Assembly (NCBI GenBank): GCA_023264015.1
Contig: JALQTJ010000012.1
Location: 1-37,458 of the forward strand
DNA length: 37,458 nt
Reading direction: 5' to 3'
DNA from: Flavobacteriaceae bacterium
GTDB taxonomy: Bacteria > Bacteroidota > Bacteroidia > Flavobacteriales > Flavobacteriaceae
A program made the translations under genes and the position numbers. Of the stretch, positions 1-37,458 are shown in pieces. Under the pieces are notes generated by a model that saw nothing but the letters and a program-made list of their open reading frames with translations, searched no databases and had not been told where the DNA came from. Every line of letters begins with the position of its first letter. The stretch's first letter is position 1.

Positions 1-13
1 TAAACCTAAAAAA

Positions 14-268
14 TTAAGCGAGCTCCGCTACTTTCTTCGCAAGTTTACTTTTCAGGTTTGCGGCTTTGTTGTGATGAATGACGTTTTTCTTCGCCAATTT
101 GTCGATCATACCGAACACAGAAGGAAGCTGTTTTTGAGCTTCGTCTTTGTTCTCTTCAGAACGCAACTTTTTGATTGCAGTACGAACCGTTTTGTGTTGG
201 TAACGGTTACGAAGACGTACAGCCTCGTTTCTTCTGATGCGCTTTAATGCTGACTTGTGATTTGCCAT
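14..268 (-). CDS. rpsT: 30S ribosomal protein S20
   Basis: This 84-residue, Lys/Arg/Ala-rich helical protein begins [20 protein letters not shown], the classic start of S20, which binds 16S rRNA early in 30S assembly. The length is normal for the family. It lies 17 bases downstream of two tRNA-Glu genes on the same strand and has no promoter box of its own in that gap. It is therefore probably cotranscribed with the tRNAs from the promoter at 490-520 and released by tRNA processing. The identification is secure; the cotranscription is inferred. Confidence 0.97.
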
Positions 269-285
269 AATTATTATAAATCTTG

Positions 286-357
286 TAGCCCGTAGGGGAA
301 TCGAACCCCTGTTACCAGGATGAAAACCTGGCGTCCTAACCCCTAGACGAACGGGCC
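286..357 (-). tRNA. tRNA-Glu (anticodon TTC), copy 2 in transcription order
   Basis: The minus strand folds as a 72-nt cloverleaf. The acceptor stem is GGCCCGT with ACGGGCT, including a G1-U72 pair. The anticodon stem CCAGG/CCTGG encloses the loop TTTTCAT with anticodon TTC, and the T arm carries GGTTCGATTCC. The discriminator base is A. No CCA is encoded (the next bases are CAA), so CCA must be added enzymatically. The sequence is identical to the copy at 394-465. Confidence 0.96.
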
Positions 358-393
358 GATTAAACCCTTAAAATTAAAATTCAATAAAACTTG

Positions 394-465
394 TAGCCCG
401 TAGGGGAATCGAACCCCTGTTACCAGGATGAAAACCTGGCGTCCTAACCCCTAGACGAACGGGCC
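394..465 (-). tRNA. tRNA-Glu (anticodon TTC), copy 1 in transcription order
   Basis: This copy has the same 72 bases, anticodon TTC and A discriminator as the one at 286-357. A 36-nt A/T-rich spacer separates them. It is the promoter-proximal gene of the tRNA-Glu, tRNA-Glu, rpsT unit, about 25 nt downstream of an almost ideal Bacteroidota promoter. No CCA is encoded. Confidence 0.96.
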
Positions 466-489
466 ATAAAGCGCAATAAATTGCGGATG

Positions 490-520
490 CAAAAATACAA
501 CTATTTTTAAGTCTCGCAAA
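490..520 (-). promoter_or_regulatory. Promoter of the tRNA-Glu/rpsT unit
   Basis: On the minus strand a -33 TTTG (plus 517-520) is followed after exactly 19 bases by the -7 box TATTTTTG (plus 490-497). This matches the known Bacteroidota sigma-70-type consensus TTTG-N19-TAnnTTTG in full. It is the only promoter here where both elements and the spacing fit perfectly, as expected for a strongly expressed stable RNA. Confidence 0.8.
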
Positions 521-536
521 CGTGCAAACTTATTAT

Positions 537-2012
537 TTAGTACGCCTTTGCAAATAAAACTCTGCGCTTAGAAGGTTTACCTGAATAAATGCAGACCCCT
601 TCTTCTTCTGGGGCCTCAAGAGGAATACAGCGAATGGTCGCTTTAGTCTCTTCTTGAATGCGTTCTTCAGTCTCAGCAGTACCATCCCAATGGGCGAGTA
701 CAAAGCCACCCTTCTCATTCAAATGCGTTTTAAAAGAGGCGTAATCGTCAATCGAAACGGTTTGCGACACTTGATACGCTAGAGCGCGATCGTATAGCGA
801 TTGCTGCATCTCTTCTAAGAGGGCATCTACTCTATCATAAATAGCATCTGCCGCAACAGCTTCTTTTGTTAAAGTATCTCGACGTGCCAACTCGTAAGTA
901 CCGTTTTCAAGGTCACGCTCTCCTATGGCAATCCTTAAGGGTACTCCTTTAAGTTCATACTCATTAAACTTGAAGCCAGGCTTATGCGTGTCTCTATTGT
1001 CATACTTTACCGAAACTCCACGTTTCTTGAAAGCGGCGATCAACGGAGCCACGTGTTCATCAAGCTTTGCCAACTGTTCTTCTCCTTTATAAATGGGCAC
1101 AATCACCAATTGAATTGGGGCTAGTGCTGGCGGGAGCACTAGTCCGTTGTCATCACTATGCGTCATAATCAGCGCACCCATGAGACGTGTTGAAACCCCC
1201 CAAGAGGTAGCCCATACGTATTCTTGTTGCCCTTCTTTGTTGGCAAATTTTACCTCAAAAGCCTTGGCAAAATTCTGCCCCAGAAAATGCGAAGTACCCG
1301 CTTGAAGGGCTTTACCGTCTTGCATTAGGGCCTCGATACAATAGGTTTCTTCTGCCCCAGCGAAACGTTCAGCCTCACTTTTGGTTCCTTTAATCACCGG
1401 AACAGCCATGAAGCGCTGTGCAAAGTCAGCGTAGACATGCATCATTTGCTCTGCCTCTTGAATGGCCTCTTCTTTGGTTGCATGAGCGGTGTGGCCCTCT
1501 TGCCACAAAAACTCAGCGGTACGCAGAAATAAGCGCGTTCTCATCTCCCAGCGGACGACGTTCGCCCATTGGTTGTACAATAGCGGAAGGTCTCTATACG
1601 ATTGAACCCACTTTCGGTAGGTATCCCAGATGATGGTCTCTGAAGTCGGACGCACAATCAATTCTTCTTCAAGCTTGGCGTTTTCATCAACCACTATTCC
1701 AGAGCCGTCCTCTGCATTCTTCAAGCGATAATGCGTTACTACAGCACATTCTTTAGCGAATCCTGAAACGTGAGAGGCCTCTTTAGAGAAATAAGATTTT
1801 GGAATAAAAAGCGGAAAATAAACGTTTTGGTGCCCTGTATCCTTAAATAAGCCATCGAGCGCCTGCTGCATCTTCTCCCAAATGGCGTATCCGTAGGGCT
1901 TGATCACCATGCAACCGCGAACACCAGAGTTCTCAGCTAGATCAGCCTTGACCACTAATTCGTTATACCATTTTGAATAATCCTCAGCCCTAGACGTTAA
2001 ATTCTTGCTCAT
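537..2012 (-). CDS. proS: Prolyl-tRNA synthetase, archaeal/eukaryotic-type
   Basis: This class II synthetase of 491 residues charges tRNA-Pro with proline in the cytoplasm. Visible motifs are RPTSETIIW with the following [21 protein letters not shown] (motif 2 region) and [16 protein letters not shown]. The C-terminal domain ends in FAKAY with a terminal Tyr, typical of the short ProS class without the bacterial editing insertion. The C-terminal zinc site looks reduced: the end carries Cys in TIRCIP and in GVCIYSG, but no complete Cys cluster. The start ATG at 2012 fits the family. The gene is divergent from the lipoprotein at 2078, and the shared intergenic region holds a mirrored promoter-like element. 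Confidence 0.96.
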
Positions 2013-2053
2013 TATAGTGATTTTGGCACAGAGATTGCCTCTTTAAAAATTGG

Positions 2054-2075
2054 GTAAAACTAAGTAAATTTATAG
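2054..2075. promoter_or_regulatory. Mirrored promoter-like element, copy A (proS / 2078)
   Basis: The core TAAAACTA-AG-TAAATTTA (2055-2072) carries a -7-like box on each strand: TAGTTTTA toward proS and TAAATTTA toward the gene at 2078. The 22-base stretch matches 35353-35374 at 21 of 22 positions. The plus-strand box ends only 5 bases before the ATG at 2078, so that mRNA may be leaderless. An operator function is an alternative reading. Confidence 0.5.
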
Positions 2076-2077
2076 AT

Positions 2078-3073
2078 ATGAAGCAGGCAGTTTACAGAAA
2101 TGATCACAGCGGATTTCTCCGCCTTTTCAAGCGTTTTTCAATAGCGTTTATCTCTTTAGGTATGTTGGCTTCATGCGTTACTTACTATCCCGTTTCTTAC
2201 AGCACACATCAGATGCGTCAGGGCAACTATCGCGGAATTGCCGTTCAAGAACGAACAACTCCCATAGATCCGCAAGGAGCCGCCTTTTACGAGAATTACT
2301 TTGCAGAGAAGGCAGCACAATTGGCGCTGACAGACGATGACTCAACGTTTACTGACATAGAGTCTTACTCGAGCGGAGCAGAAAACACCTACGCTCAATT
2401 GGGCGAAAATGCACCAAAGACGCGCATCACAATCAATCAATTCAATTCTCCTTTTAGCTTAGGTTGGGGAAGTGCATTTCAACCCTTTTGGTTCAATGAC
2501 CCGTGGGTGAATCCTTGGGTCAACCCATGGTTTGATCCATTCTTCAATCCTTTTTATAGTCCATTTTACAGTCCTTTTTACGGACCTTCTACGGGCTGGA
2601 ATAACCGCTGGATTAACCGTCGCTTCAGAAACAACGCCTGGGGATACGGTTGGTACGATCCGTATTGGGGGCGTCCACTAGTGTACGGATTCAATCCAAG
2701 AAGATCATTCGTGGCCTTTTCAGTGCGCCCTCGCACCACTCAAGGGTACCGAACAGGCCCTACTCGATCAAACCCCTATTACGTTAGAGAAGCAGATCGT
2801 GGAAGGTCGAATCTCATGCCAACGCGCTCAAGAACCAATTACACCCCTCAAAGAAATACGTCTCGGAATACCTATTCTACACAGCGCAATAGTAATTACC
2901 GTAACAGCCTACCCACAAGAGGGAGCAGCAGAAGCACGCAACAACCTTCTTACAATAGGTCGCGTAGCAGTGCACCCACTAGAGTTTCAGCTCCTGTGCG
3001 TTCTTCAGGCTCTTCTCGATCGGGGTCAACACGCTCTTCGTCATCACGTTCAAATTCGAGAGGGAACAACTAA
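2078..3073 (+). CDS. Lipoprotein of unknown function, aromatic/Asn-Pro repeats and Ser/Arg-rich tail
   Basis: I do not recognise this 331-residue protein. Residues 1-33 form a signal peptide with a lipobox ending LASC (Cys33), so it is probably membrane-anchored outside the cytoplasm. Residues about 50-125 look like a folded segment. Residues about 140-185 are short degenerate units built on N/S-P-W/F/Y, such as NPWVNPWFDPFFNPFYSPFY. The last 110 residues are rich in Ser, Arg, Asn and Thr and look disordered and basic. No catalytic motif is visible. It sits between a divergent proS and an outer membrane protein gene whose promoter overlaps its stop codon. A surface or gliding-related role is only a guess. 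Confidence 0.75.
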   Translation: MKQAVYRNDHSGFLRLFKRFSIAFISLGMLASCVTYYPVSYSTHQMRQGNYRGIAVQERTTPIDPQGAAFYENYFAEKAAQLALTDDDSTFTDIESYSSGAENTYAQLGENAPKTRITINQFNSPFSLGWGSAFQPFWFNDPWVNPWVNPWFDPFFNPFYSPFYSPFYGPSTGWNNRWINRRFRNNAWGYGWYDPYWGRPLVYGFNPRRSFVAFSVRPRTTQGYRTGPTRSNPYYVREADRGRSNLMPTRSRTNYTPQRNTSRNTYSTQRNSNYRNSLPTRGSSRSTQQPSYNRSRSSAPTRVSAPVRSSGSSRSGSTRSSSSRSNSRGNN

Positions 3074-3078
3074 TTTTG
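3071..3078 (+). promoter_or_regulatory. -7 box of the FadL-like gene
   Basis: TAATTTTG matches TAnnTTTG and overlaps the stop codon of the upstream lipoprotein gene. It ends four bases before the ATG at 3083, which would place the transcript start at or next to the start codon. Confidence 0.6.
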
Positions 3079-3082
3079 CAGC

Positions 3083-4567
3083 ATGAAAAGACAGCTTTTA
3101 GTGCTGGCCCTTGGACTTAGTTTTCTTGGGCTTCAAGCGCAATCAACCGAAGATCTATACCGGTATTTACAAGGTTATCAAGGCGGTTCAGCCCGCATTA
3201 TAGGTCTAGGACAGGCAGGTGGCGCATTAAAAGGCGATTTGTATTCGATCAGCATCAATCCGGCGGCCGCCGCACTGTTCGATTATGGGGCATTTAGTGT
3301 GAGTACCGCCCTGAACAACAATTCGAACCGCTCTCAGACCGGTGAATTTACCGATACCGCCTCTTCTACCACTCTTAAAATCAATCAGGCTTCAGGACTG
3401 TTAGTATTCGTTTCTGACAAGAGCGTTTGGAATAAAATCACCTTTGGTTTTAGTTACGATCAAACCGCCGCTTACGACAACCGTATCAAGGCGGGTGGAT
3501 TTGCCGAAGAAGGTTTAGATCGCTTCTTTTTAGGATTTGCCGAGCAGCACAACTATATCGATCTACTACCCTACGACGATGAATTCATTGAAGAGGCTTA
3601 CCGAAGAATTGGTGCAGATTACGGTTATGCCGCTCAACAAGGATTCTTAGGGGTCTACAGTGGGTTAATCGGCTACGACGAGCTGGGTTACTTTTCGCGT
3701 GTAAATTATAACGGGCTACTTCAGCGTTACAATGCCACAGAAAAAGGGGCGATGGGTAAGTTCTCCCTCCACTCTTCAATTTCATTTAAAGACCGTATCT
3801 TATTCGGAGGATCAGTGGCGATTCAAGATCTTAAATTTGAACGCTTTAGTTATTTAAATGAAGAGGGGTACGATACCCCCTCTACCGCTTCAAAAAGCGC
3901 TTTTGACAACTACTTGTTTACTTCAGGCTTGGGAGTCTCAGCACAACTGGGAATGCTCATAAAAATCAGCAAATCTTTTGTTCTAGGGGCTAGTTACGCC
4001 ACCCCTACCTGGTATACTATGAACGATCAAACAGCTCAGCGCATTACTACCGATGCTGCTTTAGAAGATCTCTCGTACATCAATTTCGGACTACTCAACT
4101 TTTACGACGATTACCGCATGAAGCTACCTTCATCGTTGACCTTTAACGTCGCCTTGCATCCGTCAGCGGGAGTATCGCTCGTTGCAGACTACCGCAGAGA
4201 AAACTATGGAGACGCACAGTATTTGCCGAATTCAAACAGCTCTTTTGCTGCCGAAAATCAAGCGATGAAAAGCACCTACAGTACGGTTGAAAAACTAGGG
4301 GTCGGAGCAGAATTTACGAAAGGTAGCCGGCTTATTCGATTCGGATACAGCAGTCAAAGTGTACCAGCTATTGGAGGATCACTTGGCGCCTCAACAGCAA
4401 TAAGTACCGGAATTGGATACCGCTACCAAAATGCACAACTCGATTTTGGATTACGTCATGAAACCCGAGATGAGAATGTTTATTTCTTTGATGCCTTGTT
4501 ACCAAACGCCGCTTTGGTAAAGCGCTCTCACCTTAGACTAATCGCTACATACACTCTTTCGCTATAG
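3083..4567 (+). CDS. Outer membrane beta-barrel protein, OmpP1/FadL/TodX-like
   Basis: This 494-residue protein has a signal peptide (MKRQLLVLALGLSFLGLQAQ). The N-terminal block SARIIGLGQAGGALKGDLYS followed by INPAAAAL is typical of the Bacteroidota FadL/OmpP1 group, often labelled hemin receptor. Amphipathic strands with alternating aromatic residues continue to the end, which reads LRLIATYTLSL. Such proteins admit hydrophobic compounds through the outer membrane; the substrate here is unknown. The start is fixed by the signal peptide and by a promoter box four bases upstream of the ATG. It is followed closely by folE, which has its own promoter box. Confidence 0.85.
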   Translation: MKRQLLVLALGLSFLGLQAQSTEDLYRYLQGYQGGSARIIGLGQAGGALKGDLYSISINPAAAALFDYGAFSVSTALNNNSNRSQTGEFTDTASSTTLKINQASGLLVFVSDKSVWNKITFGFSYDQTAAYDNRIKAGGFAEEGLDRFFLGFAEQHNYIDLLPYDDEFIEEAYRRIGADYGYAAQQGFLGVYSGLIGYDELGYFSRVNYNGLLQRYNATEKGAMGKFSLHSSISFKDRILFGGSVAIQDLKFERFSYLNEEGYDTPSTASKSAFDNYLFTSGLGVSAQLGMLIKISKSFVLGASYATPTWYTMNDQTAQRITTDAALEDLSYINFGLLNFYDDYRMKLPSSLTFNVALHPSAGVSLVADYRRENYGDAQYLPNSNSSFAAENQAMKSTYSTVEKLGVGAEFTKGSRLIRFGYSSQSVPAIGGSLGASTAISTGIGYRYQNAQLDFGLRHETRDENVYFFDALLPNAALVKRSHLRLIATYTLSL

Positions 4568-4588
4568 TGCCAACTCTGTCATAATGGC

Positions 4589-4596
4589 TATCTTTG
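4589..4596 (+). promoter_or_regulatory. -7 box of folE
   Basis: TATCTTTG is an exact TAnnTTTG match, ending 20 bases before the ATG at 4617. It lies inside the reading frame that opens with the upstream ATG at 4584, so that upstream ATG is unlikely to be used. Confidence 0.6.
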
Positions 4597-4616
4597 CGCC
4601 CAATAGTTTTGAATCA

Positions 4617-5276
4617 ATGAACAACGAAGAACACGAGCTCGATCACCTGAGCGCCTCAGCCGAAACTCCCTTAAGAGATGACGCTTTTGAATTGAGCGAC
4701 GATCAGAAGATAGAACGCATCACTTCAAGTGTAAGAGATATTCTTGACACACTAGGAATGGACCTCGAAGACGATAGCCTTAGAGGTACTCCAAAACGGG
4801 TAGCAAAGGCCTTTGTCAAAGAACTTTTTGCGGGCTTAAATCCAGAAAACAAACCGAGCTCGTCTACCTTCGAGAATAAGTACCAATACGGTGAAATGCT
4901 GGTCGAAAAAAACATCACCTTGTATTCGACCTGTGAACACCACTTACTCCCAATAGTCGGAAAAGCACATGTGGCTTATGTATCTAATGGAAGAGTTGTT
5001 GGACTTTCAAAAATGAACCGCATTGTCGATTATTTTGCCAAAAGACCACAGGTTCAAGAACGCCTTACTATGCAAGTGGTACAAGAGCTTCAGCGCATCT
5101 TAAAAACTGATGATGTTGCCTGTATTGTAGATGCAAAACATTTATGTGTAAATTCAAGAGGAATCAAAGACATATCGAGCAGCACTGTTACCGCAGAATA
5201 TCAAGGGGTTTTTAAGACCGACGAGAAGCTACGAAACGAGTTTATTGCATACGTCGGATTACAAACTGAATTTTAA
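4617..5276 (+). CDS. folE: GTP cyclohydrolase I
   Basis: The enzyme converts GTP to 7,8-dihydroneopterin triphosphate, the first step of folate (and pterin) synthesis. With the ATG at 4617 it has 219 residues. Family signatures are TLYSTCEHHLLPIVGKAHVA (zinc ligands Cys and His), VVGLSKMNRIVDYFAKRPQ and CIVDAKHLCVNSRG (third zinc ligand Cys). An in-frame ATG at 4584 would add 11 residues. I reject it because the promoter box at 4589-4596 lies downstream of it and would leave it untranscribed. The gene is followed after 3 bases by cysS, suggesting a folE-cysS-yidD operon. Confidence 0.95.
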   Translation: MNNEEHELDHLSASAETPLRDDAFELSDDQKIERITSSVRDILDTLGMDLEDDSLRGTPKRVAKAFVKELFAGLNPENKPSSSTFENKYQYGEMLVEKNITLYSTCEHHLLPIVGKAHVAYVSNGRVVGLSKMNRIVDYFAKRPQVQERLTMQVVQELQRILKTDDVACIVDAKHLCVNSRGIKDISSSTVTAEYQGVFKTDEKLRNEFIAYVGLQTEF

Positions 5277-5279
5277 TTC

Positions 5280-6770
5280 ATGAGCAACCGTTACCTCAAT
5301 AACGAACTCTTTGTCTTCAACTCTTTAAGTCGAAAAAAAGAGCCCTTTACTCCGGTAGAACCCGGCTACGTGGGTATGTATGTTTGCGGGCCAACGGTAT
5401 ATTCGAACGTGCATCTTGGGAATTGCCGCACCTTCATGTCTTTCGACATGATCTATCGCTATTTATTGCATCTGGGATACAAAGTGCGCTACGTACGAAA
5501 CATTACTGACGCGGGTCACTTAGAGCACGACGAAGATGAAGGAGAAGATAAAATTGCAAAAAAGGCAAGGCTTGAGCGGATAGAGCCCATGGAAGTAGTA
5601 CAACGTTATACCGTTGACTTTCACCAAACCTTAGAACAATTCAACCTCTTACCCCCTAGCATTGAACCCACAGCTACAGGGCATATTATCGAGCAAATTG
5701 AAATCATTCAATCGATCATCGACAAAGGGTATGCCTATGTCGAAAACGGATCGGTCTATTTCGATGTACTTAAATTCAATACCGATCACGCCTACGGAAA
5801 ATTAAGCGGAAGAAAACTCGAAGACATGGTGGCCAACACCAGAGGACTTCAAGGACATCTCGAAAAGAAAAATCCACAAGATTTCGCATTGTGGAAAAAG
5901 GCCGAACCTCAACATATAATGCGCTGGAACTCTCCTTGGGGAGACGGTTTCCCAGGCTGGCACATCGAATGTACCGCAATGAGCACGAAGTACCTCGGAG
6001 CCAACTTTGACATCCACGGAGGCGGTATGGACCTCAAATTTCCTCATCACGAATGCGAAATTGCGCAGGCTGAAGCACATAGCGGTCACAGCCCTGTGAA
6101 CTATTGGCTGCATGCCAACATGCTTACCCTTAATGGGAAGAAGATGTCGAAATCAACGGATAATAATATTTACCCCCACGAAATTTTCAGTGGAGAGAAC
6201 CGCATATTTTCAAGGGCATTTAGTCCTTCTGTTGTGCGCTTTTTTATGATGCAGGCCCACTACACTAGCATCCTTGATCTGAGTCAAGAGGCCCTAGAAG
6301 CCGCTGAAAAAGGCTACCAACGTCTACTTGACGGATATAAACGCGCTCAAACACTAGAAGCACAAGGAAAAACCTCATCCTTCAATGTCAGCGATTGGGT
6401 AGAACGCTGTTATGCAGCAATGAATGACGATTTTAATACGCCTATTCTCATTGCACAGCTGTTTGAAGGCGTGAAACAACTCAATCTTCTCCAAGATCAA
6501 CCCAAAGGAATGACCGCAGAAGACCTAGAGCTATTGCGCACTACACTAGGCACCTTCACCTTTGATGTTTTAGGGCTTAAAGATGAAAGCCAACAAGATG
6601 CTAGTCATTTTGAGAAACTTTCAGGGGTCGTCGAATTGCTTATTGCGCAACGCAATAAGGCTAGAGAGCGCAAAGACTTTGCAACTTCCGATCAAATAAG
6701 GGATGAACTCGCACGCCTTGGAATACATTTGAAAGACGCTAAAGAAGGCACCACCTTTTCACTTTCATGA
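5280..6770 (+). CDS. cysS: Cysteinyl-tRNA synthetase
   Basis: This class I synthetase of 496 residues charges tRNA-Cys. It shows the HIGH-type motif in VHLGNCRTF, the KMSKS loop in [11 protein letters not shown], and zinc-site residues in CGPTVY, HIECTAM and PHHECEIAQ. The C-terminal DALR-like end ([20 protein letters not shown]) is complete. It starts 3 bases after the folE stop and overlaps yidD by 4 bases (ATGA), so translation of the three genes is probably coupled. Confidence 0.97.
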
Positions 6771-6988
6771 GAAGGATAGCGATTAGTGTACTTGTATTTT
6801 GGGTTCGCGCCTACCAATATCTTATATCGCCTTACACCCCCTCAAGCTGCAGATTCGTGCCTACCTGTTCAGAATACGCCGTTGAGGCCCTCAAAAAACA
6901 CGGACCATTTAAAGGAACTTTGCTTGCCGCAAAGCGCATTGCCCGCTGTCATCCATGGGGAGAAAGCGGACACGATCCGGTTCCTTAA
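6767..6988 (+). CDS. yidD: Membrane protein insertion efficiency factor YidD
   Basis: This small protein of 73 residues carries the YidD signature in order: [20 protein letters not shown], then A..ALKKHG, then [15 protein letters not shown]. The family is a membrane-associated helper of YidC-dependent insertion. Here it is not beside yidC or rpmH, as in many bacteria, but overlaps the end of cysS by 4 bases. The start ATG gives an N-terminal amphipathic helix ([18 protein letters not shown]). The family assignment is secure. Confidence 0.93.
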
Positions 6989-7027
6989 AGAGTGGCTTTT
7001 AGTTATCTTCGTTTAAAATCCTGACCT

Positions 7028-7987
7028 ATGACTTTTTTAGGAATCGTTTGGAACCCAAACGACACTTTACTGCACCTAGGACCCTTGCAGTTGAAATACT
7101 ACAATTCAATGTGGATCGCAGCTTTCGTGCTGGGCTGGTACATCATGAAGCGCATCTTCAAAACCGAAGACAAACCTGCAGATAAGATCGATTCGCTTTT
7201 TGTTTACAGCGTAGTATCCATCATTCTCGGGGCCCGACTTGGACATGTAATTTTTTACGATTGGGCCTACTACCAAAATCACCTCATTGAAATATTACTT
7301 CCCATCAGAGAAAACCCAAGATCTAGTCTATTTGGGCTCATTAATGGGTATCAATTCACCGGGTTCACCGGTTTAGCAAGCCATGGCGCTGCTCTTGCCG
7401 CCATTACGGGCTTCTACTTATTCAGCCGCAAACACAAAGAACTTTCATTTCTATGGATTGTTGACCGCATCGCTATCGTTTCTGCAATAGGCGGTGGCTT
7501 CATTCGCGTCGGTAACTTTTTTAATTCAGAGATCAACGGTAAGGTTACAGAAGCCTCATTTGCGTTTGCCACGAAGTTTGTTCGAGATGCAGACGATTTA
7601 TCCAGTTATGAGGCCGTGCGTATCACCAAAATTCCAGATGTGAATCAGGCGTATAAAGCCATAGTCTCTGATCCGGCATTTAGCGACACCTTGAATGCAA
7701 TTCCGTACCGTCATCCGGTACAACTTTACGAGGCTTTTGTCTATTTCGTCATTTTTGGATTGATGTATTTCGTGCTCTACCCTAAGGTACAACTACGCAA
7801 TAAAGCAGGCTTCTTGTTCGGCTTCTGGTTAGCAACAGTGTTCGCCTCTCGCTTTGTCTTAGAATTCTTTAAAAAGAGTCAAGGAGGATTTGAAGAGTCG
7901 CTAGGACTCCTCTCCACAGGTCAATGGCTCAGTATTCCGTTAGTTTTAGCAGGCCTGGTACTCATGTTTAGGCCTAGTAAGGGATAA
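7028..7987 (+). CDS. lgt: Prolipoprotein diacylglyceryl transferase
   Basis: Lgt adds diacylglycerol to the lipobox Cys of prolipoproteins in the inner membrane, so it acts on the lipoproteins encoded in this window. The polytopic protein of 319 residues has GARLGHVIFYDWAYY, the SHGAALAAI segment, the signature RVGNFFNSEINGK and RHPVQLYEA. It is longer than proteobacterial Lgt (about 290). Roughly 50 residues lie between the RVGNFFNSE signature and RHPVQLYE (residues about 182-232), predicted to be periplasmic. A near-consensus box TATCTTCG (7004-7011) lies 16 bases before the ATG. The gene ends at a hairpin shared with secDF. Confidence 0.95.
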   Translation: MTFLGIVWNPNDTLLHLGPLQLKYYNSMWIAAFVLGWYIMKRIFKTEDKPADKIDSLFVYSVVSIILGARLGHVIFYDWAYYQNHLIEILLPIRENPRSSLFGLINGYQFTGFTGLASHGAALAAITGFYLFSRKHKELSFLWIVDRIAIVSAIGGGFIRVGNFFNSEINGKVTEASFAFATKFVRDADDLSSYEAVRITKIPDVNQAYKAIVSDPAFSDTLNAIPYRHPVQLYEAFVYFVIFGLMYFVLYPKVQLRNKAGFLFGFWLATVFASRFVLEFFKKSQGGFEESLGLLSTGQWLSIPLVLAGLVLMFRPSKG

Positions 7988-7994
7988 AGCAATA

Positions 7995-8022
7995 AAAAAG
8001 AGGGGCTATAGCCCCTCTTTTT
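7995..8022. terminator. Bidirectional terminator between lgt and secDF
   Basis: A perfect 12-bp stem, AAAAAGAGGGGC with GCCCCTCTTTTT, encloses a TATA loop, giving a U-rich 3-prime side on both strands. It serves the convergent genes lgt and secDF. The secDF stop codon (8006-8008) lies at the top of the stem, so the hairpin also encodes the last residues of SecDF. Confidence 0.9.
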
Positions 8023-10927
8023 CTTTTCCTAATGTATCGTACATCACCGGTGTGGCGATGAAGAGTGAAGAGTAGGTTCCGACGAGGATACCTACAATCA
8101 TCGCAAACATGAATCCTCTTAGGCTCTCTCCACCGAAAATAAAGATGGCCAATAATACGATAAGTGTCGTTAACGAGGTATTTAAGGTACGACTTAGCGT
8201 ACTGTTCAAGGCCTCGTTAACATTATCACCTTTCTTCCATCCCTTGGCATTCACCACTTCACGAATACGGTCAAAGACAACCACGGTATCGTTAAGTGAA
8301 TAACCAATCACCGTTAGAATCGCAGCAATAAAAGCTTGATCGATTTCCATGTTAAATGGCATAAAGGCGCTTGTGATCGAGAATACCCCAAGAACGACAA
8401 GCACATCGTGGAATACGGCGGTAACCGCACCCAATGAGAATTGCCATTTTCTAAAGCGCATCAATATGTAAAGGAATACGATAGTTAGTGATCCTAAAAT
8501 GGCTAAGAAGGCATTCTTCTTGATATCATCCGCGATCGTAGGGCCTACCTTAACCGACTGAAGTATTCCTACATTTTTATCGTCTGCAGGCGTTACAAAG
8601 TCTTCAAGTGAGGTACCTGGTGCAAGGTATTTCTGCAATACTTCAAACAACTTAGACTGAATTTCTTGATCTACCTCAAGCCCCTCGACATCAACCTTAT
8701 AAGAAGTAGTAACCTTGATCTGATTGGCCCCACCAAAGGTCTTGACGTTGGTTCCGCTTCCGAATACCTCGTTGAGCTCAGAAGATATCTCCGATGGGCT
8801 AACTTCTTGCTCGAAACGAATCTGATAGGTTCGACCTCCAACAAAGTCAACCCCCTGCTGAAGTCCTTTAGTGGCTAAAGATCCTAGAGAGACCGCAATT
8901 AAGATCCCCGAAATCACATAAGCAATTTTACGTGATTTAATGAATCCGAAGTTCACCTTGGTGAACAAGTTCTTCGTCGCCGGAGTAGCGAATGTTAACG
9001 CACGACCCTTTTTAGAAAGATACGCTTCAATAAACAAGCGTGTAACGAAGATGGCCGTGAATAATGAGGTTAAAATACCAATCAATAGCGTCGTTGCGAA
9101 TCCTTTAATCGGACCTGATCCGAACATAAAGAGTACAATCGCTGTTAAACCGGTGGTAATATTGGCATCTAAAATCGAAGACAAGGCATTAGAGAAACCA
9201 TCGCTAACCGATAGTGCTAGCCCTTTGCCTTTATTCAATTCTTCTCGGATACGCTCAAAAATTAGCACGTTAGCATCCACCGACATACCGATCGTCAATA
9301 CGATACCCGCAATACCCGGAAGGGTAAGAACAGCACCAAGGCTGGTCAATACTCCGAAGATTAAAACAATATTAAGGATGAGCGCGATATCGGCATAAAG
9401 TCCTCCGCGTCCGTAATAAAAGATCATCCAAAGCAATACGAAGGCCATGGCAATCATGAACGAAGTGAATCCGCTGTTGATAGCCTCTTGCCCTAGCGAA
9501 GGCCCTACGATCTCTGATTGGACAATTTCTGCAGAAGCAGGAAGCTTACCTGCACGTAAAACGTTAGCAATGTCTTTGGTTTCGTTGATTGAAAAGTCTC
9601 CGGTGATCTCAGAGCGTCCACCTGAAATAGGACCTGAAGAAACCCCAGGAGCGGTATACACCTTATTGTCAAGCACAATGGCAATTCCCGTCTGATTCTG
9701 ATAGACATCACCCGTCATACGCTCCCATTCACGGGCACCTTTGGTGTTCATGGTCATGCTCACCGCTGGCTTACCAAACTGGTCAAAAGTATCTTGTGCA
9801 TCTGAAACTACGTCTCCAGAAATACGCGGTAACCCTTCACGGTTTGACTTTAAAGCATAGAGCTCAGCGATCTCTGCATCAGCTCCAACGCGTTCCCAAG
9901 CGAACTTGGTAAACTTCACTGAAGCCGGCAATAAAGATTTTACTTCTGCCATTCTCAAATAAGCGCCAATTTCGGCGGTATCTCTCACTGCAGCACGTAC
10001 AAAGGCGTTAGATCCAGGCGCAGGCGCGATAAGCTTTGACAGTAATGGATTAGAATTTGATAGGCTATCGGCCTCATTCTCTAATAAGTTTGATAGATCG
10101 TCTGAATCGTTGTTCTTGGTGTTGAGTTCAGCAATCTTAGCATCTGCAGCTACCAAAAACTGAGAAAGGCCCTGTTCGTCTTGAGGAATGGTCTCCCAAA
10201 ACTCTAGCTGTGCTGTTGAAGACAATAATTCTTGGGCACGGTTGATATCTCTAGCTCCAGGTAGTTCCACTAAGATTCGTCCTGAACTCCCTACGCGTTG
10301 AATATTAGGCTGTGTTACTCCAAAACCATCGATACGTTCGCGCAATACCTCGAAAGCCGAAACTATAGACTCGTCAATCTTGCGACGGATGATAGGCTTC
10401 ACCTCATCATTGGTCATCTCAAAATTGATCTCATCACTTAAATTCTTATTGGCAAAAATATCAGGAGAAGCCAATTTAGCCTGTGCATCTTGCTCAAAGG
10501 CCTCAAAAAAGAGCTCTACGTAATTCGCATCGCTTTGTTTTGACGCCTCATCTGCCGCTAGTAATGCCGCATTAAAAGCAGGACTTTTACTGTCAGAGGC
10601 CAATCCCTTTAAAATATCTTTTACCGAGATCTGAAGGGTAACATTGATCCCTCCTTTAAGGTCTAAGCCTTTATTGAGCTCTTTCTCTTTGGCGTCTCCG
10701 TATGAGGTGTAACCAAGAACTGGTAAATCAGCTACTGAATCTAGATAGGCCGTGGCAACACGTTCTCTCTGAGAAATATAGTTCTCTGAACCCTCTTCAA
10801 CTTCAACCTGCGCATAGCGCTCTGCATCGCCTTCAATTTTACTCGTAATGAAGGTAAATGAGAGTTGATAAATACTAACTAAGCCAAAAAGAATGGCAAA
10901 TAATCGAATCAATCCTTTATTCTGCAT
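8006..10927 (-). CDS. secDF: Protein translocase subunit SecDF (fused)
   Basis: This single 973-residue protein joins SecD and SecF, the proton-driven membrane partner of SecYEG in protein export. The SecD half has an N-terminal TM helix, then KGLDLKGGINVTLQI, the large periplasmic P1 region, and the TM block with IGMSVDANVLIFERIREEL. The SecF half begins near residue 655 (VNFGFIKSRK), with GVDFVGGRTYQIRF and SLNDTVVVFDRIREV. Fused SecDF is usual in Bacteroidota and some Gram-positives. The promoter box TATATTTG lies at 10967-10974. The long antisense open frames inside it are codon-bias shadows. Confidence 0.97.
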   Translation of the reverse strand: MQNKGLIRLFAILFGLVSIYQLSFTFITSKIEGDAERYAQVEVEEGSENYISQRERVATAYLDSVADLPVLGYTSYGDAKEKELNKGLDLKGGINVTLQISVKDILKGLASDSKSPAFNAALLAADEASKQSDANYVELFFEAFEQDAQAKLASPDIFANKNLSDEINFEMTNDEVKPIIRRKIDESIVSAFEVLRERIDGFGVTQPNIQRVGSSGRILVELPGARDINRAQELLSSTAQLEFWETIPQDEQGLSQFLVAADAKIAELNTKNNDSDDLSNLLENEADSLSNSNPLLSKLIAPAPGSNAFVRAAVRDTAEIGAYLRMAEVKSLLPASVKFTKFAWERVGADAEIAELYALKSNREGLPRISGDVVSDAQDTFDQFGKPAVSMTMNTKGAREWERMTGDVYQNQTGIAIVLDNKVYTAPGVSSGPISGGRSEITGDFSINETKDIANVLRAGKLPASAEIVQSEIVGPSLGQEAINSGFTSFMIAMAFVLLWMIFYYGRGGLYADIALILNIVLIFGVLTSLGAVLTLPGIAGIVLTIGMSVDANVLIFERIREELNKGKGLALSVSDGFSNALSSILDANITTGLTAIVLFMFGSGPIKGFATTLLIGILTSLFTAIFVTRLFIEAYLSKKGRALTFATPATKNLFTKVNFGFIKSRKIAYVISGILIAVSLGSLATKGLQQGVDFVGGRTYQIRFEQEVSPSEISSELNEVFGSGTNVKTFGGANQIKVTTSYKVDVEGLEVDQEIQSKLFEVLQKYLAPGTSLEDFVTPADDKNVGILQSVKVGPTIADDIKKNAFLAILGSLTIVFLYILMRFRKWQFSLGAVTAVFHDVLVVLGVFSITSAFMPFNMEIDQAFIAAILTVIGYSLNDTVVVFDRIREVVNAKGWKKGDNVNEALNSTLSRTLNTSLTTLIVLLAIFIFGGESLRGFMFAMIVGILVGTYSSLFIATPVMYDTLGKEKEGL

Positions 10928-10966
10928 GGATCGTAAGTGTTATATAAAACAATGTATAAATGCGTG

Positions 10967-10974
10967 CAAATATA
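10967..10974 (-). promoter_or_regulatory. -7 box of secDF
   Basis: TATATTTG on the minus strand matches TAnnTTTG exactly. It ends 39 bases before the secDF ATG. No clear TTTG -33 element is visible at 19 bases. Confidence 0.55.
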
Positions 10975-11014
10975 TCATTTCGTCTAAGATCTGACAATAA
11001 TTGCCCTACTAAAG

Positions 11015-11050
11015 CAAAAGCCCCGCAGGCAATGAAGCGCGGGGCTTTTG
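11015..11050 (-). terminator. Terminator after mdh
   Basis: A 12-bp perfect stem, CAAAAGCCCCGC (11015-11026) with GCGGGGCTTTTG (11039-11050), has a 12-nt loop. It starts 22 bases downstream of the mdh stop in the direction of transcription and ends in TTTTG. Confidence 0.85.
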
Positions 11051-11072
11051 ATGCTATTCATTTCTATTTCAA

Positions 11073-11999
11073 TTAAACCGACAATAAGGCGTTCGTGGCA
11101 CGCACACCTTTCGCCGATTCTTGCATTTTTTCTTGTGCTGAATCAGAAAGTGGAATATCAACGATACGCTCGATTCCGTTCTTTCCAAGAATCACCGGTA
11201 CACCAATACAGATATCTGATAATCCGTATTCTCCATCTAGTAGCACTGAGCAAGGGAACATTTTCTGTTGGTCACAAGCGATCGCTTGAACCAGTCCTGA
11301 AACAGCCGCTCCAGGCGCATACCAAGCACTTGTTCCAAGCAATTTGGTCAGTGTTGCCCCACCTACTTTAGTTTCTTCAACGACAGACTCCATTTGAGCT
11401 TCTGACAAAAAGTTTGACACCTTAACAGAGTTGCGCGTCGCGTGATCAATTAAAGGCACCATACCGGTATCACTATGACCACCAATAACCATTCCGTCTA
11501 CATCTGAGATCGGGGCTTCTAGCGCTTCAGCTAAACGGTACTTAAACCGTGCACTGTCTAATGCACCCCCCATTCCAATGATACGATTCTTTGGAAGTCC
11601 TGAGATTTTATGAACGAGATAGGTCATCGTATCCATTGGGTTACTCACCACTATCATGATGGCGTTTGGTGAAAATTTCAATAGATTTTCAGTAACTGTT
11701 TGAACGATACCAGCGTTGATTCCGATAAGTTCTTCTCGTGTCATCCCTGGCTTACGTGGAATACCAGAAGTGATTACCACTACCGAACTATCAGCAGTTT
11801 TTGAGTAATCGTTAGTCGATCCTGTAATCTTGGTGTCAAAGCCATTTAACGAAGCCGTTTGCATGAGATCCATAGCCTTACCTTCAGCAAATCCTTCTTT
11901 AATATCAAGAAGCACCACCTCAGAGGCAAAATTTTTCATGGCAATATACTCTGCGCAACTTGCTCCTACCGCACCTGCGCCAACTACTGAAATTTTCAT
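11073..11999 (-). CDS. mdh: Malate dehydrogenase (LDH-like type)
   Basis: The enzyme of 308 residues interconverts malate and oxaloacetate with NAD in the TCA cycle. It has the dinucleotide fold VVGAGAVGASCAEY, an acidic residue at the end of beta-2 (LLDIKEG) favouring NAD, the substrate-side MTREELIGINAG, SARFKYRLAEAL, and the active-site GGHSDTGMVPL with the catalytic His. It belongs to the LDH-like MDH group common in Bacteroidota. It has its own promoter (12035-12042) and terminator, so it is probably monocistronic. gltA, another TCA enzyme, is 24 kb away. Confidence 0.95.
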   Translation of the reverse strand: MKISVVGAGAVGASCAEYIAMKNFASEVVLLDIKEGFAEGKAMDLMQTASLNGFDTKITGSTNDYSKTADSSVVVITSGIPRKPGMTREELIGINAGIVQTVTENLLKFSPNAIMIVVSNPMDTMTYLVHKISGLPKNRIIGMGGALDSARFKYRLAEALEAPISDVDGMVIGGHSDTGMVPLIDHATRNSVKVSNFLSEAQMESVVEETKVGGATLTKLLGTSAWYAPGAAVSGLVQAIACDQQKMFPCSVLLDGEYGLSDICIGVPVILGKNGIERIVDIPLSDSAQEKMQESAKGVRATNALLSV

Positions 12000-12034
12000 G
12001 TGAAAAAGTCGATTAAAGGGTTAAAAATCTGCTG

Positions 12035-12042
12035 CAAAAATA
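12035..12042 (-). promoter_or_regulatory. -7 box of mdh
   Basis: TATTTTTG on the minus strand is an exact TAnnTTTG match 35 bases before the mdh ATG. It lies just past the gyrB stop, which places mdh in a separate transcription unit. Confidence 0.55.
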
Positions 12043-12048
12043 AGAACG

Positions 12049-13989
12049 CTAGGCGTCAATATTGGCATAAACAGCATTCTTTTCAATGAATTCTCTACGC
12101 GGCGGAACCTCATCACCCATAAGCATGGCAAAAATGCGGTCGCTTTCAGTAGCATTGTCGATCGTTACCCTTCTCAGGGTTCTGAACTCAGGGTTCATTG
12201 TGGTATCCCATAATTGTTCGGCATTCATTTCTCCCAAACCTTTATAACGTTGGATTGAAGCACCTTGTCCGAATTCGGCCATCAACTGATCGCGCTCCTT
12301 ATCATTCCAAGCATAAGTCTTCTTGGCTCCCTTTTTCACTAAATAAAGTGGAGGAGTAGCAATGTACACATAGCCCTGTTCGATCAGCTCGCGCATGTAT
12401 CTGAAGAAGAAGGTTAGAATTAAGGTTTCAATGTGCGACCCATCCACATCGGCATCACACATGATCACCACTTTATGATAGCGAAGTTTCTCTAAGTTCA
12501 GTGCTTTCGAGTCTTCTTCTGTACCTACCGTCACCCCAAGCGCAGTATAGATATTTCGGATTTCTTCATTCTCGAAGACCTTGTGCTGCATCGCCTTCTC
12601 TACATTCAGAATCTTACCTCTTAAGGGTAAGATGGCTTGAAAATTTCGATCACGACCTTGCTTAGCCGTACCACCCGCAGAATCTCCCTCAACCAAAAAT
12701 ACTTCGCATTTTGACGGATCTTGTTCTGAGCAATCTGAAAGCTTACCCGGGAGTCCTCCACCACTCATCACGTTCTTGCGCTGAACAAGCTCTCTTGCCT
12801 TAGCGGCGGCATGGCGGGCAGTAGCTGCGATTACCACTTTTTCAACGATGCGTTTAGCATCGTCAGGATGCTCTTCTAGATAATCGGTTAGCATTTCTGA
12901 GACCGCTTGACTTACAGCCGCACTCACCTCTCTATTACCGAGCTTCGTTTTGGTCTGCCCTTCAAACTGTGGCTCGGCAACTTTTACTGAAATAATAGCG
13001 GTAAGACCTTCTCTAAAGTCATCTCCAGAAATCTCAAATTTTAACTTATCGAGGAGTCCTGAGGCATCTGCATACTTTTTGAGCGTGTGGGTAAGTCCAC
13101 GTCTAAACCCTGCTAAATGGGTCCCCCCCTCATGCGTGTTTATATTGTTTACATAAGAGTGAAGGTTTTCAGAAAAGCCGGTGTTGTACACCATGGCTAT
13201 TTCTACCGGAATTCCAGCTTTTTCTCCTTCCATGGCGATCACCTTTTGAATCAAAGGTTCACGCGACTCATCTAAGAATACGATGAACTCTTCTAATCCC
13301 CTTTCAGAAAAGAAGATCTCAGAAACAAATTCTCCCTTATCGTCTTTCTTTCTCTTATCGGTAAGAGAAATAGTAATCCCTTTATTTAAGAAGGCTAGCT
13401 CACGCATGCGATTGGCAAGCGTCTCATAACTGTACTCGGTGGTTTGGTTAAAGATCTGATGATCCGGCTTGAAGGTTACCTCTGTACCGTTCTTGTCGCT
13501 TTCACCAATACTTTTTACCGGATACAGCGCCTTTCCTCTTTCGTATTCTTGTTGCCAAATCTTTCCTTCACGCTGCACCGTTGCCTTTAAAGATACCGAG
13601 AGGGCATTCACACAAGACACCCCGACACCGTGTAATCCACCAGAAACCTTATAAGAATCTTTATCGAACTTACCCCCGGCACCGATTTTAGTCATCACCA
13701 CCTCAAGGGCAGAGACTCCTTCTTTTTTGTGAAGACCTACAGGAATACCGCGTCCGTTATCGGTTACCGTGATCGAATTGTCTTCGTTGATAATCACCCC
13801 GATGGTGTCACAGTGACCTCCCATGGCCTCGTCGATAGAGTTATCGACTACTTCATAAACTAAATGGTGAAGACCTCTTACGCCGACGTCACCGATATAC
13901 ATAGAAGGACGCATTCTTACATGCTCCATTCCTTCTAAGGCCTGTATACTATCTTCTGAATAATTTGGGATTTTTGCTTCTTCGCTCAT
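12049..13989 (-). CDS. gyrB: DNA gyrase subunit B
   Basis: This is the ATPase subunit of gyrase, which introduces negative supercoils. In its 646 residues the GHKL ATP site reads NSIDEAMGGH, DNGRGIPVG and GGLHGVGVSCVNALS. The transducer has the QTK loop in GQTKTKLGN. The Toprim domain has EGDSAGGTAKQGRDRNFQAI and DADVDGSHIETL, and the tail has QRYKGLGEMN. The length fits gyrB of Bacteroidota. ParE is the alternative, but the long PLRGKILNVEKA context and full length favour GyrB. Its promoter box is at 14019-14026. Confidence 0.95.
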   Translation of the reverse strand: MSEEAKIPNYSEDSIQALEGMEHVRMRPSMYIGDVGVRGLHHLVYEVVDNSIDEAMGGHCDTIGVIINEDNSITVTDNGRGIPVGLHKKEGVSALEVVMTKIGAGGKFDKDSYKVSGGLHGVGVSCVNALSVSLKATVQREGKIWQQEYERGKALYPVKSIGESDKNGTEVTFKPDHQIFNQTTEYSYETLANRMRELAFLNKGITISLTDKRKKDDKGEFVSEIFFSERGLEEFIVFLDESREPLIQKVIAMEGEKAGIPVEIAMVYNTGFSENLHSYVNNINTHEGGTHLAGFRRGLTHTLKKYADASGLLDKLKFEISGDDFREGLTAIISVKVAEPQFEGQTKTKLGNREVSAAVSQAVSEMLTDYLEEHPDDAKRIVEKVVIAATARHAAAKARELVQRKNVMSGGGLPGKLSDCSEQDPSKCEVFLVEGDSAGGTAKQGRDRNFQAILPLRGKILNVEKAMQHKVFENEEIRNIYTALGVTVGTEEDSKALNLEKLRYHKVVIMCDADVDGSHIETLILTFFFRYMRELIEQGYVYIATPPLYLVKKGAKKTYAWNDKERDQLMAEFGQGASIQRYKGLGEMNAEQLWDTTMNPEFRTLRRVTIDNATESDRIFAMLMGDEVPPRREFIEKNAVYANIDA

Positions 13990-14018
13990 AGGTCAGATTT
14001 CATGGTAATGTATCCTAG

Positions 14019-14026
14019 CAAATATA
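14019..14026 (-). promoter_or_regulatory. -7 box of gyrB
   Basis: TATATTTG on the minus strand is an exact match ending 29 bases before the gyrB ATG. It lies between the asnB terminator and gyrB, so gyrB has its own start of transcription. Confidence 0.55.
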
Positions 14027-14046
14027 GCCGAAACAGCAGCAAAAAT

Positions 14047-14072
14047 AAGGGCTCGAATAAGTTCGAGCCCTT
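14047..14072 (-). terminator. Terminator after asnB
   Basis: An 11-bp perfect stem, AAGGGCTCGAA with TTCGAGCCCTT, has a 4-nt loop (14058-14061). On the minus strand it is followed by ATTTTTG. It lies 37 bases past the asnB stop and upstream of the gyrB promoter. Confidence 0.88.
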
Positions 14073-14108
14073 CAAGTTATCAACACTTTAGTGTGAACAA
14101 TATCAACT

Positions 14109-15770
14109 TTAGTAAGCGTCTGTATGCACTGATTTAATGGCTCTACCAGAAGGCTCATTCATCGTTTTGAATGCGGCATCCCATTCAAGAGCGGTTTTAG
14201 TACTGCAGGCCACTGAAGGCTCTTGCGGTACGCTCAAAGCAGCAGCGTCTGACGGAAAGTGAGAAGCGAAGATGCTTCGGTAGTAATACTCTTCTTTCGT
14301 TTGTGGAGTTTGAATCGGATATTTAAAAGCGGCTTGTTCCATTTGAGCGTCGCTTACCTCTTCGTTAACCTTCTCTTTAAGAGTGTCAATCCAAGAATAT
14401 CCCACTCCGTCTGAGAATTGCTCTTTTTGGCGCCAAGCTACCTCGGCAGGAAGCATATCTTCAAAGGCTTTACGCAATACCCATTTCTCCATGCGCTCTC
14501 CATTAATCATCTTGTCTTGAGGGTTCAATCGCATAGCCACATCGATGAATTCTTTGTCCAAGAAAGGAACTCTCCCTTCAATTCCCCAAGCGGCTAGCGA
14601 CTTATTGGCACGCAAACAATCGTACATGTGCAACTTATCCAATTTACGCACCGTTTCTTCGTGAAATTCTTGTGCATTTGGAGCCTTGTGAAAGTACAGA
14701 TACCCTCCGAATAATTCGTCTGATCCTTCGCCAGACAATACCATTTTAATCCCCATTGACTTGATGACACGTGCCATTAAGTACATTGGCGTCGCAGCCC
14801 TTACCGTGGTGATATCGTAGGTTTCAAGATGGTAAATCACATCTTTGATCGCGTCAAGGCCTTCTTGGATGGTAAAAATCACTTCGTGGTGCACCGTTTT
14901 AATGTAGTCGGCAACCTTTCGGGCGGCCGCCAAATCTGGCGAACCCTCTAATCCTACCGCAAAAGAGTGCAATTGTGGCCACCAGGCGTTTTCAGTATTA
15001 TCAGATTCAATACGTTTTTCAGCATACTTTTTCGCAACGGCTGAGGTGATCGAAGAATCAAGACCTCCAGACAGCAGCACTCCATAAGGAACATCTGACA
15101 TCAGCTGACGCTTGACAGCGGCCTCAAGGGCCTCTTTTAGCCTCTCAATAGAGGTCTCGTTTTCTTTAACAGCATCGTAAGATTTCCAATCTCTGTCGTA
15201 CCAACGAACCGGTTCAGCGGTTTCACTGGTCATGTAATGTCCTGGAGGAAATAACTCAATGCGGTTGCAATACCCTTCTAAGGCCTTTAACTCAGAGGCT
15301 ACATAAAATACGCCTTGTTCATCCCAACCCATATACAGCGGAATAATGCCCATGTGATCACGAGCAATTAAGAAGTCCTTCTTTTCTCTATCGTAAAGGG
15401 CAAACGCAAAGATTCCGTTGAGCTGATCTAAGAATGATGCCCCGTGTCGCTGATAAAGCGGAAGCAGCACTTCACAGTCTGACTGCGTCATGAATTTGTA
15501 CTCCTTGAAGGCTGAGCGCAATTCTCTGTGATTATAGATTTCTCCATTAGCCGCAAGCACCAGTGATTTAGACTCGTTAAACAAGGGTTGTTTTCCTGAA
15601 GCCGGATCGACGATCGCTAAACGCTCGTGAGCGAGTACACTGAAAGTGTCGCTGTAAATACCGCTCCAATCTGGCCCGCGGTGTCTGATCTTCTTAGACA
15701 TTTCTAGCAACTGGTCGCGTTGCTGAGATTCATCTTTCTGGTATCCAAAACTAGCTACAATTCCACACAT
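14109..15770 (-). CDS. asnB: Asparagine synthase B (glutamine-hydrolysing)
   Basis: The enzyme makes asparagine from aspartate, glutamine and ATP. The 553-residue protein begins MCGIVASFG, exposing catalytic Cys2 after Met removal. The class II amidotransferase domain has RHRGPDWSGIY and AANGEIYNHRELR. The synthetase domain has the PP-loop LLSGGLDSSITSAV and the LSGEGSDELFGGY motif. The length matches E. coli AsnB. The upstream region (15771-15868) holds no exact TAnnTTTG box but contains repeated TTAACTAATT units. The gene ends at a strong hairpin. Confidence 0.96.
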   Translation of the reverse strand: MCGIVASFGYQKDESQQRDQLLEMSKKIRHRGPDWSGIYSDTFSVLAHERLAIVDPASGKQPLFNESKSLVLAANGEIYNHRELRSAFKEYKFMTQSDCEVLLPLYQRHGASFLDQLNGIFAFALYDREKKDFLIARDHMGIIPLYMGWDEQGVFYVASELKALEGYCNRIELFPPGHYMTSETAEPVRWYDRDWKSYDAVKENETSIERLKEALEAAVKRQLMSDVPYGVLLSGGLDSSITSAVAKKYAEKRIESDNTENAWWPQLHSFAVGLEGSPDLAAARKVADYIKTVHHEVIFTIQEGLDAIKDVIYHLETYDITTVRAATPMYLMARVIKSMGIKMVLSGEGSDELFGGYLYFHKAPNAQEFHEETVRKLDKLHMYDCLRANKSLAAWGIEGRVPFLDKEFIDVAMRLNPQDKMINGERMEKWVLRKAFEDMLPAEVAWRQKEQFSDGVGYSWIDTLKEKVNEEVSDAQMEQAAFKYPIQTPQTKEEYYYRSIFASHFPSDAAALSVPQEPSVACSTKTALEWDAAFKTMNEPSGRAIKSVHTDAY

Positions 15771-15829
15771 GATTCAAAATTTTAAGCAAAAATGAATCAA
15801 ATGTTTTTAATGATATAGTTTAAAAGATT

Positions 15830-15885
15830 AATTAGTTAATTATTTTAACTAATTATAGATTATTAAGTCTATTTTTTAACTAATT
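15830..15885. repeat. Three copies of TTAACTAATT between the amidohydrolase gene and asnB
   Basis: AATTAGTTAA at 15830-15839 and TTAACTAATT at 15845-15854 form a 10-bp inverted repeat with a 5-nt gap. A third copy, TTAACTAATT, lies at 15876-15885, where it overlaps the end of the amidohydrolase gene. Start-to-start distances are 15 and 31 bases. This could be a regulator operator upstream of asnB or a weak A/T hairpin; neither can be decided here. Confidence 0.6.
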
Positions 15886-17494
15886 CACCCCCAATTACTA
15901 TCCCCTCGACAGAAATTGTAGGTAAAGCTGAAAGAGGAGCCTCTAGTAAATCTTCTGCTAGAATAGTGAAATCGGCATAGTAACCTGGGCGAATCATACC
16001 CTTTTCGCCTTCTTCAAAGTTCGAATAGGCCGCCCATGTAGTCATTCCCTTTAAAGCCTGCGTGCGGGTTAACGCTTCCTCAACGAAATATCCTCCTTCA
16101 GGAAATCCTTCTAGGTCTTGACGCGCTACCGCAGCATAGTAGGTCAATAGCGGAGAAACCTGCTCTACCGGAAAATCAGTTCCCAAGGCTAACAGAGAAG
16201 CCTTCTGCAGCAGCGTTTGATACGCATAGGCCCCCTTGACGCGGTCTGGACCTAGACGATCCTCAGCCCAATACATGTCACTGGTAGCATGGGTGGGCTG
16301 TACTGAAGGGATAATTCCATCAGCGAAACGATCAAAATCTGACGGATCTACCACCTGTGCATGTTCAATCTTCCAACGCGCCTTCATCGGATTTGATAGC
16401 ACTCTTTGATACAGATCCAAAACAAAATAATTTGCAGAATCTCCAATGGCATGGGTATTCATTTGAAATTCACTTTCGGCAAGGCGCTCGGCAATAGACA
16501 CTATTTCTTCTAAAGGAGTTACTACCGCTCCAAAGTGATCTGACTGATCAGAATAGGGCCTTTTAAGCGCTGCTCCTCTTGACCCCAGCGCTCCGTCTGC
16601 ATAAACCTTAAACGATCGCACATTGAGCGCAGGTGTTTTAATGGGTCCCTTTTCGAGATAATAATCGAGTTGTTCAGGAGTTGCGCTAATCATCGCATAC
16701 ACGCGAATCTTCAAATCACCGGCGGTTTGCAGGCTATCAATGAGTTCAATAACCGACCTAGAAAGGCCGGCATCATTTACTGTTGTTAATCCGTTTTCAA
16801 AGGCAATGTCTTGCGCGGCCAACAAAGCGCGGACCTGAGAAGCGCGATCAATGTCGGGTAGAGAGGCATCTACCCACCCCATGGGTTCGTCAATTAAAAC
16901 ACCCGTAAGACGCTGTTTTTTCTTTAAAATCGCACCACCGCTCACTTCGGTGTTTGGCGTTATCCCAGCAAGATTAAGGGCATAGTCGTTAACCAAATAG
17001 GCATGCCCATCTATGCGACGTAATACCACTGGCCGGTCAGGAAACAATTCATTCAATTGCGTATTTGTCGGAAATTCTTTCTCAGGCCAATCGTTCTGAT
17101 CCCAGCCCCATGCATAGAGCACAGACGGATGGTATTCAGCATCAAAAGCCTTAAGCCGCTCAATAATCTCATCAAAACTCTGGGTACCAAGCAGACTCAA
17201 CCTGCTTTCGTTTAAACCCAATTGATAAAAATGGCAATGCGCATCAATGAATCCGGGATAAACAAAAGCTCCCTCTAGGTCTACTTCTTCGCGTGCAGCA
17301 AAACGACTGCGCAAGGCATCCTCTCCTACCGCTACAATGCGACGGTCTTTAACCGCAACGACGCTGGCCTTTGGCTGGAGCGAGTCAACGGTATAAAAAT
17401 GAGCATTATAAAATACGGTATCCACTTGCTCCACTTTTTCACAACCAAAAGTGGCAAGAGTCAATAGAAACAGTGATGCTATCTTAAGTTTCAT
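15869..17494 (-). CDS. Lipoprotein metal-dependent amidohydrolase, YtcJ-like (Amidohydrolase_3)
   Basis: This 541-residue protein has a lipoprotein signal peptide, MKLKIASLFLLTLATFGC (Cys18), so it should be anchored outside the inner membrane. Metal-site motifs of the family are GFIDAHCHF (His86, His88), NTHAIGDSAN, WKIEHAQVV and GTDFPVEQVSP. YtcJ-like enzymes hydrolyse amides or exoenzyme substrates that are mostly unidentified. The start overlaps the end of the MFS gene by 11 bases, so the two are cotranscribed and the transporter may take up the hydrolysis product. The substrate is unknown. Confidence 0.88.
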   Translation of the reverse strand: MKLKIASLFLLTLATFGCEKVEQVDTVFYNAHFYTVDSLQPKASVVAVKDRRIVAVGEDALRSRFAAREEVDLEGAFVYPGFIDAHCHFYQLGLNESRLSLLGTQSFDEIIERLKAFDAEYHPSVLYAWGWDQNDWPEKEFPTNTQLNELFPDRPVVLRRIDGHAYLVNDYALNLAGITPNTEVSGGAILKKKQRLTGVLIDEPMGWVDASLPDIDRASQVRALLAAQDIAFENGLTTVNDAGLSRSVIELIDSLQTAGDLKIRVYAMISATPEQLDYYLEKGPIKTPALNVRSFKVYADGALGSRGAALKRPYSDQSDHFGAVVTPLEEIVSIAERLAESEFQMNTHAIGDSANYFVLDLYQRVLSNPMKARWKIEHAQVVDPSDFDRFADGIIPSVQPTHATSDMYWAEDRLGPDRVKGAYAYQTLLQKASLLALGTDFPVEQVSPLLTYYAAVARQDLEGFPEGGYFVEEALTRTQALKGMTTWAAYSNFEEGEKGMIRPGYYADFTILAEDLLEAPLSALPTISVEGIVIGGELVKK

Positions 17495-18821
17495 AGGGCT
17501 GAGGATTATTTGCTTTGGTTCCGGCTACAGCAAGTGCAGCAATTAAAACGACTCCAAGATAAGCCATGTAACGGTAAGAGCCGAGTAGCGTATACGAGAA
17601 ACTGAAAACACTCGGGGCAATGGCACTCCCAAAAATTAAAATTGACATCACCCGGCCTGTGATGGCCCCAAGGTGTTGCCTGCCGAAAAATCTGGGCCAA
17701 GTCACCGAATTGAGCACCCCAAAAAAGCCGCCCATCGAACCCATTCCACCAATTAATAACACTCTTCCCCATGCTTCGTTTAGAAAGAACATTCCCAAAC
17801 AGGCCAGTAAGCCCCCAAACATCATGATATAGGCAAATATTTTAAGCTTAGAGCGATCACTGAGGTAATTAAAAACCGTCGAAACAGTGACCGAAACGAA
17901 AGAACCGGGTAGAAAAATACGCACCGCCTCTTCTTTAGATAATCCTGTGCTTTCAAAAATAGAAACCACATGAAAAGTAAGTCCCGTAATAAAGAAACTG
18001 TTAAATGCCAATAAAAAGGTGAATACCCAAAAAGCACGGGTCTTACGCGCCTCTGCTAGCGTAAACTGTTTCTTAGCGCGCGGCTGGTCAGAAGCTCCGA
18101 GGATTTCTTGTCCCTTTCGGATTCCATCAGGCAGCAATCCGTGATCCTCAGGGCGTACTCTGTAAAATTGAAGGATGAAGATCGCAAATACAGCTAAGGC
18201 GATTGCCATCACTTGCCATGCCCCACTCCATCCGAAGTCATCGATGAGTGCACTGAGCCAAATCGGAGCCGAACTAAAGCCGAATGAGAGTGAAATACTC
18301 GTTACCATATTGGCTCTTCCGCGGTACTTGTCCCACCACATCATGATCATATTTCTCGAGGCCATGGTCAGCACCCCTTGGCCAAAGAACCTCAGCATAA
18401 AAAACAAAAGGGTTATGACCACGAATCCTGTATATACTCTGCTGATATTAACGAGCAGCGCTAATTTTTGAGCGAGTGCAGGAGAAAAAGAAGCCGTTAA
18501 CAGCGTAAGTGAAATTCCTAGAGCCGCACCCAAAGCTACCCATCTGGCCCCATAGCGATCGAACCAGCGACCAGCTCTACCGATGATTAGAGAACTCATA
18601 ATCGTCCCCACCATATAGGCGTTAGAGAATTGATTGCGGCTTAAGCCCAAGGCATCTTTAACCGGGTCGGTAAAAACAGAAACTCCGATGGTTTGACCCG
18701 GAATACTAAACCAGACTCCAATGGTTCCTATAATGAGGACTACAAAACCGTAGAAAAATGGGAAAGACTCTGGACGGACAAGCGAACCAGCATTAGAATG
18801 TTTAAAGGACGAAGGGCTCAA
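17484..18821 (-). CDS. MFS transporter (OFA / monocarboxylate-like)
   Basis: This 445-residue protein of about 12 TM helices is a major facilitator. The motif-A loop reads GRAGRWFDRYGARWVALGAA, and the second half has NYLSDRSKLK. The general look (FYGFVVLIIGTIGVWFSIPGQ at the N-terminus) resembles oxalate/formate and monocarboxylate carriers, but the substrate is open. The start is TTG at 18821. No in-frame ATG lies upstream, and the box TATATTTG ends 20 bases before it, which supports the TTG. The following lipoprotein amidohydrolase gene overlaps by 11 bases. Confidence 0.85.
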   Translation of the reverse strand: MSPSSFKHSNAGSLVRPESFPFFYGFVVLIIGTIGVWFSIPGQTIGVSVFTDPVKDALGLSRNQFSNAYMVGTIMSSLIIGRAGRWFDRYGARWVALGAALGISLTLLTASFSPALAQKLALLVNISRVYTGFVVITLLFFMLRFFGQGVLTMASRNMIMMWWDKYRGRANMVTSISLSFGFSSAPIWLSALIDDFGWSGAWQVMAIALAVFAIFILQFYRVRPEDHGLLPDGIRKGQEILGASDQPRAKKQFTLAEARKTRAFWVFTFLLAFNSFFITGLTFHVVSIFESTGLSKEEAVRIFLPGSFVSVTVSTVFNYLSDRSKLKIFAYIMMFGGLLACLGMFFLNEAWGRVLLIGGMGSMGGFFGVLNSVTWPRFFGRQHLGAITGRVMSILIFGSAIAPSVFSFSYTLLGSYRYMAYLGVVLIAALAVAGTKANNPQPYET

Positions 18822-18841
18822 ATGCCTGGGATTTACAGATT

Positions 18842-18849
18842 CAAATATA
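18842..18849 (-). promoter_or_regulatory. -7 box of the MFS-amidohydrolase operon
   Basis: TATATTTG on the minus strand is an exact match 20 bases before the TTG start at 18821. On the other strand, TACCTTTA (18869-18876) is a near match facing the ftsE-like gene. Confidence 0.55.
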
Positions 18850-18901
18850 AGTGCATTGGACGAATCATTACCTTTAAGGCTGAACTTACAAATCTCTGTT
18901 A

Positions 18902-19573
18902 ATGCAATCTGACACCGTCTTGTATCTTGAAAATGCTCAAATAAAGCAAGACACTAGCATTATACTTGACACGCTCAATTTTAGCCTACACAAAGGGGAC
19001 TACTATTTTTTAATCGGGAAAACGGGATCCGGAAAAAGCAGTCTACTTAAAGCGCTTTATGGCGATGTTCCGTTCAGCGCTGGGATAGCCAGAATTAAAA
19101 ACCTCGATCTTCGCACCCTAAAAGAAGTCCAGCTTTCAACGCTGAGACGCTCACTGGGAATCGTATTTCAAGATTTCAAACTGCTCTCAGACCGCAACGT
19201 CTATGACAACTTAGACTTTGTGCTTAAAGCAACCGGATGGAAAAAATCGAGCGAGCGTAAAAACCAAATTGAAACAGTGCTAGAACGCGTTGGGATCAGC
19301 GGAAAAATGAAAAGCTTTCCCCATCGGCTCTCAGGTGGAGAACAACAGCGTGTTGCAATCGCTAGAGCTTTATTAAACGACCCTGATCTGATTATTGCGG
19401 ATGAACCCACCGGAAATCTAGATCCAGAAACTAGCCTCGAGGTCATGCAGGTTTTCGAAGACATTCATCGAAATGGCAAAACACTTTTTGTCGCCACCCA
19501 TAACCACCAATTGATCCGCCATTACGGTCATCCTGTGGTGCGTTGCGAGAATCAGAGCTTGTATCAAGGCTAA
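18902..19573 (+). CDS. ftsE: ABC transporter ATPase, FtsE-like
   Basis: This 223-residue ATPase has Walker A ([15 protein letters not shown]), a Q-loop ([10 protein letters not shown]), the signature [15 protein letters not shown], Walker B ([12 protein letters not shown]) and the H-loop (FVATHNH). The short length and the [17 protein letters not shown] region resemble FtsE, which with FtsX controls cell-wall hydrolysis at division. No ftsX lies next to it, which is common in Bacteroidota. LolD is the alternative, since a LolC-like permease is encoded at 24693-25883, but FtsE fits better. Confidence 0.82.
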
Positions 19574-19620
19574 ATTTCAACTGATAATTTTTCTGTTTAT
19601 TTGTAGCTCATTCAACTTTT

Positions 19621-20361
19621 ATGGCAGTTTTAGGCATTGATATAGGGGGCACCGGTATGAAGGGTGGTTTGGTCGATATTGAATCTGGAGAATTGATCAG
19701 TGAACGCTTTCGACTGCCAACGCCCAAAAAGAGAGACCCTGAAGCTATGGCCGAACGATTCAAAGAAATCGTAGACCACTTTGGCTACGAAGGGCCCATC
19801 GGAGTGGGATTTCCTACCATTATCAAGAATGGAACTTGCGGATCTCAAGGAAACCTTCACAAGAAATGGAAGGGGCTTAACGTTGCTGATGTCTTCGCTG
19901 AAAAGACCGGACAAGAAGTCATTGTTGTTAATGATGCAGATGCCGCCGCCTATGCTACTATGGAGTACGGTGTCGGAAAAGGTGAAATGGGACTCGTCCT
20001 CATGGTAACTATTGGCACGGGAATAGGCAGTGGTGCCTTCTTTAACGGTACACTCATCCCGAATTTTGAGTTAGGCCAAATTCCGTATAAAAAGTTCAAA
20101 AAAATTGAAGAGTGGGCTTCAGCCTCTGCTAAAGAGCGCGAAAAGCTCAGCCTTGAAGAATGGGCTGTACGCTTTAACAAGTTCCTTAAAATAACAAACC
20201 TACTTATCGCCCCAGATCTTATTATACTCGGAGGTGGTTTGTCTAAGGAATGGGACAATTACGCTCACCTCATCGATTCTCCGGTTCACATCAAACCCGC
20301 TGCGCTGCGAAATAATGCCGGAATTGTCGGTGCTGCTGCGGCCGCTTTTAGAGCGCTTTAG
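19621..20361 (+). CDS. ppgK: ROK-family glucokinase, polyphosphate glucokinase-like
   Basis: This 246-residue ROK kinase has the phosphate-binding DIGGTGMKGGLVD, the sugar-binding region NLHKKWKGLNV, the catalytic NDADAAAYATMEYG, and TIGTGIGSGAFFNG. The short length, FELGQIPY in place of the usual zinc-binding loop, and the lack of the CxCGxxGC motif are features of PpgK, which phosphorylates glucose with polyphosphate or ATP. Phosphoryl donor use cannot be read directly. The last 14 bases overlap the 3-prime end of typA on the other strand. Confidence 0.85.
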   Translation: MAVLGIDIGGTGMKGGLVDIESGELISERFRLPTPKKRDPEAMAERFKEIVDHFGYEGPIGVGFPTIIKNGTCGSQGNLHKKWKGLNVADVFAEKTGQEVIVVNDADAAAYATMEYGVGKGEMGLVLMVTIGTGIGSGAFFNGTLIPNFELGQIPYKKFKKIEEWASASAKEREKLSLEEWAVRFNKFLKITNLLIAPDLIILGGGLSKEWDNYAHLIDSPVHIKPAALRNNAGIVGAAAAAFRAL

Positions 20362-22147
20362 CGCGCTTTCTATCGGTTTCCTTTAGATGAATTTTTCTCA
20401 GTCGGATATGATTAGGGGTTACCTCAACCAACTCGTCCTTCTGAATATATTCTAATGCTTGCTCTAGCGAGAACTTAATTGCGGGAACAATTTTCACCTT
20501 TTCATCTGAACCAGAGGCACGGACGTTTGAAAGCTTTTTGGTTTTCGTCACATTCACCGCCATATCGTCGGCTCTAGAATTTTCTCCGATCACCTGTCCT
20601 TCATAAATATCCTCTCCTGGATCAATAAAGAAAACCCCTCTTTCTTGAATCTTATCAATAGAGTAAGGAATCGCTGTTCCGTTTTCTAGAGAAACCAATG
20701 ACCCGTTGATTCGTCCTGGTATTGGCCCTTTTAGTGGTTGGTATTCAATAAATCGGTGCGACATAATCGCCTCTCCTGCAGTCGCCGTGAGAAGCTGATT
20801 TCTCAATCCAATGATACCTCTAGAGGGGATGACGAACTCACAGATCATGCGGGTACCCTTAGTCTCCATACTGAGTAATTCTCCCTTGCGCATCGATACC
20901 ATTTCAACAGCCTTACCCGAAACAGTCTCCGGAAGGTCTATAGTCAACTGCTCGACTGGCTCACACTTTACGCCATCTATTTCTTTAATAATGACTTGAG
21001 GCTGACCAATCTGCAATTCGTATCCTTCACGACGCATGGTCTCGATAAGTACTGATAAGTGAAGTACCCCTCGTCCGTAAACGATAAAACGATCCGCACT
21101 ATCTGTGGGCTCAACACGCAACGCCAAATTCTTTTCTAACTCTTTCTCTAAACGCTCTTTAATGTGTCTAGAGGTTACAAATTTTCCGTCCTTACCGAAG
21201 AAGGGACTGTCATTTATGGTAAAGAGCATACTCATGGTAGGTTCATCAATGGCGATCGACTTCAATGCTTCAGGTGCCTCGTGATCTGCCACCGTGTCTC
21301 CAATCTCAAAATTCTCCATTCCAACGATTGCGCAGATATCTCCGGCACGAACTTCTTGCACTTTCACACGGCCTAATCCTTCAAAGGTGAACAACTCTTT
21401 AATTCTCGATTTAGAAATAGAACCGTCGCGTTTTACGAGACTTACTTGCTGCCCTTCTTTAAGTGATCCGCGTTGTAGGCGTCCAATCGCAATACGTCCG
21501 GTAAAAGAAGAATAATCTAGAGAGGTGATTAACAGCTGGGTTGAACCCTCTTGAGGTTTGAACTCCGGGATTTCAGCAAGGACCATCTCTAAAAGGGGTT
21601 CTATAGAATCGGTAGGCTGTTTGTAATCAGTGCTCATCCATCCGTTTTTCGCCGAGCCGTAAACCGTCGGAAAGTCAAGCTGCCATTCTTCAGCACCTAA
21701 CTCGAACATGAGATCAAAAACCTTTTCGTGCACCTCATCTGGCGTACAATTCTCCTTGTCAACTTTATTGATGACCAGACAGGGCTTTAATCCCATTGAA
21801 ATCGCCTTTTGCAATACAAATCGGGTCTGAGGCATGGGGCCTTCAAAGGCGTCAACCAGCAATAACACTCCGTCTGCCATATTCAATACACGCTCTACCT
21901 CTCCGCCAAAGTCAGCGTGACCAGGGGTGTCGATAATATTGATCTTATGGTCTTTGTATTGTACCGAAACATTCTTAGAAACAATGGTAATTCCGCGCTC
22001 GCGCTCGAGATCATTGTTGTCTAGAATGAGTTCTCCTTTATTCTCATTTTCTCTAAAAAGTTGGCAGTGGTATAGGATTTTATCGACAAGTGTAGTCTTT
22101 CCGTGATCTACGTGAGCAATAATGGCAATGTTCTTGATGTGCTGCAT
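20348..22147 (-). CDS. typA: Ribosome-binding GTPase TypA/BipA
   Basis: This translational GTPase of 599 residues binds 70S ribosomes and aids growth under stress and at low temperature. G motifs are IAHVDHGKTTLVDKIL (G1), RERGITI (G2), DTPGHADFGGEVERVL (G3) and NKVD (G4). The C-terminal part (PSRGIIGLRNQLLTATAGEA, and IRLRKIHLKETDRKRAKA at the end) is the specific TypA region. The length is normal. It has its own promoter box at 22175-22182 and overlaps ppgK tail-to-tail by 14 bases. Confidence 0.97.
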   Translation of the reverse strand: MQHIKNIAIIAHVDHGKTTLVDKILYHCQLFRENENKGELILDNNDLERERGITIVSKNVSVQYKDHKINIIDTPGHADFGGEVERVLNMADGVLLLVDAFEGPMPQTRFVLQKAISMGLKPCLVINKVDKENCTPDEVHEKVFDLMFELGAEEWQLDFPTVYGSAKNGWMSTDYKQPTDSIEPLLEMVLAEIPEFKPQEGSTQLLITSLDYSSFTGRIAIGRLQRGSLKEGQQVSLVKRDGSISKSRIKELFTFEGLGRVKVQEVRAGDICAIVGMENFEIGDTVADHEAPEALKSIAIDEPTMSMLFTINDSPFFGKDGKFVTSRHIKERLEKELEKNLALRVEPTDSADRFIVYGRGVLHLSVLIETMRREGYELQIGQPQVIIKEIDGVKCEPVEQLTIDLPETVSGKAVEMVSMRKGELLSMETKGTRMICEFVIPSRGIIGLRNQLLTATAGEAIMSHRFIEYQPLKGPIPGRINGSLVSLENGTAIPYSIDKIQERGVFFIDPGEDIYEGQVIGENSRADDMAVNVTKTKKLSNVRASGSDEKVKIVPAIKFSLEQALEYIQKDELVEVTPNHIRLRKIHLKETDRKRAKAL

Positions 22148-22174
22148 CTAAATAGTTTGAGCGCTACGGCGGCG

Positions 22175-22182
22175 CAAATATA
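22175..22182 (-). promoter_or_regulatory. -7 box of typA
   Basis: TATATTTG on the minus strand is an exact match ending 27 bases before the typA ATG. It is divergent from the kdsA box at 22215-22222, with 32 bases between the two. Confidence 0.55.
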
Positions 22183-22214
22183 GGTCGAAAACCGCCCCAG
22201 ATGTGATAAAAAAC

Positions 22215-22222
22215 TACCTTTG
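22215..22222 (+). promoter_or_regulatory. -7 box of kdsA
   Basis: TACCTTTG is an exact TAnnTTTG match ending 20 bases before the ATG at 22243. Its last base is the first base of the in-frame GTG at 22222, which rules that GTG out as the normal start. Confidence 0.6.
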
Positions 22223-22242
22223 TGCCGAAATCCTTTGAAACC

Positions 22243-23067
22243 ATGAATAGAGCAGACCTCCAACAACTTCAACATGCTGAAAGTCATCAATTCTTACTGA
22301 TTGCAGGGCCCTGTGCCATTGAGTCAGAACAGAGTGCTATGGCTGTGGCTGAAAAAGCGGTGGCTCTTAGCGATGCGCTGAAGATTCCGTATGTTTTCAA
22401 AGGAAGTTTTAAAAAGGCCAATCGCAGCCGTATTGATTCATTCACCGGGATTGGTGATGAAAAAGCACTTAAAATTTTGAGAAAGGTCGGAGAAACCTTT
22501 GGTATACCCACCATCACTGACATTCACACTGAAGAAGATGCGGCAAGGGCTGCAGCTTATGTTGATATCCTACAGATTCCCGCCTTTTTGGTACGCCAAA
22601 CCGACCTTGTGGTGGCCGCCGCTAAAACGCAAAAGGTCGTCAACTTAAAGAAAGGACAATTCATGAGCCCTGAAAGCATGCAATTTGCGGTTCAGAAGGT
22701 AAAAGACAGCGGAAATCCCAACAGCCTTATTACCGAAAGAGGCACCACCTTTGGTTATCAAGACCTTGTGATTGACTATAGAGGTATCCCGGTGATGCAA
22801 CAATACGCCCCGGTAGTTTTAGACGTCACCCACTCTCTACAACAGCCTAATCAGGCCTCAGGAGTAACAGGCGGAAGACCTGCACTCATTGAAACCATGG
22901 CCAAGGCAGGAATTGCAGTCGGAGTAGACGGAATTTTTATTGAAACCCATCCCGACCCTTCAAGCGCGAAGAGTGACGGGGCAAACCAACTACCTCTTGA
23001 ACGCCTCGAAAAACTCTTAAGCACCTTGGCTCGGTTGAGAGATACCGTTGTAAGACTCGAGAACTAA
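22243..23067 (+). CDS. kdsA: 3-deoxy-8-phosphooctulonate synthase (KDO8P synthase)
   Basis: The enzyme condenses arabinose-5-phosphate and PEP to KDO8P, the precursor of the Kdo sugar of LPS. With the ATG at 22243 it has 274 residues. Family motifs are FVFKGSF-like VFKGSFKKANRSRIDSF, ITDIHTEEDAARAA, VTHSLQQP and FIETHPDPSSAKSDGANQL. AGPCAIES carries Cys24 where the metal-independent enzyme (E. coli type) has Asn, so this should be the metal-dependent class. A GTG at 22222 would add 7 residues but lies in the promoter box. Confidence 0.95.
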   Translation: MNRADLQQLQHAESHQFLLIAGPCAIESEQSAMAVAEKAVALSDALKIPYVFKGSFKKANRSRIDSFTGIGDEKALKILRKVGETFGIPTITDIHTEEDAARAAAYVDILQIPAFLVRQTDLVVAAAKTQKVVNLKKGQFMSPESMQFAVQKVKDSGNPNSLITERGTTFGYQDLVIDYRGIPVMQQYAPVVLDVTHSLQQPNQASGVTGGRPALIETMAKAGIAVGVDGIFIETHPDPSSAKSDGANQLPLERLEKLLSTLARLRDTVVRLEN

Positions 23068-23134
23068 CCTTTTCTTAAAAGTTCAGGCGCTCATCCTATG
23101 GAGTTAGGGACTATCTTGTAAGAAAATTTTTCTC

Positions 23135-24253
23135 GTGAAAACACTTTCTCTCTTTTCAGCCTTTTTGTTTGGTATGATTGGGCTTCAGGCTCAAGATCAC
23201 AGTCACGTGAGTGCGCGTCCCATCCATTTTCCAGATGTAGACAATTACCTCACCCTTTCTACCGACCTGCATATACATAGTGTATTCTCTGACGGATACG
23301 TGTGGCCCAACATCAGAGTCCAAGAGGCGTTACTAGACGGATTAGACGCCATCGCAGTAACAGAACACCTCGAATACCAGCCGCACAGCGCTGACCTACC
23401 ACACCCAGATCGCAACCGTGCCTATCATTTAGCGCTAGAGGAGGCGAAAGACCATGACCTGCTTGTCATAAGAGGATCAGAAATCACAAGAGGAGCACCC
23501 GTGGGCCACAACAATGCCATTTTCATTGAAGATGCTAATCCACTCTTAAAAGAAAAAGCTGAGGATGCCTTTAAAGAGGCCCGAAAGCAAGGAGCATTCA
23601 TCTTTTGGAATCATCCGGCATGGACGGCTCAAAATAGCCAAGGTAACCCCGTGCTCAGTGCATTTCAAAAAGATCGCATAAAGTCAGACGAGCTACACGG
23701 GATCGAGGTAGTGAACTTTGGTGCCTTTGCAGAAGAATCACTAGCGCTTGCCTTAGAACAAGACCTTACCATTTTAGCAACCTCTGATGTGCACGGACTC
23801 ATCGAATGGGATTACAGCAACAAAGGTCTGCAAAGACCGGTGACCTTAGTCTTTGCCAAAGAAAGGAGTCTAGCAGGTATTCATGAAGCGCTTATCGAAG
23901 GAAGAACTGTTGCAGCCTATAACGACCTCCTCATAGGTCAGAAGGAGTATTTAGAGCCTCTGCTTTTAAAAAGTATACGCATTGAAGGCGCCCATTACAT
24001 GCCCAATACCAAAATTGTAGAATTGACCATCACCAATCAAACAAGCAGTGACTTATTACTTGAAAATAAGAGTGACTATACCTTCTACGAAAGCTCACCC
24101 GTATTTGTATTAAAGGCTCATGACAGCAAAGTGTTGAAGGTCAAAACTTTAGAAGAGCTCCCTGCCTTTGACTTAAGCTTTGAAGCCCTAGGAGCATTTT
24201 ATGCCCCAAAAAGTCATCCTGTACTGACTTGGAGGGTTAATGTCAGCCACTAG
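23135..24253 (+). CDS. Exported PHP-domain phosphoesterase-like protein
   Basis: This 372-residue protein has a signal peptide (MKTLSLFSAFLFGMIGLQAQ) and then a PHP fold. Metal ligands in order are DLHIHSVFSDG (His46, His48), TEHLEY (His78), SEITRG (Glu116), WNHPAW (His160) and TSDVHGL (Asp218, His220). The last 100 residues look like a beta-sandwich. Most PHP enzymes are cytoplasmic DNA polymerase or phosphatase modules. Exported copies occur in Bacteroidota, and their substrate is not known. The start is GTG, chosen because it gives a clean signal peptide; TATCTTGT (23112-23119) is a possible imperfect -7 box. Confidence 0.83.
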   Translation: MKTLSLFSAFLFGMIGLQAQDHSHVSARPIHFPDVDNYLTLSTDLHIHSVFSDGYVWPNIRVQEALLDGLDAIAVTEHLEYQPHSADLPHPDRNRAYHLALEEAKDHDLLVIRGSEITRGAPVGHNNAIFIEDANPLLKEKAEDAFKEARKQGAFIFWNHPAWTAQNSQGNPVLSAFQKDRIKSDELHGIEVVNFGAFAEESLALALEQDLTILATSDVHGLIEWDYSNKGLQRPVTLVFAKERSLAGIHEALIEGRTVAAYNDLLIGQKEYLEPLLLKSIRIEGAHYMPNTKIVELTITNQTSSDLLLENKSDYTFYESSPVFVLKAHDSKVLKVKTLEELPAFDLSFEALGAFYAPKSHPVLTWRVNVSH

Positions 24254-24259
24254 TTTTCG

Positions 24260-24267
24260 TATCTTTG
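24260..24267 (+). promoter_or_regulatory. -7 box of the tmRNA gene
   Basis: TATCTTTG is an exact match lying 7 bases after the stop codon of the PHP gene. It predicts a primary transcript starting about 24 bases upstream of the mature tmRNA 5-prime end. Confidence 0.55.
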
Positions 24268-24294
24268 TCGGCTCTTTATGTTCTTTAATTTATC

Positions 24295-24692
24295 GGGGCC
24301 GATCTGGATTTGACAGCAAGATCAATGAGATCGTAAGCATGCCGAGCTATGAGGTTAATGCTCGTAAATCTCTACTTCAACCATTTTAAATGGCGAAAAC
24401 AATTACGCTTTAGCTGCCTAATAATCTGAATTATAGTAAGATTTGGCCTAGTCTCGCGAGGCGAGAAAGCTAAATGTCTCTAGAAAGCCCTTGTTGGCGG
24501 CGTTCTTCAAAGAGGCACCATTAAAGTCAACAACGAATGTCTTTCGCTTCGCAAGGCATTTAAAATTTAGAAGCTAAGAAAGTCGGTAGATGGTCACTGA
24601 TCAGCTGCTTTCTGACAATCACTCAGTGAATAAGCATGTAGAAAGCGTTTGAGTTGCTTGTTTGGACGAGGGTTCGAACCCCTCCGGCTCCA
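24295..24692 (+). ncRNA. ssrA: tmRNA (trans-translation RNA)
   Basis: This is a one-piece tmRNA of 398 nt. The 5-prime end GGGGCCGATCTGGATTTGAC pairs as an acceptor stem with CGGCTCC near the 3-prime end, where the T arm GGTTCGAACCC precedes the stem. The tag frame runs from GGC at 24392 through GCC ending at 24418 and encodes GENNYALAA, followed by two TAA stops (24419-24424). That is the usual Bacteroidota degradation tag. The discriminator is A at 24692. The following bases are CTA, not CCA, and they are also the stop codon of the convergent permease gene. Confidence 0.96.
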
Positions 24693-25883
24693 CTATCCCC
24701 TAATTAATTTGGTAATGGTCATTCGAACGGCTATACGAGAGACCAACCAAAGCACCATGGCACTCAAGCCAAATACCAAAGCGTTGAGGAGTAACACCTC
24801 AGAAACGTAGAGTTTAACAGGGATATAGGTGATGTAGTATTCTTCAGGGTTTGAAAAGGTCAACCAATGCGTATAGTGCTGAATGGCATACAGCGATAAT
24901 CCAATAGTGTTTCCGATAAGTAATCCCAGTCCCAGGTAATACGACCCCTGAATCCAAAACAATTTACGCACGCTCTGCTCATTAGCGCCAAGTGCTCTAA
25001 ATAAGCCAATGGCGTTTGAACGCTCGAAAACTACGGACAACAAACTAGTGATAATATTCATCGCCCCTACAATAGAAAGTACCAAGCTAATAATGAGCAA
25101 ATTCACATCGAAAAGCTCCAACCAATTGAATAAGACCGATTGTTCATCCTTAGTTCTCACCACCTCAATATGCGCCGGGAATCGATTGATCAAGGTCTCG
25201 TAAACCGATGCTTCATCTTTAGAATCCGCCAAGAACACTTCAAGCCCTTCAAATTGATCTGCCTCATACCTGTTCAATTGGCCAACCCATTCACCAGAGA
25301 CAAAAACAACCGATTGATCGAATTCAGCAAAATAAGAATTGTAAATCCCTTGAACGACCATTCTTCGTTGCTGAGGAGGATTTTCATTATTCGGAAACAG
25401 TCCATAAACACTATCCCCTATTTCAAGACCCAATTGGCGTGCCACCTCTTCAGAAACAACAATACCGTCTTGACTGTCGTGGTGAAGCCAATCACCCTGA
25501 ACCAGATAAGACTCCCAAACCGTAGTGTCGAAATCACTGTATACCCCTTTAAAGAGCAATCCTGCGTAATCAACCTCATTGCGAAGCACACCAAGGCGTT
25601 CTGAAACTTTATGGCTACGAAAATCAGCTTCAATGGTGGTAAGCATTGCGATATGACTACTATCAAGCGCTTGACCCCTATCGTAGGAGACTAATTTAAA
25701 GGTACCCTGAAACGATTCTAATTTCTTTTTGACCTCCGATTGCAATCCTCTTGCCGTTGCCATAGCGATCAACATTACAGCTAGGCCTATAGCCACAGCC
25801 ATAACGCCAATTTTTGCGCTACCTTTAGGTAAGATCTTGTGATTCTTAAACAAGAATCTTTTTGCAACGAACCATTCGAACAT
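24693..25883 (-). CDS. ABC transporter permease, LolC/LolE-FtsX-MacB family
   Basis: This 396-residue inner-membrane protein starts MFEWFVAKRFLFKNHK, as in Bacteroidota LolC/E-like proteins. It has one N-terminal TM helix (about residues 25-45), a large periplasmic domain, and three C-terminal TM helices, with LVLSIVGAMNIITSLLSVVF and RSNAIGLFRALGANEQSVRKLF as the typical FtsX-domain core. It probably extracts or moves lipoproteins with an ATPase encoded elsewhere (LolD). The start codon touches that of the divergent NamZ-like gene (CATATG), and its stop abuts the tmRNA 3-prime end. The promoter box at 25910-25917 lies inside the neighbouring gene. Confidence 0.87.
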   Translation of the reverse strand: MFEWFVAKRFLFKNHKILPKGSAKIGVMAVAIGLAVMLIAMATARGLQSEVKKKLESFQGTFKLVSYDRGQALDSSHIAMLTTIEADFRSHKVSERLGVLRNEVDYAGLLFKGVYSDFDTTVWESYLVQGDWLHHDSQDGIVVSEEVARQLGLEIGDSVYGLFPNNENPPQQRRMVVQGIYNSYFAEFDQSVVFVSGEWVGQLNRYEADQFEGLEVFLADSKDEASVYETLINRFPAHIEVVRTKDEQSVLFNWLELFDVNLLIISLVLSIVGAMNIITSLLSVVFERSNAIGLFRALGANEQSVRKLFWIQGSYYLGLGLLIGNTIGLSLYAIQHYTHWLTFSNPEEYYITYIPVKLYVSEVLLLNALVFGLSAMVLWLVSRIAVRMTITKLIRG

Positions 25884-27065
25884 ATGCGTCTCTTAGACTT
25901 CTTCTCCTTCAAAAATAGACTTTTAGCACTGATCCTATGGGGTATTGGTATTCAGATATCAAGCGCACAAATCAAGGTTGGGGCCAATCGCACCGAAACC
26001 TACCTTCCGATGCTTTCTGAAAAGTCAGTAGCTGTAGTGGCGAATGCCACCTCGGTGATTTTTCACCCTAATGGATACACTCATCTTGTAGACAGCTTGC
26101 TCTCTAGAGGCGTTCAGGTAAAAAAAATCTTTACCCCAGAACACGGATTTAGAGGTGAGGCCGACGCTGGAGCAGCGGTAGAAAGCGGAATCGATCCCAC
26201 AACAAAATTACCTCTTGTATCCCTTTACGGAAGTCAAAAAAAGCCCTCAGCAGATCACCTCAAAGACATCGATATTATTCTTTTTGATATTCAAGATGTT
26301 GGCGTGCGCTTTTACACCTACATTGCCACACTTCAATTAGTGATGGAGGCCGCGGCAGAGGCATCAGTCTCAGTGATGGTGTTAGACCGTCCAAATCCGA
26401 ACGCAAAATTGATCGATGGACCGGTTTTACAAGAAGAAAATGCAAGTTTTTTAGGATTAAACCCTATCCCCTTAGCCTACGGAATGACCATAGGAGAATA
26501 CGCCTTAATGTTAAAGGGTGAAGGATGGTTACGTACCGATAAGCCCATTGATTTGACCCTCATCTCCCTAGAGGGATACGCCCATGACATGTCCTATCAC
26601 CTGCCCATTAACCCTTCACCGAATCTTAAAAACGACCATGCAATTGCCTGGTATCCCAGCCTGGGTTTATTTGAGGGTACCGAAATTAATGCGGGCCGCG
26701 GAACCCCAAACCCCTTCGAACGCTTTGGTTCACCTCAACTATCAGCAGCAGTTTTCGATTTTGAATACACTCCAACCTCAGTACCCGGAGCACGCTACCC
26801 GAAACACCTCAATACCCTTTGTTACGGCAGAGATCTTAGCGAAAAAGAAGCGCCCGATCACGTCTGTTTGAATCCTCTGATTGAGAGTTATAAGGCGCAT
26901 GATGGCCAATTCTTTAGAGAAGATTCGTTTGCTAAGCACAGCGGAAGAAGTGAGCTTCAAGGTCAAATTGAATCGGGCATGAGCGAAGAAGCAATCCGTG
27001 CCAGTTGGAAAGACGAACTCGAGGCTTTTAAATCTATGCGCTCAAAGTATTTGAGGTACCCTTGA
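25884..27065 (+). CDS. NamZ-like exo-beta-N-acetylmuramidase (DUF1343)
   Basis: This 393-residue protein has a signal peptide, MRLLDFFSFKNRLLALILWG onward, ending near ISSAQ. The DUF1343 core is clear: TPEHGFRGEADAGAAVESG, LPLVSLYGSQKKPS, ILFDIQDVGVRFYTYIATL, FEGTEINAGRGTPNPFERFG. Characterised members (NamZ) release MurNAc from peptidoglycan fragments for wall recycling. A further in-frame ATG at 25839 would add 15 residues before the signal peptide and lies inside the divergent permease gene, so I prefer 25884. The best promoter candidate is TCTTTTTG (25857-25864), one mismatch from consensus and 19 bases upstream. Confidence 0.88.
   Translation: MRLLDFFSFKNRLLALILWGIGIQISSAQIKVGANRTETYLPMLSEKSVAVVANATSVIFHPNGYTHLVDSLLSRGVQVKKIFTPEHGFRGEADAGAAVESGIDPTTKLPLVSLYGSQKKPSADHLKDIDIILFDIQDVGVRFYTYIATLQLVMEAAAEASVSVMVLDRPNPNAKLIDGPVLQEENASFLGLNPIPLAYGMTIGEYALMLKGEGWLRTDKPIDLTLISLEGYAHDMSYHLPINPSPNLKNDHAIAWYPSLGLFEGTEINAGRGTPNPFERFGSPQLSAAVFDFEYTPTSVPGARYPKHLNTLCYGRDLSEKEAPDHVCLNPLIESYKAHDGQFFREDSFAKHSGRSELQGQIESGMSEEAIRASWKDELEAFKSMRSKYLRYP
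25910..25917 (-). promoter_or_regulatory. -7 box of the permease gene, inside namZ
   Basis: TATTTTTG on the minus strand is an exact match located in the signal-peptide coding region of the NamZ-like gene. It is 26 bases before the permease ATG. A purine-rich GAAGGAGAAGAAG follows the box and could serve as a ribosome binding site. Confidence 0.5.
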
Positions 27066-27071
27066 AGCCCG

Positions 27072-27079
27072 TATCTTTG
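27072..27079 (+). promoter_or_regulatory. -7 box of queE
   Basis: TATCTTTG is an exact match followed by CCGC and then the ATG at 27084. The four-base distance suggests that transcription starts at or beside the start codon. Confidence 0.6.
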
Positions 27080-27083
27080 CCGC

Positions 27084-27695
27084 ATGCAAAAGACTGAGGC
27101 CTTAACGCTCCCGGTAATGGAGTCTTTTTTTACCATTCAAGGTGAAGGATTTCACCAAGGTACTGCTGCACATTTCATTCGTTTAGGAGGCTGCGATGTC
27201 GGTTGCCATTGGTGCGACGTGAAAGAGAGTTGGAACATACAGCCTGAATGGGAACAAACCATTGAAAGTATTGTTTCTAGCGTTGATCATCGCGCTCAAA
27301 TCGCAGTGATAACTGGAGGAGAACCTTTGATGCATCCGCTAGATGAACTAACCGCAGCTCTCAAAGCAAAGGGATTGAAAACGCATATAGAAACCTCTGG
27401 GGCTCATCCGATATCAGGGCATTGGGACTGGATTTGTCTGTCTCCTAAAAAATTCAAAAAACCATTAGACCTTATTTACGAACGCGCCGATGAACTCAAG
27501 TGTATCGTATACAATAAAAGTGATTTCACTTTTGCCGAGGATGAGGCTGCTCGTGTTAAGCCTACTTGTAAATTATCGCTGCAACCAGAATGGGAGGTGC
27601 GAGAGAAAGTTATGCCTCTGATGAGTAACTATGTTTTAGACCACCCTAAATGGCGTATAACGCTACAAACTCACAAATACATAGGCGTTCCTTAA
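27084..27695 (+). CDS. queE: 7-carboxy-7-deazaguanine synthase (radical SAM)
   Basis: The enzyme makes 7-carboxy-7-deazaguanine, the ring-contraction step of queuosine/7-deazaguanine synthesis. In its 203 residues are ESFFTIQGEGFHQGTAAHFI, the radical SAM cluster motif GGCDVGCHWCDVKESW (CX3CX2C) and the SAM-binding ITGGEPLMH. No queC, queD or queF is adjacent. The start is supported by a promoter box four bases upstream; an internal ATG at 27117 would remove the LPVME lead-in common in the family. Confidence 0.93.
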   Translation: MQKTEALTLPVMESFFTIQGEGFHQGTAAHFIRLGGCDVGCHWCDVKESWNIQPEWEQTIESIVSSVDHRAQIAVITGGEPLMHPLDELTAALKAKGLKTHIETSGAHPISGHWDWICLSPKKFKKPLDLIYERADELKCIVYNKSDFTFAEDEAARVKPTCKLSLQPEWEVREKVMPLMSNYVLDHPKWRITLQTHKYIGVP

Positions 27696-27709
27696 CGGCT
27701 TGTTTTACC

Positions 27710-27717
27710 TATTTTTG
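27710..27717 (+). promoter_or_regulatory. -7 box of the small lipoprotein gene
   Basis: TATTTTTG is an exact match followed by CCCC and the ATG at 27722. This is the third case in the window with exactly four bases between box and ATG. Confidence 0.6.
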
Positions 27718-27721
27718 CCCC

Positions 27722-28243
27722 ATGAAAAAAATGCTTGTCGCAGTACTTTCACTGCCTCTTTTCTACAGCTGTGCTCCTTCAAATGACAATTTAATGAGTA
27801 AGGATCAGCTAGGTTCATTGCAATCTACTGATAGTATTGGGCTGGTAAGCTCATTGTTTCCTGAAGATTCAATAGCCTTTGAAAGGCTAAACACAGGCCA
27901 AATAGTAGGCTTAAGTGTGCTAAAAGCCGATCAGAAAAAACGCTTTCAGCTCAGGGCAAATCTCGAGGGGGCTATAGAGGTCGTTCAGGTATACGATAGC
28001 CTATACAAAACAAAAAAAGGCATAGGAGTCGGAAGCACCATAGGAGAACTTGAAAAGGCATATACTATAGATCGGGCGGTCCCTGCAATAAAAAGCGTTT
28101 CAGTTTACGTGAAAGAATCGCCTCTTTTATTCCTTTTTGATCGCAGTGAACTCCCTGAAAGCATCAAATACAGTTTTGATCCTATTGATCCGGTACAACT
28201 TCCTTCCGAAGCCATAATCAATCAAGTGATTATTAGCTGGTAA
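27722..28243 (+). CDS. Small lipoprotein of unknown function
   Basis: This 173-residue protein starts MKKMLVAVLSLPLFYSC, a lipoprotein signal with Cys17. The mature part is soluble-looking, with a GVGSTIGELEKAYTID segment. GIGxGxTxxEL patterns of this sort occur in Bacteroidota proteins of unknown function. No enzyme motif is visible. The open frame extends upstream to 27650, but that region overlaps queE and lacks a signal peptide, and the promoter box at 27710-27717 supports 27722. It is followed after one base by the alpha/beta hydrolase gene. Confidence 0.78.
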   Translation: MKKMLVAVLSLPLFYSCAPSNDNLMSKDQLGSLQSTDSIGLVSSLFPEDSIAFERLNTGQIVGLSVLKADQKKRFQLRANLEGAIEVVQVYDSLYKTKKGIGVGSTIGELEKAYTIDRAVPAIKSVSVYVKESPLLFLFDRSELPESIKYSFDPIDPVQLPSEAIINQVIISW

Positions 28244-28244
28244 G

Positions 28245-29090
28245 ATGAAGCGCATTCTTCTGACCCTAGTTCCGAAACTGCTAGGCTATTATTTCAATGT
28301 AATCGCACTAATCGCCCCGAAGAAGGCCGGAAAGCTAGCCTTATTGACTTTTGCTAAGGTGCGCAAGGGACAACTTGATAACCAAAGAATACTTCCGCTC
28401 TTAGAAGATGCCAAGGACGAGCGCTTTTCGATAGGCACACATGAAATCCAATCGTACCACTGGCCAGGAGAGAAAGAGGCCGTACTGTTGCTGCATGGGT
28501 GGGAAAGTAACACCCATCGATGGCGAAATTTGATTGCACAGCTCAAAAAAGAAAAGTTTGAAATCTATGCCCTCGATGCTCCTGCGCACGGATATTCTAC
28601 CGGGAGCTATCATTTTTTGCCCGACTTTGTCGAAGCGGCCTATCATCTCGTGCAAAAACACAACATCAAAACACTCATAGGTCATTCTATGGGAGGAATG
28701 GCCATTTGCTATTTACTCTTTAAGCACAAAGAAAATCCTGTTGAACGCTTTATTACCTTAGGTGCTCCCGTAGACTTTTCGCTAATCGTTTCTGGATACA
28801 ACCGTCGCGTTCCCTTTAACAAGACCGTTTACAATGCTTTAGATCAGGAGATGTACCGATTGGTAAACATGAATATCGAAGCGTTTTCGAGCCGGTTTTT
28901 TGCTAAAGAGATTCATCAAAAAGCATTGCTTATGCATGATCGTTTTGACCCTACCATACCTAGCAGTCAATCTGAGCAGCTGCACAAAGCTCTCGCAAAC
29001 AGCGAACTGGTGGTGACTGAAAATTTTGGTCATTCCATGCACCAAGATGAAGTTTGTGATAAAATCATGTTATTTTTAAATAGCAACTAA
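28245..29090 (+). CDS. Alpha/beta hydrolase
   Basis: This 281-residue protein of the alpha/beta-hydrolase fold has the oxyanion segment LLHGWESNTHRWR, the nucleophile elbow LIGHSMGGMAI (Ser in GHSMG), an acid candidate in LLMHDRFDPTIPS, and the His of NFGHSMHQDEV. The N-terminal 60 residues include a hydrophobic stretch (LGYYFNVIALIAP), so membrane association is possible. The substrate is unknown. It is one base downstream of the small lipoprotein gene and 6 bases upstream of the glyoxalase-fold gene, so the three probably form an operon. Confidence 0.87.
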   Translation: MKRILLTLVPKLLGYYFNVIALIAPKKAGKLALLTFAKVRKGQLDNQRILPLLEDAKDERFSIGTHEIQSYHWPGEKEAVLLLHGWESNTHRWRNLIAQLKKEKFEIYALDAPAHGYSTGSYHFLPDFVEAAYHLVQKHNIKTLIGHSMGGMAICYLLFKHKENPVERFITLGAPVDFSLIVSGYNRRVPFNKTVYNALDQEMYRLVNMNIEAFSSRFFAKEIHQKALLMHDRFDPTIPSSQSEQLHKALANSELVVTENFGHSMHQDEVCDKIMLFLNSN

Positions 29091-29096
29091 ACGGAT

Positions 29097-29516
29097 ATGG
29101 AACTTCAACCCTTTCATTTAGCGATTCCGGTCAATAACCTTGAGGCGGCTCGCGATTTTTATACTAATATTCTTGGTTTTGAAGAAGGACGCAGCAGTGA
29201 CCACTGGGTGGATTACAATTTTTTTGGCCACCAGTTGGTGATTCATTTAGACACCAACCATCAAGGTGTCTTGGTCTCTAACCCTGTTGATGGAAAGGAT
29301 GTTCCGGTTCCTCATTTCGGAGTGGTATTAGAATGGGAGGTTTTCGATGCTTTTGCTGAACGCATAAGAAGTAAAGGGATTCCCTTTATTATTGAACCTT
29401 ATTTGAGGTTTGAAGGGCTACCGGGAGAGCAGAAAACACTCTTCTTTAAAGATCCGTCTGACAATGCGCTAGAGTTCAAGAGCTTTAAGCACATCTCGTC
29501 GCTCTTTGCAACTTAA
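29097..29516 (+). CDS. VOC-family (glyoxalase/dioxygenase-fold) protein
   Basis: This single VOC module pair has 139 residues. It has [20 protein letters not shown] followed by [28 protein letters not shown] and the end [14 protein letters not shown], with the paired beta-alpha-beta-beta-beta units of glyoxalase-like enzymes. His and Glu candidates for a metal site are present in FHLAI, HFGVV and LEFK. The substrate is not predictable. It is the last gene of the plus-strand cluster and overlaps the folD stop by 3 bases. Confidence 0.85.
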
Positions 29517-30391
29517 GATTGTGCACGTCGTCTGGCCAACAATGTATTCTTGAGAAGCATTGCTATAGTCATGGGACCTACCCCGCCAGGAACCGGTGTG
29601 ATATAAGACGCCTTCTCAGCTACCTGCTCAAAATCTACATCGCCCACTATACGGTAACCTTTAGGTCGGCTCGCATCTTCTACTCTAGTAATTCCGACAT
29701 CGATAACTACCGCGCCAGGTTTTACCATATCTGCCTGAACAAAGTTGGGCACACCTAAAGCAGAAACAATAATATCGGCCTGATTAAGAAGCGTTTTAAG
29801 GTCTTTTGTGCGAGAATGTGCTACCGTAACCGTAGCATTAGCAAAATCACCTTTCTGGCTCAAAAGAATGCTAATGGGCCTTCCTACAATATGAGATCGT
29901 CCGATTACCACCGCATGCTTCCCTGAGGTATCTACCTTATAGCGTTCGAGTAGCTGCATAATCCCGAAAGGAGTTGCAGGAATGAACGACTCGAGTTCTA
30001 AGGCCATGCGCCCAAAATTTGTCGGATGAAAGCCATCAACATCTTTTTTTGGATCGATCGCCAAAAGCACCTCTTCTTCGTCGAGATGAGCAGGTAATGG
30101 CAACTGAACGATATAACCGTCTATAGCCTCATTTGCATTCAATGCTGCCACCTCATTTAATAAGTCTTCTTGAGTGGTATCCTCTGGAAGTCTAACAAGT
30201 GTAGACTCGAAGCCTACCTGTTCGCAAGAGCGCACCTTACTTGAAACATAGGTGAGGCTCGCTCCATCGTTTCCGACAATGACTGCGGCAAGGTGCGGAA
30301 CTTTTTGTCCTTGCTGTCGCATCTCAGCAACCTCAGCTGCGATCTCTTCTTTGAGTTCTTGACTCGTTTTCTTTCCGTCTAGTAGAATCAT
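29513..30391 (-). CDS. folD: Methylenetetrahydrofolate dehydrogenase/cyclohydrolase
   Basis: This bifunctional enzyme interconverts 5,10-methylene- and 10-formyl-THF. In its 292 residues, [16 protein letters not shown] carries the catalytic Lys, [20 protein letters not shown] and [16 protein letters not shown] form the substrate site, and [17 protein letters not shown] binds NADP. The ATG shares one base with the ffh stop (TAATG), so it is translationally coupled to ffh. Confidence 0.97.
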
Positions 30392-31725
30392 TAGCGCATA
30401 TTCATATTTTGCATCATCTGCATCATATTTCTTCCTTTGGCTCCCTGCATCATCTTCATCATCTTGCTCATTTGATCGAACTGCTTGATCAGCTTATTCA
30501 CCTCTTGAATTTCTCTACCGCTCCCAGAGGCAATGCGTTTCTTTCTGCTTTGATCAATGACTTTGGGGTTACTGCGCTCTTTTGGCGTCATCGAGTGAAT
30601 AATCGCTTCAATATGCTTAAAGGCATCATCATCAATATCTAAGCCTTTAGTCGCTTTAGCCATTCCAGGAACCATTGACACAAGGTCTTTCATTGGGCCC
30701 ATTTTTTTGATTTGTTGAATTTGCGTCAAGAAGTCATCGAAACCAAAGGTCTGCTTTGCGATTTTACGCTGCAGCTTTCGGGCCTCTTCTTCATTGAACT
30801 GCTCTTGAGCCCTTTCAACCAAAGAGACCACATCACCCATTCCCAAAATACGATCGGCCATACGATCAGGGTGAAAGATATCTAAAGCATCGAGTTTCTC
30901 TCCAGTTCCGATGAATTTAATGGGCTTGTCTACTACTTCTCGAATAGTCAGGGCTGCACCCCCTCGAGTGTCACCATCTAACTTCGTCAGCACCACTCCG
31001 TCAAAATCTAAAACGTCATTAAAGGCCTTGGCCGTATTGACGGCGTCTTGCCCTGTCATCGCATCTACTACAAAAAGGGTTTCATCAGGGCGAATAGCGG
31101 TATGAATCGCCTTGATTTCTTTCATCATGGCCTCATCTAAGGCCAAACGACCCGCGGTATCGATTATTACTACATTAAAACCTTCATCTTTCGCCTTTTC
31201 AAGACCGGCATTGGCAATGATCACAGGATCTTTTTGTTCGCGGTCAGAAAAAACTTCAACCCCTAATTGTTCGCCGACAATATGGAGTTGATCTATGGCC
31301 GCAGGACGATAAACATCACAGGCTACTAAAAGCGGTTTCTTTGATTTCTTCGTTTTAAGGTAGTTCGCAAGTTTTCCAGAAAAAGTGGTTTTACCAGAAC
31401 CTTGAAGCCCTGCCATGAGAATCACGCTAAGCTTTGAACCGATTTGAAGTTCTGAGGCATTAGACCCCATTAAACTGGCCAGTTCGTCTCTGACGATCTT
31501 AACCATGAGCTGTCCGGGTTGAAGTGATTGCAACACTTGCTGCCCCATAGCCTTTTCTTTCACCGTATTGGTAAAATCCTTGGCTATTTTATAGTTAACA
31601 TCAGCATCGAGAAGGGCCTTTCGGATCTCCTTCATCGATTCGGCAATATTGAGCTCGTTTATTTTACCCTTGCCTCTGAGTTTATGTAGAGCTCCTTCAA
31701 TTTTGGTACTTAACTGATCAAACAT
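30391..31725 (-). CDS. ffh: Signal recognition particle protein Ffh
   Basis: This SRP54 homologue of 444 residues targets nascent membrane proteins to the translocon. It has the N domain, then the G domain with GLQGSGKTTFSGKLANYL, VACDVYRPAAIDQL, DTAGRLALDEAM and TKLDGDTRGGAAL. The Met-rich M domain includes MTPKERSNPKVIDQSRKKRI and a tail of KMMKMMQGAKGRNMMQMMQN. The SRP RNA gene is not in the window. The promoter box is at 31758-31765, and folD follows with a one-base overlap. Confidence 0.97.
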   Translation of the reverse strand: MFDQLSTKIEGALHKLRGKGKINELNIAESMKEIRKALLDADVNYKIAKDFTNTVKEKAMGQQVLQSLQPGQLMVKIVRDELASLMGSNASELQIGSKLSVILMAGLQGSGKTTFSGKLANYLKTKKSKKPLLVACDVYRPAAIDQLHIVGEQLGVEVFSDREQKDPVIIANAGLEKAKDEGFNVVIIDTAGRLALDEAMMKEIKAIHTAIRPDETLFVVDAMTGQDAVNTAKAFNDVLDFDGVVLTKLDGDTRGGAALTIREVVDKPIKFIGTGEKLDALDIFHPDRMADRILGMGDVVSLVERAQEQFNEEEARKLQRKIAKQTFGFDDFLTQIQQIKKMGPMKDLVSMVPGMAKATKGLDIDDDAFKHIEAIIHSMTPKERSNPKVIDQSRKKRIASGSGREIQEVNKLIKQFDQMSKMMKMMQGAKGRNMMQMMQNMNMR

Positions 31726-31757
31726 AAACGCTGTGTCGGTTGAATTTGAAGAAAGAA

Positions 31758-31765
31758 CAAAAATA
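31758..31765 (-). promoter_or_regulatory. -7 box of ffh-folD
   Basis: TATTTTTG on the minus strand is an exact match ending 32 bases before the ffh ATG. It lies only 10 bases past the end of blh, so ffh is probably transcribed independently of blh, although read-through is possible. Confidence 0.55.
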
Positions 31766-31775
31766 CTAAGTTTCT

Positions 31776-32660
31776 TTAGCTTTCAAGTGCTGTTTCAATT
31801 CTGCTCATGACAATAACATGAGGAAAAGTAATGGCCGCTAGAAAATACACCAATAACTCTAGGACATCCACGGAGTCAAGTCCAACAACCAATAAAATAA
31901 GGACAAATCCGACTACTGATATTCCCCAATAAAGCAATGCTGCTTTGGCATAAGAGGTCAAGCCGCTACCTGAGCTTTTTGGGTAAAGCAACTCAATCTG
32001 ATCTTTTATCGAGGGTAAAGCGTGCCATAGTGAAAAATAGAGCGCAAAAGAGAGCAGTAAACTGGTATAGCGGAATACGATAAACAGAAATACCAACGCT
32101 AAGAGTTCTACTAAGAACACCCGAAAAGAAATGCTCTGCGCTATGAACAGCATCAACATCGACAGCCCAAAAGCAGCCAAAGATAAAACCATAAAGTGCT
32201 GCTCCGTGAAGGATAGTGAAGTAATCGCTTCGATCACTAAGGCAGATTGCTCGGCGTGCGTCCAGAAAAGGAGTCCAAAAATGAGCAGTCCATAGGAGGT
32301 GTAGAAAGCAAAGCGAAATCCATTCGCGCCTTTGGTAAACCTATGCCAATGCTGTTGGCCAAAATGAAACGAGCTTATAAGAACAAAGAATAACAGAGCG
32401 AATTGACGCTGGGCATAGAATAAAAGCAATACAGCCACGATCAATCCTATATATATAAGCAACGTTTTTCGACGTGTTATTCCAGATACTTGTTCATAAG
32501 AAGCCAAACGTTGAATTACCATCAAATCATTAGATCCGTGTAAAAGACCTACCGTAAGGATAAGAAAAAGGGCTAAAACACCCTCTAAAGCCTCGGAAAC
32601 GCTGAATCCAACGATAGCTAAAACGAGCGTCAAAAAATACCTGATTTTAAGAAATTCCAT
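31776..32660 (-). CDS. blh: Beta-carotene 15,15'-dioxygenase, Brp/Blh family
   Basis: This polytopic membrane protein of 294 residues should cleave beta-carotene to two retinal molecules, supplying the chromophore of the neighbouring rhodopsin. The predicted iron-site segments are GLLHGSNDL (His41, Asp45), SSFHFGQQHW (His99), SLWHALPS (His213) and FPHVIVM (His281). Many Blh proteins, as I recall them, have HxxxH at the third segment; here position 217 is Ser. I use the ATG at 32660; a TTG three codons upstream (32669) is possible. It is divergent from the rhodopsin gene, with the promoter box TACCTTTG at 32678-32685. Confidence 0.92.
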   Translation of the reverse strand: MEFLKIRYFLTLVLAIVGFSVSEALEGVLALFLILTVGLLHGSNDLMVIQRLASYEQVSGITRRKTLLIYIGLIVAVLLLFYAQRQFALLFFVLISSFHFGQQHWHRFTKGANGFRFAFYTSYGLLIFGLLFWTHAEQSALVIEAITSLSFTEQHFMVLSLAAFGLSMLMLFIAQSISFRVFLVELLALVFLFIVFRYTSLLLSFALYFSLWHALPSIKDQIELLYPKSSGSGLTSYAKAALLYWGISVVGFVLILLVVGLDSVDVLELLVYFLAAITFPHVIVMSRIETALES

Positions 32661-32677
32661 AAAAAACAATGCGCATT

Positions 32678-32685
32678 CAAAGGTA
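32678..32685 (-). promoter_or_regulatory. -7 box of blh
   Basis: TACCTTTG on the minus strand is an exact match ending 17 bases before the ATG at 32660. The expected -33 TTTG is not evident, so expression may be weak or activator-dependent. Confidence 0.6.
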
Positions 32686-32734
32686 GTTGATAAAATAATA
32701 GTTAAAATGTTAAAGAATTGTGTTTATAATTATT

Positions 32735-32742
32735 TACATTTG
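32735..32742 (+). promoter_or_regulatory. -7 box of the proteorhodopsin gene
   Basis: TACATTTG is an exact match ending 28 bases before the rhodopsin ATG. The region between this box and the blh box is strongly A/T-rich (32686-32734), which leaves space for a light or nutrient regulator. No clear TTTG lies 19 bases upstream. Confidence 0.6.
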
Positions 32743-32770
32743 ATTAAACAAAAACTAAACTATTGTTCTT

Positions 32771-33508
32771 ATGAAAAGTTTACTACTCCAACTACCGTTG
32801 GTAGCAGATGTTTCGAAAATTGCTACTGACGATTACGTAGGCTTCACCTTTTTCGTAGGGTGTATGGCTATGATGGCAGCTTCTGCCTTCTTCTTTTTAT
32901 CGATGAACAGTTTCGATTCTAAATGGCGCACTTCAATCCTAGTTTCAGGTTTGATTACGTTTATCGCTGCTGTTCACTATTGGTACATGAGAGATTACTG
33001 GGCTTCAAACGGAGAATCTCCAACATTCTTCCGTTATGTTGACTGGGTACTCACCGTGCCGCTGATGTGTGTTGAATTCTACCTCATCTTAAAAGCTGCA
33101 GGTGCCAAGAAAGCATTAATGTGGAGACTCATTGCGCTCTCAGTAATCATGCTCGTTACAGGATACTGGGGAGAAGCGGTTAGTCGAGATCAAGCTGCCT
33201 TCTGGGGTCTAGTATCTGGAATCGCTTATTTCGTGATTGTATACGATATCTGGTTTGGGCAGGCCAAAAAACTGGCTGTTTCTGCTGGAGGGTCTGTATT
33301 ACAAGCGCACAAAACCCTATGTTGGTTCGTTCTAGTAGGATGGGCAATCTACCCAATCGGTTATATGGCTGGAACACCAGGATGGTATGAAGGAATATTT
33401 GGCGGATTAGCCATGGATGTTATCTATAACATCGGTGATGCCGTTAACAAAATTGGTTTCGGTCTAGTAGTATACGGCGCTGCTGTTGCTGCTCGTGACG
33501 CTAAATAA
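32771..33508 (+). CDS. Proteorhodopsin, light-driven proton pump
   Basis: This is a seven-helix microbial rhodopsin of 245 residues. Helix C reads RYVDWVLTVPLMCVEF: Arg88, the proton acceptor Asp91, Thr95 and the donor Glu102, the DTE set of outward proton pumps. Met99 occupies the tuning position (Leu in green, Gln in blue forms) and predicts green absorption. His69 would pair with Asp91. Retinal binds Lys227 in DAVNKIGFG, with Asp223 as second counter-ion. Gly146 in helix E sits where bacteriorhodopsin has Trp138 and xanthorhodopsin its antenna-side Gly. The gene has its own promoter and a strong terminator, and sits divergent to blh. Confidence 0.98.
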   Translation: MKSLLLQLPLVADVSKIATDDYVGFTFFVGCMAMMAASAFFFLSMNSFDSKWRTSILVSGLITFIAAVHYWYMRDYWASNGESPTFFRYVDWVLTVPLMCVEFYLILKAAGAKKALMWRLIALSVIMLVTGYWGEAVSRDQAAFWGLVSGIAYFVIVYDIWFGQAKKLAVSAGGSVLQAHKTLCWFVLVGWAIYPIGYMAGTPGWYEGIFGGLAMDVIYNIGDAVNKIGFGLVVYGAAVAARDAK

Positions 33509-33528
33509 AAGTTGTTCAAGTAAATGCT

Positions 33529-33558
33529 AAAAAGCCGCTGTTCTCAGCGGCTTTTTTT
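33529..33558. terminator. Bidirectional terminator between proteorhodopsin and argS
   Basis: A 12-bp perfect stem, AAAAAGCCGCTG with CAGCGGCTTTTT, has a TTCT loop. It has a seven-T run on the plus strand and a five-A run before it, giving T-rich ends both ways. It starts 21 bases after the rhodopsin stop and ends next to the argS stop. Confidence 0.9.
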
Positions 33559-33559
33559 A

Positions 33560-35332
33560 TTACATCTGTTCAGGAACCTCAATACCCAGTAGCGAAGAAG
33601 CATGCTTTATAACTTCGCCGACTTTCAGCGTTAAAGCCACTCTGAAAGAACGCAAATTAGCGTCGTCAACACCGAGAATCGGAAGCTGCTGGTATAAAGA
33701 ATTGAATTGCTTTACTAATTCATATAGGTAATTGGCTACAATTGCCGGAGATAGCATCTCAGCGGCTTGTTCTACAACCGAAGGGTATTGGGTCAACGCC
33801 AATATCAACTCCCGCTCTTTACCCTCTAAATCCACAGAAGGGAAAACGAATTCATTTTCTGTTGCTTTACGCGCAATCGAACGGATACGCGCGTAAGTGT
33901 ATTGAATAAATGGGCCTGTATTTCCTTGGAAATCGACAGATGCCTCGGGATCGAATAAGATCCGTTTCTTTGGATCTACCTTTAAGATGAAGTATTTCAG
34001 GGCACCAAGACCAATTTTATGAAACAAGATTTGCTTTTCTTCATCACTAAATCCGTCCAATTTACCGAGCTCTGAAGCAATCTTTCCGGCAGTTTCTGCC
34101 ATCTCAGTCATCAAATCGTCTGCATCAACCACTGTTCCTTCTCGACTCTTCATCTTTCCTGAAGGCAAGTCAACCATTCCATAAGACAAATGGTGAAGAT
34201 TTGAAGCCCACGGATACCCCAAGTGCTGTAGCAATAAGAACAACACCTTAAAGTGATAGTCTTGCTCGTTTCCAACGGTATATACCATTCCATCGATTTC
34301 AGGAAAGTCCACGACTCGTTGAACAGCGGTTCCTAAGTCTTGTGTCATATAAACCGCCGTCTGATCACTTCTCAGTACTAACTTCTCATCGAGACCGTCC
34401 GCAGTCAAATCAGCCCATACACTTTGGTCGGGCTTTCTGAAAAAGACCTTTTTATCAAGTCCTTCATCAATAATGTCTCGACCTAACAAATAGGTGTCAC
34501 TTTCGTAATACAATTGATCGAAGTCTACGCCCAATTTGCGATAGGTTTCATTGAAACCCTCATAGACCCATGCATTCATCTCACTCCACAAGGCCCTAGT
34601 TTCTGGATCTTGAGCCTCCCACTTGCGTAACATTTCTTGAGCTTCAATAAAAATAGGGGCCTGTTTTGCCGCATCCTCTGGCGAAAGCCCTTTTGCTATT
34701 AAATCGGCCTGCTCCTCTTTGTAAATCTTATCGAAATGCACATAGTACTTTCCGGCTAGGTGATCTCCTTTAAGTCCTGATGACTGCGGTGTTTCTCCAT
34801 CCCCAAAACGCTTCCAAGCCACCATACTTTTACATATATGTATACCTCTATCGTTAATGATTTGCGTTTTGATGACCTTATTCCCTGCAGCCTCCAAAAT
34901 CTGGGCCACAGAATATCCCAATACATTATTACGGATGTGTCCTAGATGCAAAGGTTTATTGGTGTTAGGAGAAGAGTATTCGACCATATAGGTCTTATTG
35001 TTGCGCTCATGCGTTCCCCAAGAGGCGTTTTTATTCAAGGCCTCAAACTGTCTTAACAAATAGGCGTCTGAGAAGGACAGATTTAAAAAACCTTTAACTA
35101 CAGAATAAGACTTTACCTCTTCACACTCTTGTTGTAAATAATCTCCAATGACTTGAGCCAAGTCAGGCAGACTCGCTTTGACTTCTTTCAACAGCGAGAA
35201 CAATACAATAGTCAAGTCGCCTTCAAACTCTTTCTTGGTTGGAGTAAAATCAACCTTAGAAATACGAACTCCGAATTGTTCGTGAATAACACGCTCAATA
35301 AGTCCACTGAGTTGTAATTGAAGATCTTTCAT
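33560..35332 (-). CDS. argS: Arginyl-tRNA synthetase
   Basis: This class I synthetase of 590 residues charges tRNA-Arg. It shows the N-terminal Add-1 domain, the HIGH-type motif in SSPNTNKPLHLGHIRNNVLG, a KMSKS-like loop in SGKMKSREGTVVD, and the anticodon-binding DALR domain beginning near FIQYTYARIRSIARK. The length fits the family. The start ATG at 35332 gives the expected LQLQLSGLIERVI lead. The intergenic region to the divergent small gene carries the same 22-base element as that upstream of proS. Confidence 0.96.
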   Translation of the reverse strand: MKDLQLQLSGLIERVIHEQFGVRISKVDFTPTKKEFEGDLTIVLFSLLKEVKASLPDLAQVIGDYLQQECEEVKSYSVVKGFLNLSFSDAYLLRQFEALNKNASWGTHERNNKTYMVEYSSPNTNKPLHLGHIRNNVLGYSVAQILEAAGNKVIKTQIINDRGIHICKSMVAWKRFGDGETPQSSGLKGDHLAGKYYVHFDKIYKEEQADLIAKGLSPEDAAKQAPIFIEAQEMLRKWEAQDPETRALWSEMNAWVYEGFNETYRKLGVDFDQLYYESDTYLLGRDIIDEGLDKKVFFRKPDQSVWADLTADGLDEKLVLRSDQTAVYMTQDLGTAVQRVVDFPEIDGMVYTVGNEQDYHFKVLFLLLQHLGYPWASNLHHLSYGMVDLPSGKMKSREGTVVDADDLMTEMAETAGKIASELGKLDGFSDEEKQILFHKIGLGALKYFILKVDPKKRILFDPEASVDFQGNTGPFIQYTYARIRSIARKATENEFVFPSVDLEGKERELILALTQYPSVVEQAAEMLSPAIVANYLYELVKQFNSLYQQLPILGVDDANLRSFRVALTLKVGEVIKHASSLLGIEVPEQM

Positions 35333-35352
35333 GGGTGGTACGCAATTTGGCC

Positions 35353-35374
35353 GTAAAACTAAGTAATTTTATAG
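35353..35374. promoter_or_regulatory. Mirrored promoter-like element, copy B (argS / 35379)
   Basis: The core TAAAACTA-AG-TAATTTTA (35354-35371) gives TAGTTTTA toward argS and TAATTTTA toward the gene at 35379. It equals copy A at 2054-2075 except for one base (21 of 22). The argS-facing box ends 21 bases before the argS ATG, a normal distance. The plus-facing box ends 7 bases before the ATG at 35379. Confidence 0.5.
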
Positions 35375-35378
35375 GGTT

Positions 35379-35792
35379 ATGGTATGGAATACATCGCACA
35401 GTGATCAAAAGGTAGAACGAGAAATCAATACTGCCGTCGGATCGCCCTATTCACTGTTAGATCGAATCATCAAGGGAGGTATCGGTTCGCCTAAACTGAA
35501 TATCATTTCAGCTTCTGAGGAGCTGTCTCGACTCTTATATGTCAATCAAGATCGACATCAGTGCTCTATAGAGCTTCGACCTAAAGGAATCATTGTGCAC
35601 CTTAAGTCGCGTCTAGATACCTACGCCTTACCGATACCCTATTACAAACTAACTCTATATAAGGGTGATAAAGATGTATTTACGGTCTTCAAAGACCAAC
35701 ACAAAATAAAGGTAGAGGCAAAAGACGCTCGCGTTAAAACTTTCTTTAAACGCATTTTAGACGAAAAAACCCAATATTCTTCCCTTTCTTAA
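35379..35792 (+). CDS. Conserved-looking small cytoplasmic protein of unknown function
   Basis: I do not recognise this 137-residue protein. It has no signal peptide or TM helix. Residues about 65-125 alternate short beta-strands (CSIELRPKGIIVHLK, YYKLTLYKGDKDVFTVFKD, HKIKVEAKDARVKTFFKRI), which together with the closing helix look like a small PH-like beta-barrel, but that is only an impression from the pattern. The gene is convergent with gltA (21 bases apart) and divergent from argS. Its base composition is like its neighbours. Confidence that it is a real gene comes from the full open frame, the upstream element and codon use. Confidence 0.75.
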   Translation: MVWNTSHSDQKVEREINTAVGSPYSLLDRIIKGGIGSPKLNIISASEELSRLLYVNQDRHQCSIELRPKGIIVHLKSRLDTYALPIPYYKLTLYKGDKDVFTVFKDQHKIKVEAKDARVKTFFKRILDEKTQYSSLS

Positions 35793-35813
35793 ACGAAGCG
35801 ATCGGTATGATTT

Positions 35814-37085
35814 CTAGCGATTCAGTGGTCGTAGTGTTTCCCCAGTAAAGATTTGGCGGGGGCGCCCAATTGGTTCATTGTTCAATCGCATTTCTCTCCA
35901 CTGAGCAATCCATCCGGGGATACGTCCTAAAGCAAACAATACGGTAAACATTTCTACAGGAATACCCATAGCGCGATAAATAATCCCCGAATAGAAATCT
36001 ACATTCGGATATAGCTTTCGATCAACGAAGTACTGATCTTCTAACGCTTCTTTTTCAAGACCTTTAGCAACATCAAGTATGGGGTCATGAACACCTAAAT
36101 CAGCTAATACCTGATCGGCGGCAACCTTAATGATCTTGGCTCTAGGGTCAAAATTCTTATAAACGCGGTGGCCAAAGCCCATTAGCCTAAAGGAATCACT
36201 TTTGTCCTTCGCCTTAGCCATGTATTTTTTAGTATCTCCTCCATCTTTTTCAATGGCCTCTAACATCTCTAATACCGCTTGATTAGCGCCACCGTGTAAA
36301 GGACCCCAAAGGGCAGAGATACCCGCAGAAATAGAGGCGTATAATCCAGCATGTGATGACCCTACTATACGCACTGTTGAAGTAGAACAGTTTTGTTCGT
36401 GATCTGCGTGTAAAATAAGCAGTTTATTTAAGGCATCTAGAATAATCGGATTAGCCTCATAAGCAGTGTCCTCCTTGCTAAACATCATCTTGCAGAAATT
36501 CTGCATGTAGTCAAGAGATGCATCAGAACCTACATAAGGCTGCCCGGTAAGTTTACGCTGCGCATAAGCCACTAAAATGGGAAATTTACCCATGATCTTG
36601 ACGATGGCCTTGTACATATCTTCTTCTGAGGAAACATTAACAGAAGATGGATTGAATGCAATTAAGGCACTAGTAGCCGAGGCCAAAACCCCCATTGGGT
36701 GGGCAGAACTCGGAAACGAGTCTATAATTTGAACCAGCTTATCGTCTAGGTTCGATTCCTTCTGAATGTCTGATTCGAATTGCTGGATTTGTGCTGCTGT
36801 AGGGAACTCTCCAAAAATCAACAAATAAGCGACTTCAAGAAAAGATGCTTTTTCGGCAAGCTCATCAATTGAATACCCTCGATAGCGCAATTCTCCTTTT
36901 TCTCCATTGAGAAAAGTGATAGCACTTTGGCACGAACCCGTATTCTTATAACCCGGATCTAGAGTTACTGCTCCAGTTTGCGCTCTTAAGGTCTTAATAT
37001 CGATACCTACTTCTCCTTCAGATCCTTTTACTAAAGGAAATTCGTATCTCTTACCTTCTAATTCTAAGAACGCTTTATCGGCCAT
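35814..37085 (-). CDS. gltA: Citrate synthase
   Basis: The enzyme condenses acetyl-CoA and oxaloacetate at the entry of the TCA cycle. The 423-residue length and N-terminal beta domain (LELEGKRYEFPLVKGSEGEV) are those of the type II (Gram-negative, hexameric) form. Catalytic segments are LHADHEQNCSTSTVRIVGSS, the GPLHGGANQAVLEML His, and MGFGHRVYKNFDPRAKI with His; the catalytic Asp follows in the C-terminal part. The end GRPRQIFTGETLRPLN is intact. The promoter box is at 37111-37118. Confidence 0.97.
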   Translation of the reverse strand: MADKAFLELEGKRYEFPLVKGSEGEVGIDIKTLRAQTGAVTLDPGYKNTGSCQSAITFLNGEKGELRYRGYSIDELAEKASFLEVAYLLIFGEFPTAAQIQQFESDIQKESNLDDKLVQIIDSFPSSAHPMGVLASATSALIAFNPSSVNVSSEEDMYKAIVKIMGKFPILVAYAQRKLTGQPYVGSDASLDYMQNFCKMMFSKEDTAYEANPIILDALNKLLILHADHEQNCSTSTVRIVGSSHAGLYASISAGISALWGPLHGGANQAVLEMLEAIEKDGGDTKKYMAKAKDKSDSFRLMGFGHRVYKNFDPRAKIIKVAADQVLADLGVHDPILDVAKGLEKEALEDQYFVDRKLYPNVDFYSGIIYRAMGIPVEMFTVLFALGRIPGWIAQWREMRLNNEPIGRPRQIFTGETLRPLNR

Positions 37086-37110
37086 GATTTATCGGTTTTT
37101 AGTGGAATTG

Positions 37111-37118
37111 CAAATATA
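37111..37118 (-). promoter_or_regulatory. -7 box of gltA
   Basis: TATATTTG on the minus strand is an exact match ending 25 bases before the gltA ATG. It lies just past the eno terminator, so gltA is a separate unit. Confidence 0.55.
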
Positions 37119-37141
37119 CTAAACAGCCAAGCTTCTTTCAT

Positions 37142-37170
37142 AAAAAAAGCGCCACTCTCGTGACGCTTTT
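37142..37170 (-). terminator. Terminator after eno
   Basis: AAAAGCGCCAC and GTGACGCTTTT form an interrupted stem (one C-A mismatch) around a TCTC loop, with A and T runs outside. It lies about 20 bases past the eno stop in the minus direction. Confidence 0.8.
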
Positions 37171-37189
37171 CATTCAGTTTAACACTTTA

Positions 37190-37458
<269 letters not shown>

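Follow-up and report, generated by a model that had tools for sequence, protein, structure and literature searches.

A flavobacterial proteorhodopsin that probably binds a 3-hydroxylated carotenoid as an antenna

We examined a stretch of 37,458 nucleotides (the window; contig JALQTJ010000012.1) from the draft genome of an uncultured flavobacterium, and found that it carries a proteorhodopsin gene whose product probably binds a 3-hydroxylated carotenoid as a light-harvesting antenna, judging by its closest characterized relatives. As a member of the flavobacterial proteorhodopsin clade (NM-R1/KR1 type), the product would use light to pump protons outward, and the replacement of a helix-E Trp or Phe by Gly146 would leave an opening next to the ring of retinal. 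The cell's own carotenoid (zeaxanthin, myxol or both) would insert its 3-hydroxylated beta-ring into this opening, where the ring would be held near Tyr198 and Thr202, and the bound carotenoid would hand blue-green excitation to retinal. The observations made directly here are the sequence, its residue identities, its 79% identity to a protein with a zeaxanthin-bound structure, a neighbouring blh gene and a carotenoid gene cluster with crtZ. An antenna of this kind is already known from NM-R1 with zeaxanthin (9JOU) and from KR1 (PMC12308411), and the idea is not new for the clade.

The rhodopsin gene and its neighbours

The gene (32771-33508, + strand) is an open reading frame of 245 amino acids that matches PF01036 Bac_rhodopsin (E 4.7e-39). 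To place its residues, we used a joint alignment of the query with 64 Bacteroidota rhodopsins and the chains of solved structures. In this alignment Asp91, Thr95 and Glu102, which form a DTE motif, and the Schiff-base Lys227 line up with their counterparts in NM-R1, xanthorhodopsin (XR) and green proteorhodopsin (GPR). Met99 (codon 33065-33067, + strand) stands at the spectral-tuning position, equal to GPR Leu105, and presumably tunes the pigment to green absorption. Reading frame, domain match and alignment all agree with an earlier note on this DNA, which had described a DTE-type pump with Met99 in the same reading frame. In a genome-wide search this was the sole rhodopsin found in the host, whose assembly comprises 1.57 Mb in 148 contigs and is 97.2% complete.

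Next to the rhodopsin gene, in divergent orientation, lies a gene for retinal synthesis, encoding a Brp/Blh-family beta-carotene 15,15'-dioxygenase (31776-32669, - strand; PF15461 E 1.3e-34, and above the cut-off of TIGR03753). Of 80 homologous loci, 78 share this arrangement, and the flanks of the remaining two are too short to show it. The intergenic region between the two genes contains TACATTTG (32735-32742, + strand), which resembles the Bacteroidota -7 element TAnnTTTG. It is identical upstream of the rhodopsin in L007 and L008 and becomes a shifted TACTTTGG in L010; from this we infer a putative promoter element. Further along the window, a 137-aa open reading frame of unassigned function (35379-35792, + strand) is flanked by argS-like and citrate-synthase-like genes.

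A scan of viral contigs returned a single relative, 70% identical to the rhodopsin, and a PHROGs search gave no match. One further rhodopsin, 85% identical to the flavobacterial query, sits on a record filed as Candidatus Rokubacteria (L052, OMJU01000080.1), which is probably mislabelled or mis-binned.

The predicted carotenoid site

The codon for Gly146, the small residue at the fenestration, lies at 33206-33208 (+ strand). In the joint alignment its column holds XR G156, Kin4B8 G153, Gloeobacter rhodopsin (GR) G178 and NM-R1 G142 (9jov), and it aligns without a gap to bacteriorhodopsin Trp138. Bulky residues occupy it in the GPR chain (F153, which is the Phe152 of the earlier note, as the chain numbering is off by one) and in the blue proteorhodopsin 4jq6 (W134). 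The Gly site and the conserved helix-E Tyr are 12 residues apart in the query, XR, Kin4B8, GR, GPR and 4jq6, and bacteriorhodopsin W138 and Y150 are likewise 12 apart in chain numbering. Because this spacing is common to these chains, the helix-E registration of the earlier note, which had put Gly146 at the position of bacteriorhodopsin Trp138, the GPR Phe and the XR Gly, is correct.

Beyond the Gly, published work describes the residues at Kin4B8 positions 204, 205, 208 and 209, which read Y-A-S-Y in Kin4B8, Y-M-M-A in XR, Y-L-M-L in GR, Y-M-T-D in KR1 and Y-I-T-E in EinA29G6 (PMC12308411). In that comparison 3-hydroxy carotenoids accompany polar residues at 208 and 209, and the binders of such carotenoids share the Gly, Tyr204 and a polar 208 (PMC12308411). 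In Kin4B8 itself, Ser208 and Tyr209 hold the 3-hydroxyl of zeaxanthin; binding is lost in S208A, while Y209F still binds and its transfer drops from about 40% to 18% (PMC12308411). The query reads Y198-M199-T202-P203 at these positions and agrees with KR1 in three of the four, the fourth being Pro. Tyr198 (codon 33362-33364, + strand), equal to Kin4B8 Tyr204 and XR Tyr207, is kept in known carotenoid binders, and Thr202 and Pro203 (codons 33374-33379, + strand) correspond to Kin4B8 Ser208 and Tyr209. The Tyr at 204 and a polar residue at 208 are thus present in the query, and a polar or aromatic residue at 209 (Tyr in Kin4B8, Asp in KR1, Glu in EinA29G6) is absent.

The nearest relative with a solved structure is NM-R1 of Nonlabens marinus, which is 79.1% identical to the query and has the DTE motif, Met at the tuning site and identical residues at all compared fenestration positions, the Thr-Pro pair included. 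Its structure 9JOU (released 2025-07-30) is titled as zeaxanthin-bound. It was also the best Foldseek match of an AlphaFold2 model of the query (mean pLDDT 70, built from a narrow alignment), which we used for structure search only. We found no functional difference between NM-R1 and the query; what sets the query apart is its host, a flavobacterium that is uncultured and whose assembly measures 1.57 Mb. Since NM-R1 has the Pro and a zeaxanthin-bound structure, the Pro does not prevent binding, and a polar or aromatic 209 does not define proteins like NM-R1. By analogy with Kin4B8, Pro203 in place of Tyr209 could nevertheless make transfer less efficient than in that protein.

Other binders share part of the site. 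KR1 of Dokdonia eikasta (BAN14807), a flavobacterial proteorhodopsin that we compared via the published residue table, has Tyr-Met-Thr at 204, 205 and 208 like the query, with Asp at 209 where the query has Pro; it is reported to bind lutein, zeaxanthin and astaxanthin, and canthaxanthin is not bound (PMC12308411). Kin4B8 (8I2Z, zeaxanthin-bound) likewise has the Gly (Gly153), Tyr204 and a polar 208, but belongs to the XR clade, is 33% identical to the query and carries Ser208 and Tyr209 instead of Thr and Pro. From NM-R1, KR1 and Kin4B8 we infer that the query binds a carotenoid, which one it uses in vivo, that excitation passes to retinal and that the protein pumps protons.

The Gly and the Tyr are also common to the query and XR of Salinibacter ruber (3DDL; Gly156 and Tyr207), which has the DTE motif as well. 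These likenesses would suit a xanthorhodopsin-type protein with a 4-keto carotenoid (salinixanthin or canthaxanthin). By identity, however, the query is nearer to NM-R1 (79%) and to two proteorhodopsins (48% and 43%) than to XR (41%), GR (38%) or Kin4B8 (33%), and so falls outside the XR clade. The bottom of the XR site, which takes a 4-keto carotenoid, is hydrophobic (Met, Ala), whereas the query has Thr and Pro; at position 208 this sets Thr against the Met of XR and GR. Moreover, KR1, which also has Tyr-Met-Thr, does not bind canthaxanthin (PMC12308411). A 4-keto antenna is therefore very improbable.

How informative the Gly and the Thr are

Gly occupies the Gly146 site in all 82 sequences of a set made of the query and 81 near homologues. 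In a phylum-wide draw of 394 Bacteroidota genomes, of which 61 encode a rhodopsin, every alignable DTE (43/43) and NDQ (17/17) rhodopsin has the Gly, whether or not its genome has a CrtZ homologue. Because it is universal in the sampled pumps, the Gly taken by itself says next to nothing within the sampled Bacteroidota: it is a clade-wide constant beyond chance and no peculiarity of the query. As a stand-alone marker of antenna use, Gly146 is ruled out on this ground. The earlier note had argued from the Gly to a carotenoid antenna; the antenna itself gains from the 79% identity to zeaxanthin-bound NM-R1 with the same site residues, and the Gly loses its diagnostic value. Odd motifs at the DTE positions occur in other Bacteroidota (L118, L089 in genome G231, L154 in G371 and L155 in G249), where, at the Gly site, TSA is combined with Trp, DTA with Phe, and DTK and DTQ with Gly.

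The universality of the Gly fits a retinal-only proteorhodopsin, in which Gly146 would be the inherited default of the clade and the carotenoids would serve for photoprotection and as retinal precursor. GPR, a gammaproteobacterial DTE proton pump 43% identical to the query, does pump without a Gly at the site, where its Phe closes the opening. Against a retinal-only protein, the examined pocket residues are the same as in zeaxanthin-bound NM-R1, the polar Thr202 is kept in 82 of 82 near homologues, and a search of 15 near-relative genomes found crtZ in every one. We consider the retinal-only alternative unlikely and favour an antenna with a 3-hydroxylated carotenoid.

The Thr at the Kin4B8 Ser208 position appears more informative than the Gly, as it tracks crtZ. 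Thr stands at position 202 in 14 DTE-rhodopsin genomes from four families, all 14 of which have crtZ. With Thr or Ser counted together, crtZ accompanies 15 of 16 rhodopsins, as against 8 of 27 with other residues, a difference (Fisher p 8e-5) that is confounded by phylogeny. We take this as a lead, not as proof.

Pigment supply in the host

The host genome contains a carotenoid cluster with crtB, crtI, crtZ, crtD, cruF and a crtA-OH-like gene. CrtD and CrtI score above NCBIfam equivalog cut-offs, and CruF and CrtB below equivalog but above Pfam cut-offs. CrtZ matched no Pfam or NCBIfam model and was called from four His motifs, its place in the cluster and its near-relative homologues; the crtA-OH call is by position and orientation only. 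A crtZ-type hydroxylase, which the earlier note had proposed to look for elsewhere in the genome, is thus found in this cluster. At the head of the cluster is a MerR-type regulator that carries a B12-binding domain (L087:13478-14380, - strand, contig C58 of the host genome), similar to the light-sensing CarH although below its equivalog cut-off; with a CarH-like regulator in this place, the cluster may be light-regulated.

Apart from the missing crtY, the genes follow the order of the myxol cluster of Nonlabens (PMC11855829). Nonlabens species with this cluster make both myxol and zeaxanthin in varying shares, with myxol at 40 to 97 mol% by species; in N. marinus, the host of NM-R1, myxol and zeaxanthin account for 40 and 58 mol% (PMC11855829). 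From the genes present, the native antenna of the query should be zeaxanthin and/or myxol. Lutein requires an epsilon-ring; no epsilon-ring genes for it were seen in the host gene set, and lutein is not expected. Of the two pigments named in the earlier note, "zeaxanthin or lutein", the former agrees with the myxol/zeaxanthin gene set and with the NM-R1 structure, and the latter drops out as a native ligand.

The carotenoid in the cell might instead be monocyclic myxol and not zeaxanthin, with its 3-hydroxy beta-ring in the opening and its psi-end along the membrane face. The host cluster has crtD, cruF and the crtA-OH-like gene, which in Nonlabens go with the high myxol shares given above, and in Kin4B8 ring A is dominant for binding and ring B dispensable (PMC12308411). 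On the other hand, the solved relative NM-R1 holds zeaxanthin, and the literature searched, mostly non-subscription papers, yielded no rhodopsin-myxol complex. We put myxol forward tentatively, as a variant of the 3-hydroxylated antenna that does not exclude it.

Two genes of the pathway were missing from the assembly. Searches with PF05834, TIGR03462 and a sister CrtY protein found no lycopene cyclase in the host genome, and the same was true of the near sister G394; nor was there a match to the short-chain prenyl synthase crtE in either assembly. In the sisters G395 and G397, crtE, crtY and zupT (a ZIP transporter) form one block apart from the main carotenoid cluster (compare L184 and L185). 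When 18 kb of the G397 region was used in a DNA search, two contigs of G394 (reached via L007) were found to end exactly at the block edges, and nothing of this neighbourhood, rseP and feoB included, was found in the host assembly. The simplest reading, though not proven, is that crtE and crtY fall in an assembly gap, because the sisters have the block, the G394 contigs break at its edges and the host is without the whole neighbourhood. Loss of the lycopene cyclase in the host species, which would have meant a rhodopsin-bearing genome with no route to beta-carotene, was rejected on the same observations. The rhodopsin, Blh and late carotenoid genes are intact, and a dead pathway is therefore disfavoured. 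These assemblies also serve as a warning that gene loss is not readable from such draft genomes.

If the antenna is as we propose, the picture given by zeaxanthin-bound NM-R1 extends to a small-genome lineage (1.57 Mb) whose late carotenoid cluster is complete, and the retention of this cluster in a small genome fits a use beyond that of a retinal source. For the family, the widely used Gly criterion fails to discriminate among the sampled Bacteroidota rhodopsins, and the Thr at the Kin4B8 Ser208 position is a candidate for a cheap filter. That the natural antenna of the clade is partly or mainly myxol, whose one 3-hydroxy beta-ring would occupy the fenestration, strikes us as somewhat doubtful; if true, flavobacterial pumps would harvest light with a pigment that the literature searched does not describe as a rhodopsin antenna.
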